A stretch of DNA of 64,000 nucleotides from Saturnia japonica (Eukaryota; Arthropoda; Insecta; Lepidoptera; Saturniidae), in assembly GCA_033032175.1 (NCBI GenBank), contig CM065331.1, forward strand, positions 9,424,370 to 9,488,369, given 5' to 3'. Of the stretch, positions 1 through 64,000 are shown one piece after another; the first letter of the stretch is position 1, and every line of letters starts with the position of its first letter. The notes under the pieces were generated by a model that did not search any database, was not told the origin of the DNA, and saw only the letters and a list, made by a program, of their open reading frames with translations. The translations under genes were made by a program, and so were the position numbers.

Positions 1-139
1 CTGTTTACTACACATTTACAGACCGCATAATAAAATGGCAGTTAAGTAATAATTATTGGTTTATTTTGTGTATTTAATATCTCTTTGTAATTTTTTTTAA
101 ATGTAATTGCTAATTAATTTTTGTTTTTATTAGGATATC

Positions 140-515
140 AACTTACAGCGGTTTTGAGTACCATGGTGTATCTTCAAATTCGTAGTTCCAAAGATAATTA
201 AATAAACAGAATCATCTCAATCGTTTATAAACAAAGAAGTTATAGCTGAACATCCATAAAAAAAAAATTATATACAGTCTCGCGTTGAGAATACTACTCC
301 TTTTTTGAAGACTGTTACAAGACAATGTTTAACAAAAATAAAATCAGCTTCATTGATTTTGAAGAGTCCTTTGGTGTATCTTCGAAGTTGAAGTTGTAAT
401 GCAAATGAAATTAAAATGGGACTACACTTGACGAGTTATAGCTGAACATCCATAAAAAAATATAAATTCGAATTGAGTAACTCCCCGTCTTTTTTTTAAA
501 TCTGTTAAAAAATTA
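140..515 (+). repeat. Rep-P repeat, two head-to-tail copies
   Basis: Two adjacent diverged copies (about 140-330 and 335-515) share the segments 'gtgtatcttc', 'tatagctgaacatccat' and a C/T-rich end before 'ctgtta'. Related copies lie at 29132-29375 (inverted), 30300-30565 and 41340-41565. The orientation given is that of the 'attaaaatgggac' strand. I recognise the family as common lepidopteran interspersed DNA but cannot assign its class. No coding potential is seen. Confidence 0.65.
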
Positions 516-629
516 GCATGCAGATGGCTTTAAAGTCAGATGTAACAAAATCAAATATTTACAGCTAACAATATAATATGCAGAATAATTGGAGAAATAG
601 TGTTTATGGGTCAATCAAATGTTTTACTA

Positions 630-1016
630 GATACATATCAAAGTACATACGATACCTATTACAATAAACGCATTTTTTTTAAATTGTTTTTCAGTCTTGT
701 CAAACGGTTGGATCTATTTTGACGAGACTTTCACTGTAAGATAGCTAATATTATAAGGAGTGACTTAGGCTACTTTTATTTTAGAAAAAAGAATTGTGAT
801 AAGAGTTGGGGTTGAGTAAACCATAAGAGAAATATCAAATTAATGTACTACATAATTGTAAACGTTAAAAAGACTTACAAAAAAGTCAGCGAGTTAGTCT
901 TATCTTCTAAAGAACACCCACAATAAGCATTTTTGTCTTTAAAATAACTTGGAGTGTGGAGCAAGATTCACGCGGCTTTTTGTAATCCACGTAAGCGAAG
1001 CCACGGGCACACCTAG
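630..1016 (+). mobile_element. HeliA non-autonomous Helitron-like copy, 5' truncated
   Basis: This copy matches six others in the window. Its 3' end reads 'cgaagccacgggcac' then CTAG (1013-1016) followed by T, the expected Helitron terminus with insertion between A and T. Internal landmarks are 'ggatctattttgacgag' and 'aacacccacaataagcat'. The 5' TCTATAC end is missing, so the element is truncated at about 630. There is no ORF. Confidence 0.65.
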
Positions 1017-1289
1017 TTGATAATAGTCATACACTAAAGTAATATCAAAATTGTATCTAATGGGAAACTTGAATACGTTTTAAAAAAAAAATGTTTCTAC
1101 AGAATTCCATAGTTACTCCGGATACGAAATATCAGTTCCATACAAAATATTCCTGTCCGGAGAGCACAGTAAGTACCTTGTGAAATTCATTAGGTTTTAC
1201 TTATTACTTGCAGTACCTATGTGTTTTACTATAGAACAAGACGGCATGATATCATTTATCGTGTTTTATAAACACAATAAAGCACAACA

Positions 1290-1515
1290 TTGTTACAAAA
1301 CCACTACCGAGTAAATATAGTGTCCTTCTCTGTCCTATGATGACTCAGTATTCTAACAAAATGGTGGCTCCCTTGTTAGATATTTCTAGGGTGTTTTGTG
1401 GCATCTAAAAATTTCATGATCCATGCTATTATTTTCAATCCACTTCACTTGTGCACAATAGCTAAGCTTTATTATGCAAAATGCCACCTGTATTACACAA
1501 TATAGGGTCAAACGA
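1290..1515 (-). repeat. Rep-T repeat copy
   Basis: This is an inverted copy of a family with blocks 'ggtggcattttg', 'gtgcacaagtgaagtgga' and 'aacaagggagccaccat'. Better copies at 43400-43735 and 45538-45860 end in a GAA-rich tail, which suggests a retroposed origin (LINE 3' end or SINE). This copy is diverged and non-coding. Confidence 0.6.
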
Positions 1516-2259
1516 CACAAATTTATAAATAAAAAACAAAAACCACTACATGACATTTTTAGATCCCAAAAAAAATTCTAATATTTTTTTAATTTCTTCT
1601 AAAAAAACATCACAACCTTTATGCAAAGCCTTTATTAAAATTGTTCACAGACTAAAAAAACAGCAAATTTTAATATGAAGGTTGATTTGTTGACAGGTGT
1701 CGAACAAACAGGAAGGGTCAACGTAATAAAACCTTTATTGAGGTGTGTCGATACAAACAGGGCGTATTTATTGTCTGTGGCTAATATAAAACGTTTTGGC
1801 GGGTGACGCCATAGGCAGCCATTTTGATAATACCAAAATTTGCGGTTTTTTTTTCAATTAAGTCTTTTTACTTATAATTTCATTGTTTTTTTTTAAGTTC
1901 AATAATGATAAATTGATATCTGAAGGCAATGGCGTCGAAGCGCGTCAATAATATGTTTTCACAGTATATATGGTTATTATATCTTCATGGTATTCTCATC
2001 AGTGACTGAAATTATTATGCATGTCTCACCTTTTTTCTTGAATATGAAATGTATATGTATATTATTTAAAAATCACATAGTCTAATTCATAAAGAACACA
2101 TCGATATAAGTTTTATATATATGTAAGTATCCTACAAATTAGCTGTTAAAACGTTGAATGAGTGAATCCGCGCAAATTTCACATGTCCACCCCGATACGG
2201 CCCCGCATACGCGCTATTGTTTTCCAAGATGTTCTAAGCCTGTTGAAGGGATTTAATTA
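1516..2259. other. AT-rich stretch without identifiable feature
   Basis: The stretch is mostly A/T with homopolymer runs. A short GC-richer piece at about 1797-1825 (ggcgggtgacgcc) is isolated. No ORF, RNA gene or recurring repeat was recognised. Confidence 0.5.
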
Positions 2260-2485
2260 GGTGTTTTAGCGGAATCTTAGTCTATAAAGTAGAATATTAT
2301 ATTTTTATTCATAAACTTTCATTATTGAACCCTATATTGTGTAATATTAGTGGCATTTTGCGAAATATAATTTGTATTATTGTGCACACAAGTGAATTAG
2401 AAATAATTATATGCAACATAAATTCTTAGATGTAACAAAAAGTCACTTTTTTAACAAGGGGCCACCATTTTTTACAACTTCGTTT
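2260..2485 (+). repeat. Rep-T repeat copy, direct orientation
   Basis: It contains 'ttttagcggaatctta', 'aaccctatattgtgtaat', 'agtggcattttgcg' and 'aacaaggggccaccat' in the order seen in the other Rep-T copies. It lies about 750 bp from the inverted copy at 1290-1515, so the two can form a long imperfect inverted repeat. Confidence 0.6.
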
Positions 2486-2748
2486 GTAGATCAATAATAG
2501 AAAATGGGATGATAAATGGATTTTAAGAACTTGTATTCAGTGTGCGTATTAAGTTATACCTACAACACTGAATATATATCAATGACCGATAAGAAAAAAA
2601 GTGAACCGTCGCGAGACGCCTATGAGATGTGAGACATTGAAATATTTTAGTACAGATAATATGCATAAAGGATAGTTTATGAAAGGAAACAAATATAGCA
2701 AAATCAAAAAAAATAATTAGATCCTTCATGCTATCATATAGCGTGGCG

Positions 2749-2775
2749 ACGCATGACGTGGCGACCCGTCGTCAT
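2749..2775. repeat. Short inverted repeat around a TGACGT motif
   Basis: The octamer gcatgacg is followed after 11 bp by its reverse complement cgtcatgc, all within a GC-rich island in AT-rich DNA. The left arm runs into TGACGT, half of a CRE/ATF site. Function is unknown. Confidence 0.4.
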
Positions 2776-2879
2776 GCCAACAGCTCGTCTGACACGCCGC
2801 TTTAGATGTTTCACATTAAAAAAGTATATTAATACCTATAATAAATGTCAAGAGATTATGGTTAGCACAGTGCAATCCT

Positions 2880-3010
2880 AACACAACGGTGACCGCCGAG
2901 AGATCGTAACCCATCGACGCATCGACGTAAAAGCGAGTCACTATAACGGACTTTTCACCACATATATGGTGGTCGCGACTCAGTCAGGCAAAACGACCCT
3001 ACCATTTAAG
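2880..3010 (+). repeat. Rep-V repeat copy
   Basis: It shares 'gagagatcgtaacccatcga', 'aaaagcgagtcactat' and 'acggacttttcacca' with 19725-19935, which keeps about 70 bp more in the middle. Only these two copies were seen. No coding potential. Confidence 0.5.
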
Positions 3011-3254
3011 GAATGTTATAGTCTACGAGCTACGGACGCTATGAGCCTTAGAAGCGAAGCGATTATCATGAACGTCCAAACAAGGCTACACGGGAGCATT
3101 GGCGGCGGCGTTCAAGAGTTGCTCGAATAAATTTAACATGGGTGAAACCGTGAGGCAGACCTAGTATCATTATAATTTTTTTCAACTACTGTTAAAATTG
3201 TTTTGACTTAAAACAAAATAAAATAATTAAGAATATCTTGCAATTTATTTATGT

Positions 3255-3503
3255 ATGTCTGTTATGATATTACAGGAGATCAGGGGAAATTTGGTGAGGC
3301 ATTTGATTCTGTACGACGAAATAATAGAAACGATATTAGAAAGGAAAATTGAAGGGAAGAGGAAGAGAGGAAGACCGAGTAGGACACATTCAGAAGTGAA
3401 GAAAAAATTGGCGTCGTGTCGTATCACGATGTCAAGAGAAAGGCATAATTTAGAGAGATTGCTGGAGATTACTCCACCGACAAGAAAGAAAAGTGGCTCT
3501 TAA
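3255..3503 (+). pseudogene. RTE-like LINE reverse transcriptase C-terminal tail
   Basis: The reading frame gives NLVRHLILYDE, then a basic GKRKRGRPSR block, then RERHNLERLLE. The pattern 'GH..RHD/E ... GKRxRGRPR ... R..W/L' is the signature of the extreme C-terminus of RTE-type non-LTR retrotransposon polyproteins. Endonuclease and RT catalytic domains are absent, as expected for a 5'-truncated retrocopy. The first Met is not a genuine start. Similar tails lie at 30850-31075, 33125-33289 and 34271-34480. Confidence 0.6.
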
Positions 3504-3965
3504 ATTTTATGATAATATGGTGTATGTCTACTTCTTTGTTACGCTCTGTAGCCTAAACGGCTTGATGTATTTTAGCATACGAGGTGTCGTTAGATTCGTA
3601 TTAATTGTGACAGTGACATAGTCCTATAGTCTTAGTGTAAGACGTCTGTGAATAAATTAAAAAGCAAAAATAGAAAAATAATTTTTTAGTCAAGTGTTTT
3701 TATTGCAGTCGGATTTTATGTTTCCTTTTAATAATTTAGCTTGTTATATAATAATTTTACTATAATTGTATGTCTTTATTCTCCCAAAGTTGCATTAAGC
3801 GCTTTATTAGTTTATTTCTCTAGTAGCGAGCAACAATATTATTTCACTAACTTGTTGTAACGAGTACATAAACTTGGAACTTGAGTAAAACTATAATATT
3901 ATATGTTTCATCATAAAAATGCATCTTATTAAATTAAGTGAGCAATTCTTGTATACATATATATG
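3504..3965. other. Non-coding AT-rich stretch
   Basis: Probably it includes the 3' untranslated end of the LINE tail just upstream. Nothing else was recognised. Confidence 0.4.
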
Positions 3966-4115
3966 TAATTGGTTTCTCGGAAACGGTTCCAACGATTTCG
4001 ATGAAACTTTGTATTTAGATAATGTTTTACATTCCAAGTATACCTAGACAGGTGTTTTTTTTTTTTTTTTAATTTGTAAGACACCGAGCATAGCTCGTTC
4101 GTCAAGATATTAATT
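3966..4115 (+). repeat. Rep-U repeat copy
   Basis: Nearly the same 150 bp occur at 26653-26800, including 'cggttccaacgatttcgatg', 'aatgttttacattccaag' and the end 'gagcatagctcg..cg.c..gatatta'. This copy has a long T-run, the other 'ttcttttgtgtt'. Likely a retroelement 3' end; class unknown. Confidence 0.6.
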
Positions 4116-5179
4116 AGTATTTAAAGTAAAAGTTCACAGTTTATGTAAACCAGTAAACGAATGTTGCAAAATTCAATTTAACCTGCCATTGTACTGGGAG
4201 ACGGTATTGTTCTGCGTGTAAGATAACATACCTTTTGTTCGATGTTTCGCGTTTTGAACTATGACTGACGTACACATTGGGATAAATCTGTATACCTGAG
4301 TTATACTTTCCTAAGTCAACTGTTTAATTAATCATTAATATTTTAGTAACATATTTTTTTATAATAATACTACCTTCTCTTCTTCAATAACCTTCTGTTT
4401 TTTTTTTTCATTTTGGTTTTCTACTTATGTAGATAATTTTGCCAATGTCAAGTACAAGTATGTTTTAAACAAAAATTTAAAATTCACTCTGAATTTTAGA
4501 AACATTCACAAATATTCTGTAGACCACAGTCATAGGTGTTTAATGTTCTAAGTGAGACTAAATATGTATAATGTATAATTAGCTAAATGTGACTAGTAAA
4601 TAAATTTAAGTACTTAATACATAATATATATACAGGAAACATTATTTAATTTTTTGAAGTAATAATAACTGCATTCACAGATTTTCTAAAAAAAAATCTT
4701 ACCTAATATCACCGGGAATAGAATAAACTAAAAATTGACTAATAACTGACATTCAGTATGTTATTGCACTAATCGATAGGACGTATGATAATGGTATTAC
4801 AAAAAATTAATGAAAGTTTCCTTTGATTAAAATTTGATATATTTAATATACTTTTCCTCCATGTCCCGTTACTTTTTCCAACCTCTATATTATAGAAAGC
4901 TTTTTTTTATATCGTAAGTCTCAACTCACTCAAGTCTCTACTTTTACTTTTTGAGTCTTTTATGTCAGTGTGTTCGTCTTGTGACGTCACCAAGCGGTGC
5001 CAACAGAAGACCAGCGCTGGTAATTTAAAACCAGCATTATGCTGAGCTGAGGTTGTTTTGTAACAACTGGCAATTGATTTTTGTTACCGTAAGCAATCGT
5101 AAAATATTTTTAAGTGTCTGTATTTCCAAATGCTTTTGTTAATAGTAAATCTTTCTATCTTTTATACATCGGGGGTGTT
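4116..5179. other. Gene-free AT-rich stretch with a perfect CRE palindrome
   Basis: No gene or recurring repeat was seen in this kilobase. The palindrome TGACGTCA at 4982-4989 (within gtgacgtcac) is a perfect CREB/ATF site sequence. A second palindromic patch, accagcgctggt, follows at about 5010-5021. Both are unusual in this AT-rich setting, but their function is untested. Confidence 0.45.
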
Positions 5180-5575
5180 TAAATTTAGAGCGTCGGTGAC
5201 CTTGGTCTGTTTCTCCGGCATTGAAGACATTGTATTTCACACATACTCACCACTCAGGTACATAGGTTCTTTAAGGTACCTTCTTTTTCTTTTTTTGGCT
5301 ATGTAGACTAACACCAGATTGCAAGATTACTAAATGCTTACACGCATGTTTCTTCCTTCCCCTCAAAAGACAAATAACATGTCTATACATATAGTTAGAC
5401 TGAATTTTACGGATAGGAAATTAGTTGGAAACTTATTTATATGTACGGCAACAGTCCAAGCCGAGGTTCGGCCATTTTAGCACCATTGAGGTTATTGCCT
5501 CGCTTTCTGCTGAGTTCTTTCAGCTCCTGGTGAAACTGTTAAAGCCTCTAAATGACTCCAGAACCCTTTCACAAA
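5180..5575 (+). repeat. Rep-R repeat copy
   Basis: It matches 16250-16735 in order: 'caggtacataggtt', 'gtagactaacaccagat' versus 'gtgtagaccatatttcagat', 'aattttacgga', 'caacagtccaagccgaggt..ggcca' and 'gtgaaactgttaaagcc'. Shorter 3' pieces lie at 12650, 21595, 32485 and 45935 (inverted). Non-coding. Confidence 0.6.
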
Positions 5576-5679
5576 AAAAGGAATGAGATATGATTTACCA
5601 CAAAATATTTTGCTAGCAAGTGACTCTGCCACCTTCTTTTTTTATATAATGTCAAAAACATAATGTTTATAAAATTTAA

Positions 5680-5775
5680 TCTATACAATTAATAAAATTG
5701 AAGTGTCTGTTTGTAATGTCAGAATAACGGTTTTTTACTAAATTTATATGAAAGTATATACGGTATCCATAAAAA
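5680..5775 (+). mobile_element. HeliA 5' end fragment
   Basis: It begins TCTATACAATTAATAAAATT directly after an A, the expected 5' TC Helitron terminus, and continues 'gaagtgtctgtttgtaatgtc' and 'atgaaagtatata'. It stops where SINE-1 sequence begins. Confidence 0.6.
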
Positions 5776-5795
5776 AAAAATTACATTTTTGTCAG

Positions 5796-5905
5796 TGTAG
5801 TGGTCCAAATCGCGGCTGCTATGCTCGGGGTCCTGGGTTCGATTCCCTGGTCGAACAAAGTGTTATTGGGCTTTTCACAGTAGCAGCTCGGATAAAAACA
5901 TTACT
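5796..5905 (+). mobile_element. SINE-1, tRNA-derived head
   Basis: 'gtggtccaaatcgcg' (A-box-like) is followed by 'cctgggttcgattccctgg' (pol III B box and T-arm), then 'caaagtgttattggg'. The same head occurs inverted at 10122-10345, 20672-20912, 23712-23945 and 50800-51045. The anticodon-arm region is degenerate, so it is not a functional tRNA. The copy is truncated 3'. Confidence 0.7.
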
Positions 5906-6015
5906 CGAAAGTTCAGCTTGTACGCGAATTCCAAAAAAAATTGTTGTCACATACCGGGATCGAACTTCTGGACATCGAATTAATATTCCGCCGGTGTAGA
6001 CCACTCGAACACAAC
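5906..6015 (-). mobile_element. Second tRNA-like SINE fragment, inverted
   Basis: On the minus strand 'ggtctacaccggcgga' and 'gttcgatcccgg' resemble A and B boxes of a tRNA-derived SINE. It abuts the SINE-1 head, giving a head-to-head arrangement. Family membership is uncertain. Confidence 0.4.
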
Positions 6016-6054
6016 TAGAATTTAGCCTTAAAAAACGTGAACATAATTTGAAGT

Positions 6055-6330
6055 TATAATGGCTCATTTGGTAACGTGTATGGACACGGCGTCGATCGAT
6101 ATGAGTTTGAATCCCTGCAACGAGCCCGAGCGCCCGGTAAAAGAAAACATCGTGATGAAACCATAGCATGGTGATAGAGCTTTTTCAAATGCCTAGCTAC
6201 CATCCTCAAGTTGGAGTATCTCCAAGCACCAATAAGTGTGTTCCAGCAGCTATACTTGAGAGCCAGTCTTCTAACTTCGATTCTATAAAGATAAAAAGGA
6301 CCTAAGTTTCTGACCCTTTCAAATTATAAA
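6055..6330 (+). mobile_element. SINE-2, tRNA-derived
   Basis: The head 'tggctcatttggtaacg' (A-box-like), 'gtcgatcgatatgagtt' and 'gaatccctgcaa' (B-box-like) is followed by a body 'catcgtgatgaaaccatag', 'agctaccat' and 'gagccagtctt'. Copies occur at 23395-23640 (inverted), 51583-51830 and 55725-56045, with fragments at 10365-10435 and 39885-39950. Confidence 0.7.
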
Positions 6331-6556
6331 GATCGCTGGCGAAACCACATTTCAAGATAATAGGTACAGTATAAGGGACTTAAAATCTTGCTCCAAAGAA
6401 TCGTCTGGCGAATATCCAATTTTTGTTACTGCAAGCGACATTTCAATTTTCCGACATCAACTAAAGCTAAACTATACGTTTACGCATTGATAAGCCTATT
6501 TTTCAAATAAGGTTTTAGTATAAATAAAGTTACGACCTAGCCCTTTCCTTTCCCTA

Positions 6557-6906
6557 TCTACACTAGTATTAACGCTGAATATTTTGTTTGTTTGTTTGAT
6601 TGAACGCGCTAATCTCAGAAACTACTGGTTCGAATGGAAAAAATATTTTTGTCTTGGATAGTCCATTTATTTAGGAAGGCTATAGGCTACATAACATCAC
6701 GCTACGACGAATAGGAGCGGAGCATCAATGAATAATGTTGCAAAAACGGGGAAAAATTGTTCCATTTGAAAGCTTCCATTGCGTGCGTTGCGTAAATAGT
6801 TAAAGTTATGCAACAATCATGTGTGGCGGAATTGCTTCTCTTAAAAATCTCTAAAAAAATTCCGCGATAGCTTATGTCTATATTATAAGATTGACTCAAT
6901 ATAACC
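6557..6906 (+). mobile_element. HeliC Helitron-like 5' portion
   Basis: It starts A|TCTACACTAGTATT. It then matches 40475-40805 through 'gaacgcgctaatctcag', 'gaaggctataggctac', 'acgctacgacgaatagga' and 'gactcaatataacctt', where both copies stop matching. The 3' CTAG end is not present. No coding capacity. Confidence 0.6.
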
Positions 6907-7075
6907 TTTTTATTATCAATTATCATATTGATTATTTTTTTTAAATCTACAATCGATACTTTGGGTTAGAAAGGGCGTGAAGGACATTTTGGCGGAAATA
7001 GCTTTGTATCGGTATCCATACTCAATTTTTTACGCTCTTTTAATGACGTATGTTATAAACGTTACGATATTCGCT

Positions 7076-7101
7076 AAAATATAATAATAATAATAATAAT
7101 T
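7076..7101 (+). repeat. (AAT)n microsatellite
   Basis: Simple tandem AAT/ATA triplets of about 26 bp, possibly the tail of a LINE. Confidence 0.8.
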
Positions 7102-7140
7102 TATTGTTGATCATAGTATTTTGCAAACGGTTTAAATAAA

Positions 7141-7240
7141 AATACAGTTTAATTTGGATTTTAGTAGACAATTCTTAAGCATTTATACTGGCATGCAAAA
7201 TTGTTTATCAATCTCAAAATACATCGAGAGATAAATTCAT
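7141..7240 (+). repeat. 100-bp direct repeat, left copy
   Basis: It matches 8678-8779 at roughly 85 percent, sharing 'aatacagtttaat', 'cttaagcattta.actggcatgca' and 'gagataaattca'. The pair brackets the Helitron helicase fragment and the large inverted repeat. Confidence 0.7.
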
Positions 7241-7348
7241 ATTATTCCGTTGCAAAAGTATTTAGATTTTATTCAATAAATTCGATTAATACAGTCATAT
7301 TGTACGACCCAGGTTTTCTTTTTATTAACACGCTTTTATTAGCTTCAC

Positions 7349-7355
7349 CTGTATG

Positions 7356-7386
<31 letters not shown>
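7349..7386 (+). repeat. (GTAT)n microsatellite
   Basis: About nine tandem GTAT/TGTA units. The following 'accgacccctttgagct' and 'aattcaaactttgcacac' resemble a dispersed lepidopteran repeat I recognise but cannot classify. Confidence 0.85.
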
Positions 7387-7620
7387 CCGACCCCTTTGAG
7401 CTCGATTTTGTCCTACTTTGAATGATCAGATTTAATTCAAACTTTGCACACCTGTCAAAAGTCGATGACAATGCAATAATCCGATCAAAGCATCCGATTA
7501 TCCTAATTAGATTCGCCAGGATTAATTAATTTCTTTCCGCATTCTTTACATGCGAGTAAGAGAGATAGAGCTAGTGCGCGAACTACGCATGGGTGCAGTT
7601 CCACACTTACTCTTTCGTGC

Positions 7621-7824
7621 ATGCAAGGTTGTACAATTGATCATGCAGTCATTTATTTGGGTCCGCGATTGTTTGCTGCTGGACAAGCTTACGTGGCACT
7701 TAGTCGTGGAAGATCCTTGGACGGTATACGAATTGAAGAACTTGATTGCTCAAAATTAACAGGAAGAACTCCATGTAACAGTGAAGCATTGGATGAAATT
7801 ATTCGATTACGAGATAAACCATAA
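7621..7824 (+). pseudogene. Helitron Rep/helicase, Pif1-like C-terminal fragment
   Basis: The 67 residues read MQGCTIDHAVIYLG, then AAGQAYVALSRGRSLDG, then CSKLTGRTPCNSEALDE and a stop. QGCTID..V corresponds to SF1B (Pif1/RecD-like) helicase motif V, and GQAYVALSR to motif VI with its arginine finger. This is the canonical end of the Helitron RepHel helicase domain. The Met is an internal residue, because in the family it follows a conserved HK. Upstream sequence no longer encodes the HUH nuclease or helicase motifs I-IV, so only the last few percent of a protein normally well over 1000 residues remains. It could have supplied transposition function to the many HeliA-D relics, but this copy is dead. 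Confidence 0.75.
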
Positions 7825-8117
7825 AATCTACAATCAGTCACAGAGTGGAAATTCACACTCATCCTCATTCTCAGTGCCGCCAACAGATTCGCTCCTATGA
7901 TTATAATATTATGTAAAGTGATTACGAATTGAAAATTCCATACTCAAGCATTAATGTGACTGACTGTATATGTAAATAAGGTTGCACCTTTGTGTCTCGC
8001 TGTTTATATTGGCATCATAGAAATCTTTGAATATGTGTTTTTTAACCAAGATACAATCGGAACACATTTGTACATATTAAGGGCGGTTGATAGTTAGCAA
8101 ATCGAACTAAATAATTT
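7825..8117 (+). other. Probable 3' non-coding region of the Helitron fragment
   Basis: It follows the helicase stop codon without a recognisable CTAG terminus. It leads through 'gatagttagcaaatcgaac' into A-rich tandem 'aactaaaaaa' units and then the inverted repeat. No gene. Confidence 0.35.
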
Positions 8118-8140
8118 ATAGTTTAAAAAATTAACTAAAA

Positions 8141-8524
8141 AATAAAAAATAGTTTAAAAAAACTAAAAAAAGCACGCTTTCATAAAAAATCCAACTAAAA
8201 AACAGAAAATAAAAATTAATAAATTTGCTTAAGTACAGTGTAAAAAAAAATGAATGTACATTATTGTAAAAAAAGCGTGGGGTGCATAGTGTCAATAATT
8301 ATAAACATTTTATTGACAGATAATGAGTAGAAGAATCATCACTTCGATAATATAATATCTTAAAAAGCGCTTTGAATACACCCCACGCTTTTTTTACAAT
8401 AATGCACATTCATTTTTTTTTTACACTGTACTTAATCAAATTTATTAAATTTTATTTTCTGTTTTTTAGTTGGATTTTTTATGAAAGCGTGTTTTTTTTT
8501 GTTTTTTTTAAACTATTTTTTATT
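8141..8524. repeat. Large inverted repeat (foldback), ~147-bp arms
   Basis: The left arm 8141-8287 and right arm 8377-8524 are near-perfect reverse complements. Shared blocks include 'agcacgctttcat' against 'atgaaagcgtg', 'taagtacagtgtaaaaaa', 'cattattgtaaaaaaagcg' and 'gcgtggggtg'. The spacer of about 89 bp itself holds a 9-bp hairpin, TGTCAATAA/TTATTGACA. This could be a MITE/foldback element or a fold-forming terminus. No ORF inside. Confidence 0.8.
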
Positions 8525-8677
8525 GTACTCAAATATGAATTTTCAAATGAACAGGACGTAAAGAACACGCTGCTATTATAGAAAAGATAAAACAGGTGTA
8601 TGAGAAAAGCATTTCATGCTTGCTCGTAAGATATCCGCTTCTAAAACATACCAGTTTTAAATAATAATATTGATAAT

Positions 8678-8779
8678 AATACAGTTTAATATGGGTTTTA
8701 GTAGATAAAATACTTAAGCATTTAAACTGGCATGCAATATTATTTAAAAATCTCAAATTACATACAGAGATAAATTCAG
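8678..8779 (+). repeat. 100-bp direct repeat, right copy
   Basis: Partner of 7141-7240, in the same orientation and 1.54 kb downstream. Confidence 0.7.
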
Positions 8780-9057
8780 TAAATTTCAATCACATGAATA
8801 TTTGAATCAACAAATAATTAAAAATTAAATTAAATCATATTCGGTATTTAAAAACAAAGATTCTCGCTTAACATAAAACGGAAAGCTTTAAATTTTTAAT
8901 ACAATTCAATAATAGTGCGTTGGATACAACAGCGTTACATAAATATTTCATAAGATAATTAATGTATGAATATTGATAACTGTCTCTGACACCCTCGAAA
9001 TTATTTATTTGTAAAATAAATATATATACCCACAGTAATTATATATAGGTATATAAA

Positions 9058-9541
9058 TAGTAGTTGTGCCCGCGGCTGCGATCGCGTGGACTACAGAATA
9101 CCGTCAATTGGGCACACGCGCGAATTGTGTTACCCCCACTCCCAGTTATTTTAAAGACAAAAATATTTATTGTGGGTGATCCTTAAAATATAGATATACG
9201 ATCTTGCGAACTTTTTGTAGGTATTTTTAATACCTACAATTATGTAGTACATTAATTTTAAATATCTCCTATGGTTTTCTCAGCATAATCTATTTAAGCG
9301 CCCGAATTCATTCACCATGACCAGTGTTTTTATTTGCGCGGAACCCTAATTCTTTATCTAAAATAAAAGTAGCCTAAGTCACTCCTTAAAATATCACCTA
9401 TCTGCCTGTGAAAGTGCCGCCAAAATCTTCCAACCGTTTCGGGAATTACCCGGAACAAACAGACAGACAAAAATGAGATAAAAATTGATTTTCTATTATA
9501 AGAATCGTATACACTATCATAATATGCAATTAATTTATCCA
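9058..9541 (-). mobile_element. HeliA copy, inverted
   Basis: It reads from a decayed terminus 'tagttgtgcccgcggc' through 'acacgcgcgaattgtg', 'ttattgtgggtga' and 'acccggaacaaacagacag'. Relative to other copies the CTAG is mutated and the 5' TCTATAC end is missing. Non-coding. Confidence 0.65.
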
Positions 9542-10120
9542 AAATTTCTTTACAACTTCCGCCTGAAACAAATTAACAGTTGTTTCGACTTTCTGCAACA
9601 AAAAAACATTTGTTATTAATTGTTGAGATGAATCTGAAAATGTTAAATCTGAAACTAGTCGTGGAAAAGAAGAAAATCAAAAATACAAATGTTAGTAACT
9701 GAAAAGAAAAACGCGATGCAATCGATCCCGTAAACCCGATCGTTATTGACCTTGGAATAAATGTTAAAAGTGCATTTAGTTTAAAGCTGTTGATATTACA
9801 AACAAATTTTATTAATTGAATAGATACTTTTTAGTATCTCTGCCCGCCTGTCAGAGTGAAAACGTGATGAAGTATTGCACACGATGTGTAGAAGTAATTA
9901 ACAAATGCTTACGGACAATTTAACATAACAGAACAGACAGACAAACGAATGGCTTTGAACACTTCATTATAGTGCATGCCTGACGAAGAATTCGTATCTA
10001 AAATTGTTTCCGTTTAAATAATAATTGATTGGTGGACGTTGGTAAGTCTTTTCGCTTGAATAATAATGTAAATGGATTTAAGGGATCTCAATAAAATAAT
10101 TCCACATAACATACCAATGA
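9542..10120. other. Gene-free AT-rich stretch
   Basis: Nothing recognised. A short GC-richer piece, 'gatcccgtaaacccgatcg' at about 9723-9741, stands out. Confidence 0.45.
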
Positions 10121-10121
10121 T

Positions 10122-10345
10122 GGTTCACGCCTGTATTTCCCGAAGGGTTAGGCAGAGGTGTACTAATGTACACCCACAGTTCGCCGAGTATGTTTTTAGG
10201 ACTCATTTAATAGGGGCACGAAGTCAAACTTCGAGCTGCTACTGAGAATTTCATAGGAAAACTCCAATAACACTTTGCTTGACCTGGGAGTCGAACTCAG
10301 CCCCTCGATGATAGCAGTCGCGCTTATGACCACTAGGTAGAAAAG
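10122..10345 (-). mobile_element. SINE-1 copy, near full length
   Basis: On the minus strand it runs from 'gtggtcataagcgcgact' and 'gagttcgactccca' (B box) to 'ctcagtagcagctcg'. It ends with 'ggtgtacattagtacacc' and 'ctgcctaacccttcggg'. The palindromic 'gtgtacattagtacac' near the 3' end recurs in the other copies. Confidence 0.75.
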
Positions 10346-10364
10346 TAGAAATCTGTCATCAAGT

Positions 10365-10435
10365 AGGTACCTATGGGTATGTTCCGGCATCTACACTTGA
10401 GAGCCAGACTCTCAAGTCTACAGCTACGTCCTCCA
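10365..10435 (+). mobile_element. SINE-2 3' fragment
   Basis: 'tatgggtatgttccggca' and 'cttgagagccagactct' match the SINE-2 body. It directly abuts SINE-1. Confidence 0.5.
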
Positions 10436-10439
10436 CTAC

Positions 10440-10985
10440 AAGAGATTACGATCTGCTGATAACCTATCCATCTACTATTAAAAAGAGGTAGTGTTAGTTT
10501 CCTTAACTACTGATCCAATTATGATTTAGCTGAATATTATTAGTTATTCTGATAAGGATTCTATAGCCTTCAGAGCAGGAGGAAGCTAGTAAAGAGTGTG
10601 CGGGCTTAATCTGACTGACCCTGGTTATAATTTTTGGTAGTTTTACAATAAAAACGAGCGCAGCTGTAACTAGAGGTGTTTTATTTAAAAAAAAGGTACA
10701 ATACTAAAAAGCGGTATACAAATAAAATATCGACGCACGAGTGTATACGTGATTCGGATTGCCATTCAATCCTCATATGCGCTGGTTTATCTCGAACAAA
10801 GAGTGTATAATAAAAAAAGGCGAATCATGTGAATACAATACACAAGGTATAAAAAACTTCACAAGTACTCCTTTCAGTATGTCACATTTTGAGATTAGGT
10901 ATTGCGTCCAGTTTCGTGGTGGATTTTCTCGTAGTGAGCTTATAGGTACGTTTGGTGATAGATGGCGGTATTGCCTCTTCTATCT
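10440..10985. other. Unassigned stretch
   Basis: No gene or named repeat. A CTCF-like decamer, tagatggcgg, lies at 10959-10968. Confidence 0.4.
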
Positions 10986-10989
10986 TTAT

Positions 10990-11175
10990 TTATTCAGGCA
11001 AACAAACGTACGGCCCGCTTGATGGTAAACGGTTACTGAAGCCAATGAACTCTTGTGAGGAGCTCTGAAAACTTACTCACCTTAGGAACACATCACAAGG
11101 TTATTTGGCTGCGATTTTCTGTAGGAACGGCATCAGTATTCGAGGAAATTTTCGAAGAAATTTCTCTATGCCCTT
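10990..11175 (+). repeat. Rep-S repeat copy
   Basis: Landmarks are 'ggcaaacaaacgtacggccc', 'cttgatggtaaacggt', 'gaggagctctga', 'aggaacacatcacaaggtta' and 'gctgcgattttctgta'. Seven copies occur in the window. I recognise this as a very common lepidopteran interspersed repeat. Confidence 0.7.
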
Positions 11176-11434
11176 ACTCTCTTCTCTTGTCAATTACCGT
11201 AGCTCCTCACCTGATCATTATTCTATCAGGTAAAGCAAAGATCCCAGTATAAAAAATAAAACTTTGCGACCTGAAACTCCTTTAGGTACTGTAAATTTTC
11301 ACAATTTAAAAGCCTTTATCGATCACATTTTTGTTTAACTAAACAGAATACCTTATTAATCATATCTCAGATCCAATATTTCCATCGTGTCAGAGATTGC
11401 CAAGCGTAAGCGTAATTGGATAAGAGTCATCATC

Positions 11435-11831
11435 ATTATATATTACGTGAGAAGAAAACTTCGGACCCTTTTTAAGTGTATTGCGTGCACGGAGGACTGT
11501 GAGATTTGGCATGGTTAAAGTTTATATGGAGAAGTGCAGAAAGCTAAAATTTATGTATAATACCTGGTACTAATATATAAAATTAAATAAATGAATATTG
11601 CGAATCCTAACACGACAAGTACCATTGAAGTTAGACCCCCCCTCCTCCCCCCCCCCCCCCATATTGACATTGTCATTCAATAAAAAGTGACAGCAAGTAA
11701 TAATTATATTACTTTTTGACTTTTCATGAATATTATATCATTGTTTAGATTCACACTACAAATGTTAAACAGAAAAATAGTCTATGATTGAAAAGTCGCT
11801 GGTCGAATTTTGTTCATTGGGCGACCGCTAA
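11435..11831 (+). mobile_element. HeliD Helitron-like copy with poly-C tract
   Basis: It is collinear with 50075-50420 and with the interrupted copy at 23974-25640: 'gcgtgcacggaggactgtg', 'aaagtttatatggagaag', 'gacattgtcattcaat', 'agtctatgattgaaaag' and 'cgctggtcgaatttt'. Its 3' end 'gaccgctaa' before T is a degraded CTAG. A C-rich tract with a 14-base C run occupies about 11635-11660. Confidence 0.6.
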
Positions 11832-12049
11832 TAATTTTATAAATAATTTGTACAAAAAAGATCGTGTCTCGCCTAATTATCGTGCGGGGGTACGTCGCGG
11901 AAATCGCAAAAATGTTCATTAACACAGTCCAGAGTACAGTTAGGCAAAAAAACGAATTACTTCTATGCACATCGTGGTACAGTCAACTACATAATTATGC
12001 ATAAAACGGAAAAGTTATTAAAAATTAGGTTATATTATCAGAGCATAAT

Positions 12050-12235
12050 ATGAAATATATGGGTTATTGATCCCGATACTGGGTTTGTCCGGTTTTCAGG
12101 TCTGTAAATGTGTGACACTTCTGGCCAAAGCCTCTTCTGGAGCGAAGGACTGGCACACCAGATCGCGATATATTCAGGATTTAGAATGCAGAGAAATCGA
12201 CAATTCTCTATTTTCCTCAATATATTTTCCTTCAC
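12050..12235. other. Unassigned GC-richer block
   Basis: 'gacacttctggccaaag' and 'gcgaaggactggcacacca' give a locally GC-richer stretch that looks like old retroelement sequence. It has no in-window partner and no convincing ORF. Confidence 0.3.
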
Positions 12236-13000
12236 GTAGTTTTCTTCTATCTATAGTAATAAATATGTCTGTATAATATATTTATTTTATAAATTTCTTG
12301 ATAGATTTATAATTTAGAAGCCTTTGATCACAAGTACGACGTATTTTTGGCTGTGTAAACAGCTTGGCTGATTCCAAGATAAACTTATATCATTGTTCAT
12401 TTTATAAACTACAGTATCTGTCAATACTACTTTTAGAAATGGTAAAAAAAACTATTAATAATTCTCGATAGATTTCGATGAAATTTCATGTTACTCCATA
12501 AATGATAGGCAATAAATAAGAATTATTATAATTAAATACTTTTCCAAATGGGGGAAAAAAGATTTATTCTTAACCAATTAAATTGGAAGTACAAATAATT
12601 CATCATTTGATAAGGTATATGAATTGTCAATCATATGAATATAAATACAAGCCCAGTGAAGTTGTAAAAGCCGTCTGAGTCTTGAGTTTTCTTGGGTCCT
12701 TATGGCTAACAGTATTGACAGTGCTAAAAAAAAAATGACGAGACGAAAATAATTACTCCGTAATACATGCGTGCTGAACCGCGGGGCGCTACTAGTCTAT
12801 AAAATAAAATGATATAGGCTTGCCATTATGCGAGCATCACGCAAAAACTAAAGGATAGATATTGATGCTTTTTTTTCTCGTTAAATACCTGATCATTGAA
12901 TATGAAAAAAAAATATCACGATATGTATTTTCTATAAATAAAAAGTTATTCAAGTTTTAAGAAACAACGAGTTTCATAAGAATTACACTTTCTTCTATCG
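12236..13000. other. AT-rich stretch with a Rep-R 3' fragment
   Basis: About 12650-12745 matches Rep-R ('gtgaagttgtaaaagcc', 'ggctaacagta'). The rest shows nothing. Confidence 0.4.
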
Positions 13001-13035
13001 TCCACACGAGTGAAGCCGCGGGAACAGCTATTACT
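13000..13035 (+). mobile_element. Helitron-type 3' terminus, relic
   Basis: 'gtgaagccgcgggaacagct' followed by ATT resembles the CTAG-T terminus with one mutation. Only the end is recognisable. Confidence 0.35.
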
Positions 13036-13443
13036 ATAAAATTGAATCAATTCAACAATATGTACCTACTACCGTTTAGTTAGCCCCACCCAGGAATTTT
13101 GGATTTCCATTTGCAATCAATTCATAATAATTATTACTTCATAACTTTATATGAACAACTATTGCATTTTTATTAAAAACACTTTTGTTTGTGAATAAAA
13201 TTGTTTGCTCGAGTACTGTACTTGTATGGAGAATGTTTGTTATATTTTTTTACGCAACGCATACCGTCTCTAAGTTTTTTAATAAACCCCCATTCGTATG
13301 TTGAAAAATTGCAGAAATTAACGCGAGCTAAAAACGGAAAAGTATGCGGACGTTCGCATGAGTGTTGAGTACTTTTGTTTCATAATTTCCAAGCCGTTTA
13401 TGTATGGGAAAAAGTAAAAAAAATTATAATGAACTGTACGTTT

Positions 13444-13475
13444 TCAATGCTGCTACATCTAGTGGCGAGTAGCAG
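13444..13475. repeat. Short hairpin ctgctac/gtagcag
   Basis: The 7-bp arms enclose 'atctagtggcga', a sequence related to the CTAGATGGCG motif found elsewhere in the window. Confidence 0.4.
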
Positions 13476-13551
13476 AACTCACCAAAAAATTACATTATAT
13501 TAATTTTGTTAATTCTATTTTAATTTAATCATAGAAGTTAGTCATATTATA

Positions 13552-13690
13552 TCTATATAAATAAAAATGAAATGGTGTTCGTTGGTAAATGCATCATTTG
13601 AGAATGGCTGACTCGAAAGGCATTTTTTTTTTCGTTGGTAATTTTCCGAATAGGGTTTATAAAAAAATTTGAAACGTTACCCAGAAAATT
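13552..13690 (+). mobile_element. Another Helitron-type 5' end
   Basis: It starts A|TCTATATAAATAAAAATGAA, then 'tggtgttcgttggtaaat'. This resembles a common lepidopteran Helitron start, but it loses identity within about 140 bp. Confidence 0.45.
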
Positions 13691-14860
13691 AAAAAATTTT
13701 GGAAAACTGAAATTGATTTTTTTATTCGATTTTTTATGTACTCAATGCCATAAGTCATGGTTCAAACGATGAATATGCATAATTAATATTTAATTTTAAT
13801 TAGTTTTGTTCGTTATGGGCTCGGAAGAGTTTTTAGAAAAAACCAGCTCAGGTAGCGCTGTGGTCTAGCTAGCTATTGACTATTGGAAAGGGCAGAACAA
13901 AGTCTACGGAACTAGCTAGTACATAAACGAAATAGTATTTACAAATAAAAAGAGCGCCATCTATTAGCGAATAGCCGTAAATAAAACGTAATAAAATATT
14001 AAGCGCGGACAAAAAGTTACAATATTGCAAATAATGATATTTCCATCCCATATTCTCTTGTATAGCGACGGGATAAGGTCGAATATCAAACAGAGATTTC
14101 CATAAAGGAATAACACCACTGAAATATTCAGAAAGCAGAAGGTGAGGTGAAATAAGGTGTATCGCTTACATCGATATAAGACAATTTTCGTTTGTTTCCA
14201 TAATTGTTTTATTTACCTACTTGTAATAAATATAAATAATTTCATACAATAATAACAACTACTAATAAATTAATTTGAAATCCCGCCTAAATATACCAAC
14301 ATCGAAAATAACGTTTTATTTTTTTTCTATTTTTAAAATCATTTCTAAAACAACCCTTTTCACCACTTAAAAAAATCGATTTTTTTTTCTCCGGAAAATT
14401 CTACATCCGTCATACACTATGCAGGAACAGAAATATTTCTGCCGTTTTGAACTCTACAGTGAGCGAAAGAGTCAAATGTACACATCGATACAGTCCTTGT
14501 TGGTGTGAAACAATAGGTCACTCGGCTCGACGCCACGGGACAGCACCGTGTCTATCATAAGGTTTAATTATGCACTTGCCTCCACCGCTGTGTGTCGTTG
14601 TTGGAAAACACGACGATTTTCTTTATAGTGTGCGTCTGAGATGTTTGTGTGAGTTTGGAGGGTTGAAGCGGACACACTGGATGTACAGATAGCAAAAAAC
14701 ATGTAAAATATTTTCTTTCTTCCTTTAAATATATATTTTACGTCGAAATTTTCTTAAGATTAACATAAGAAAAATGTGAGGCACCATGGGGTATTTGGAA
14801 AATGTGAAACAGCTTTTAATCGTATTTTTATATTGAAATATAAATTCTATTGTTGGATTC
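13691..14860. other. Gene-free stretch, 1.2 kb
   Basis: No coding or repeat assignment. It contains a CTCF-like gcgccatcta at 13954-13963 and a moderately GC-rich unique piece at about 14515-14600 ('ctcggctcgacgccacggga'). Confidence 0.4.
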
Positions 14861-14864
14861 CTCT

Positions 14865-15110
14865 GCAGATTTATCTCTATTTGGGGCAATCGTACTGGTA
14901 CCCTACAAAAGATCGCAACTAATAACATTATGTTGTCTTCCTGGGGTGAGTAAGGTTACCAGAGCTTCAGGGCATGTGGGTTCAAAGTCGGAAACGCGCT
15001 ATGGTATTACAAGCGTCCATAGGCCGTAGCCTAAGCGTCCTGAGGCGTAAGGCTACTTAATAGCCGCTTACCATTAGGCGGGCCGTATGTGTGTATTAAA
15101 AAAAAAGTAA
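14865..15110 (-). repeat. Rep-S copy, inverted
   Basis: Inverted copy with 'ctctatttggggcaat', 'gatcgcaactaat', 'cttaccattaggcgggccgt' at the expected spacing. Confidence 0.65.
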
Positions 15111-15111
15111 A

Positions 15112-15228
15112 TGGTGTCCCAACAAGATTGTGGCTCCCTTGTTACAACTATCTAGGGAGTTATTGTGACATCTCAAAATTTATTTTTCCAGTTTATAAGT
15201 AATTATAATCCACTACACTTATGTACAA
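15112..15228 (-). repeat. Rep-T copy, inverted
   Basis: 'gtggctcccttgttac', 'tctagggagtt' and 'aatccactacacttatg' match Rep-T in reverse. It lies immediately next to Rep-S. Confidence 0.55.
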
Positions 15229-15234
15229 TATGTA

Positions 15235-15830
15235 TATGTATGCATACATTTGCCACACAGATAGTCTATGACCTGGAATAACACCTAGGGTACTTTTTAT
15301 CCCGGTAACAGTAATAGTATAACCACTGTTATCCAAGAAATATAATACCCATCTATGATTTTCGTTTGCTTTGTCGTGTTTGAAATCAGCTGTTGCATAA
15401 ACAGTAATATAGCGGGGTGGTAGGGATCGCGTCCATCATAAACATAATGAATAACCTATCTATTATTTTCTTTTGGTTTTTCGTGTTCCGAGATCAATCT
15501 GTGTATATCCAACAATACGCAGACGAAGTCGCGGGTAGCAGCTAGTATGATATAATATAGGTTCAGAGAACCTAAGTTAAGTGAATAAAAATAAAAACCA
15601 CGACATGGAAACTCGAGGTCCCGCCAAAACTCCCCAACGCGATATTTTACTCGCCATGCTGTTGCTGATGCGCCAAAAATAACACTCGTGTTATGACCGG
15701 TTATGCACCTAACAAAGGGCAATATTTGGAACTAGCTGGTGCCCGCGACTTCGTCTGCGCAGGATTAGTTCTTCGAGTAGCTTATTAATCCACACAAACT
15801 TTCGCGTTTATAATATTAGTGGGATAAGGA
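15235..15830. repeat. Mosaic of Rep-W fragments
   Basis: 15240-15320 is an inverted piece ('cacagatagtctatgacctg', 'gggtactttttatccc') of the repeat at 47430-47600. 15515-15545 is a Helitron-like 3' end ('gaagtcgcgggtagcag' plus CTAG-T). 15733-15829 joins 'ggtgcccgcgacttcgtctg' to 'acaaactttcgcgttta', an internally deleted copy of a common lepidopteran repeat. Confidence 0.5.
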
Positions 15831-16084
15831 TCAATTTGTTATTACCAAATGTGCATTATATTTATGGTTCACTATTTTGGTGATAGTGGCTTACACATAA
15901 AAGATAGATATATGTTGTCGCTAGCTTTTTTGTAGTACTATTTAAGATAAACATTTCTATTATAACTAACTTACGTGTAACTCTAACAGTTTTAGCAGCG
16001 CGCGCCAGAATAACTCGCATTTTTTCCTACTTACTTGACACTTATCGTTATATTTTGAACAATTCAAACAATATCTTTATAAAT

Positions 16085-16240
16085 TATGACCTATGTGTTA
16101 TTCTGATGAATAATCTATATTATTGTAAAGTTTCATTCAAATCCATTTATTAGTTTTTGTGTGAAAGAATAACAAATGGCCATCCATATGTACAAACTTT
16201 CACGTTTGTTATATTATTAGGATTGATGGTGATGGTACAC
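16085..16240 (+). repeat. Rep-W 3' portion
   Basis: 'gtttcattcaaatccattt', 'gtacaaactttcacgttt' and 'atattattagga' form the typical end of the Rep-W family. Non-coding. Confidence 0.5.
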
Positions 16241-16249
16241 AGTAAAGCA

Positions 16250-16735
16250 GAGGTTCCCCTGAGTCTTGCAGCGGCCCGCGTGATACAGGTAACACTGCAC
16301 TTGCAATCACTTATCTACCCACATACATCATTACACACAACATGTTCATATATACGTGCACACGACACAGGTACATAGGTTTTGTAAGGAACGGTTTTTT
16401 TTGTTTTTTTACGCTAGTTAGTGTAGACCATATTTCAGATCACTAAATACATATACAGATGTTCCTTCCTTCCTCCCAGGAGGCAGGGACATATATATGT
16501 ATATTTTAGTTTAGCTCCAATTTTACGGACAGATCGCGACTTCTTTGCAATCGCGGCAACAGCCCAAGCTGAGGTCCGGCCACTTTGGCACTTTTGTGCG
16601 CTTGTTGCTCACGATTTCGCGGCCAAGTGTCTTAAGCGCTCACCCCCAAACCCAGTAAAACTGTAAAAGCCATCAGCGGCTCTGTTTTTGGTTAGAGCAC
16701 CTCAGGCTAACAGTACGGTCACATCGAAAAAAAAA
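16250..16735 (+). repeat. Rep-R copy, long
   Basis: The best Rep-R copy (see 5180-5575). It ends in an A-rich tract just before a LINE tail, an order repeated at 32485-32850. Rep-R may therefore be linked to the same retrotransposon lineage. Confidence 0.6.
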
Positions 16736-16778
16736 AAACAAAAAGAAACGCGACCTCAACTCAGGGATTACATCCGGA

Positions 16779-17190
16779 GTGTCATCTCCACGACATTTCG
16801 GAGACATAGAATCCTGGACAGGGTGCAACGCTTCTTCACGCCCGGTTAACTATATCTTCTTTAACAAATACAAGTTCGGCCATGTAAGGAATAGTGTTTG
16901 TACCCCTGCATCATCATGCAGACGTAACCAAATACATCGAACTGCTTCAGCAGCGCAGACACTGTGCCTGTTTTATCATAAGTATCATGGTGAGTGTTCT
17001 GAAGTACTGTACATTCTAGTTCCTTCCTCTCACTTCCACAACAAAACCACACACTCTGGGCTTCGCAGTACAGTTTTACAATTACCACCATCTCGGCACG
17101 AACTAAAAAGTTCTTTATGACTTATCTTTATCATACCGTGAAACTGTGGGACCGTCTTCCGGCTAAGGAGCCGTTCAAGTATAACGTAAC
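16779..17190 (+). pseudogene. CR1/Jockey-like RT C-terminal fragment, frameshifted
   Basis: Translated pieces give LFYHKYHGECSEVL, then a TTHSG block, then, in another frame, YHTVKLWDRLPA followed by KEPFKYNV. The family order 'FYR.F.G.CS.EL...RT.KLWN.LP...FP..YN...FK' marks the region after the RT thumb in CR1/Jockey-class LINEs. At least one frameshift and stop separate the pieces, and there is no catalytic YADD motif. It is a 5'-truncated dead copy. Confidence 0.6.
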
Positions 17191-17264
17191 GCAGTTTAGG
17201 GGGAGGGGGTATTTTAAAACGTTACGATGCGTTACAAGGTCGGGAGGGTGGTTCGAACTAGGGT

Positions 17265-17360
17265 TGTTGCGGATATCTGCATCCGCATCCGCAAATGCAG
17301 AACATTCGCATTAATTTAGAGATCTGCGCCCGCATTCGCATCCGCATCAATCGATGCGGA
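17265..17360. repeat. Imperfect GCATCC/ATGCGG hexamer repeat
   Basis: 'gcatccgcatccgc', 'cccgcattcgcatccgcat' and 'gatgcgg' form a GC-rich minisatellite-like patch in both orientations, with hairpin potential. Confidence 0.5.
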
Positions 17361-17694
17361 GCTTTTAAGGATGCGAATTTATAAGTGCAAGGCGCAAGCG
17401 AGTTAGTAACGAAAGTTCGCAACCTTTTTCGTATATTTTTTACGGGGAAACCCTCGATTGTATTATACGTCATTTTTATTTTGTTTTCGTTGTCAGTATA
17501 GTATGTACGCAGAAGCATATTGCTGTAGTCAGTGTTATTAAAGTTAGTTCATCATACTGTAATGTCCTCAAGACAGGGGATTTGCATCATCAGCTGTTCT
17601 TGACCTATAAAAGCATGCTGAATTTGGTGTCACGTAACGTTTAAGGATGGGCAGGAGGGGTACAGAAAAATGTTACGGCGCGTTACATTTTCAA

Positions 17695-17935
17695 AAGTTT
17701 TTAAAAATTGGATTAAGTAATACTTGAACGCCTTCTAGTATGTTCCTCCTTCTTACGACATCGGGTCCTTTAAACGTAACGTGAAGAGCTATTTATGCTC
17801 GGCAGCATGATTTATATCTCTAGGTGGTCGCCCTTGTTTTTGGATTGTACCGTGGCTGAACCAAAAACTATTTGTTGCGGTAAGTCGCCAGAAGGTTGTG
17901 TGTTCATATAACGTCGTGGTCACAAATTAAAGGAT
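17695..17935 (+). pseudogene. CR1/Jockey-like LINE 3' terminal fragment
   Basis: One frame reads FLLLTTSGPLNVT and the next PPSYDIGSFKRNVKSYL, the usual 'FP.SYD...FK..V..YL' end of a LINE ORF2. This is followed by 3' UTR-like sequence. Related tails are at 31600-31745 and 32655-32850. Confidence 0.55.
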
Positions 17936-18044
17936 CGTTTAGCTGATCAGTGATAATATTTTCATAGACCAATTTATTAGCCAGTTTGTTATATAAAAAT
18001 AGATCGTGGCTGAACTAAAATCTATTTGTTGCTTTAAGTCGCCA
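17852..18044 (+). repeat. 42-bp direct repeat pair, 150 bp apart
   Basis: 'cgtggctgaac.aaaa.ctatttgttg' followed by 'taagtcgcca' occurs at 17852-17893 and again at 18003-18044. It may be a local duplication within the LINE 3' UTR. Confidence 0.6.
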
Positions 18045-18314
18045 CGGTATCATGCTTACCATCAGCGACAGTACTATAAATTTTCCGAGCTACTACAGAA
18101 AAAAAAAATTATAAATCCAATTGAGTTTCTAGTCGGCTTTTCTTGATGACTGGGATATTTTACGAACCCATACAAGTGTTTTAAAGTTCACAAGTTCTTA
18201 CCTTTTTGAGTTCCAAATTGGCTAAAGTATTTTTATTTTTATTTAACAATCCTATTATCGCGATTTGTAAAAACATTTTAGGAATAATTCAGTAATAAAT
18301 AAATGATCTCGTGC

Positions 18315-18663
18315 TGTACTTCTGCTGTCTCTACAACTAATCTTTACCACCCTCCTGTAATAGGCCATCTCCTAGTTGCCATGGAGACTGCACAAAATGG
18401 CCGCTGTCCCCCCCCTCTGCCCCCTCGAAGGTATATAAGCGCTCCCCGGACGTACTACAACCAGAGAGCCAGTACCGACCGGCGCGCGAACTTGGGCGCG
18501 TTTATTTAATTTTAACTTCGCTTTTCGAACATTAAATAGTCAATACTTTTTTGTTATCCAAACCAACTGTTATATTATTTATTATTTTTGTTAATAAACT
18601 TATTTTTTATATTTCGTTTTATTTATTATTTTTATTCTTTGAACATTTCTCGCCGTCTGTGTA
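18315..18663 (+). promoter_or_regulatory. LTR-like block with TATA promoter and polyA signal
   Basis: The 349-bp block begins TGT and is flanked by a candidate 5-bp target duplication CGTGC (18310-18314 and 18664-18668). Inside, TATATAAG at 18432-18439 is followed 38 bp later by CCAGT, an initiator-like sequence. AATAAA lies at 18593-18598. The arrangement U3-TATA-R-polyA-U5 suits a solo LTR, though its end (TGTA) is not the canonical CA. Downstream, AAAG|GTAAGT at 18684-18693 is a strong splice donor. The alternative is the promoter and non-coding first exon of a host gene transcribed rightwards. Confidence 0.4.
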
Positions 18664-18693
18664 CGTGCATCGGCTGCCAAATCAAAGGTAAGT

Positions 18694-19720
18694 TCTAAAA
18701 ATTAAAAATTTATATTCATTTCTTCCACGTGTTTCGCCGGTATCGATTTCTATGCAGGTGTTTGAATGTAGATACGGTTTATCTTAAACCTTTTTAATGA
18801 AAAACTACTTTATTCCGAAGGTATAAAGACTAAATTCACATATTCGTTTTGACGTATAACGCCTTTGAGATAGTACAATAAATCCCTTAGCCTTATAATA
18901 CATTCACGCGGATAATGAATTCTTAACGAAGAAATATTACAATTAATTTATAAAATTGTTTAACTGTGACTAAGAGTTAGCCTTTTCTTTTTAATACATC
19001 CTTCAATGTGAGGAAACAAAATTATGAGGAAATTCACACGCCAATAATATGATTAACAATCTAATGATATATGATTAATAATGCGTAAGTTGTATTTTTT
19101 ACATCGTTTTTGGATTAACCTTTGAATCCAATTTTTCGAAACACTGATTATAAAATGATGACTGATTCCCGAAAATAAATGCTGAAGTTCAATACACAGA
19201 CAGATTTTTAGTTTGAGCCAGCTGGTTTTAAGAAAGTGTCCTATGGTTTTATCACTATGTTTGCCTTCACCGAAAGCTTATGTATATAATAAGACTCTAA
19301 CTCACCCTTGCAGAAATCCCATTACAATTAATTTGTTAAGCTATTGTGATGTGGTTGCCGCGATTTACCCCTACTTAACCCCGTAAGGGACATAGCGTTA
19401 TGATGAGTTATTTATTAACATTTAATTGCTGGCTGGAAAACGAAGAAATTGAGGCTTTAGAGAACGGGTACTTTACTGTCTTGCTACTTTCACATTCGTT
19501 ACCCTATTTTTGGGGTAAGTGACTATCCAGTTTAGGTGACGTCTTGGACTTAAATGCGATCCTTTACTAAGCTAGCAATGAACAGGATTTTAAAGGTCTA
19601 ATCTTCGTAACTCGACGTCTATTCACGCCTATTTTGCGAAATTGTGGCTAACTTTAAACATGATCTAAGCTAACACTTCGTAGGTGATGAAATGCAGAGA
19701 ACTTTTTTTTATTGTCGCTC
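18694..19720. other. Gene-free stretch
   Basis: If 18315-18693 is a first exon, this would be intron. A 40-codon ORF at 19400-19522 ends at a GGTAAGTGA that could be read as a splice donor, but it has no other support. Confidence 0.35.
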
Positions 19721-19724
19721 GGCA

Positions 19725-19935
19725 AATTGTCACTGACGGTAATCACATCGAGAGATCATAATCCATCGACGGTTGCCGCTATCACGCCGGCTTCCATTAA
19801 TTTAACTGGATAAGCACAGGTTGACCCTGAAACCTTACACGCAAAAGCGAGTCACTATGACGGACTTTTTACCATACGCATACGTATTCACGACCCAGAC
19901 GGACAAAACAGCACTACCACCCCGTTATCACCATT
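19725..19935 (+). repeat. Rep-V copy
   Basis: Partner of 2880-3010, with 'gagagatcataatccatcga', 'aaaagcgagtcactatga' and 'cggactttttacca'. Confidence 0.5.
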
Positions 19936-20154
19936 TCTTCGTTGGTTGATTTGGGAGTGTCAGCTTTAAAAATATAATTTGACACACCTTATAGTATTGT
20001 ATGTCAAACAAGCTGGTTACGATCTACTAGATGATTCTCTCGACTTTCACTTCGAAGACGTCCCGTCTCAACTAATTTCGTTTTGAACGCTGGAATAGCA
20101 ACGGGTTCTGTCGGTCGATGATTATAAACGCCTACAGACTTTATTTCACTTATA

Positions 20155-20210
20155 AAAAAATAGGCCAAGTGCGAGTAGCACTCGCATGCCATGGGTTCTG
20201 TACCACGAAA
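20155..20210 (+). repeat. Rep-Y short lepidopteran repeat
   Basis: 'ggccaagtgcgagtagcac' plus 'gggttctgtacca' is a well-known lepidopteran boilerplate. It occurs inverted at 49585-49645 as 'acggaaccctcggtgcgcg'. Confidence 0.6.
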
Positions 20211-20369
20211 TAGTATATTAATTTCAAATATTTAGCATAAGAATTGTTTTTTTTTATTCAGTTCGGTATTCTTAGGTTCTTAGTAGGTAATACTCACGAT
20301 TGACCGTTTTTGAAATGCATACTTCTATAATACCGTTTTGAATTGAAACTGGATGAAACGGAAATGCGA

Positions 20370-20575
20370 CACTAAAAAGATACAAACAAACACATACATC
20401 TACAGGATTTAGCTTGCAAGAGGGGGATATAGAAATAAATACATTGTATCGTTTTCCCTATTATCTCAATCTCCTCTTTGTACGCGTATGTGCGCCTGCG
20501 TATTACGAAGCCTCGGGAAAGGTGTCATAGCCAGCGTAGTGTATTGTTCACGTGTATTGCATATGTGAATATTTT
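20370..20575 (+). repeat. Rep-Z repeat copy
   Basis: It shares 'aaacacatacatctac', 'atctcaatctcctctttg', 'gtgtgcgcctg.atattacgaagcc' and 'gtcatagccagcgtagtgta' with 48345-48540. Both copies have the same orientation. Class unknown. Confidence 0.6.
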
Positions 20576-20671
20576 TATGTTTCCTGAAGGTTTCATCTCT
20601 ACCGCGTGTGAAAGTTCACACAAGTTTTTTATTATTTTTTGGTTTTTACTTTATATATATACATAATAATT

Positions 20672-20912
20672 ATACCATCATGCCTTTTTCTTCGAAGGGT
20701 TAGGGAGAGGTGTACTAATGTACACCGACAGTTCGCGGGGTATGCTTTAAGTCCCATTTAATAGGGAGTGAGCCTATTGTCATTAATCGTACACAAAACC
20801 AAACTCCGAGCTGCTACGGAGAATTTCATAGAAAAACCCAATAATACTTTGCTTGATCTGGGAATCGAACCCAAGACCTCGAGCATAGAAATGCACTTAC
20901 GACCAATTTTCA
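20672..20912 (-). mobile_element. SINE-1 copy
   Basis: 'gaagggttagggagaggtg', 'ctccgagctgctac' and 'gatctgggaatcgaac' (B box on the minus strand) identify a nearly full-length inverted SINE-1. Confidence 0.75.
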
Positions 20913-21044
20913 ACAATTTACTTTTTGGTATTTTTATTATTAATATTTTGGAAAATTCAACCGTCTACCTATTTTGTACCTATGTTAGCCCTTTTTGCCC
21001 TTTTAATTTAGGACGGACAGCATACACTTAGCAACAGGGTTGAA

Positions 21045-21205
21045 TGCTTCTTAAACATTTCTCTCTCTACTTGGGGCAGTCCGATTGGTGGAAGGCAGCC
21101 ACCCTATAGAAGCAGCCAAATAACCTTATGATGTGTTACAAGCATCCACAGGCAACGGTAACCACTTACCATCAAGTGGGCCGTACTCTTGTTTGCCAAA
21201 TTAGT
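21045..21205 (-). repeat. Rep-S copy, inverted
   Basis: 'ctacttggggcagtccga', 'gccaaataacctt' and 'accatcaagtgggccgta' match Rep-S reversed. Confidence 0.65.
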
Positions 21206-21260
21206 TATATAAAAAATCACGTTATTAGTATAGAAATCCATCGGTAAACGTAAACTAAAA

Positions 21261-21590
21261 TCTATACTAATATAAGCGGAATAGTTTTATGTTTGTTTGT
21301 TTAAACACGCTAACATTTGAAACTACTAGTCGGATTCGAAAAATTATTTTTGTATATGATTACAACTCTCAGGTATTTTTAAATATTGATTTTTTTTTAA
21401 GTAAGTCGGAAGTGGTAGCCCTCTCGAACTGATTTATCCGCGTGCGCTGGAGTAATGGTTGATGATATGTAAATAAAATGATGTACAAAAATATTGGTCG
21501 TTAATATACCTACAAAAAAATCTGCGATACCATATGCCTATCTCTTACACATAAGCCACAATAAGAGAATATGTGACAAAAAAATTTGCA
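21261..21590 (+). mobile_element. HeliB non-autonomous Helitron-like, 5' half
   Basis: It starts A|TCTATACTAATATAAGCGG and continues 'ttgtttaaacacgctaac', 'tatccgcgtgcgctgg', 'aaaaatattggtcg' and 'cacataagccacaataag'. It then breaks into Rep-R tail sequence at about 21595-21722. The 3' CTAG end is missing. Confidence 0.65.
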
Positions 21591-21594
21591 CTCT

Positions 21595-21722
21595 TGAGCT
21601 TTTTGCCAACGCTTTCGCGGCTGAGTGCCTTCCGCGCTCGCCCCCAAACCCGGTGAAGCTGTTAAAACCTCTAATGACTCCAGAGCCCTTAAGGCTAACA
21701 GAATAGTCAGTTTGAAAAAAAA
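21595..21722 (+). repeat. Rep-R 3' fragment
   Basis: 'cgctcgcccccaaacccgg', 'gaagctgttaaaacctc' and 'aaggctaacagaat', then an A run, match Rep-R. Confidence 0.55.
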
Positions 21723-22435
21723 AAACAAAACATTTTTTGGAAATTAAAAGTGTTTTATGATCATTATTATTAGACATCGCATGATTTTATCAGATGCAAT
21801 ACGGAAATACAAAAAGGCGAGAAACACTAACAAAGAAAATGTTTAAAAAATTGTCTTTGCCACAATTCGTATACTGAGTTACCTTCAGGAATTAAAAAAA
21901 AAAAAATAGCATGAGTTTTTTTCGCCATGTCATTAAGTTAAGTACATAAGATATGAATTGTCCGTTCCATACAAAATATTGCTGTCTGATTATTTAACTC
22001 CTGAACTTTATAAATGAACTTTTACTTGTCACTTGCGGTTAATTTGAATTAAAGTAATATAATAGGTATAGGTCATATCACTTTTACAAAAAAAAAAAAA
22101 TTCTTTGCCAATTGTTATAATTCATATACTGATTTACTTTCAGCAGTTTGGCCATAAAACACGTAGACGAGTTTTTAAAATCAATACGTCGTGAGCTAGC
22201 CGTGCTGATCAAACCCCACCTTCCCTTTTCCTTCCCTGGGGGAGAGACCTTTGCCCAGCATTGTAATATTTACAGAATTGTATTGAAGGTCTAAACCGTA
22301 TTTATTGATTGGGAAGTCATAGTATTTGACATAGGCTATATAATATTTAAGTACGACGTCAGGGAATCAAATAAAAAGCAAAATTATATTATTTTTTTTA
22401 AATGCAATAAAGGTATACGCTTGGCCTCGATCTTA
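21723..22435. other. Mostly unassigned, with a short LINE-type boilerplate
   Basis: At about 22220-22275 'ttccctgggggagagacc' and 'tttgcccagca' form the common lepidopteran phrase found at RTE-like LINE 3' ends (plus orientation). The rest is AT-rich with no feature. Confidence 0.45.
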
Positions 22436-22439
22436 CCTG

Positions 22440-22860
22440 ATGGTAAGTAAAGATGAGGCAGACGATGTATCGCACTTACCTATTAAATGCCTATTCTCTT
22501 GAAGACTCCCAAGTTATAGGTGGATGGGAAAACAGACGATTCCTCTCCCTTCTCCACTCCTTTGCCGTTCGCATAATGAACGACGTAGCATAACGCTTCG
22601 TGCGAATGAGGGGAATTTCCACGACGTAAGGGTGGAATCCCTCACGGCGTCTAGTTGTCCTATGGTGAAACGGTTTGGGAGGAATTAAATCGTACAATTC
22701 CTGTGCACATACTCCAAAGTGCAACTTGTAAAACACTGAGAGGCAAGGTGCCTTACGTCGATGCTCTAGACAGCATTTTGTCCGTCATCAGTGCTTGATC
22801 GCCAACAAGGTGACGAGCTCGGCGCTCAATGGAGTCAAGAGCGGCCAACTAATATTTGTA
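22440..22860 (-). pseudogene. CR1/Jockey-like RT C-terminal fragment
   Basis: The minus-strand translation gives LAALDSIERRARHLVGD, a stop, then LSVFYKLHFGVCAQELYDLI, PPKPFHHRTTRR, IRTKRYATSF and MRTAKEW. This is the classic thumb/post-RT order 'LDSIQRRA..L.GD ... LSVFYR.HFG.CS.EL..LIP ... RT.RF..SF..RTA..WN.LP'. One in-frame stop and a frameshift near the end disable it. No upstream RT motifs remain, so it is a 5'-truncated copy. Confidence 0.75.
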
Positions 22861-23394
22861 CTTTTTAATCGCGTTTTTTTTTTGGTTTTTTAATGTTTGC
22901 TTGATATGAGTTTCTTTTTTTCATTTTGTCAACGCGCGAATTCCCACGTTTATTGTAAAGTGCGGATAAAATGAGGTTTGGTGTCTGAACTCTGAAATAT
23001 ATTAGACACCCCCAGTGCCTATTTATTGTGTATTATAAATAACTTCCCCTTCGATCCATCAATCTTCCAATATAAGACCTATTCAATTTATATCATGGTG
23101 GATGGGAGAAAAATTTTCATGCAAAATACATTTTTTTATGAGAAAATAAATCGTAAATTTTCGCATATCACAAGCGCTTATCGCATAAATTTTTCCTTAT
23201 AGCTCGTTTGGTTACAACCTCACGTGAGCATAAGTGACGATGTGGTTAAATATGGTAACAAGCTTAAATTAGAGTGCCGGCTTTGAAACAAACTGACTGT
23301 TTTCGAGTTAAATTGGGTAATTTTGTATCATTATTGGTTTAGTATTATAACAACAAACTCATCAAATCTTAAAAGACGATATGACCCAAGACGG
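22861..23394. other. Unassigned AT-rich stretch
   Basis: No ORF, RNA gene or repeat partner recognised. Confidence 0.4.
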
Positions 23395-23640
23395 TAGCAC
23401 GTTAAGCCTATTGGAAGACTGGCTCTCAAGTGCAACTGCCGAAATACACCTATAGGTTTTTGTCGACAGATTTTCTACTTAACGGTGGCAGCTAGCCAGG
23501 CGTGTATTAGAAAAAGCTCTACCACCATGCTATGGTTTCATCACGATGTTTTCCTTCCCCGGGCGCTCAGACTCATTGCAGGGATTCCAACTCACGTCTA
23601 TCGACACGATGTCCGTACACGCTACCACTGAGCCATGATT
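23395..23640 (-). mobile_element. SINE-2 copy, inverted
   Basis: On the minus strand 'tggctcagtggtagcg' (A box), 'gtcgatagacgtgagttgga' and 'aatccctgcaatgag' (B box) are clearer than in the other copies. The body 'accatagcatggtggtagag' and 'gagccagtctt' follows. Probably a younger copy. Confidence 0.75.
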
Positions 23641-23711
23641 CAAACAAACAGACAGACAATTGTTTTTGTTGTGTTATTTTATTATATAATATGTTGTACG
23701 TTAAACATAAC

Positions 23712-23945
23712 AGACCATCACATCTACATCCCCGAAAAATTAGACAGAGGTGTAATAAAGTAAACCCAAAATTCGCCGTGTAGGTATATTTTCAGGTCCC
23801 ATGTAATAGGGGGCGAGCCTATTGCCATTAATCGGGCACAAAGCCAAACTCCGAGCTAATACTGAGAATTTCATAGAAAAACCAAATAACATTTTGCTCG
23901 ACCTGCGAATCGAACCCTGGACCTCGAGCATAGCGACCACTAAGT
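23712..23945 (-). mobile_element. SINE-1 copy
   Basis: Inverted copy with 'agacagaggtgtaataaag', 'ctccgagctaatactga' and 'gacctgcgaatcgaacc'. It lies immediately beside the HeliD copy that carries the mariner. Confidence 0.75.
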
Positions 23946-24048
23946 TAATGAGACATATTGAAATTTTTTAATACTAGCGATCGCTCTAATGTCGAAATTC
24001 GACCAGCGACTTTTTGATCATAGACTATTTTCTGTTTGACATTTATAG

Positions 24049-25355
24049 TACAAGGTGTCCAGAAAGGGTATCGGGTATTTGTTTTCGCGCCATATTCGAA
24101 ACGGGGCGTCTAAAGGGTGCGGGGAGGGGTTCGTGGCGTCCGCCATTTTGTGGAGTTTTAGTCACGATGGAACAGTACTCGGGGACGCATCGCGCATTTT
24201 GCGTACGAGCGTATTATCGTAATGGTGATTCAATAGTGACTGCTCAACGTCTCTATCGTGTGGAATATCGTACACGCCACGCGCCAAGTGACGATAGCAT
24301 TAGGAAATGGATCAGGATGTTCGAGAATACAAGTGCGACAGTTAAAATTCAAAACTCTGGTCGTCCTCGTTCAGTTCGCGATGAAGAAACAATTGAAGAA
24401 GTTGAGACGTCGGTTCGTCAAAATCCGTCTTTATCCATCCGAAAGCGAAGCCAAGCGTTGAACATCAAAAAATCGTCTTTACATTCGATTTTAAAGAAAG
24501 ACTTACATCTAAAAGCCTATAAAATTCAATTGGTTCAAGAATTGAAGGATACGGACTATGCTAATCGACTGAATTTTGCGAACGAAATGCTGCAGCGATT
24601 TAACAACTTTAACAACATACTGTTCAGTGACGAAGCAAATTTTCACCTGAATGGTCATGTTAATAAGCAGAATTGTCGGTACTGGGCAGTGGAGAATCCG
24701 AGACGAAAGCATGAACGACCCCTGCATAGCCCAAAGGTCGTTGTTTGGGCCGCTATATCTGCTAAAGGCATAATTGGTCCTTATTTTCATGAAGATCAAC
24801 GAGGCCGAGCAATTAATGTGAATAGTGACCGTTATTGCGATATGTTGCGAAATTTTTTGGTCCCAGAGTTGCAGGAGTTTGCAGGTTTCAACTCAAGAAC
24901 GTGGTTCCAGCAAGATGGGGCCACTTGCCATACCTCAAATGACTCAATGGAAGTTGTTAACGAATTATTCCCTAATAAAGTCATTTCGCGAAGGGGTAAC
25001 ATCAACTGGCCTCCCAGAAGCCCCGACCTTAGCCCGCTTGACTATTTTGCATGGGGATACCTTAAAAGTAAGGTTTATCAAAACAATCCGACGAATCTAA
25101 CCCAGTTAAAGCATAACATCAGGTCAGAAATGGCAGCAACATCGATAGCTATGTGTCAACGTGTTATCGCCAATCTTCGTTTCCGTTTAGAAGAGTGCCA
25201 GCAACGTAACGGTCATCATTTGGATAACATCATCTTTTCCAAATAATACTCCAATTCATATGCTAATAATAAACAATAAACTTTTTTATTGCATACAAAT
25301 AATTTTTGTTTCATTGAACTTACAAATACCCGATACCCTTTCTGGACACCTTGTA
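24049..25355 (+). mobile_element. Complete Tc1/mariner (DD41D) transposon
   Basis: Perfect 32-bp terminal inverted repeats lie at 24051-24082 and 25322-25353, beginning CAAGGTGTCCAGAAAGGGTA. They are flanked by TA duplications at 24049-24050 and 25354-25355. One uninterrupted transposase gene lies between them. Perfect ends and an open frame point to recent insertion. The element lies inside HeliD, and the uninterrupted copy at 50.3 kb reads straight across the site with a single TA. Confidence 0.95.
24167..25246 (+). CDS. Tc1/mariner-superfamily transposase (DD41D type)
   Basis: A 359-residue cut-and-paste transposase that would bind the element's inverted repeats and excise and reinsert it at TA. 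The frame is open further upstream (from 24014), but that reaches across the left TIR, so I take the ATG at 24167, 116 bp inside the element. Residues 10-55 form a first helix-turn-helix (related to the DUF4817 type of insect transposases). A GRPRS hinge at 65-69 is followed by a second HTH at about 75-115. The DDE_3-like catalytic core has D155 (ILFSDEANFH), D250 (WFQQDGATCH) and D292 (RSPDLSPLDYFAWG), with 41 residues between the last two. That spacing matches the DD41D (rosa-like) group rather than mariner DD34D or Tc1 DD34E. All three acidic residues are present and no stop or frameshift is seen. Likely introduced by horizontal transfer, as is usual in this superfamily (inference). Confidence 0.95.
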   Translation: MEQYSGTHRAFCVRAYYRNGDSIVTAQRLYRVEYRTRHAPSDDSIRKWIRMFENTSATVKIQNSGRPRSVRDEETIEEVETSVRQNPSLSIRKRSQALNIKKSSLHSILKKDLHLKAYKIQLVQELKDTDYANRLNFANEMLQRFNNFNNILFSDEANFHLNGHVNKQNCRYWAVENPRRKHERPLHSPKVVVWAAISAKGIIGPYFHEDQRGRAINVNSDRYCDMLRNFLVPELQEFAGFNSRTWFQQDGATCHTSNDSMEVVNELFPNKVISRRGNINWPPRSPDLSPLDYFAWGYLKSKVYQNNPTNLTQLKHNIRSEMAATSIAMCQRVIANLRFRLEECQQRNGHHLDNIIFSK

Positions 25356-25922
25356 TTAATAAACAATGAGTATTATCTACATCACTTGCTGTCACTTTTC
25401 GTTGAGTGACAATGTCAATATTTTGAGGGGTCTAAGTTCAATAGCACTGGTCGGGTTAGGATTCGCAGTATAATTAATTTATGAAATTAGTAACAGATAT
25501 TATAGATAAATTTTAGTTTTCTGCACTCCTTCTCCATATAAACTTTAACGATGCCAAATCACTGTCTTCCGTGCACGCAATACGCTTAAAAAGGGGTAGA
25601 GAGCTTTTGCTTCACATATTAATATGTATATAGATAAATAATATTTTTTATTTATATTAGAACATCTTTTGGGTCTCGATATAGTTCGCTTTTAGGACTC
25701 TAACCCAAACTCAAAGATTGGTACATCAAACGTGACCATTTTTTTTCTCATCAAAGCGAGACGCTTAATGAAATTTGTAACTAATTTTATTAGAATACTT
25801 AAAAAAAAAAACAATGACATGGTAACACTATACAATAAAATAAAAATAAGTAATTTAGTAGAATTGATGTAATGTCTTTCAACTTGTCTTATATTTGTCT
25901 ACGAAACAAATCTATTTTAAAA

Positions 25923-26425
25923 CTAGCTGTGCCCCACGGTTTCACCTGTGTTAATTTTATCTGACAAACACCGCGCCGCTAATGCACCCATGTAGTCTAT
26001 CATAATTATTCTTCTCGCAAGTACATTTTTTTTAATTTATCATTATCTCCTAAAGTATGTGTCTAAATAGCATACTCTGAAGTTCTTAAAATTGCCTTTA
26101 TAATGAAGTAACTTTGGTTTGTAAGGACTAATATGTTATGTTCAAAAATAATGCATATAAATCACTTTTTACTTTTCAACAAAACTTTATCACAAAATAC
26201 CTTATTGTGCCTTATGTATAAGAGATAGGCATGTACTATTGCTGATTTTTTTTAGATATACTAAGAATCAATATTATTGTAGAACATTGTATTTCCGTAT
26301 CATTAACGATTACGCCAGCGCACGCGGTTAAAGCAATTCCGAAGAGCCTCGACTTCCTATTTTGGTTTTTATGGTACATTAGTTTGGCTATCATATAAAA
26401 ACCTTTTCCGCTTTATTATATTAAG
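25923..26425 (-). mobile_element. HeliB copy, inverted
   Basis: It opens with A plus CTAG (25923-25926) and 'ctgtgccccacggtttcacc', the 3' terminus. It runs through 'ttatgtataagagataggca' and 'tacgccagcgcacgcgg' to a decayed 5' end near 26425. About 500 bp, non-coding. Confidence 0.65.
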
Positions 26426-26652
26426 TACTTACATATAAATATTGGGTCTAGTTTTTAATTAAGAATGCAGTTGATTACCTGATTTGTTGATGTTAACTCT
26501 TGGTAATCAAAATAGCTTTGAAAAGTATGAAAATTAGCTATGTTTTTTCACTCGTCCATATTTTATTCATTTGGGAATAATATGTTCCAGATAAAATATA
26601 CTCAATTATTAAACCACCAGTTCATACAGTCGAGATGGTTAGCAAGGAAAGG

Positions 26653-26800
26653 AAATTAGTTTCTCGGAGACGGTTCCAACGATTTCGATGAAACTTTGCA
26701 TTTAGATAATGTTTTACATTCCAAGTTTACCTAGATAGGTGTTTTTCTTTTGTGTTTATAAGACACAGAGCATAGCTCGGTCGCCCAGATATTAAGTGAG
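26653..26800 (+). repeat. Rep-U copy
   Basis: See 3966-4115; very similar over 150 bp. Confidence 0.6.
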
Positions 26801-26814
26801 AAACCCATCTAAGT

Positions 26815-26970
26815 ATACATTTTTTAGCCGTGCCACAAGGGTTCACCGGTGTAAAATTGATTCGAGTAACTCTCCACGTGTTGTAGTCTGTCCTTGTCTC
26901 ACTTCTAGTCATAGCGTGAAGACATATAGCCGTAAACAGAGAAGGAACTAGACAGATATATCTGGATGCC
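26815..26970 (-). mobile_element. Helitron-like fragment
   Basis: 'agccgtgccacaagggttcacc' and 'gtcatagcgtgaagacatat' resemble the 3' half of the HeliC type. Both ends are decayed. Confidence 0.35.
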
Positions 26971-27167
26971 AAATTTGAACTTTGCAGGTCATCTGGAACT
27001 GGGTTAGAGTTTTGTTTTATAGGTCAGTCAGTGATAAAAATGACGATTTTTGAACGTCAATATCTAAATAACTGTTTGAGTTGTGTTTATGAAATTTGAA
27101 ACATATGTATGTATTTTGCAAGTCACAATATAGGAGTCAAATTTGACATGTATACATGAAATAGTTT

Positions 27168-27620
27168 TTGAGTTTAAAGACAAAAATGCTTATTGTGGGT
27201 GTTCCTTAGAAGATAAATGTATATTCTTCCGAACTTTTTTGTTGGTCTTTTTAATGCCTATGATTATGTGGTACATTAATTTGCTAAACCTCTTATGGTT
27301 TACTCAGCATAAGCCATTTAAGTGCCCGAATTGATTCACCATGAGCAGTTTTTTTACTTGTTCTGAACCCTAATTCTTTTTCATAAATAAAAGTAGCTTA
27401 AATTACTCCCTATATCATCAGCTATCTATCAGTGAAAGTCCCGTCAAAATCAGTCCAAACGTTTCGGAGATTACCCGGAACAAACAGACAGACAGATAGA
27501 CAAAAATTTTAAAAATGTACTTTTTGTTAAAAGTATCGTATATACTTTCATATGCATTTAGTAATAAAAATGTCATTTTGACATTACAAACAGACACTTC
27601 AATTTTATTAATTGTATAGA
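27168..27620 (-). mobile_element. HeliA copy, 3' truncated
   Basis: The element 5' end lies at 27620 (minus strand A|TCTATACAATTAATAAAATT). It contains 'acccggaacaaacagacag' and 'cataagccatttaagtgccc'. It stops at 'ttaaagacaaaaatgc', lacking about 100 bp at the CTAG end. Confidence 0.7.
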
Positions 27621-27639
27621 TTTAATCTCAAAATAATCT

Positions 27640-27730
27640 AGCCACGGTAGTCTCGATGTGTAGTAGGCATATGTTCTAACTAAAGGGTCAAGGGTTCAAC
27701 GGCCGTGTTGTTTACTAGTGGAAGAAGGTG
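27640..27730 (+). mobile_element. Possible tRNA-derived SINE head
   Basis: 'agccacggtagtctcg' and 'gggtcaagggttcaacggc' resemble A and B boxes. Single copy in the window, so uncertain. Confidence 0.3.
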
Positions 27731-27937
27731 TTATGAGCCGTTCTCCCCACGCGGGATGCTGAATCGATAGGGAGCGTCTGTGCGCTAGTGACGTGCTCTT
27801 GCTTCATCGATTGTCGATAGTTTAGAAACATATTTTTAGTGAAAGAGAAAGAGCAACTAAATAAAAGCCTTACCTCACCCCAATCTCACTCTACGGTATT
27901 TGACCTGTATAAACTATGATAATACCCAACTAAAATC

Positions 27938-28056
27938 TGGTAATAGGCTCGCCGCCTGTTACATGGGACCTAAAACATACCCTGACATCTGTGGGTGTAC
28001 ATTAGTAAACCTCTGCTTAACCTTTTTGGAGTATACAAGCGTGATATATGTATATA
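27938..28056 (+). mobile_element. SINE-1 3' half
   Basis: 'aataggctcgccgcctgtta', 'gggacctaaaacatac' and 'gggtgtacattagtaaacc' are the SINE-1 3' region. The tRNA head is missing. Confidence 0.65.
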
Positions 28057-28839
28057 TTTACATAAATAATGGCATATAAAAATGTTCAGTTTTGCAATGC
28101 TTTACAAAAAGCTAAGTTTATGTAATAATAACGCTTCGAAGTATGTCTGTATTGTGTAATTTAATAAAAAAATTAATTGCTCACAAACACCAAACAACTA
28201 TATTTATCATAAAAATCTAAATAGAATAGATATTCTTACTTATTTAAACATTTAAAAATAACTTTAAAATCCCGTTCTTAAATTATTATTACACGTACTT
28301 ACAGAATATATACTTAAGTGTGACAATAAATCTCAAACCAATTTCGTGATAATTTAAATCAAACCATACATCGCCATCTATGAATACTATGGGAAAATAA
28401 AAATACCAACGTTTCCATTTATTGATTTTACTGAAAATTATGTAAATATAAAATAATTTTGCATCTTTTCACTTTATTTCAGTTAATATTTTAAATATAT
28501 TATAGAGTTACATAGTATACATACATTCCTTTTTATAGGAACATAACCTAAACGTAATTTATAGACCATACAAATGCCCATACATATAAAAAATGCATAT
28601 TAAATGTACCATTAGATTATAAACTACAATCATACTAAATTTTATTAAATTCGGTTCAGTAGTTTTCGCGTGATTGGCTTTCCAACATACCGAAAGACAG
28701 ACTGACAGACAGAGAAAAATTGCAAAAAGTACTGAAAAGTGTTCTGTCTATCATTCTAACCCCTCCACCCCCCCCCCCCTGAATTATTTTTCTCAACATT
28801 TCGACTCTTTGCTTTTTTATTATGTATAGAAGATACGTT
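28057..28839. other. AT-rich stretch with poly-C run
   Basis: A C run of about 10 lies at 28770-28779. At about 28640-28710 'ggttcagtagttttcgcgtg' and 'agacagactgacagacag' are typical non-LTR or Helitron end phrases. Otherwise nothing. Confidence 0.4.
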
Positions 28840-29092
28840 TATATTATTATATTCTTTATTGCACATAAAAGTACCATTGGAGGACTTAATGCTAGGTGTG
28901 CATAATATTTAGTTTAAAAAAAAAACTAGTCTATATTCAATTGGTCCAAATAAAACCTAGTACGTAGCGAATACTTGAAGGAATTCCGAGAGTTGGCTAG
29001 ATGGATGTTCATAGGAATCGCATTCCACAGTCTTGCTGCTGTTACAGAGAAAGATCGGTCGAGGAAATTAGTATGTCGACTTGATATAAATA
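28840..29092 (-). pseudogene. LINE RT C-terminal tail plus 3' UTR
   Basis: Minus-strand codons from 29081 to the stop at 28926-28928 read SRHTNFLDRSFSVTAARLWN, then AIPMNIHLANSRNSFKYSLR and TRFYLDQLNID. 'RSFSVTAARLWN.IP..IR...S...FK..L' is the standard CR1/Jockey-class end. An AATAAA signal on the minus strand (28853-28864 region) lies in the presumed 3' UTR. The 51-codon tail itself has no stop. No RT core remains. Confidence 0.7.
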
Positions 29093-29131
29093 ATTATTGA
29101 TTAAATTGTAGCTAAGAAAGTTATTGTATTT

Positions 29132-29375
29132 TTTAACTGACTTAAAAAAAACAGAGGTTACTATTCGAATGTATTTTTTTATGGATGTTCAGCCGTCTTC
29201 TTTGTTTATGGAACCGATATGGATTTTTCCTTTTTTGTTTGATAGGGGTTACCTCAAGGGTGGTCCCATTTTAATTTCATTGGTATTGTTTCATCAACTT
29301 CGAAGGTAGGTACTCCAGGGAACTCTTCAAGTCATTGAAGTTTGTTTTATTTTTCATCAAAAATTGTCTTGTTTG
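29132..29375 (-). repeat. Rep-P copy, inverted
   Basis: 'taactgacttaaaaaaaaca', 'tttttatggatgttcagcc', 'ggtggtcccattttaatttc' and 'tcattgaagtttgttt' give the most complete Rep-P copy. Confidence 0.65.
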
Positions 29376-29474
29376 CATACAAAAATGTTTTGTTCCCTGA
29401 CTGGTTAGCTACCGCTCTCAAAGTGAAGACCTGTCGCCAAAAACCTATAGGTGTGTTCCGGCACCGGAGAGGTA

Positions 29475-29685
29475 AAGCATTGAGAAATTTCTTTAGAGAT
29501 TTATCCCTACTTGGAGTAGTTCGACTGGTGGAAAACCTCCACCCGACAGAAGATCGCAGCCAAATAACCTTGTGTTGTGGTCCTGCGGTGAATAGGACTT
29601 CCAGTGCTCTTTGGGTTGGAGCGGTTCAAGGTCGGTAGAGTAGCTTTTTACTATCTAACGAACCGTTTGCTTGTTTAGCAGTTTA
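29475..29685 (-). repeat. Rep-S copy, inverted
   Basis: 'ctacttggagtagttcgac', 'gatcgcagccaaataacc' and 'cagtgctctttgg' match Rep-S. Confidence 0.6.
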
Positions 29686-29865
29686 GTTGTATATAAATGC
29701 TAGTAATTCTAGACTTAGGTTTTAGGTTTCATTCGTGTTAAATTTATTGGAGTAACTGTCCAGAGTACCACAACCAATGCACCCATGTAGCCTATCGTTT
29801 TTGTCACTTCTCGTACTAGTCTATTGACTGCTAGATTGCTTGACGTTTGTCTATATCCTTTTTTT

Positions 29866-30110
29866 ATGGTACAAAGGGGGGCAAACGGGCAGGTGGCGCA
29901 CCTGATGGAGAATGATCACCGCCGCCCACAAACATCCGCAACACCAGAGGGCTCGCCCGTTTCCAGCCTTTTAGGGAAGAATAAGCTCTCTTGTTCAACA
30001 AGGTCACCAGGTCATAACGGCTCGGAAAGACCTCAGGCGTCAGCTGGCTCTACAGAATGGTTGCGCGAGGCAGAAAGTGTCTTAAGAAACGCAAACTCAA
30101 TTAACTGGCT
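29866..30110 (+). repeat. Rep-AA common lepidopteran repeat
   Basis: 'ggggggcaaacgggcagg', 'caccgccgccca', 'ccagccttttagggaa', 'ggctcggaaagacctcagg' and 'gcgcgaggcagaaagtg' form a widespread lepidopteran repeat. An inverted copy at 31000-31190 starts with a poly-C run. Flanking HeliB/C-like pieces (29740-29840, 30110-30200) suggest that it inserted into an older Helitron relic. Confidence 0.65.
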
Positions 30111-30299
30111 ATAAAATGCAATAATAATTTTCTATATCCAACGGTTAGTTCCAGAGATCATAGCGTTCAAACAAACAAACAAAATATATAATCTCTTGAT
30201 AGTTTTTCAATATTTGTATCAACTGTTCTATTGAAATATTAAAAACGATGCTTACTTTTGATTCAAATTATCGTATGCGAAGTTATACAAAGTATTTTT

Positions 30300-30565
30300 T
30301 ATACATGACAATTTTTTTATTTAAAAAAAAAACGAACTTCAATGATTTTGAGATTATCCCTGGTATATCTTCGTAGTCGAAGGTCGAATGCCAATGAAAT
30401 TAAAATGGGACCACTCTTGAGGTATCTCCTATCCAAAGGAAAAAATAAACATCTGAATAGGATGATAAACAAAGAAGTTATATGGCTGAACATTCACAAA
30501 AAAAGAAATATAGGTAATATACACTCAAACTGAGAACCTCCTCCTTTTTTTTTGAAGTCAGTTAA
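30300..30565 (+). repeat. Rep-P copy
   Basis: Direct-orientation copy with 'caatgaaattaaaatggga', 'tatggctgaacattcac' and 'ttttttgaagtcagtta'. Confidence 0.6.
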
Positions 30566-30849
30566 TAACATAAATAGCATAACATAGGGAGAGCGTCAAA
30601 ATGATAGAAAATTTTCTTAGAATAATTTATGGAAAACCACCTTATCCGAGCAAAGACTAACAAACATTATCAAATTAGCAACCCACCTTCAATTTTACAA
30701 TCAATTGCCTGAGATGATGGACCTGGCTTCGTTTTAATTATGTTCACGCCTCGTCGCGTCGAGGTAAGCAGCGTTTACCGGTCTACAATTTAGGTACTGA
30801 CGCGTGTCGTAATTGAAAATAAATTTGATGATGTCCAAGTTATAATTTT

Positions 30850-31075
30850 TTAATTACCTAAGCAGTTATTAGAAAAAGCTTCGTCTAGGTCTTCCGTACC
30901 TCGTTTTCCTTTCAAAGTTGTTTTGAAGAACTTGTCACGGCCTATCAAGTGTCCAATCATCTTTCCTCTTCTGTTATCAATGGCTCTCAATAACTGTCTT
31001 TCCTCGTCAACCATTCTTAGTGCGTTTTCTAAGGTACTTTCTGCCTCGCACAACCACTCCGTAGAACCAGCTGTC
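30850..31075 (-). pseudogene. RTE-like LINE C-terminal tail
   Basis: The minus strand reads EERQLLRAIDNRRGKMIGHL, then IGRDKFFKTTLKGKRG. 'LL.AI..RR.KMIGHLIRHD.F......GKRGRGRPR' is the typical end of RTE-type ORF2. GKRGTEDLDEAF shows decay of the basic block. It is fused upstream to Rep-AA sequence, so the apparent N-terminus is repeat-derived. Confidence 0.6.
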
Positions 31076-31190
31076 GCCTGAGGTCTTTCCGAACCGTTAT
31101 GACCTGGTGACCTTCAAGAAGAGAGCATACTCTTCCCTAAAAGGCCGGCAAATCATCTATCAAACCCCCCCCCCCCAATATTGCCCCCTT
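31000..31190 (-). repeat. Rep-AA copy, inverted, with poly-C run
   Basis: 'gcctgaggtctttccgaacc', 'taaaaggccggcaaatc' and a C run of 13 at about 31166-31178 mark this inverted copy. Confidence 0.6.
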
Positions 31191-31599
31191 TTTATCATAT
31201 AAAAAAATTCTTAAGTTAAACATTCAAGTGAAGAATAAGGTGGAAGTCGTGTTATATTAAGAGGTCAGAAGAAAGGTAAAGGATAGGGAACAGTGGTAAC
31301 AACTCCATCAACAAGAGCTCAGCTCTTAAATTAAGAAAGAAGAAACAAATTTTTTTTAACCAAATAATATAGTTCTGTATGAAGTTTGTCAATGATAGCC
31401 TGTTACTCCTGAATATTGAGTAAAAATTGCTCGTGTACCAATGCATTGTTGGCAGAACCATGTTTGGATGTTGCCAAGAAGTTGTATAACATAGCAGTAA
31501 TTCTGATTTGATCCTAGAAAGGAGAGGATACAATCTACAGCCAGCTCGCGCTGGACTTCGGGGTCATAGATTTAACGAACAAAAATAGATCTTTGTCGT

Positions 31600-31745
31600 A
31601 CTGGGAAACTGTGGAGCTATATCCCGGCCAATGTCAATCTTTCTAACGACATCAGGTCCTTCAAGCGTAACGTGAAAAGACATTTACTCAGGTCGCTGAT
31701 GAGTTTTTTTTTACTGTTCTTAACATCATAACAGTGCCGTCAATT
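31600..31745 (+). pseudogene. CR1/Jockey-like LINE C-terminal tail
   Basis: The frame reads LWSYIPANVNLSNDIRSFKR then NVKRHLLRS, the 'LW..IP..V....DI.SFKRNV..YL' end. Closest in-window relatives are 17695-17935 and 32655-32850. No upstream domain is preserved. Confidence 0.6.
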
Positions 31746-31864
31746 AGCAGAGCTGATAGAAAAAAAAAAACGATAATTATAAAGATCCCTAAAAAAATGT
31801 GCCACGAAGGCATTCGAGCTAATGTCACCTGCATAATATGATATACTCAGAGGTGTATAAAAAA

Positions 31865-32456
31865 CTAGCGGTGCCCCATGGTTTCACCCGTGTAAATTAA
31901 ATCCGACAAGAGACCGTGCCGTAACCTATCATAACTTTTCATTGTCTCCTAAACTATGTGTTCAAATAGCATACTCTAAAGATTAAAATTTAACTTCATA
32001 AAAGTATCTTTATGATGAATTAACTTTTGTTTGTATGGATTAATATGGCATGTCTAAAAATAATGCTTATAAATCACTTAATTTCCAACAAATCTTGTCA
32101 CAAAAGGCCCTTTTGTGGCTTATGTAGAAGAAATGGGCATATGCTATCGCTGACTTTTTTTTAATATACTAACGACTAATATTATTATAGAAAATTGTAT
32201 TTCCGTATCATTAATGATTACGCCAGCGCACGCGGTTAAAGCAGTTCGGGAGGACCTCGACTTCCGACTTACGTAACAAAAATTAATATTTAAGGCTATC
32301 TGAGAGTTGACCCCTAATCTTAAATAGCCTATACTATTCCTCGAATCTGGTTATCATAAACAAAAAGAATTTATTGAATTCGACTGGTCGTTCCAGAGAT
32401 TAGCCTGTTTAAACAAACATACAAAAAACTTTTCCGCTTTACTATATTAGTATAGA
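31865..32456 (-). mobile_element. HeliB, both termini intact
   Basis: The only HeliB copy here with both ends. On the minus strand it starts A|TC (32456-32455) with TCTATACTAATATAGTAAAG. It ends 592 bp later in 'ggggcaccg' CTAG (31868-31865) followed by T. There are no terminal inverted repeats and no target duplication, and the insertion is between A and T, all as for Helitrons. A CCATGG-centred hairpin (gtgaaaccatggggcac) lies just before CTAG. No ORF, so mobilisation would need a RepHel in trans. Confidence 0.75.
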
Positions 32457-32484
32457 TATAGGTATATTCCTAATTATGGATAGT

Positions 32485-32635
32485 TATATTGAAGGTTCAG
32501 TCAATTTGGCTCCTTTGCGCTTGTTGCCATTTCAGCTTGGTGCCTTTTGTGGTCGCCACAAAGCTCATTAAAGCTGTAAAAGACCTTCAGGTAAACAGCA
32601 TTAGTCAAAGGCAAAATCGAAAAAAAAAACGCGTT
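32485..32635 (+). repeat. Rep-R 3' fragment
   Basis: 'tttgcgcttgttgccatttc', 'taaagctgtaaaagacc' and 'ggtaaacagcatta', then a run of As, match Rep-R. Confidence 0.5.
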
Positions 32636-32654
32636 AGGTTTCGGAGCCACAATT

Positions 32655-32850
32655 TTAAAATGTTCTCTATGACTTATCTTTCTCGTAGGTGAAACTGTGG
32701 AACCATCTTTTGGTTAGCATTTTCCTTCTTCTTACAAGATCGGGTCTTTCAAGCGTTATGTGAGCTGGCATAACAGTGACTATCATCGATGGATTTAGAT
32801 CTCTCGGTGGTCACCGTTGTGTTAGGATTGTATTGTGCTTACTTCAGAGG
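32655..32850 (+). pseudogene. CR1/Jockey-like LINE 3' fragment
   Basis: 'aggtgaaactgtggaacca', 'tcgggtctttcaagcgtt' and 'tctctcggtggtcacc' parallel 17140-17190 and 17700-17840 at the DNA level. The frame is broken several times. It is preceded by Rep-R, as at 16.7 kb. Confidence 0.5.
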
Positions 32851-33124
32851 GAGTACCGTCAATTGACTGAGCTACTATAAAAAAGTCATGGCATATCAGT
32901 CTGTCTGTATCCAGCTACTCAAAGCTATAATTTAGCAGGGGCGGTTGTGGTGGTTAGCTCCGGCATGTATTTTTTGAGGGATGATAAAATCTGAAAATTA
33001 ATAATAATAATATCTTGCGCATTCTTCGAGCGCAGAAGTAGCATTTAGGACTTTAGACTAAAAATATATAATATACATTCGAATTTACAACCTTGGTTTT
33101 TTTTGTTAACTAACAACATGGTCT

Positions 33125-33289
33125 GGTCCAATAGGTAGTAGAAAGAGAGGGAGACCTAAATCGCTATGGGAAGACGACATTAAAAAACTAGTAGGGATTA
33201 AACGGTTGTTAGAAGCTAAAGATAGAGACCGCTGGAACAGTCTGGAGGAGGCCTTCACCATCTCACGTGAGGGGTTCATATCTTTTTAA
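33125..33289 (+). pseudogene. RTE-like LINE C-terminal tail, open frame
   Basis: Fifty-four codons and a stop read GPIGSRKRGRPKSLWEDDIK, then KLVGIKRLLEAKDRDRWNSL and EEAFTISREGF. 'RKRGRPK..W.DDI......A.DR..W..LEEAF' is a textbook end of an RTE-class ORF2. The tail lacks stops and sits directly upstream of AT-rich 3' sequence. There is no RT core upstream. Confidence 0.75.
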
Positions 33290-33880
33290 ATGTTAGAGAT
33301 TAGGTAATATTTACACAATTAAACTCTAAAACATTTATTATTAATCTACTTTTGAAAACTTTACATGTACATATTTTCTTTGTTACTAAATTTTTAACTT
33401 TAACTTTATTTATGCATGTAACTTTAATTATTATGTAATTGAAATAAATAATAAAGTTTTTTATGTTTAAACGCGACGAAAGAAGTCTAAATCGATTTAC
33501 AAATTAAATTATACAATAATTTTAAGAAATCCGATTGAATAACTTTAAATCAAACGTCGCATCACTAACACAATTGCCGGCAAACTGAGTGTGCTGCAAA
33601 TTATATTACTGCATCCCCTTTTCCGGCTTTCCCCGTTTAAAATCAAGTAAACGATGGCCTCTGATTGTATTACAATCAAATATTAAAAGATGATGTCAAA
33701 TGAAATCAAATTTCATTGAATTTGTTCACCAAGATAGCGCTTCTGGGCGTCGGAACTATCGACCGGATCTGACATTAATTAACTCGACTGAAGCTTTTAG
33801 GATTATTTTAATTTAGTGTACTTTAGTGAGACTTATGCTCTTTAGAATGTATCGGCTTTTGGTATGGAATGCCTTTGGCG
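33290..33880. other. Unassigned AT-rich stretch
   Basis: Probably LINE 3' UTR at its start; otherwise no feature. Confidence 0.35.
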
Positions 33881-33884
33881 TCGA

Positions 33885-34095
33885 TTTTATTTTGGCCTGT
33901 CTGGTGGTAAGCTGTTACCATAACATACTCTAACCTTGAACCCCCTACTCCAAGGAGCTCTGGAAACACTACTCGTCTCAGGAACACAACGCATGATAAT
34001 TTGACTGCGATTTTCTCTAGGGTGGAGGGTATTTCACCAGTAGGACTGCCACAAATAAATAGAAGTCTCCAAAGATATATTTCTCTGCGCCTGAC
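33885..34095 (+). repeat. Rep-S copy
   Basis: 'ggcctgtctggtggtaagc', 'accttgaaccccctac', 'caaggagctctggaaac' and 'gggtggagggtatttc' match Rep-S. Confidence 0.6.
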
Positions 34096-34270
34096 CTCTA
34101 AAATACTTTGATATTTTAGTTACTTCCAGTATCTTTCTATAATTGCGTTCTAATGCTCTTTGCAATAATGTCCTCTATTGGTTACAGAGTCAAAATATTC
34201 ACGTTTGGCACCCGTACGTGAGACAGGGTATATATAAAATCTAAGGGATGTACTGCTTTTGTTGATCGAA

Positions 34271-34480
34271 CTATCTCCAGCTCTCCCTACATTCCGCCTT
34301 TATCTTCTTGACAACTTTATACGATACGAAACATATTTTGCTTTCATTTGATAAATTTATTGTTTTTTGTCTTCCTCTCTGTCTTTTCCTTTTATTTTTC
34401 CTTCTATAACAGTTTAATAGATCATCGTGTCGAATCAAGCCCCCCAACAACAACAGGGTAAGAGACATCATTCCATTACT
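34271..34480 (-). pseudogene. RTE-like LINE C-terminal tail
   Basis: LIRHDDLLNC, then a basic RKNKRKRQRGRQK and KAECRESWR follow the RTE end pattern 'LIRHD.....GK.KGKRQRGR.....R..W'. The basic block is shifted or mutated. Dead, truncated copy. Confidence 0.5.
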
Positions 34481-34970
34481 TTCTTTTTTATAAATAAGCT
34501 CATGTCTGACTTCATAGCATCTTTAACTGAACCCACGACGTAGAGCGGTTTCAACCGATATAAAACCGACACTTATGGTTTTCCCATATGTGTTTCAACG
34601 TTGTCATTTCTCACATATTAGGCTTCCTTGTGATAATTTTCTTCACCATCCACTTATAGTGTTACTCAGCAACGAATCTAATTGGGGATATACTAAGGTA
34701 CCTGTATCAGATATCAATTTATTAGGAAACGCGGATGGCGCTAAATCCGTATAAAACATATTCCTATATTTTATCCCTGGATAAATAATGGTCCTAGAAC
34801 AAATATAATAATTTAATATCAAATAATTTATATCTACAACTGCCATTTTCCTGTATTTTAATGTTTTCCATAAATCGACTAATATAAGATTTAGGACACT
34901 TTTAAATTGGCTATAATTTCTCAGTTATATTTCTCTTATCAGACGTCAAGCAAACAAATTTGATAAACAT
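34481..34970. other. Unassigned stretch
   Basis: No feature recognised. Confidence 0.35.
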
Positions 34971-34976
34971 ACGAAA

Positions 34977-35060
34977 CTATCTGTGCCCCGCGGTTTCACC
35001 CACGTATGATTTAAAAGAAATCACTGATTTATCATTTTACTTCAGTATAAACAATATTTA
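34977..35060 (-). mobile_element. Helitron 3' end relic
   Basis: 'ctgtgccccgcggtttcacc' next to CTAT (mutated CTAG), followed by 'gatttaaaagaaatcac'. It is similar to the inverted sequence at 47610-47671. Confidence 0.5.
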
Positions 35061-35124
35061 TATTAATTAGGCTGCCAAGGATATACTTTACACTCATACG
35101 ACTTATTTGCGCCTCTGACTACTA

Positions 35125-35633
35125 CCTATACAATTACTAAAATTGAAGTGTCTGTTTGTAATGTCAAAATAATAGTTTTTTACTAAACGCATATGAAAGT
35201 ATATACGATACTTATAACAAAAAGCCCATTTTTGAAATTGTTGCCTGTCTGTCTGTTTGTTCGGGGTAATCTCCGAAACGGTTGGACCGATTTTGACGGG
35301 ACTTTCACTGATAGATAGCTGATGATATAGGGAGTAACTTAGGATACTTTTATTTTAGAAAAAGAGTTAGGGTTCAGCACAAACAAAAAAAACTGGTCAT
35401 CGTGAAGCAATTCGGGCGCTTAAATGGCGTATGCTGAGTAAACCATAAGAGGTATAGCAAATTAATGTACCACATAATAATAGGCATTTAAAAGACCTAC
35501 AAAAAAGTTCGGAAGAATATACATTTATCTTCTAAGGAACACCCACAATAAGCATTTTTATCTTTACAATAGCCGGGAGCGGGGAAGCAAGATTCGCGCG
35601 GACATTCTGTAGTCCACGTAGTAGTAGAGCTAG
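35125..35633 (+). mobile_element. HeliA, near full length
   Basis: It begins CCTATACAATTACTAAAATT (TC mutated to CC) and ends in CTAG at 35630-35633 before T. Inside are 'acgggactttcactgatag' and 'aacacccacaataagcat'. The peptide-like match to 27180-27260 is only shared repeat DNA. It is embedded between two HeliB-type pieces. Confidence 0.7.
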
Positions 35634-35639
35634 TAATTA

Positions 35640-36167
35640 ATAATTTTAATTGTCCATTTATCTCCGAAACTATGCGATCAAATAACATAGTGTAAAGGGC
35701 AAAGTTTATCGTCATAAATAACTTTCATTCATAAGGATTAATATGACACACCTAAAAGTAATGCCAATAAATCACATTTTAATTTTCAACAAATCTTTCT
35801 CACAAAATAACTTTTTGTGGTTTATGTATCAGAGAAAGGCATTTTGATATCGCGGACTTTTTTATATATACTGAGAACCAATATTTTTGTAGAACATTGT
35901 ATTTACGTATTATTAACCATTACGCCAGCGCACGCGGATAAATCAGTTCGGGAGGGCTTCCACTTCCGACTTCCGAAAATAAATATTTAAGGCTAGCTGA
36001 GAGTTGTAGCCTAATGTTAGATAGCCTATATACTATTCCTCGTGAATCTGGTTATAACATACAAAAATAATTTTTCAAACCCGACTGATAGTTTTGAGAG
36101 AATAGCGTGCTTATACAAACAAACAATTCAAAAAAACTCATACACTTTATTATATTTTATGTATAGA
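35640..36167 (-). mobile_element. HeliB copy, inverted
   Basis: Element 5' end at 36167-36166 (A|TC on the minus strand). It contains 'tacgccagcgcacgcgg' and 'gcctatatactattcctcg'. The 3' terminus is obscured at the junction with HeliA. Confidence 0.65.
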
Positions 36168-37125
36168 TAAAAGTAAAATATATAGAAACAGTCATAGTCA
36201 AAGGAAAAAATACCTAAGAAGTAAATACCTAATAATCCTAATCATTATCTCTCATAAGCATTTACATTATAAACGTTTTTATCTACTCATAACTAAAACA
36301 TACTGCGTGATAATAAAACACGAGGTTGTTATATATGGATATATGTTTGCGTGGCGGTATGTGCACATCGTATGAAGATTCTCCGGTTAAATAGAGATGT
36401 GACGTAGATAGAATATCGATAGAGAAAATATGTCGTTTTCGAAATAAAATACTTAATTTCTTTAGCCTAAATCTATTTAGAAGTACTAGGATATAAATTA
36501 ACAATTTGATATCCTTATTTGAAAACAAAAAATATAATAGTATTATGTAAATCTCTCCAAATTATTTCTCAAAGTTGTTTTCGTGCCAACTTATTATCTC
36601 CATTAATTCTTCATCCAAGTCATTGATTCAAACATCATTTTAGGTTTCTCGTTATTGATTAAATACAGACAACTGGATATAAAATTGTTATTTTTTCGTT
36701 AAGAAAAAGTTTATTTATTCATCACACAACATATAAAAAATTATAATTATAAAAATATAAAACCAACACAACTAAAAAATAAATAATATATAAGTAACGT
36801 CCCAATAAAAAGGTCCCAGTCTCAGCATAATTACTATTCTACATCAGTGCAACGCTTGTATTCAGACTGGGCCACGTAACAGACATCACTAACACCGATA
36901 AAAAAAAATAAAGAAATAGTAAATTGAAAAAGTAATACAATACACACGAACAAATGGACAAAAAATAAATAAGACAAAGAGCAATTAAAAACTGTGATAG
37001 ACAGATAGAGAAAAGAATTGATTTAAAAAAAACTTTTTCAAAGAATGCTATAAATTCACGTAACATGTAAGAGGCGCCATCTACTAACGTATCTGTTTAA
37101 CTAGAATGACATCTGTTAGCTTGCT
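36168..37125. other. AT-rich stretch
   Basis: No gene seen. A CTCF-like gcgccatcta is at 37074-37083. Confidence 0.4.
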
Positions 37126-37129
37126 TACA

Positions 37130-37445
37130 TCCTAATAATGTGCGAAATATTCTCAAGGAATTTTTGGCGGAATCTTGAAGTGTCATGTTGTGATTTTTAT
37201 TTATAATTCATTAAAAGTGAAGCGGATTATAAATTAAAAGCGGAAACATGACTTTTGGGATGTCACAAACGCCCCCCAGATAGTTCAGACAAAGGAGCCA
37301 ACATCTTCAAAGAAAAATTTTACGAAAACTTAAAAACCCCCACTTTGAATATTGGTAAATTTTACGAAGACTTAAAAATATTGACACTGGCAAGTGCTTT
37401 TTGCGGCGCCAAAACAAGAAGAGGAAGAAATATTCTCAATAAAAT
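37130..37445 (+). repeat. Rep-T copy with GAAGAG-type tail
   Basis: 'ttggcggaatcttgaagtg', 'agatagttcagacaaaggag' and 'ttgacactggcaagtgctt' are followed by 'caagaagaggaag'. The central part differs from the other copies. Confidence 0.6.
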
Positions 37446-39110
37446 TTATGTTTGACGCAATAAATACATCAGTTTTTATAAAATTAATTCATATTATTAT
37501 CACTTGTGGCTAACTTCATATTGTTGGCACTCAAGATAATTTTTTGACGTTATTTTTGTATTATTTTTAAGGCTAAAGAAGTTTAAATTCTTACATGCGT
37601 AGGTACATAACATTTTTTTTTATGTTGACCTTAAAAATAATGTATACTGGGTTTTATTGACCATGGCTATTTAAATATAAAATATATAGTATCAATATAC
37701 TAAATCTTATACTGGACTGGAAAATTTTTCGACATCAGTTACTCTAAGGACTGAATTGAACATTTAGGCTGAAATCTATAGAGCGTACTAAGACTTATCT
37801 CAGTCTTAAGTTCCGAAATTGAAATTTATAGTCGCATGCTTGGCATATTAGCTCAGCTTTACCTGAGTAAAGTTCAAGTCATCGAATTCGATGACTTACG
37901 GAAAACTTGGGTATTATAATTATGAATAAAAAATAGTGTGGCATAAATGTGACTTAACAGTCATTTTATATACTTTTTAAATTATCAGTATTGCATAATT
38001 CTCATTGGCCACTACATAGAAATTACTATTTTTATTACGTAAACGTACACGTTTTGTTATTCTTGTTGTTTGCAGTTGTTTCTCGTTAATGGTTTGAAAC
38101 TTTAATCTTTTTATTTTATGTACGAATACTCTGTCATTTTTACTTTAAAGCAAGTTGAATATTATGCAAATAAACAAATTAAATTGTAGTCTAAATGGCT
38201 TTTTAATTTTCTGTACATAATTCGTGAATGTTCTCTTGTCAATTTACGTGTCAAGTCACAATGTGCTCCGGTGTATTCATTCTTAAAAATATAATAATAA
38301 AACTTTAAAGTGCAATCAAGTCTCTTTATTTTATCAGTAGGTAACATAAGGATGGGTTGCAGTTTCTAGATTAGTTACCAATTTTATTGGGTTAAGTACA
38401 GTGTTTACCAACAGGAACAGTGCCGTGCCACGATTAAAAAAAAGCGGCACGATCACTACTCTATAGGCGATAAAAAAATTAATTCAAAATACTAATCACT
38501 TTCAAATTTATGATTATATAGAGAAGAATAACAAATCTACAATCCCTGCCGACCCCCCGGCGGCCCTGGCGTGATGCGTCACCCCATAATCAAATAGCCA
38601 TTAGCAACAAATCAATCATTTCTAATAAATACATTTGAAAATGAGATGGATCTTTCTAGTGTTGTGTTAAAGAATTATTTATTTGGATTGACAACAGTTA
38701 TCCATTAAAAATACATAAATAATACCAAATAAGTAATAAGATTAATGGTTATAATTAAAATTAAATTTACCTACCTAGAAAATTATTGCATTATTTAAAG
38801 AAAAAAAAACATGCTTTTCTTAACATAAAATAAACAATTTTGTAAATTGCACCCGTGCAAAGCTGGGGCGGGGTCGCTAATTTTAGATAAAATACAAACT
38901 TAATATTTCATGATAATATAGAAACGTAAAAAAAACTTAAAAATACAACTATTATTAAAGAATGAAAAAATAAGATTTCAGATTAAAATAAGTGGAAAAT
39001 ATATACATAATTAAAATTCAATTCAAATTATTGAAAAAAAAGCTACGATATAAGCTCGCTCAGCATAATCATTAAAATAAAAATCATGAAGCTAATAAAG
39101 AATAAATTTT
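37446..39110. other. 1.7-kb AT-rich gene-free stretch
   Basis: Two small GC islands stand out: 38549-38585 ('ctgccgaccccccggcgg') and a Helitron-like 3' end at about 38850-38882 ('cccgtgcaaagctggggcgg' then GCTAAT, a decayed CTAG). Nothing else recognised. Confidence 0.4.
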
Positions 39111-39116
39111 TATTTT

Positions 39117-39485
39117 CTACTGAGAAGGTGAATTGGCAAATATAACAATGGTGTTATCTTTTTTAACCAGCTCGTTATATTGACGTAACAATCTAGCAAC
39201 TACTGAGTAGTGTCCTAGATTGATTGTATAGCATTTATGACCAAACAAAGGGACTGGACTAGGTAACCTAAGAGGTACATTAATGTTAAATTTCTCCAAA
39301 AGTTCTGAATAGTCAATGAGATTATTAAAAAGTTTATATAAATAGATCATGCTAAGCAAAATCCGTCTGTTATTTAAAGATGTAAGTTAAATTTCTTTTC
39401 TCTTTCATAATATGGAGCTGATTTCTTAGTGTCTGGTAAGGAAACCATAGTGAATCATCGCCTTTGCATACTTTCAATTTCAATT
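39117..39485 (-). pseudogene. CR1/Jockey-like RT C-terminal fragment
   Basis: The minus-strand frame reads LNNRRILLSMIYLYKLFNNL, then IDYSELLEKFNINVPLRL, YSVVARLLRQYNEL and FANSPSQ. Upstream in a shifted frame, IESMQRRFIHYGF corresponds to the 'LESVQRRFT' block. The set 'RR...L.FLYKL.N..IDCP.LL..I...VP.R ... Y....R....YN.L ... DIF..SL.QF' typifies insect Jockey-class RT ends. Frameshifts separate the blocks. Confidence 0.65.
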
Positions 39486-39599
39486 AACGAACATTTAAAT
39501 GCGCTTCTACGAATGGTTTGTCCGCATTAAATTATAATAGATGAGTTGATGATGACAAATAAACGAAAACAACGTGTCTGTCTGTTATTTCTCTTTAAT

Positions 39600-39860
39600 A
39601 TTTTTATTATACATATAAGTGTTGGCAAACAAGCATACGGCACACCTAATGGTAAGCGGCCACAGTAGCCTATGAACGCTTGTAGTACTATGGATATCGT
39701 TGCCGTTGCCGAGTTTGAACCCCCTACCACACAAGGAGCTCTGGAAACCGTAGCCTCCGCAGGAACACAACACAAGGTTATCTGGATGGGATCTTCTGTA
39801 GGGTGGAGGTATTCCACCAGACGGACACACCTCAGGTGGAGAAAAATCTTCAACTAAATT
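39600..39860 (+). repeat. Rep-S copy, best preserved
   Basis: 'ggcaaacaagcatacggcac', 'taatggtaagcggccaca', 'aggagctctggaaaccg', 'aggaacacaacacaaggtta' and 'agggtggaggtattccacca' give a full-length copy. Confidence 0.75.
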
Positions 39861-39884
39861 TCTCTGTACCGTAACTATTTTTTC

Positions 39885-39950
39885 CTTCATGAGGATTTGA
39901 ACCCACGTCTATCGACACGGTGTACTACACGCTTCACAAAGCAACACTGT
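39885..39950 (-). mobile_element. SINE-2 head fragment
   Basis: On the minus strand 'gtgtcgatagacgtgggtt' and 'caaatcctcatgaagg' are the SINE-2 head. The body is missing. Confidence 0.5.
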
Positions 39951-40415
39951 TAATAACATTAATTGTCTGTTGATTAATTTTAGTACTAATTTAAATTATT
40001 ATTTTTTATTAGTAGTAGTTTTTCATACGTTATAATAACTTACTTGTACTTATGTTACTTTATTTTATTTTTAAATTATATTTGCGTTACTTTATGTTAT
40101 CAATGTAGTGGGCGCCTATAATAGGTTCACATATCTGTATTAGACTTAGAATTAATTGTAGAAATGGCTCAATTAAAATATGCTCGCTTCTTTAATAAAT
40201 AAATAAATAAACAATGACCTTCAAGTAACAATGTTTGCCGGTTCCCCCTAAATTCGTACCGGTTGAAAGTCTCGTCGGCATTTGAACGTAATGTCAAGAT
40301 TTGAACCCATTCCTTCAAATGCCACTTCATATAGTAGCCGATTGAGCTGTGACATTTAAAGGGTCATTACTTTGAGACCTTTGTGGATAATGTTTCTTTT
40401 TCTACATTAATTAAT
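39951..40415. other. Unassigned AT-rich stretch
   Basis: No gene or repeat recognised. Confidence 0.35.
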
Positions 40416-40474
40416 AACTAGCATAGGCCCGTGGCTACGCTAACACCAAGCTTGAGAAATATAATCTATACTAA

Positions 40475-40805
40475 TATTATAAAACTGAAGAGTTTGTTTA
40501 GTTGAACGCGTTAATCTGAGGAACTACTGATTAGAATGGACAAAGTATTTTAGTGTTGGACAGCCCATTTATCTAGGAAGGCTACAGATTATATAACGTC
40601 ACGCTACGACCAATAGGAGCCGAGCATCAATGAGAAATATTGCAAAAACGGGAAAAATTTATTCATTTTGAGTGCTTCCATTGCGCGCGCCGCGTAAATG
40701 TTTAAAGTTACGTAACAATAATGTGGGGCGGAATTGTTTTTCTTAAAATATGGTCCGCGATAGCATATGTCTATCTTTTAAGGTTGACTCAATATAACCT
40801 TATTT
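40475..40805 (+). mobile_element. HeliC 5' portion
   Basis: It starts A|TCTATACTAATATTATAAAA and matches 6557-6906. About 50 bp upstream 'ctagcataggcccgtggcta' at 40421-40440 is an inverted Helitron-type 3' end, so two relics lie head to head. Confidence 0.6.
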
Positions 40806-41335
40806 TTGTAATAAAATTTATTCTAAAATAATTTGTTATTTGCGAAGGTGTTTTTATAAACATGGTATTAATCCTTATCGAAATAAATACCTTATACATC
40901 ACAGATATTTAATTTTGAACATAATTGCCCATTCCATTAATTGATTACAATGAATACCTTAGGACATATCACCGTTTTAAATTAACTCCACATGAAAATA
41001 AAGTAAGTTTCAGCTTGATAAGAACTGTATTATAGGTGCCTACGACCGACTCTCTCTCTAACCCTTTCTCTCTCTCTCTTATGTGACGCAGACAAAATTG
41101 CACGTGTCGGTTAGTTCTTGTTATATGATTTCATCATACAATATTTGAACCCATGTTACATCCATTTAGGGGTGGAATTTTTATAAATCCGTTCTTAGAG
41201 TGTGTCTACGCTATATATAATAATAGCCTTTTAATATAAAAAGCTGCTCGACATGGTCCTTGCTCATAGTCCGGCAAATCAGTAATGTACAAGAACGTTA
41301 TTGTAGAACCTAACATCTATTACCCAACAAGAGAA
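40806..41335. other. AT-rich stretch with (CT)n
   Basis: A CT-rich microsatellite occupies about 41051-41081. No gene. Confidence 0.45.
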
Positions 41336-41339
41336 TTTT

Positions 41340-41565
41340 TAACAAAGAAGAAAACCAACTAGAATTATTTTGAGGAGTTTCCTAGTATATCTTTGAAGTT
41401 GAAGTTGAAAATGGGACCACCCTTGAGGTATCCTCTTTCTAACGAAAAAAGAATCATCCAAGTCGGTTCATAAACAATTAAGTTATGCTTCAACATTCAT
41501 ATGAAAATATATTAATAAACCTACATTCGAATTAAGAAGAACTCCTCCTTTTTGTAGTCAATTTT
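41340..41565 (+). repeat. Rep-P copy
   Basis: 'cctagtatatctttgaagtt', 'gaaaatgggaccacccttga' and 'gaactcctcctttttgtagt' match Rep-P. Confidence 0.6.
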
Positions 41566-41574
41566 TTGAAAATG

Positions 41575-41757
41575 CAATCCTTATAGGGGTGTAACGGGGG
41601 TTCAAAATTTGTACATGTAGAAACAAAAACGGCTGAAAGTTTGGATGAAATTTGGCATATACATTGTTCATAAAATGGATTAACACAGAAATAGTCTTTA
41701 TTTCGTTAAAGCTGCACTTCTAAAGCCCATGCAGACGAAGTCGCGGGCAGAAGCTAG
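41575..41757 (+). mobile_element. Helitron-like 3' portion
   Basis: 'ggtgtaacgggggttcaaaa' leads to 'gcagacgaagtcgcgggcag' and AAGCTAG before T (CTAG at about 41754-41757). Typical lepidopteran non-autonomous element ending; the 5' end is unresolved. Confidence 0.5.
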
Positions 41758-41859
41758 TACAATATATAATAGATCGATACTTTTGATACTACTTATATCT
41801 GGAATATTATTTCAATAACTTGAAGAATTCGATCAACTGTACCGAGGAAATCGACGTCG

Positions 41860-42115
41860 TAAAATACTCAGGGTGCATATAATTCGCGCTATTCGCCGCT
41901 AGATGGCGGTGCGCGGAAATTCTGCAGCAACTATTCTCAGCTCTGAACAGCCGCATAGTTTCCCCTCGCGCCTTTCCCATACCAACCGCCCGAAAGCTTG
42001 TCCCCAAGTTTGAATTTATGCCAAAATATAGATGTTTTAGACGGCAAAGTTCACGTTTGGAGACTGTAGATTAAACTTTCGGGGCTCATTGTCTAAAATA
42101 AGCTGCCTTCGCGAA
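41860..42115. promoter_or_regulatory. GC-rich single-copy patch with CTCF-like core
   Basis: It contrasts sharply with AT-rich surroundings and has no partner in the window. It holds tagatggcgg at 41900-41909 inside 'gccgctagatggcggtgcgc', and 'ttcgcgaatgtttgcgg' near the end. A 66-codon minus-strand frame across it (41807-42007) has no recognisable domain. Regulatory DNA or a decayed exon are both possible. Confidence 0.3.
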
Positions 42116-42855
42116 TGTTTGCGGTTCCTTTGACAGCAAAAATTATTTATTACTAACTTGTTAAAGTTCTCAAGATTGTCGTCAAGGGGAATCAAATAGT
42201 TTCGCTTGCATGTGAAATACCATATAAAAATGAATATTAAAAGGCGTACAGTAAATAGGGGGAGTTTTTATTAAAACTTATTGACTTTTTAGTAAATTTA
42301 TTTTTCAATTTTTATATTGTTTTTTTTTTCTATACAATAAAACTGATTAAGTATGACTTGGATCAGTCAGAAAACTCTGTAACTCAAATACATTTTGAGG
42401 TGGCAACATTTCTGCAGCAAAAAAAATTGCGTGTCACCTTTACGCACGTTTGAAATAAAACTTAATTGAATTTGAAACAGGTATTATGATTTTACTAAAA
42501 AATAAGTAAATCATTTTAGAATTTTGTAGTGTTTTTCTCTTTAATAAATTATTATTTTCTAAATGTATTTAATTAATATATTTATAATGCTTAGTGTAAG
42601 TATGACTGTATATTTTATTATCAATTAATAATATCCATGAATTGTAAAATGACTTATTCAATTTCTATTTTATGCATAATATTATTTGCTACAAGTTTTA
42701 CATATAACGCGCATTTAACAAAATCGAATAAAGTATTACAAAAAATATAAATAAAAGAAAGAAATAGATTTCTTAATACTAAAAAATACTATGCGAAACC
42801 ACATTTTCTTGAAATAATTCATTGAAAATTGATCACGATATTAATAAACTATTTC
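42116..42855. other. AT-rich gene-free stretch
   Basis: No feature recognised. Confidence 0.4.
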
Positions 42856-43077
42856 AACCTCTATGACACTGGCAAATGCTTTGACGATTTGAAGAAAGAG
42901 AAAACATTTAACGGCCGACAAACGTCGTATGATAACCGCAATAAAGCCGAATCGATTCCGTCCGTTACTAGGAAAGCTTAAAAGATATTAGAGCTTATTT
43001 TATCACGGAAAACAATCTCGTAATACGGTTCTCCGACACGGTAGATTAAACGCGGGCTCCTTTTGACGGCCTGGTAT

Positions 43078-43830
43078 CGGTTTTTTGGCGGGAAATCTGA
43101 CAGCTGACGTTTGGAACGTCATTAGAGAACATATGGTTGACTTTTTTATCTGTTCTTTTTTTTGTAATTATTATTGTTTTTTATGGTTTTTTTTTATCAG
43201 TAGTGTCGGGGGTTTTTGGCGGTATCTTGTACTATTAATTTTAATTGTAAAGCATAAGTTATTTAACCCCATCTTATTTAATTTTGGCAGCGTTTTACGT
43301 GGTGTAGTTTGGTTATTGTGCACAAGTAATTTGGATTATTAATAATAAATGGGAGCATACAATTTAATGTGTTTTAACAAGAGAACAACCGTACGAATTT
43401 TTGGCAGAATCTTGAAGTGACATGTTGTCGTTTTAATTATTAATTCATTTACTTGGGTTTTTGACCATATATTATATAATATTGGTGGCGTTTTGTAATA
43501 TAGTTTGGTTTTTGTGCATAATTGAAGTGGATTATAAATATTAACTGAAAGCATACATTCTGAGATCCCGTCAAAAACTCCCTGGAAAGTTCTAACAAGG
43601 GAGACACCATCTTATTAGGCTACTGACGTCGTCATAAGAAAGGACATTGTATTCACTTGACAATGGCAGTAATGGTCTGCATTAAAGAGGATGGTTGCCA
43701 GGTTAGGAAGAAGAAGAAAGAAAGTAACGGTTTTGGAGGAAAATATGACAGTCGACGTTTTTAGCGTCATTTAATAAGGGAACATATGGTGGACTTTTTT
43801 ATCTGTTTTTTTTTATTTTTCTGTTTTTTA
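43078..43830 (+). repeat. Direct repeats enclosing a Rep-T copy
   Basis: 43078-43185 and 43730-43830 share 'gacagctgacgttt.gaacgtcatt', 'gaacatatgg' and 'gacttttttatctgtt'. Rep-T (43400-43735; 'gcagaatcttgaagtgacat', 'ggagacaccatctt', GAAGAAG tail) lies between them. This may be one composite element or an insertion with local duplication. Confidence 0.55.
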
Positions 43831-44234
43831 TGCATTAAGTAAAGTGTCAGAGTGTTTTGTATAAATCCGAAGTTTGATGTTATTATTAATAAAATATTTA
43901 GATATTTGAGTGCTTTCAACAGTAAAACAATAACTTTAATTATTTATTGTTTTTATTATATAAGTAAAGAAATTAAAAAAGAAAAAGTATTAAATTCTTC
44001 GAGATTAATAATATAATCAGTCTTAAAAATTTAACACGTATAGAAATTAATAATATAATATAGAATCTATATAAATTTATTTTCTGGCTCTCATTCTAGT
44101 TTAGTTTCGGAGTTTATTCGTCGAACGATATTGCTTAGCCTCACCTCGCTATTATTATAAAAGCGGATAATCTCGAAGAAGGACAAAATCAAAAATACTA
44201 AAAGTTCTAAAAAGGATCGGTTCGGAAAGAAAGG

Positions 44235-44345
44235 TAGGGCCCTGAAAAGTTCTTTGTAGATTTCTCTTTACCTGTGGCAGTACGACAAGTGGAATACCTC
44301 TACTGCACAGACGCTCGCAGCCAAATAACCTAGTGTTGTATAGTT
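44235..44345 (-). repeat. Rep-S copy, inverted, short
   Basis: 'ctttacctgtggcagtacga' and 'gctcgcagccaaataaccta' identify it. Confidence 0.55.
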
Positions 44346-45380
44346 CTAGTTTAAGCCTATATTAATTTATATATATATTCACATACACAAGAACGAGCAA
44401 TTAATCATGACAATATCAATTATTTTTATTAACATTTTATATAATTCTTTAAAGCGATTCAAAGGTGAACAGATATTCGTTCTGAAATGTGTTTTAGAAT
44501 AGGAAATCTTGGTATCTTCCTAGGAACATTTAAATTTAATTCTTGTAAAATAACTCCGCTAACAAGCTTACGTAAAAGAATATGGTCTAAGATCTTACGT
44601 CTATTTTGCAGCGATATAAGGTTAAAAAAGTGCTATAAACGAGTTTTTTAATCGACACGGTTAGGACATTTCTGATCTTTGCGAGCGAGAAGTTTTGTAA
44701 AATTGCGTTGAGTGCACGCTAAACGATCTATATGGATATTATATATCCGTTGCTATATATCAAGCGAACCGTGGTTATATAAGAATCTCTTTAAAAATGC
44801 TAAATTCAATGTAAAAAGGCAGTATTGAAGTATATTCCAATAGCATTTTTCAATACTGAAACAAAGTGGTAAATGTTAATTTTTTAGTTTTCATATTGCT
44901 TTTGACAATTTACTAAACCGTTATCAGAAATATTCAATCATAAAAAACACACTGATAACTATAGTAATAATCTTCAATCAAGGGTATTGGTTGCTAAAAT
45001 AGAAAATAAGTATTTGTTAAGGTTTTATTAAATTTTACATCTAATGAAGTATGTAGGTAATTAATCAAATTTAATTATTTTTTACACTAATTTCACTTCT
45101 AAATTCGTTGTGAATAATTCAGGGGTATAGATAGTATGATTCATTTTAAAGCAATAAACGAAAAATAAATAAAATAATAATTTACAAGTTTTATGACTAT
45201 ACTACTACCGACATCTATTATCTAGTTGAATGCAACTTTTAACTACACACACATACGCTATCAGCAAACACCACACTCGAATGCGATAAGAACATGGAAT
45301 CAAAATATTTTTCAAATAATATAAATTTTGGTTCGTTTTGAAATGTAAATTTTATTTTTAAAAAGTACAAAAAGTCATAT
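44346..45380. other. 1-kb AT-rich stretch upstream of nothing recognisable
   Basis: No repeat partner and no ORF. A curious cluster 'gatctatatggatattatat' and 'ccgttgctatatatc' at about 44725-44762 was noted without interpretation. Confidence 0.4.
45369..45373 (-). terminator. Pol III terminator of the tRNA-Ala gene
   Basis: Five Ts on the minus strand, 13 bases beyond the tRNA 3' end, the usual RNA polymerase III stop. Confidence 0.7.
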
Positions 45381-45386
45381 CTATTT

Positions 45387-45459
45387 TGGAGGCGCCGGGT
45401 ATCGATCCCGGTACCTCTCGCATGCTAAGCGAGCGCTCTACCATCTGAGCTACGCCCCC
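45387..45459 (-). tRNA. tRNA-Ala, anticodon AGC
   Basis: A complete 73-nt nuclear tRNA gene, no intron. The acceptor stem GGGGGCG pairs with CGCCUCC and contains the G3-U70 wobble, the universal identity mark for alanyl-tRNA synthetase. The discriminator base is A. The anticodon loop CUUAGCAUG carries AGC at tRNA positions 34-36 (plus-strand 45424-45426); A34 would be edited to inosine. The T-arm is CCGGG/CCCGG with loop AUCGAUA, the unusual A54 form I recall for insect tRNA-Ala. Internal A box (tagctcagatgg) and B box (gggatcgatacc) are present. No CCA is encoded, as in eukaryotes. It is transcribed by pol III, ending at the T run near 45371. Confidence 0.97.
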
Positions 45460-45537
45460 GTTGAAAACGTTTTGGAAATACTCGTATTGTAACGTAAGGC
45501 AGTATTGAAAATATTTACTTAATATGTGAGATATTTT

Positions 45538-45860
45538 GTGGGGTTTTTTAGCGGGATCTTGAAGTGACATTTTGTTTTTTTTTTTGTTAAATTTACCTTA
45601 GGTTTTTTGACCCTATATTTTGTAATATTGGTGGCATTTTACGTGATATAGTTTGGTTACTGTGTGTACGTAAAGTGGATTAAAACTATAAACTGAAAAC
45701 ATGCATTTTGAGATGTTACAAAACTCTCTAGATAGTCGTGACAAAGGAGCCACCGTCTAGTCAGAAAAAGTAATTTTTTTACGAAAGCTTAAAAACATTG
45801 ACACTGGCAAGTGCTTTTTGTGGCGCCAAATCAATAAGAAGAAGAAGAGCTGATATTTTG
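45538..45860 (+). repeat. Rep-T copy, well preserved, GAAGAAGAAG tail
   Basis: 'agcgggatcttgaagtgaca', 'ttggtggcattttacgtgat', 'gacaaaggagccaccgtct' and 'ttgacactggcaagtgcttt' precede 'gtggcgccaaatca' and a GAA-type tail, suggesting target-primed retroposition. It starts 79 bp from the tRNA gene, on its 5' side. Confidence 0.7.
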
Positions 45861-45934
45861 TGTACCTACTTGGGAATAATCGAATCATATGATGATTAAT
45901 CTACATGCATATAAACGAAATACCATTCATGGTT

Positions 45935-46085
45935 TTTTTTTTCTAATCTGACCATACTGTTAGCCAAGGGCCCTGAAGCCTCAGAAGGCTTTTACAGCAT
46001 TACCGGGCTTGGAGGGCTAAAGTTACTTAGCAGAAAGCGTGGCAACATGCTCAAAAGTGTCCCTATCCGTAGAAAATTCGATCTA
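45935..46085 (-). repeat. Rep-R 3' fragment, inverted
   Basis: 'ctgttagccaagggccctga', 'ccgggcttggagggc' and 'agcagaaagcgtggcaa' match reversed Rep-R. Confidence 0.5.
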
Positions 46086-46239
46086 ACTATACATCTTTCT
46101 GATTTCTGGGAGAAAACCAAACAATTCATCACGAGATCTGCGAAAGTATAGGTTCAGTGGACTTGTTATTTAGCATAGCATGTACTGTGTATTATTTAGA
46201 CGCTCACTCTGAAGGGATTTTACAAAAATCCTATACAAA

Positions 46240-46281
46240 ATAAGAACACAGGGGAAAAAACCGCGAGGAACAGCTAGTTTA
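46240..46281 (+). mobile_element. Helitron-type 3' terminus
   Basis: 'aaaccgcgaggaacag' then CTAG and T. The rest of the element is not recognisable. Confidence 0.4.
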
Positions 46282-46756
46282 CTACAAAAGATACAATTTT
46301 TTTGCTCAGCAAAGCGAGTGGGCTACAGATGGCAACAATTATTATCTATACGTCATACAATATATTAAATATGTTTATTAGTAGTTTGGTTACTATAACA
46401 TTTTTTTTTCGGATAAGTAGTTAGTTTTAAACGAAATTGCCAGATTACGAGTTGCATGTCATCGATGATTTGTAGAAAGGGCGAATTCACCAAATCTAAA
46501 CTTTTAGGAAAGCTGATTTTTATTTTTAATCGTATATTTTTTCTACTGTAGTTCATTGTGTATTAATTCTACTGTGTGGAAGTTCTATAATTTAATATAT
46601 TAAATAAATTATTTTGATTTAGTGGAGTCGCCTTTTCTACTAATCATCGACGATACACGTATATGCATATAGGCTAAAAGTATGGTCGGATCGAAAAAAA
46701 ATACATAAAAAATCGCCAAGCCCGATAAAGCTGTCAAAAAACCTTTTTTATTTCAT
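46282..46756. other. Unassigned AT-rich stretch
   Basis: No feature recognised apart from a weak Rep-R-like piece at about 46670-46745. Confidence 0.35.
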
Positions 46757-47275
46757 TTTCTTTTGTTTGTTTTAAACACGCTAACTTCTGGAACTACCCG
46801 TAGGATTCGAAAAATTATTTTTGTATATGTTAACCAAATTCTCGAGGAATAGTATAGACTATCTAACATTAGGCTAAACCTCTCAGCTGGCCTTAAGTAT
46901 TGATTTTTGTTACGTAAGTCGGACGTCGAAACACTCGCGAATTTCTTTATCCGCGTGCGCTGGCGTAATTGTTAATGATACGTAAATACAATGTTCTACA
47001 AAAATATTGATCCTTTAGTATATCTTAAAAAAGTCCTGGATAGCATATGTCTATCTTTTATACATAAGCCACAATAAGGTATTTTGTAAAAAAAAAATTG
47101 TTGGAGATTAAAAATTGATTTATGAGCATAATATTTAAGCATTGCATATTAATCTTTACGAACGAAAGTTACTTCATCATAAAGACAATTTTATGAAGAT
47201 AAACTTTGTCTTTTACAGCATGTTATTTGGATGCATAGTTTGAGAGATAATGCAAAATTAAAATAATTCAACACT
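46757..47275 (+). mobile_element. HeliB copy, both ends lost
   Basis: 'gttttaaacacgctaac', 'ctatctaacattaggcta', 'tatccgcgtgcgctggcg' and 'cataagccacaataaggta' are collinear with the intact HeliB at 31865-32456. Confidence 0.65.
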
Positions 47276-47429
47276 CGGCTCGGGTCTATGTCTATAGTAG
47301 TGACGCGAACGCGCCGTGCGACGCAGTGCCGCGATGTGACCATCTGGCCGCCCGATAAAAATACTATCTACTAGCTCTACCATTCTACCATTTATTCCAT
47401 TATTCCATTTATTGTATTTGTATGATAAC

Positions 47430-47600
47430 GCTGGATAAACTATGACTTTTTCCGGGATAAAAAGTACCCTATATGTTATTCCAGGTTATAGACTATCTGT
47501 GTGCCAAATTTCATTGAGATCTGTTCAGCTGTTTTAGCGTGATTGAGTAACAAACATCCAAACATACACACTTTCACATTTATTATATTAGTAGAATACT
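47430..47600 (+). repeat. Rep-W copy
   Basis: 'aaaaagtaccctatatgtta', 'gttatagactatctgtgtgc', 'gagatctgttcagctg' and 'gagtaacaaacatccaaac' form a familiar lepidopteran interspersed sequence. Fragments occur at 15.2-15.8 and 16.1 kb. Confidence 0.6.
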
Positions 47601-47609
47601 GGAGTATTA

Positions 47610-47671
47610 AACATTATCAATAAGTGATTTCTTTTAAATTGTATGCAGGTGAAACTGCGGGGCATAGCTAG
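47610..47671 (+). mobile_element. Helitron 3' end
   Basis: 'gatttcttttaaattgtat' and 'gtgaaactgcggggcatag' lead to CTAG (47668-47671) followed by T. Related to the relic at 34977. Confidence 0.55.
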
Positions 47672-48093
47672 TTGTTAATATTTGTTTTTAAATTTAATAC
47701 TATGTGGATATTTTTCATACATTTAAAAATAATCTTTACCATTAATGGGTTTGTGTGATAATCTGATAATGCTAGAATTAAAAAATATGTTGTACTCTAA
47801 AATGCATTGCACTTATTAAAGGAGAAATCGTACGAACTTTCAGTGACGGAAATCTCGATCGAGAAACGTTAAATTAAACCCTCGAAATTTCTGTAAAACG
47901 AACTCATAAAAAACGGGTTGAATTTTCGCAAAAAATTTACCCGAGAAAATTTTCACAATAGACCACCCGCCCACTCACGGACTCGGGAACTTTGACACTA
48001 GAACATTAATTGGCGACACTGTAGTTGTTTTTTTTATTTATTTTAAAAACATTTAAAATTGTGTTCTGTAAATAGGGAATAATAATAAAGTTT

Positions 48094-48158
48094 ACCCGGT
48101 TCCGAAACCACTCGTGGTGATCGTTAACCGGTTTTCGAGTGGCTTTAACCGGGTTCCG
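48094..48158. repeat. Palindromic CCGG locus with AACCGGTT
   Basis: Arms 'acccggttccgaaaccact' (48094-48112) and 'gagtggctttaaccgggtt' (48137-48155) are imperfect inverted repeats around a central AACCGGTT at 48126-48133. The octamer equals the Grainyhead/CP2 consensus, but the binding is untested. Confidence 0.5.
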
Positions 48159-48344
48159 ATACAAGGTAGGGCGGTTTCACAAATTGAAAATATATTTTGT
48201 CGGTGTTACTTAACGAAAAAGATTTTGTGTTTGCATAAAAAAAGTTTTAAGAATTTTATTTTGGCTTCCAACTCGAGTTCTTTGTTTTTTTTTTTTTTAT
48301 GATGTATTACCAATTTGATATGAAATTCGATAATACGAAAAAGC

Positions 48345-48540
48345 GGTACTACAAACAAAACACTTACATCTACCCATAGGATTCAGCTTACGAGATAATC
48401 AGATATAAAACATTACATAGTGTTCCTGTTATCTTGGTCTCCTCTTTGTTCGTATGTGTGCGCCTGTATATTACGAAGCCTTGGAAAAAGACGTCATAGC
48501 CAGCGTGGTGTATTAGTCACGTGTATTGTTTTTTCACTAA
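48345..48540 (+). repeat. Rep-Z copy
   Basis: Partner of 20370-20575, same orientation. Confidence 0.6.
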
Positions 48541-49580
48541 TGTATATTGTATTATGTAATCTTACTACTCTATTATATAATTTATGAATGTCACAACCAT
48601 ATAGAATAATCCTGAACAATAATTTTGACAGAAATATGCTTAGTAATAATTTAATATAATAAATTCATGAAATAATGTTAGCTATATGACCAATACATAT
48701 AATTAAATATGAACGAAACTACTCCCTTTGGGGCAATCGAAGCGTCCGTATTTTATTTATTTTTTAAATGTTGATTGCCATATACACGTTATAGTTTCCT
48801 GAAATGTGTAATGTTAATAGTAAATTATCGGGTATGTTGAATAACTCAAAATATTTCAGTTAATTAATAAAAAACCCTCAATTCTGTAGGTATTTTAAAG
48901 TTTAAAATTTACGGTAGTACAGCGCTATAAAAATAAATGTGAAAACATTATTTTGATTTTCAAATTTGACATTAGCGATTGTCAATTTACTCCGTGGGAA
49001 TAAAACACGCATTATAAATCGCGACCAATGCGATGCAAACAGCGACTGCCTTTTGATTTGTCGCGTTTAGGGATCAGTTTGATCCAACTGAACTACATTG
49101 TCAATATCCCAGTGGTCGATGTTTGTCAAGACCCTTTTTCTCAGGAGCACTTGGAGGTGTAAAGTTGAAATTAATATCGAATACTCAGGTCTGTCTGAAT
49201 CATTGGGAGCTGTGAAAAAAATCAAACCTATAGTCAACGTTTTCAAAAGATACGACCGTTTATGTTACGTATTTAACCACTCGCAAAGGCAATTAAAACC
49301 TATAGAGTACTTCCAGTAGACCTAAGAATCATTGAATATGGCAAAAAGCAATTTCTAATAGCACAAACAAAGGTAATAATCCGAAAACCGTAAATTTGTA
49401 GTTACATCATTATATCATAAATTTATTTGCTGTTGGTAATCTGACCACAGCGTTTATGGTGTACGAGGGAAACAGTTTTCCAACGGCAAAGTTAAGTTTG
49501 TCCCTCAATCCACAGTTTATCGTTTCGTTAAAATTGTCCGATGCTTTCTTCAATAATGTTACTTATTTTTGTGAATGTAG
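48541..49580. other. 1-kb stretch without recognised feature
   Basis: A moderately GC-rich piece at about 49010-49110 ('tcgcgaccaatgcgatgcaa') is unique in the window. The 73-codon frame starting at 49098 shows no domain and no splice support. Confidence 0.35.
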
Positions 49581-49584
49581 CTCT

Positions 49585-49645
49585 ACAACTACGGAACCCT
49601 CGGTGCGCGAGGCCGACTCGTATTTGTCCGGTTTGTTTAAATTAA
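49585..49645 (-). repeat. Rep-Y copy, inverted
   Basis: 'acggaaccctcggtgcgcg' and 'ggccgactcg' are the reverse of the 'ggccaagtgcgagt' boilerplate. It makes the overlapping 108-codon frame (49456-49782) unlikely to be a gene. Confidence 0.6.
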
Positions 49646-49884
49646 ACTATGCTTACCATCAGGAAATCAGGAAAAGTCACGTTACTTTGCTATGCTACTA
49701 TATAAAAATAAACAAATGTCCTTATAAATGTGAACTTATAAATGTAAGGTCGAAATGTGAGACAAAACTAATTCTAATTTAAGTCCTGATGCTTAGAAGG
49801 TAAAAATATTACGTCCACAAACATATTCCTTATCAAGGGTATTCGGGTACATAAAACTGTAAATAAACAACATCAAAGCCCCGA

Positions 49885-49985
49885 GTGCGGGTGAATCCGG
49901 TTCGGTCCGGTTATTACCGGGCGCGGCTGACCGCAACCGGTTTGCGGTGACCACGAATTTTATCCGGTCCGGAAGGTATTATGAT
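49885..49985 (+). repeat. CCGG-rich repeat, copy 1
   Basis: 'tccggttcggtccggtta', 'gaccgcaaccggtttgcgg' and 'ttttatccggtccggaa' align with 51465-51545, about 1.6 kb away in the same orientation. AACCGGTT lies at 49935-49942. Confidence 0.55.
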
Positions 49986-50074
49986 TTATTTGTTTCTTTA
50001 CTATTATTCATCTTATTTTATACACAGTTATGCCAAATCACATGGATAGAGTAGAATATGAATATATATATATT

Positions 50075-50420
50075 AATACGTGAAGCAAAAGCTTTCTACC
50101 CATTTTTAAGCGTATTGCGTGCACGGAAGACTGTGTGATTTGGCATCGTTAAAGTTTATATGGAGAAGGAGTGCAGAAAGCTAAAATTTATCTATAATAT
50201 CTGTTACTGATAATATATGAAATTAAATAAATGATCGAATCCTAACTCGACCAATACCATTGAATTTAGACCCCCGAAAATATTGACATTGTCAATCAAT
50301 GAAAAGTGACAGCAAGTGATATAATATTCATTGTTTAGGTTCATACTGCAAATGCCAAACAGAAAATAGTCTATGATTAAAAAGTCGCTGATCGAATTTC
50401 GATCTTTGGGCTACAGCTAG
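50075..50420 (+). mobile_element. HeliD copy, uninterrupted
   Basis: It ends 'gggctacag' CTAG (50417-50420) before T. It includes 'gtgcacggaagactgtgtg', 'gagaaggagtgcagaaagc' and 'atattgacattgtcaatcaa'. The palindromic 'ttgacattgtcaa' is internal. It serves as the empty paralogous site for the mariner at 24 kb. Confidence 0.7.
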
Positions 50421-50424
50421 TATA

Positions 50425-50620
50425 AATAAATATGGTACACAATTTAACGGTCATTTAATTCCAAACTAAGCAAAGCTTGTATTGTGATAACTAGACAGCT
50501 GATATACATACATACAACTGACAATAATTATGCTCATCACACAAAAGTCAGTCACACAATAGCAGTGCTTATTATCACTGCGCCACGAAGCGTTTCTAAT
50601 CTTCACAGTTCAAACAAAGC
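50425..50620 (-). mobile_element. SINE-3 copy
   Basis: It matches 58340-58590: 'aactaagcaaa.cttgtat', 'tatgctcatcacacaaa.gtcagtca'. The tRNA-like head here is damaged ('cactgcgccacgaagcg'). The tail is 'ataaataaatatgg'. Confidence 0.55.
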
Positions 50621-50624
50621 TTTA

Positions 50625-50762
50625 ATAAGATGACAGCTTCCTTATTGAAATTGTCCAGAGAGTTTTTGTGGCAATTTAAAATTGATGTTTTTCGATAAAG
50701 TGGTTATTATTTATAAGCCTCTTCACATATATACACAATAATCCCATGACGTTTTATAAATA
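50625..50762 (-). repeat. Rep-T copy, inverted
   Basis: 'gatgacagcttccttattg', 'gagagtttttgtggca' and 'cccatgacgtttta' match Rep-T reversed. Confidence 0.5.
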
Positions 50763-50799
50763 GACGTTTATTTAGGAACATAAAAAAAACACATACCCT

Positions 50800-51045
50800 T
50801 GCGCCTGTATTCATCAAAAGTTTAGACAGAGGTGTATTAATGTACACCCACAGTTCACGCGATATACTTTAGGTCCCATGTTGACGAGCCTGTTGGCATT
50901 AATCGGGCACATAGATAAACTCCGAGCTGCTACTAAGAATTTAATAGAAACACCCAATAACACTACGCTCGAACTGGAAATCGAACCCAGTACCTCGAGC
51001 ATAGCAGTCGCGCTAACGACTACCAGGCTAATGAGGCTGTTTTGT
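50800..51045 (-). mobile_element. SINE-1 copy
   Basis: 'agacagaggtgtattaatgt', 'ctccgagctgctacta' and 'gaactggaaatcgaacccag' (B box on the minus strand), then 'gcagtcgcgctaacgac'. Confidence 0.75.
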
Positions 51046-51464
51046 TTAGGAAAGTTATACGATATATAGCTTCACGCTACACTTTAAGAACGTAGCAGTG
51101 ATCATGAATTTCAAGTAATCTGGCTAAGTTCGCTAAATGTAGGCAAGTACGTTAAGTAAGAATGATAAGCTACATGCGTGCTTTGAGGTGGCGCGGCGCG
51201 TTGGTTTAATATATTTAACATGTTACACGAGTGAATCCGTGTGATACATCTAGTCAACGATAAAACCTGATGTGTTTCGCTACAAACGTCAATAACCATA
51301 AAAAGTCCTTATCGTACAACGATAATTCGAACTTTATCTAACTTACCTTTAAGTAATTCGTTTAACAGTACTAATAATTAACATACCAAATCTTTATCGA
51401 GGATGTTTCAATGTTTGTTACATGTAAATGTGGGACATTAAACCGCTTAACGTTGTGAGATCCG

Positions 51465-51550
51465 CTCAGCCGGATAACCGGACGTGGCCGTACGTAACCG
51501 GTTAACGGCGGACTTAAGTTTTATCCGGTTCGGACAATACCCGAACGATA
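51465..51550 (+). repeat. CCGG-rich repeat, copy 2
   Basis: 'cagccggataaccggacg', 'cgtaaccggttaacgg' and 'ttttatccggttcggac' align with 49885-49985. AACCGGTT lies at 51496-51503. Confidence 0.55.
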
Positions 51551-51582
51551 ACACCGTATGTTGTAAATTATTAGTAGGTGAA

Positions 51583-51830
51583 GTAATTATGGTTTAGTAA
51601 TAGCGGATACCGCGTCTGTTGAAGTGAGTTCGAATCCACGGAATGAGCCTGAGTTTTTTGATGAATAGTATTTTCTGAAGGCTGTCGAACTAGCTACCAC
51701 CCTCAAATTCAAAGTCTTCCGGCAGCTGCACTTTAATTTCAGTTCCAACTAGGTTTAGCGTGTTACCATTTAAACCACGTCGTCACTTAACATCAGATAA
51801 GATTGTAACCATAAGCGAAAAAACCTATGA
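51583..51830 (+). mobile_element. SINE-2 copy
   Basis: 'gtgagttcgaatccacgg' (B box) and 'gaatgagcctgag' are followed by the body 'aactagctaccaccctc' and a 3' region 'gcgtgttaccattt'. Confidence 0.65.
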
Positions 51831-51911
51831 ATAATTTCAAATATATGTGGTCGCCCTACACTATGCCGCATGCATATAATTCGCAAGTCTCACTCTCTCT
51901 TCTATTTCCAG

Positions 51912-51951
51912 GCACTGGCTTCATACACGGATGCCCGGATCATCCGGAACG
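51912..51951 (+). CDS. Candidate 40-nt micro-exon of an unknown gene
   Basis: The acceptor is strong: a pyrimidine tract 'ctctctcttctatttccag' ends at 51911. The donor ACG|GTGAGT is close to consensus (GT at 51952-51953). The enclosed 40 nt are GC-rich (about 60 percent) in AT-rich DNA. All three frames are open: TGFIHGCPDHPE, ALASYTDARIIRN and HWLHTRMPGSSGT. No partner exon is identifiable nearby. The upstream splice donor at 18687 (same strand) is conceivable but 33 kb away. Host gene unknown; chance occurrence cannot be excluded. Confidence 0.35.
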
Positions 51952-51999
51952 GTGAGTTTTTTTACTATTTTATATTTTATTTGTCTCTTTTTTATAAAT

Positions 52000-52014
52000 C
52001 CGGGGGGGGGGGGT
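52000..52014 (+). repeat. Poly-G run
   Basis: About eleven consecutive Gs. It is one of five long C/G homopolymers in this AT-rich window. Confidence 0.85.
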
Positions 52015-53070
52015 AGGCAACTTTTGAAAAATGGTTTCAAAACAATTTTTATATCTAAAAAAAAATATAAAATAACAATATACAAATGTATATATTACCT
52101 ACTACTTGACTCAAATCAAATTTGGTACAATAAATAAATATTATCTGTAGAAACCAATATTTATCAATTTCAGATATTACAAGTGTAAAATAGCTACATA
52201 TCTTTTTTTTTTAACTCTTAAAACGTGGTCGGTTTTGTTGTGACGTCATAGCCCATAGGACTCTAAGCAAAATTCAGGTTAGATCCTATAAGAGTGAAAT
52301 TTTCTATGTAATCTGTGCTGTGATAGTGACATTTATGACATAAAAATTATCGACATTTTTTACAATGATGAACGTTTGCTAAATGTTTGTTTTCGACCCG
52401 TATGACATCACAGAAGAGATAATAGACTATATCATTTCTTTATTTTCTCGATGACAGCTCCTGAAGGTTATAACCATTGGTATACCAAAGTCGGAGAAAC
52501 TGATAGGGATGGAGCTATATCGATAAACGTAACACGATAACAGAACCGATATTTTTTTCACAAAATGTAAGAAACTAAACTACTGCCGGATACTTTTGTA
52601 CAAATTTATTAACTAATATTATATTTCATTACAAGATGTTACACGTATTAATTCTTGATTGATAATGCCAACTTCTTCAAAATTTTCGAAGCTGTTGTAA
52701 AATAAGTAGGTATAGGTAGGTAGGCACTCGACAATGAAATGAAATAATTATAACGACAGGTAATCTTTATTTATTTATTTTAATCTAAATCTGATAAATC
52801 GTCACTACTTATTTCATATCGATACCTATTCATTCAGATCGATATCATTACTTATTTGGTCACAACACTACAACTATCAAATTAGAACTGTCATCGAGAA
52901 AATAAAAAAATGGAAATAGTATAACATGGCCGACAGCGTTTTCGCCTGTTAACGACAAGTAAACTTTAAAAATAAAGTTTTGCGGTTTTGTAGGTCCTAA
53001 AAAATTTGGCAATATTTTTCCTGAAATCCGACAATAATTAATCATTTAAGACCAATCATAATCATAGTAA
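52015..53070. other. 1-kb gene-free AT-rich stretch
   Basis: No recognised feature. 'gttgtgacgtcatagccca' at about 52238-52256 contains another TGACGTCA palindrome. Confidence 0.4.
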
Positions 53071-53073
53071 TAA

Positions 53074-53562
53074 CTAGTTGTGCACGTGGCGTCGCTCACT
53101 TATACTACAGAATGCATCGGGCACACGCGCGAATTTTTATTTGCTCCATCGCTCCCGGCTATTTTAAGGATAAAAATGCTTATTGTGGATGTTCCTTAAA
53201 AGATAGATATATTCTCTCGCGGCCTTTTTTGTAGGTCTTTTTAATGCCTATGATTATATAGTATATTAATTTGCTATATCTCTCATGGTTTACTCAGCAT
53301 AAGCCATTTAAGCGCCCGAATTGATTCACCATGACTAGATTTTATTTTATTTTTGTGTAATCCTAATGCTTTTTCTGAAAAATAGCCTAAATTACTCCTT
53401 ATAACCTCAGCTATGACTATCTACCAGTGACAGTCCCATTAAATTCGGTTCAACCGTTTCGGAGATTACCCGGAACAAACAGAGAAAAAAGCTTAAAAAT
53501 TATGTATTTAATAATTAGCTGTTATTTTGACATTACAAACAGGCACTTTAATTTTATTTAAT
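53074..53562 (-). mobile_element. HeliA copy, inverted
   Basis: A plus CTAG at 53074-53077 and 'ttgtgcacgtggcg' form the 3' end. It runs via 'cacacgcgcgaattttt' and 'gattacccggaacaaac' to a 5' end decayed by AT expansion near 53562. Confidence 0.7.
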
Positions 53563-54054
53563 AATTTATAAATTTTATTTAATAAATTATTTATTAATAG
53601 TATTTAAAGACATCACTATCATTCACATAATGATCCACCCTATAATAACCTTTTGACAGTAAAACTCGCTTGACATGGTCCTTAAAACCATTGTCTGGTA
53701 ATTTACCATATTACCAGTGGTAAATCAGTAATATGCTTTGGAAACGTATTAAAGAACCTAAACAGAAAAACAGGCAAGTAAATAGACATGTATATACCTA
53801 ACAATTGGTGCCTCGCGGCTCCGCATGCGTTTATTACGTAGTAATTATTGTATTTCGTCACGTAGTTTCATTATTACTCATATTATTGACAAATCATATA
53901 TTTAGTCAATTAGATGAGGTATTACGTATAGGTACCTATCTCCCGTCTATAAAATGTCTTAAAAATCTGATGAGTTTTTTTTTTTTCATTTTTAAAAGTC
54001 AGAAAGGTGAATCAATTTCGTTTAAAAACAAAACTATGGATTTATTTATATACT
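53563..54054. other. Unassigned AT-rich stretch
   Basis: No feature. 'ttaccatattaccagtggtaaa' region shows local inverted symmetry only. Confidence 0.35.
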
Positions 54055-54290
54055 AAATGTGCCGTACGGCTTTATGTACGCCACTAATTTTCCGTCATTG
54101 CCAGTTTCCTTAACGTTCACGGTTACTGCTCCGTTCCTTTCAGTCGTAGCGTGAAATTATATAGTCTATATTCTACCTCCCTCAATAACTAGGTTATATT
54201 TTTTATTTTTGTTTAAATCTTCCTAGTAGTTCCAGAGATTAGCGCGTTCAAACAAACAAACATAAATCTTGCGACTTACTTTGTTAACAT
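54055..54290 (-). mobile_element. HeliC-like Helitron fragment, inverted
   Basis: 'gccgtacggctttatgtac' at the 3' side and 'ccagagattagcgcgttcaa' with 'acaaacaaacataa' at the 5' side match HeliC ends reversed. The length is short. Confidence 0.5.
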
Positions 54291-54499
54291 AGATTGGGTA
54301 CAGGGCTCTCTTGCATTAATATGCATTCGGCGCCGGGTGCGAAAGTTATCATAAAGCACCCCCATTTCCTTCCATTCCCTTTACCCTTTTTCCTTTCTTT
54401 ACATTATTTCCCTACAATACTGATAATCATACATCTAATACAATTTATTGTCATTCTATATATACTTATAATCAATCAAGTTTGACAATCAATCTTGAG

Positions 54500-54690
54500 T
54501 CTTGGACCCATGGTTGACCTTAAATATGCTGCGCTCGCGGCTCTTGCTTTCGTGGACTACAATGTTACTCAGTGTTGTTGTGGTAGGCTAGTAGATACCT
54601 ATGAAGACGTATGGGGGTCGGCTTGCACCCCCTAAGACTCTGCTCCCGGTTTCCTCGCACCCCTTGAACCTCCGGGTAAAGAAACCCTGA
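54500..54690. other. GC-richer unassigned block
   Basis: 'cgcggctcttgctttcgtgg', 'gggggtcggcttgcacccc' and 'tcctcgcaccccttgaac' look like a degraded repeat. No in-window partner and no exon signals were convincing. Confidence 0.3.
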
Positions 54691-55720
54691 TTAGGTATTT
54701 GCTAAGTATTAAATTTGAACCTTGTACTTTAATAAAGAATTTAATTATACGACATAGGAATGTGTCCCTGAGCCTATTTATCAGTTTAACTTAATGTTGT
54801 ATAAATAATTGTCTGTAATTGTGTTTGTTTGACGTATCACTGTTGTTCGTAGATATTATTACTGTGTTCAATGTTTCTCAAAGTTTTTAAAGTTGACAAC
54901 CGTTTTTGTTTCCTATATTATAATTTATTTCGCATAATACTTCTAGAGATAAAAGTCTTGTTGTACCGAGAAATCTTTACCACATACTAATTAATGGCTT
55001 TAAATTTTGGTAGACGGCAAAGGTATACTCATTTATTCAGTGTGTCTTATTTAAAGCTAGGTAAGAAGAAACAAACGTGTAATAAATCAAAATATTCATT
55101 TGCAAGAAGGTTCTTCTTAATATGAGAATACGAACGCCGCGCTGCGATAAATAAAATACTACAAATTTCTTTAATCAGAGTTCGAGTCATTTATATAATT
55201 TAAATGTAAGACATTGTTTGAAACTTTTTTGTAACATTGAACATTATTGAATAATTTTTATTATGTGTGTTGGTGCCAATTACTCTATATCATGGCGTAT
55301 GGCACAATGAGCACTTCAGTAAAATCCTTGAAAACTATGATAGAGTTTTTGTTGTACTCTACTTGTCTAGTGTACTATAACTTTCTTTATAATTAACGGA
55401 ATCCTTGAAAAACTAAGTTGCAATTAGTAAATTAATTCCGGGATTCTTTTATTATCTCTCTCCCATGTCTAGTAGTTAGCAATATGTTCTTTGTATTGAG
55501 TCATAACAAATATGATTGTTTTATTCTACAGAATTTGAATAGAGTAAATTTTACGGGGAAAGGAATTTAAGTTTTGCTTTGCTTTACAACTTCAATATGA
55601 TAGAAATAGTCGTTGATGTTTAAACTAAACGTACATCGTGTTGGAAAACTACCAACATCATAGTATGTTTTGTAGAAATTATACCAAGAAGAAAAAAAAA
55701 CCTTTAATTATAATAATATA
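54691..55720. other. 1-kb gene-free AT-rich stretch
   Basis: No feature recognised. Confidence 0.4.
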
Positions 55721-55724
55721 CTTT

Positions 55725-56045
55725 TAAGCAATGATGGCTCATATGGTAGAGCATACGGACACCGCGTCGATCGACGTGAGTTAGAACAACTGCATGAGCC
55801 TTAGCTTTCGGTGAAAGAAAATATCGTGTTGAAAGCATAGCATAGTGGTAAGGCTTTTTCTAATACCCACCTGGCAAGCTACGGGTGGTAAGTTGAAAAT
55901 CTGTCCCCAAACACCAGTAGGTGTGTTTCGGCAGCTTTGCTTGTGAGCCAGTCTTTCACTAGGCTTATCGTGTTACCATCTTGAGCCACATCTTCACTTA
56001 AGATCAGGTGAGACTATAACCACAACGCTAAACCTATAGTGATAA
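55725..56045 (+). mobile_element. SINE-2 copy, near full length
   Basis: 'tggctcatatggtagagc' (A box), 'gtcgatcgacgtgagtt', 'aaagcatagcatagtggtaa', 'gtgagccagtcttt' and 'gcttatcgtgttaccatc' show the whole element. Its B box is mutated ('gagttagaacaac'). Confidence 0.7.
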
Positions 56046-57530
56046 AAAAAGAGAACACGACAAGCAGAAAAAGTAGTAGCATGAGCTCCCAAGGAGCTAA
56101 AAAAGGCATTTAAAGTTTTGTTAAGAAATGAAGTATACAAAATCAATTTACTATGTTTACAATCTTTAAATTAGTTTGAATAACTTTTTCCAATATTTTG
56201 ACGTGGTTTAGTATCAAATAGTGGTTAATAAACACAAAAAAACTGCTGTACATTTGATGGATTTAACTCAAATTTTCTCCTATTTATACCGTCTTGTAAT
56301 AATATAATCGATTATTAGAGTTGACCCTGATCTAGAAAATAACCTATATTTATATTTCCTACTACTACTCCGTTAAGTTAATTCAATAAAGCCTTTTAAC
56401 GCTTAGATTGGTTTGGATTCGTAAATTAAATGTAACACAAAATGCAAGAAAAATATATAAGTATCCATCTCAATGTTGTATATTATGAAATAACTTTCAT
56501 TAGTAAAAGAAAGAACAAAAAATAAGTAAATAAACATAAATCGCTATCTTAAATAATAATATTCATAACGAAATGAAAAAATAATTAACACACAAGAAAA
56601 ACCTACATTATACCTTAACCTAACAATTTTGTATTCAAACTTAATTAAAATTGAAACTATTAAATCAATTAACCAAAGTAATCCTTTACGTAAGGTTTTA
56701 ATTAATTAATTAAATGAAACGCATCACATCACAACATTTAACCGCAGAAACGGGAAACATTACCGTTAAATTTAATTTTGGATGAAAAAAACAACCGAAA
56801 AAGGTTGTGTTACGTTTAATATTGTTTTGGGTTCATAATACGCAGATTACGGAGCTTAAGCTAGCCGTGAGATTTAGGAATCTAATGAAATTCTCCTACA
56901 ATCCCTTTGATGGTGTAATATTTACGTAATACACATATATAACTGTGATTGCTCAGTGGTAGCGCGCTTGGATGTTACATCAAACTATATGAATCGAATA
57001 TCAAATTTAGCTTGAGATTTCTGCGAAGGAAATCAATGTGATAAATTGAATAGCAAATATGAAGCGCTTTCCTGTTGGGAATAATGCAACGTCCTGGTAC
57101 AACCCGTTGAAGTTAAACATTCTTAAGGATCCTCCAGTTACTACCAGAATTTTTGGGCAGCACTTTCCTTTAGCACTTATTTGAGGATAAATGTCAGATT
57201 TTCGTAGTCGCACATATTTCTAAAATACATTTTTGATGAATATAAATATAAATGAAAATTGCTATTAAGTAAATAAACTACTTGCATATTTTTTGATTAA
57301 CTAAATAATGACAATCATTAAATGACACCAATGTACTACGGTACGAACATAGATAAATTGTGGTCTTTTTGAAGTTTTTTAAAAATTAATCTGAAACTAT
57401 GTATAACTAAATATACGTCTGGTTGTCCGCGTGATAAAACTTGATAATATATTAATATTAATTTATCAATTACATACACAATTATTGTAAAATCGAGGCT
57501 ACATAATAAAGTGTACATTTATCCTTATTA
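56046..57530. other. 1.5-kb AT-rich stretch with a tRNA-like 5' half
   Basis: At about 56943-56975 'gattgctcagtggtagcgcg' followed by 'cttggatgttac' resembles a tRNA D-arm and A box. No T-arm follows, so it is a SINE or tRNA relic. Nothing else. Confidence 0.35.
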
Positions 57531-57839
57531 GTAAGCAGTGAGGTGTCAACACATTTGTGAGGAGACAAAGCAGCACGTTAAAAGATTATATCCATTGTGT
57601 GGGATGTAGGTCGGAGACTGTGTATTTAGTGCACGAGCTCCAGTGCAAGCGTAAGCGTTTAAATGAGATCTTACTATAAAATAGAGCAAAAACTTATTGT
57701 TTTTAGGTGTGCTGCGCATAATACATTACAAGTTGTTATTTGCGTAAACATAGTTGCGTAAAAGTACTCTAAACAGACGAGCATGCATGAAAATTTTGAT
57801 TAATATTGAAGAATTGAACGATGCATATCAGTATCGTAG

Positions 57840-57905
57840 CATGTAGAAATACGTGGTCCCTGCCTAACCCCATTGGGGAAAAGGTGTGATTTATGTATGA
57901 ATGTC
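57840..57905 (+). repeat. Lepidopteran boilerplate repeat
   Basis: 'gtggtccctgcctaacccc', 'ttggggaaaaggtgtga' and 'tttatgtatg' is a recognised short interspersed phrase. Confidence 0.5.
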
Positions 57906-58339
57906 ATGCAGCAGTTGAATATACATCACCAAAACCGAATACAATTCTCAGTCTTCTAGCATTCATAACATAGATATGCATTTTCATATCACTTAAAAAA
58001 TCGCTATCAAATCTCTTTTGCACTAAACACATACCAATGGGTGGTTCCGCCCAAGAGAATAATTACAAGCTCGCTTTTGCCTGCCAACACAGTATTTGCA
58101 TTACTTCACTGAAATTTCCCGAGCTATGTGTGACGGAATGAAAAGTATGTATTATTTTTTGTATGTGTGTGCGCTATGCGACGCTTTCAAAGCTGATAAG
58201 CCTGTCTTTTTTTGTATATTAAACTGAATCGCGTACTACATTTAATTATAAGAATTATGAAGCTATTGAATAATATCTAGTGTACCTGAAAAACCAAAGT
58301 GTTCATAATGATTAAAGGATGGTGAGACACTTTCTACTA

Positions 58340-58590
58340 AGTTAAATAAATATAAATATGGGTACACAATTTCACACGGCCGTTTAATTCTAAACTAAGC
58401 AAAACTTGTATATAGTAACTAAACCGCTGATATATAGACATACCTAGATATTCACCACCCAACCATACAATTGAATAATATGCTCATCACACAAATGTCA
58501 GTCATATGCGGCGCGATTATACCCGCGACCTCTTGGCTCAATAGTAGGGCTAACTACCACTGTGCCATGAGGCTTGCCAGTTGAATTACG
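58340..58590 (-). mobile_element. SINE-3, tRNA-derived
   Basis: On the minus strand 'cctcatggcacagtggtagt' (A box) and 'ccaagaggtcgcgggtata' with 'atcgcgcc' (B-box region) precede 'tgtgtgatgagcatatt'. It ends in an 'aataaata' tail. Partner at 50425-50620. Confidence 0.7.
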
Positions 58591-59030
58591 ATCCTTAAAC
58601 ACATTATGAAAAATCTCTCACAAAGCCTTTTTCGTAGTATTTTCAGGCTAACATGAAGACCGGGTGTAATGAATGTGTATTTCTATTATTTTCGTGGAAT
58701 TAATTCAACCAAAAGTAAAAATATATTTTATGTGAATAAAATTCATCACAATAATCGTAAAAATAACAGTTATATAAATGAAAACTTTTGTTATTTCATA
58801 AACATTTAAAATAACAAATATTGTAGTGCCATTAGTCTTCATGAGTTTTCACAATTTTAAGCATTACACGCCGTCCAAATGCTCCAAATAACCGACAAAC
58901 TATAAATATGCACTTATAATAGACATTATAAGCGCGTATCAAATAATGAGATTCACTCTCCTAGTCACGCTAAGAATGCCATAGTAGTTAGAAGTGAAGA
59001 GATCTGAAAAGAACTATAATTATTTTATAT
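58591..59030. other. Unassigned AT-rich stretch
   Basis: If the frame at 59035-59445 is a last exon, its 3' UTR lies here on the minus strand. No clear AATAAA was found close to its stop. Confidence 0.35.
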
Positions 59031-59034
59031 TTAA

Positions 59035-59445
59035 CTAACAAAAAGCATATATGTGTTTGCCATATAATATAAAATTTATAAAAATTAAACAAAAATCGCC
59101 ATCGGCCTTGAGAAGGCCCCGCGAAAAGTCCTTGTGAATGACAGCCAGCTTTAAGTGTGTTCTGATGTCCGTGGTTACTCCATCGGAGAGTTGACGAAAT
59201 GTTTTCCAGAAGGAGTCTATAAATGCCGCCTTCAGTTTACCACGGATAAAAGAAAAAGGGTTTGAAAGACTTACAACACATTTTTCATTAGATCTTTTTA
59301 AAAGAAAGTTTCTTTTTTGTGGGAATATTGTATTGCTTTGTTTTACAATTGGAGTTTTATTTTTACGTTTATGAAATAGGAGTTTTCCAATGTTTTTTTT
59401 CTGACCTTTGTTTTTTATTACAAATTCTAGTAAGTAAAAACTACA
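59035..59445 (-). CDS. Candidate exon of an unknown protein, no ATG
   Basis: A stop-free minus-strand frame of 136 codons ends at TAG (59037-59035) and contains no Met, so it could only be an internal or terminal exon. The reading begins near a possible acceptor 'tttttacttactag' (exon from about 59430). It passes through a basic, Lys/Asn-rich stretch (IGKLLFHKRKNK, PQKRNFLLKRS). It then enters a compact, protein-like segment: VVSLSNPFSFIRGKLKAAF, IDSFWKTFRQLSDG, VTTDIRTHLKLAVIHKDFS and RGLLKADGDF. That second half has GC at third codon positions of about 57 percent, well above the surrounding AT-rich DNA, and encodes all amino-acid types. I recognise no domain. After DGDF (about 59092) composition drops and the remaining 18 codons to the stop look non-coding, so the true end may be a donor I cannot see. 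No repeat partner in the window. Confidence 0.4.
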   Translation of the reverse strand, partial: CSFYLLEFVIKNKGQKKNIGKLLFHKRKNKTPIVKQSNTIFPQKRNFLLKRSNEKCVVSLSNPFSFIRGKLKAAFIDSFWKTFRQLSDGVTTDIRTHLKLAVIHKDFSRGLLKADGDFCLIFINFILYGKHIYAFC

Positions 59446-60385
59446 TTAAATTGAATGCACTGACCCTATTTTCAAAATAACTAGAAACATAGATTGTTTT
59501 TTGTACAGGTTAGTTTAATCAAACTGCAAGAAGGAAAATTATAATATATTTTTTATTGTTTGATAATTATATTCATTCGAGTTCGGAACCCATTCATGGC
59601 ATGAGTATTTGCGGATGTATTTCTAAGCTGTTGATATTTTCATATGATCATGATTTTATTTTATTTTTCTATTCGAAAACTATGTATCGCTCTGTTTTTC
59701 TAGACTTTTATACACATAAAATATAAAAATTCATGTTCAACATGCTTATAATTTATTCCTAACAATCATAAAATGTTTTATAAGCGTCGAAACACTCCTT
59801 TTGCGATGTGGTAAAATAATTTCACTCGAGCAACCAGCGGTAAAATATTTCAGGTGTTTTATCAAAGAAATATTGTTCAATGCGTCCCTTAGAGTAATTT
59901 TAATAAATCGTATAGAAGGTTAAGATTTTTTTAAATATTGTTATTTATTTACCACAGCTTTTTAGTGACATAAATACTCGTAATTATACTTATACTTATC
60001 ACTAGGAACAGTGCAGTCACTTTTCCGTGCTAGAAAAAAAAAATCATAACCTAGTTTATTTTAATTATTATTGCATTGCGAGAGTCAAAAGAAAGAAAAA
60101 GAATTGAGAGGCACTATTCTTCTCTTCTTCAAAGGCTTTTAGGATCCTGAAAGTCTTTTTCATGTCGTTACTGATTATGGTCTATATACATGAATCAATA
60201 AAAGGTTGTGTACCATGATGGTCATGTGAGTTCCATAGATTAAAAGAGAACAAACCTTTTTCACATCAAAGACATATTCAATATTAAATTAACATTCTAA
60301 AATTAGAATTCTTAATAAAACAAAACTTCGTCCCCCCCCCCCCCCCTTTATTTGCTTTAAAATATTTCATAATAGAAAAAGTTTG
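59446..60385. other. Non-coding stretch with poly-C run
   Basis: AT-rich. A C run of about 15 lies at 60332-60347. No repeat or ORF recognised. Confidence 0.4.
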
Positions 60386-60389
60386 AGAG

Positions 60390-60500
60390 ACACCGCCCGC
60401 TTGCGAGCGTGAGCTATTTGAATCTGCGAACTGCCGCGCCATTGGTCAATTCCTTCGAGCCCATTGCAATATCGACGGTAAACTTTACAGCGCTTTGAGC
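60390..60500. promoter_or_regulatory. GC-rich promoter-like patch
   Basis: 'caccgcccgcttgcgagcgt', 'ctgccgcgccattggtcaat' (inverted CCAAT box, CCAT motif) and 'catcgacggta'-like CpG-containing sequence form a unique GC-rich island of about 100 bp. It lies between the candidate exons at 59.4 kb (minus) and 61.4 kb (plus), as a divergent promoter might. No TATA box. Confidence 0.25.
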
Positions 60501-61110
60501 ACTTGATAATAATGTTTTTTTTTAAATGAATTTATTATATTATGGATCTATAACTTCATTTTAATATTATTGTTACTAGATTTCCTGAATGAGTATTAAA
60601 TGGAAGCTTGAAGCCATTAAAAGTTCATATTTTTTATAGATTCCTGTGTTTTATCAGAAAAAAATATTTTAGCATAATTTTTCTTGACGATATAATTTTA
60701 TGGCTATTATTAATATTTCATTTTTAAAATAAATACTTGGGTATTTTTAAATTGGTATTTAAAGTAAACTATAATATATTTGTTTACTCTTATTTTTATA
60801 CCTACCAGCTTTTACCATAGGACTGATTTTTCAATCTTAAATAATTTTATTTGAGGAATAATTTTGACGGATAATGTATGGAAAACTTGGCAAAATTTAA
60901 AAATTATTCCACAAATAATCTGTTGATTGAAACATTTGCCCTTGTAATAAAATTATATAAATATATTTTAATCATCTTTATACAATTATAAATTTACATA
61001 AACGTGTTTAAAAAACATGTAGTTACAAAAATTCACATGTTATGATAAGTTCGCAGCACTTTTTGTTGTCCTGCTAACTTTATTGCTGAAAAGGGAAATG
61101 TTAGATGTAT
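60501..61110. other. AT-rich gene-free stretch
   Basis: Nothing recognised. Confidence 0.4.
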
Positions 61111-61259
61111 TTTGTTGAATATTTTTCAGCATCAACAGCGCTTTTACAGCTTGAAGTACAACGATTCGTTTCGTCCCTTCAGCTTAGACTATTTCTGTAA
61201 TCATTCATACTCTATTCAAAATTTCAATTATTTATCTGGCAGTGCGTTGCGAGTTGCTT

Positions 61260-61419
61260 TGTGGGGAGGACGCGTCGTGTTCTTGCAAAATTGAAAAAGG
61301 GAAGAGATTTAACCGTGAATTTTAAAATAGAACGCGTTAACTTTCATGTCAAGGACCATTGACAACGCGTATATTTATAAATCGTAAACGATGAAGAACA
61401 GGAAACATTTTGCACAATA
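61260..61419 (+). promoter_or_regulatory. Promoter/5' leader candidate with three ACGCGT boxes
   Basis: ACGCGT occurs at 61270-61275, 61332-61337 and 61365-61370, which is improbable in DNA this AT-rich. TTTATAAA lies at 61374-61381. A 9-codon upstream ORF (ATG at 61391) stops at TAA 61418-61420, sharing its last A with the next ATG (TAATG). Confidence 0.3.
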
Positions 61420-61493
61420 ATGGCGTCGTTAAGTGTGATAAATTTTTCGTGTTTATCAAATCAACATTACTGCTTTAAACGTCGGAATAAATG
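61420..61493 (+). CDS. Candidate first coding exon of an unknown gene
   Basis: The ATG at 61420 opens 24 codons, MASLSVINFSCLSNQHYCFK then RRNK, ending at 61493. There ATG|GTAAGT provides a near-perfect splice donor (GT at 61494-61495) in phase 2. The context 'caataatggcg' is acceptable for insect initiation, with A at -3. Upstream there is promoter-like DNA with ACGCGT boxes and a TATA-like motif. A separate frame at 61131-61294 preceded by a good acceptor (atatttttcag) might belong to a 5' UTR exon. No downstream exon is evident in the remaining 2.5 kb. No domain can be assigned to such a short peptide. Confidence 0.3.
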
Positions 61494-61499
61494 GTAAGT

Positions 61500-62450
61500 T
61501 TATCTAAACATATTAATATAAGAAAATATACATTTATAATCATAAGAATACATAATGGATCATTTATGTTTTTGCTTATAAATAGGGTGGCAATGAAACA
61601 AAACGCTTTCAGGAAAATTTACATTACTGAATTATTTTAAAATATTTTTTATAGTAGGTATATTGAACGATGTTTACGCTATTTGTAGCATAGATATAAG
61701 GAGTTGAGAAATTTAAAATCGTATTTTTTTCTGAACTTTGAACTTCTCTAGTAGTATAATAATAGTATAATCATATTTTGGTTAACAAATCGCTCATTCA
61801 AAACTACAATGACATAATTACAAAAAAGCCGAAATTGACATTTTGGTATCATAAGTTCCTGTTACAAAAACGTATCTATATAAAAAATATCATAATTGTT
61901 CTTACAATAGTTTATGATAGAGGGAGTGAATGTCGTTTGGAAATTACCTTAAATTCGCTAAATATCCATCAATTCAAAACTTCTAAATGTTTCTACTGAA
62001 AAATTACTTAAAAATGTAATTAAGTCTTTGTTCTTATTGGATGAGTGAAATTGTTATTGTTTTGAAATGTTTGCAACATCTTATTTACAAGAAATATGAA
62101 ATCGTAGGTATCTATAAAAAATTTCTTTATCAATTTGTGTCTGTGGAATATTTGGCTATAGATGTGAAAACTCTACGATTGATTCAAGGTTTCGAGGCAA
62201 AATTTTAGATTTGAGCTCAGAATACATTACGGTTATTTATTTCCGTGTGGTAATTAGCCACTATTCATTGTAACACATTATATTTGTATACAATAACACG
62301 CACTGGACATTATTAACGTGATTGGTTTTGTGTGAACAGTGAATAGGTATAAAATTTTTGACGTACTACTGCAGTGCGCATTTGGGCTGTAGAAAAACTA
62401 ATGATACGGATTTAAATCAGGTCTTTATCACTGTAGGTATTTACTTGTCA
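61500..62450. other. AT-rich stretch without recognised feature
   Basis: It would be intron if 61420-61493 is real. The 73-codon frame at 61778-61999 shows no domain or splice support. Confidence 0.35.
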
Positions 62451-62454
62451 TTTC

Positions 62455-62650
62455 TGACGGAGGTTCAGGTGGGATCTTGGTCTGTCATGTTGTGATTTTT
62501 ATTTTCACTCGAAAACTTGCGTTATTTTGACCATGTAATGTGATATATTGGTGGCATAATAAAGCTTGTGATAAAGTTTGGTTATTCTGCATAAGTGAAG
62601 GTAACAATAAACAATAGCTTGAAGCCAAGAGAGCCACCATCTTGTTAAAG
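62455..62650 (+). repeat. Rep-T copy
   Basis: 'gggatcttggtctgtcatgt', 'tgatatattggtggcat' and 'agagccaccatcttgtt' match the family in direct orientation. Confidence 0.55.
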
Positions 62651-63275
62651 TGTTGCTTGAATTATGAAGCTTACAAAAGTAGTTTATCCATTTGACACTG
62701 GCATAATTGTGTATAAGCACACGTTGTCATTAAATTTAAAAAGAAGAACTTTCATGTGCATATTTAAAAAAAAAACTTTATTTAGAGCTGTTCACTTGTA
62801 TGAGTTTCAAAAGAACGTTCATTAGCACAAAAATTAGCTCTTTCAAACAGTGCAATTTGTAAGCTTACAGTTAGAAACGTGCCTGTTTCAAATTAGTGAC
62901 ATGTGACGTCATAGTTTTAGTTTGTAATCTGTGGTAGAATATAAAGTGTATGAATCTATAAAATACAGACGAGAAAATTATATAATCATAGATGTATCGG
63001 TATTCTTTCGTATCTGTATTATTTAAATATTTCGATAAGTTGTTCATCACAAATGACCATACGCATCCACGCGGCAACACTTAAATGTGATAAAAATATG
63101 GGTCAGATAATGTATAATATTTTTTTGTTTGTGTTTTGTTTGATTTCAATGAATGAGTTATTTGATTGATGTTAGTATCGAAGACAAATACACCTACCGT
63201 TATAGGCATGGACGGAACAGAAGAAAAATTCGTAATACACAGGAAGCAATAAAAAAATCAGGAAATGGCCACTTA
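62651..63275. other. AT-rich stretch without recognised feature
   Basis: Nothing recognised. Confidence 0.35.
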
Positions 63276-63280
63276 CATCT

Positions 63281-63773
63281 TCTATACAAATAATACAATT
63301 GTAAATGTATATCAAAGTATAATACGATACCTATAACAAAATACCCATTTAAAAATTTTTTGACAGACTGTCTGTCTCTCTTTTTTTCCGGGAAATCTTC
63401 GAAACGGTTGTACCGATTTTGACGGGACTTTCACCGATAGATAGCTGATCATACATGGAGTAACTTAGGCTACTTTATTTTTAAAAAAGAATTAGGGTTC
63501 CGCAAAAATAAAAAAAACTGGTCATGGTGAAACAATTCGGACGCTTAAATGGCTTATGCTGAGTAAACCAATATGAGATATAGCAAAGTAATGTACTACA
63601 TGATTGATTGTTTGAAAAAGGCCTACCTACAAAAAAGTCAAGGAGAGTATACGTCTATCTTCTGAGGAACACCCACAATAAGCATTTTTGTCTTTAAAAT
63701 AGCCGGGAGCGGGGTAGCAAGATTCTCGCGGGCATTCTGTAGTCCACGTGAGCGAAGCCACGGGCACAGCTAG
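63281..63773 (+). mobile_element. HeliA, near full length
   Basis: It runs from TCTATACAAATAATACAATT to 'gcgaagccacgggcacag' CTAG (63770-63773) followed by T, 493 bp. The base before TC is T rather than A. 'ttgtaccgattttgacggga' and 'aacacccacaataagcat' are internal. Best-preserved 3' end of the family. Confidence 0.75.
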
Positions 63774-64000
63774 TTAAAAATATTTAAAAACGAATAACGA
63801 CATTTAAAAATGGAACTTATTGGCTTTAAAATGCGGTTTGTTTCATCTATTTCTCACATTTTTTTAAGTTTTGGTGCTATTTTTATATATTGCGTGTACG
63901 TTCCCATGGATTTAACTTGTGACAATTTTCGTACTATGCTTTACTATGAATTAAATAATTGATTTTAAGTATAGTTTATAGCTCAGCAGAGTGTCGTTCG

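Follow-up and report, generated by a model that had tools for sequence, protein, structure and literature searches.

The element described here lies in a 64,000-nt stretch of the Saturnia japonica genome (the window, on contig C28) and is almost certainly a Tc1/mariner cut-and-paste transposon of the short-TIR (rosa-like) DD41D type, one of about 2,700 copies which derive from a single burst that has probably since mostly stopped. The biochemical steps, in the order proposed, would be binding of the 32-bp ends by two helix-turn-helix domains near the N-terminus of the transposase, of which Pfam DUF4817 is the first; excision of the element by a DDD core (D155, D250 and D292); and insertion at a TA inside an A+T-rich core, with duplication of the TA. 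In this way the window copy would have come to sit in an older repeat whose 3' end resembles that of a Helitron, and nearly identical founders would have given rise to the family in one burst, by now probably mostly over.

Anatomy of the element

The element measures 1,303 bp (24051-25353) and is bounded by TA duplications (Table 1). A previous reading of the sequence only had placed it at 24049-25355, which located both ends, the range taking in the two TAs as well. Its TIR arms are identical across the 32 bp claimed in that reading, or 34 bp if the TAs are counted, and a search with the first 25 nt of the TIR (up to three mismatches) found just these two ends in the window (mean of 0 in 100 shuffles). 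The transposase frame, described as intact, is indeed open over 359 codons, begins 116 bp inside the element and is the sole ATG-initiated ORF of at least 150 aa in the window; its catalytic residues D155, D250 and D292, with 94 and 41 residues between them, are exactly as claimed.

Table 1. Features of the element, of the repeat that it interrupts and of related repeats in the window
Feature	Position	Strand	Remark
Left TA target-site duplication	24049..24050		Junction of paralogous unoccupied repeat carries one TA
Left 32-bp terminal inverted repeat	24051..24082	+	Identical to right arm
Transposase ORF, 359 aa + stop	24167..25246	+	DUF4817 helix-turn-helix at residues 6-55; RNase H-like core with D155, D250, D292; fold predicted
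AATAAA, possible polyadenylation signal within element	25268..25273	+	Putative function
Second AATAAA, within element	25275..25280	+	Putative function
Right 32-bp terminal inverted repeat	25322..25353	-	Identical to left arm
Right TA target-site duplication	25354..25355		Paralogous unoccupied repeat has a single TA
Older repeat interrupted by element	23963..25632	-	Helitron-like 3' end: CTAG then T, minus strand 23977-23974
Uninterrupted paralogue, empty site, one TA	50063..50431	+	86% to joined flanks
Second uninterrupted paralogue, 73%	11466..11833	+	TG for TA, in orientation of window + strand flanks

Elsewhere in the window, an ORF piece at 7507-7824 (plus strand) resembles by eye the end of a Helitron helicase, and pieces at 16659-17314 (plus strand) and 22491-22784 (minus strand) resemble by eye the tails of LINE reverse transcriptases; none of the three has a Pfam hit at E up to 0.1. 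The segments 8144-8250 and 8414-8520, 163 nt apart, form an inverted repeat with arms of 107 nt that are 92% complementary.

Insertion into an older repeat

When the flanks of the element were joined and one TA removed, they matched the first paralogue (minus strand) across 374 alignment columns, the junction holding one TA, and the second across 372 columns. Both empty sites are paralogous and not allelic. The first crosses the junction with one TA, which bears out the TA duplication and the order of insertion given in the sequence-only reading.

The same reading had the element nested in a Helitron. Nesting in an older repeat stands, and the Helitron identity, drawn from the 3' end, is plausible but tentative, since that end has a CTAG like Hel-2 and no 5' TC occurs at a common place. 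Lepidopteran Hel-2 Helitrons are characterised, in the available excerpt of their description, by a 5' TC, a 3' CTAG and a 3' hairpin (PMC4344730). The Helitron-type 3' CTRR followed by T was found in all three copies of the repeat (CTAG-T, CTAG-T and CTAA-T), and a hairpin with a stem of 5-6 bp is predicted upstream of this end in two of the three. At the 5' end the homology extends beyond the candidate TC and the three copies disagree. The name HeliD, which had been given to the repeat, was not found together with Helitron in the literature searched.

Copy number and target sites

The assembly comprises 580,019,968 bp in 402 contigs, including 31 of chromosome scale (C31 has 9.2 Mb, C32 0.3 Mb). 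A search with the 28-nt end, allowing up to three mismatches, returned 2,726 forward and 2,729 reverse matches, or 5,455 ends genome-wide, and 0 for a control pattern. This corresponds to about 2,700 copies and about 0.6% of the genome, in a conversion from ends that ignores arrays and single ends. The available text on the aphid rosa family gives 44 copies (PMC5490172), against about 2,700 end-pairs here.

Among 160 candidates from a DNA search, the 40 scored were all full length and 99-100% identical. A protein search of the genome gave 105 stop-free matches among the 113 scored (the window's included), out of 11,770 candidates. Full-length open ORFs were present in 28 of 40 copies in the best-scoring set, which is a biased choice, and in 6 of 29 in a sample from contig C1, three shortened in-frame ORFs being excluded. 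The C1 sample was not chosen by internal sequence: it was drawn from the first 100 places listed for that one contig and takes pairs in which both 28-nt ends are perfect; its 29 pairs (1,078-1,356 bp) include no MITE. Bee DD41D/VS elements share the catalytic spacing of the window transposase, but in the excerpt available they number 1-401 copies with 1-3 intact per genome (PMC8472432), in contrast to the 105 of 113 stop-free matches scored here.

A tandem-like array at C1:4909700-4919400 contains units about 1.7 and 2.4 kb apart with internally deleted copies of the element, and the ends listed there recur about 14.7 kb further on. Ten of 20 small contigs (14.9-17.0 kb; first 5 kb of each) have 48-61% G+C and long open frames, compared with 34% G+C in the window, and such G+C-rich small contigs are perhaps microbial contamination.

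For comparison of copies, the window copy was combined with the 39 other copies scoring highest in the DNA search and the 29 of the C1 sample, giving 69. The core of the target site (positions -3, -2, +3 and +4) is all A or T at 63 of these 69 sites, versus about 16 expected from flank composition, and WWR-TA-YWW is fully matched at 47 of 69, the window site included. That the retrieved copies are flanked by TA is no independent proof of TA duplication, because the search pattern or query contained TA and this outcome was thus largely built into the search.

Age of the burst and present activity

Copies in the C1 sample differ from their majority sequence by a mean of 11.1 substitutions (0.85%), with a variance-to-mean ratio of 1.7 and a median pairwise divergence of 1.6%. 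Among their variants 253 occur in one copy, 31 in two and 2 in three, and with 33 repeated variants against about 20 coincidences expected the copies form nearly, but not perfectly, a star. This low, nearly star-like divergence is that of one recent burst and upholds the youth ascribed to the family. The variance ratio and the excess of common variants indicate that the burst was not instantaneous or did not strictly have one founder. Private changes comprise 235 replacements, 76 silent changes and 18 stops, near neutral expectation, so that copies decay after insertion with no visible selection. The mutation rate of Heliconius is 2.9e-9 per site and generation, and at this rate the burst would be about 3 million generations old and the 7 changes of the window copy would represent about 2 million.

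The argument that perfect ends suggest youth is weakened, as identical 32-bp arms have a probability of 0.65 at 0.7% divergence and of 0.05 even at 4.7%. Better evidence of youth is given by the window copy's distance from the majority of the 69, which amounts to 7 substitutions (0.54%), six of them replacements. The possibility that these replacements mark a subfamily was considered and rejected, because their sharing came from the way the copies were picked, namely by likeness to the window copy. Among the 39 best-scoring copies (L010-L048), 38 have exactly one of the 7 window variants and L017 has two, while in the C1 sample two of 29 copies carry one (M197I) and 27 carry none.

The intact ORF and TIRs of the window copy, its small distance from the majority and the many stop-free matches in the genome would also be expected of an autonomous element that is mobile at present, as the sequence-only reading had thought it might perhaps be. 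This is improbable. None of the 2,346 pairs among the 69 copies is identical, in a comparison of 69 of about 2,700 copies in which 39 were the best-scoring to the window copy among those scored; the closest pair has 4 differences, and the window copy is 9 from its nearest. Of the 40 DNA matches scored for this copy, the strongest other than itself reaches 2317 bits, versus 2358 for the self-match. Of its six replacements, T325 occurs in none of 81 aligned relatives of the protein (I in 77) and S56 in three (G in 76). The zero identical pairs and the distance of 9 support recent but not current activity; judged from these sequences, the family has likely been active recently, and present activity of the window copy is unlikely. 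The fire ant Mariner-2_DF is likewise a recent mariner-type burst, there ascribed to horizontal transfer, but the excerpt at hand reports 857 copies, a diversity of 0.005 and sets of identical copies in this expanding family, 30 copies being identical (PMC6307670), in contrast to the larger number, higher divergence (C1 sample) and lack of identical pairs among the 69 copies here.

It is far less probable still that the family is old and vertically inherited, looking young because its copies were homogenised or collapsed in assembly. The copy-bearing array on C1 would be compatible with such a history, but copies occupy distinct sites on many chromosomes, and most of what distinguishes them is private and close to neutral expectation, which conversion would not produce.

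Transposase and group membership

The sequence and predicted fold of the transposase agree with those of Mos1, SETMAR and Sleeping Beauty, and the predicted model contains the RNase H-like DDE/D core of the Mos1/Sleeping Beauty fold, structural alignments with these two giving 22-24% identity. With Mos1 (DD34D) and Sleeping Beauty (DD34E), for which structures are solved, it shares the fold and the catalytic positions, but the spacing in their families is 34 residues and here 41. Pfam searches matched DUF4817 at residues 6-55 (E 3.4e-15), and DDE_3 below its cut-off (24.4 vs 28.6).

A protein search returned 5,717 proteins at E <=0.001 among 6,345 candidates, and named close relatives among the best 120 of these 5,717 are mostly from Lepidoptera, which together with the 31 chromosome-scale contigs would fit a lepidopteran setting. 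In an alignment of 82 rows (the window protein and 81 of the best 120 matches), D155 and D292 are present in all 82 and D250 in 81, the single gap being P0003, a gene model without that part. Among the 81 rows in which the triad is complete (the window protein being one), the spacing between the second and third residues is 41 in 80 and 28 in one. DUF4817 was matched in all 82 rows, 81 of which were drawn from matches to the window protein, and these alignments suggest that DD41D transposases have it as their first DNA-binding domain. In view of this tie, what is annotated as a 'DUF4817 domain-containing' or 'SETMAR-like' gene model may be a transposon. In the literature searched, DUF4817 and transposase occur together in one paper, on a Hydra genome.

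Searches by tblastn against viral contigs and searches of prokaryote genome contigs found no relatives of the transposase, and a structure search against viral proteins gave weak matches alone, to other transposases and integrases. An exact TIR 21-mer had no match in viral contigs and one in genome contigs, in a Bryobacteraceae MAG.

The earlier assignment to Tc1/mariner with DD41D spacing agrees with the 41 residues, the single ORF between short TIRs, the TA duplication and the fold. Within DD41D, Lsra/LTIR elements (DD40-41D) share the spacing but have TIRs of about 460 bp and lengths above 2.3 kb in the excerpt consulted (PMC5490172), as opposed to 32 bp and 1.3 kb here. The rosa type is close in size (about 1.3 kb, TIRs of about 27-32 bp, an ORF of about 360 aa): its members Crmar2 of Ceratitis rosa and Apismar4 of the pea aphid are listed there with 1,299-1,355 bp, TIRs of 27-32 bp and ORFs of 361-362 aa (PMC5490172), compared with 1,303 bp, 32 bp and 359 aa for the window element. 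The TIR differs from this pattern in being clearly similar to just one of three Apismar4 elements, Apismar4.1 (2 of 2,000 shuffles as good; 808 for Apismar4.2 and 477 for Apismar4.3). The match is better for the TIR of an irritans (DD34D) mariner from an aphid, with which it shares GTGTCCAGAAA (0 of 2,000 shuffles as good). The ends give no argument for rosa, since the TIR is nearer to irritans DD34D than to Apismar4.1 and is unlike Apismar4.2 and Apismar4.3. By its dimensions the element nonetheless fits the known rosa-type DD41D group; this kind of element would already be known, and what is new here is the family as found in its 580-Mb genome.

That the element is an ordinary DD34D mariner or maT element with a misassigned third catalytic residue (D287 instead of D292) would be consistent with the irritans-like TIR and with the conservation of D287 (81 of 82 rows, one gap), but can be given practically no weight, as it is D292 that aligns with the catalytic position of Mos1 and Sleeping Beauty, lies at the start of helix 290-302 of the predicted model as expected and occurs in all 82 rows, and the Pfam mariner model (presumably Transposase_1) has no match up to E 1 in the window transposase.

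Relationships among hosts and possible horizontal spread

Relationships were examined in a quick tree of 49 rows, which has a weak root (79) and long outgroup branches. The window protein of the DD41D element groups with P0002, P0003 (Eumeta japonica) and P0005 (support 89), and with Loxostege (97). The tree is discordant with the hosts in joining a ladybird beetle to Colias croceus (P0051 and P0056; support 100) and Plutella to Maniola (P0025 and P0040; support 99). P0091, a spider protein and the sole row annotated as 'putative DD41D', is placed with the DD41D proteins, but its branch is long and the root behind this placement is weakly supported (79).

A Eumeta protein model is 96% identical to the window protein. 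Relative to P0003, the window protein differs at 14 of 322 aligned residues and the majority of the 69 copies at 8 of 322. R60 and A77 are found in both Eumeta models and in none of the 69 copies, essentially all of which have K60, E77 and F339; F339 is present in 69 of 69, with S at that position in P0002, P0003, P0005 and P0010. The absence of R60 and A77 from the 69 copies and the presence of F339 in all of them suggest that closely similar founders gave rise to separate bursts in different genomes. The protein comparison suggests horizontal spread, as a lead and not a result. That DD41D jumped recently between moths, with nearly the same founder seeding separate bursts, and that the burst in S. 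japonica is the largest known for DD41D, is a tentative proposal held at slightly less than even confidence. Lepidoptera have been reported as a hotspot of horizontal transfer, according to the part of that study available (PMC6373975), and the near-identity to Eumeta makes such transfer testable in this order.

Significance of the family

What is known of DD41D transposons comes mostly from families that are low in copy number or decayed, as far as the available excerpts of PMC5490172 and PMC8472432 describe them. With about 2,700 young copies, many of them open, the S. japonica family offers a burst with a date, data on target sites and material with which a DD41D transposase can be tested. 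If the recent passage between moths proposed above is true, its hundreds of open transposases would represent a native, recently active DD41D system for study.
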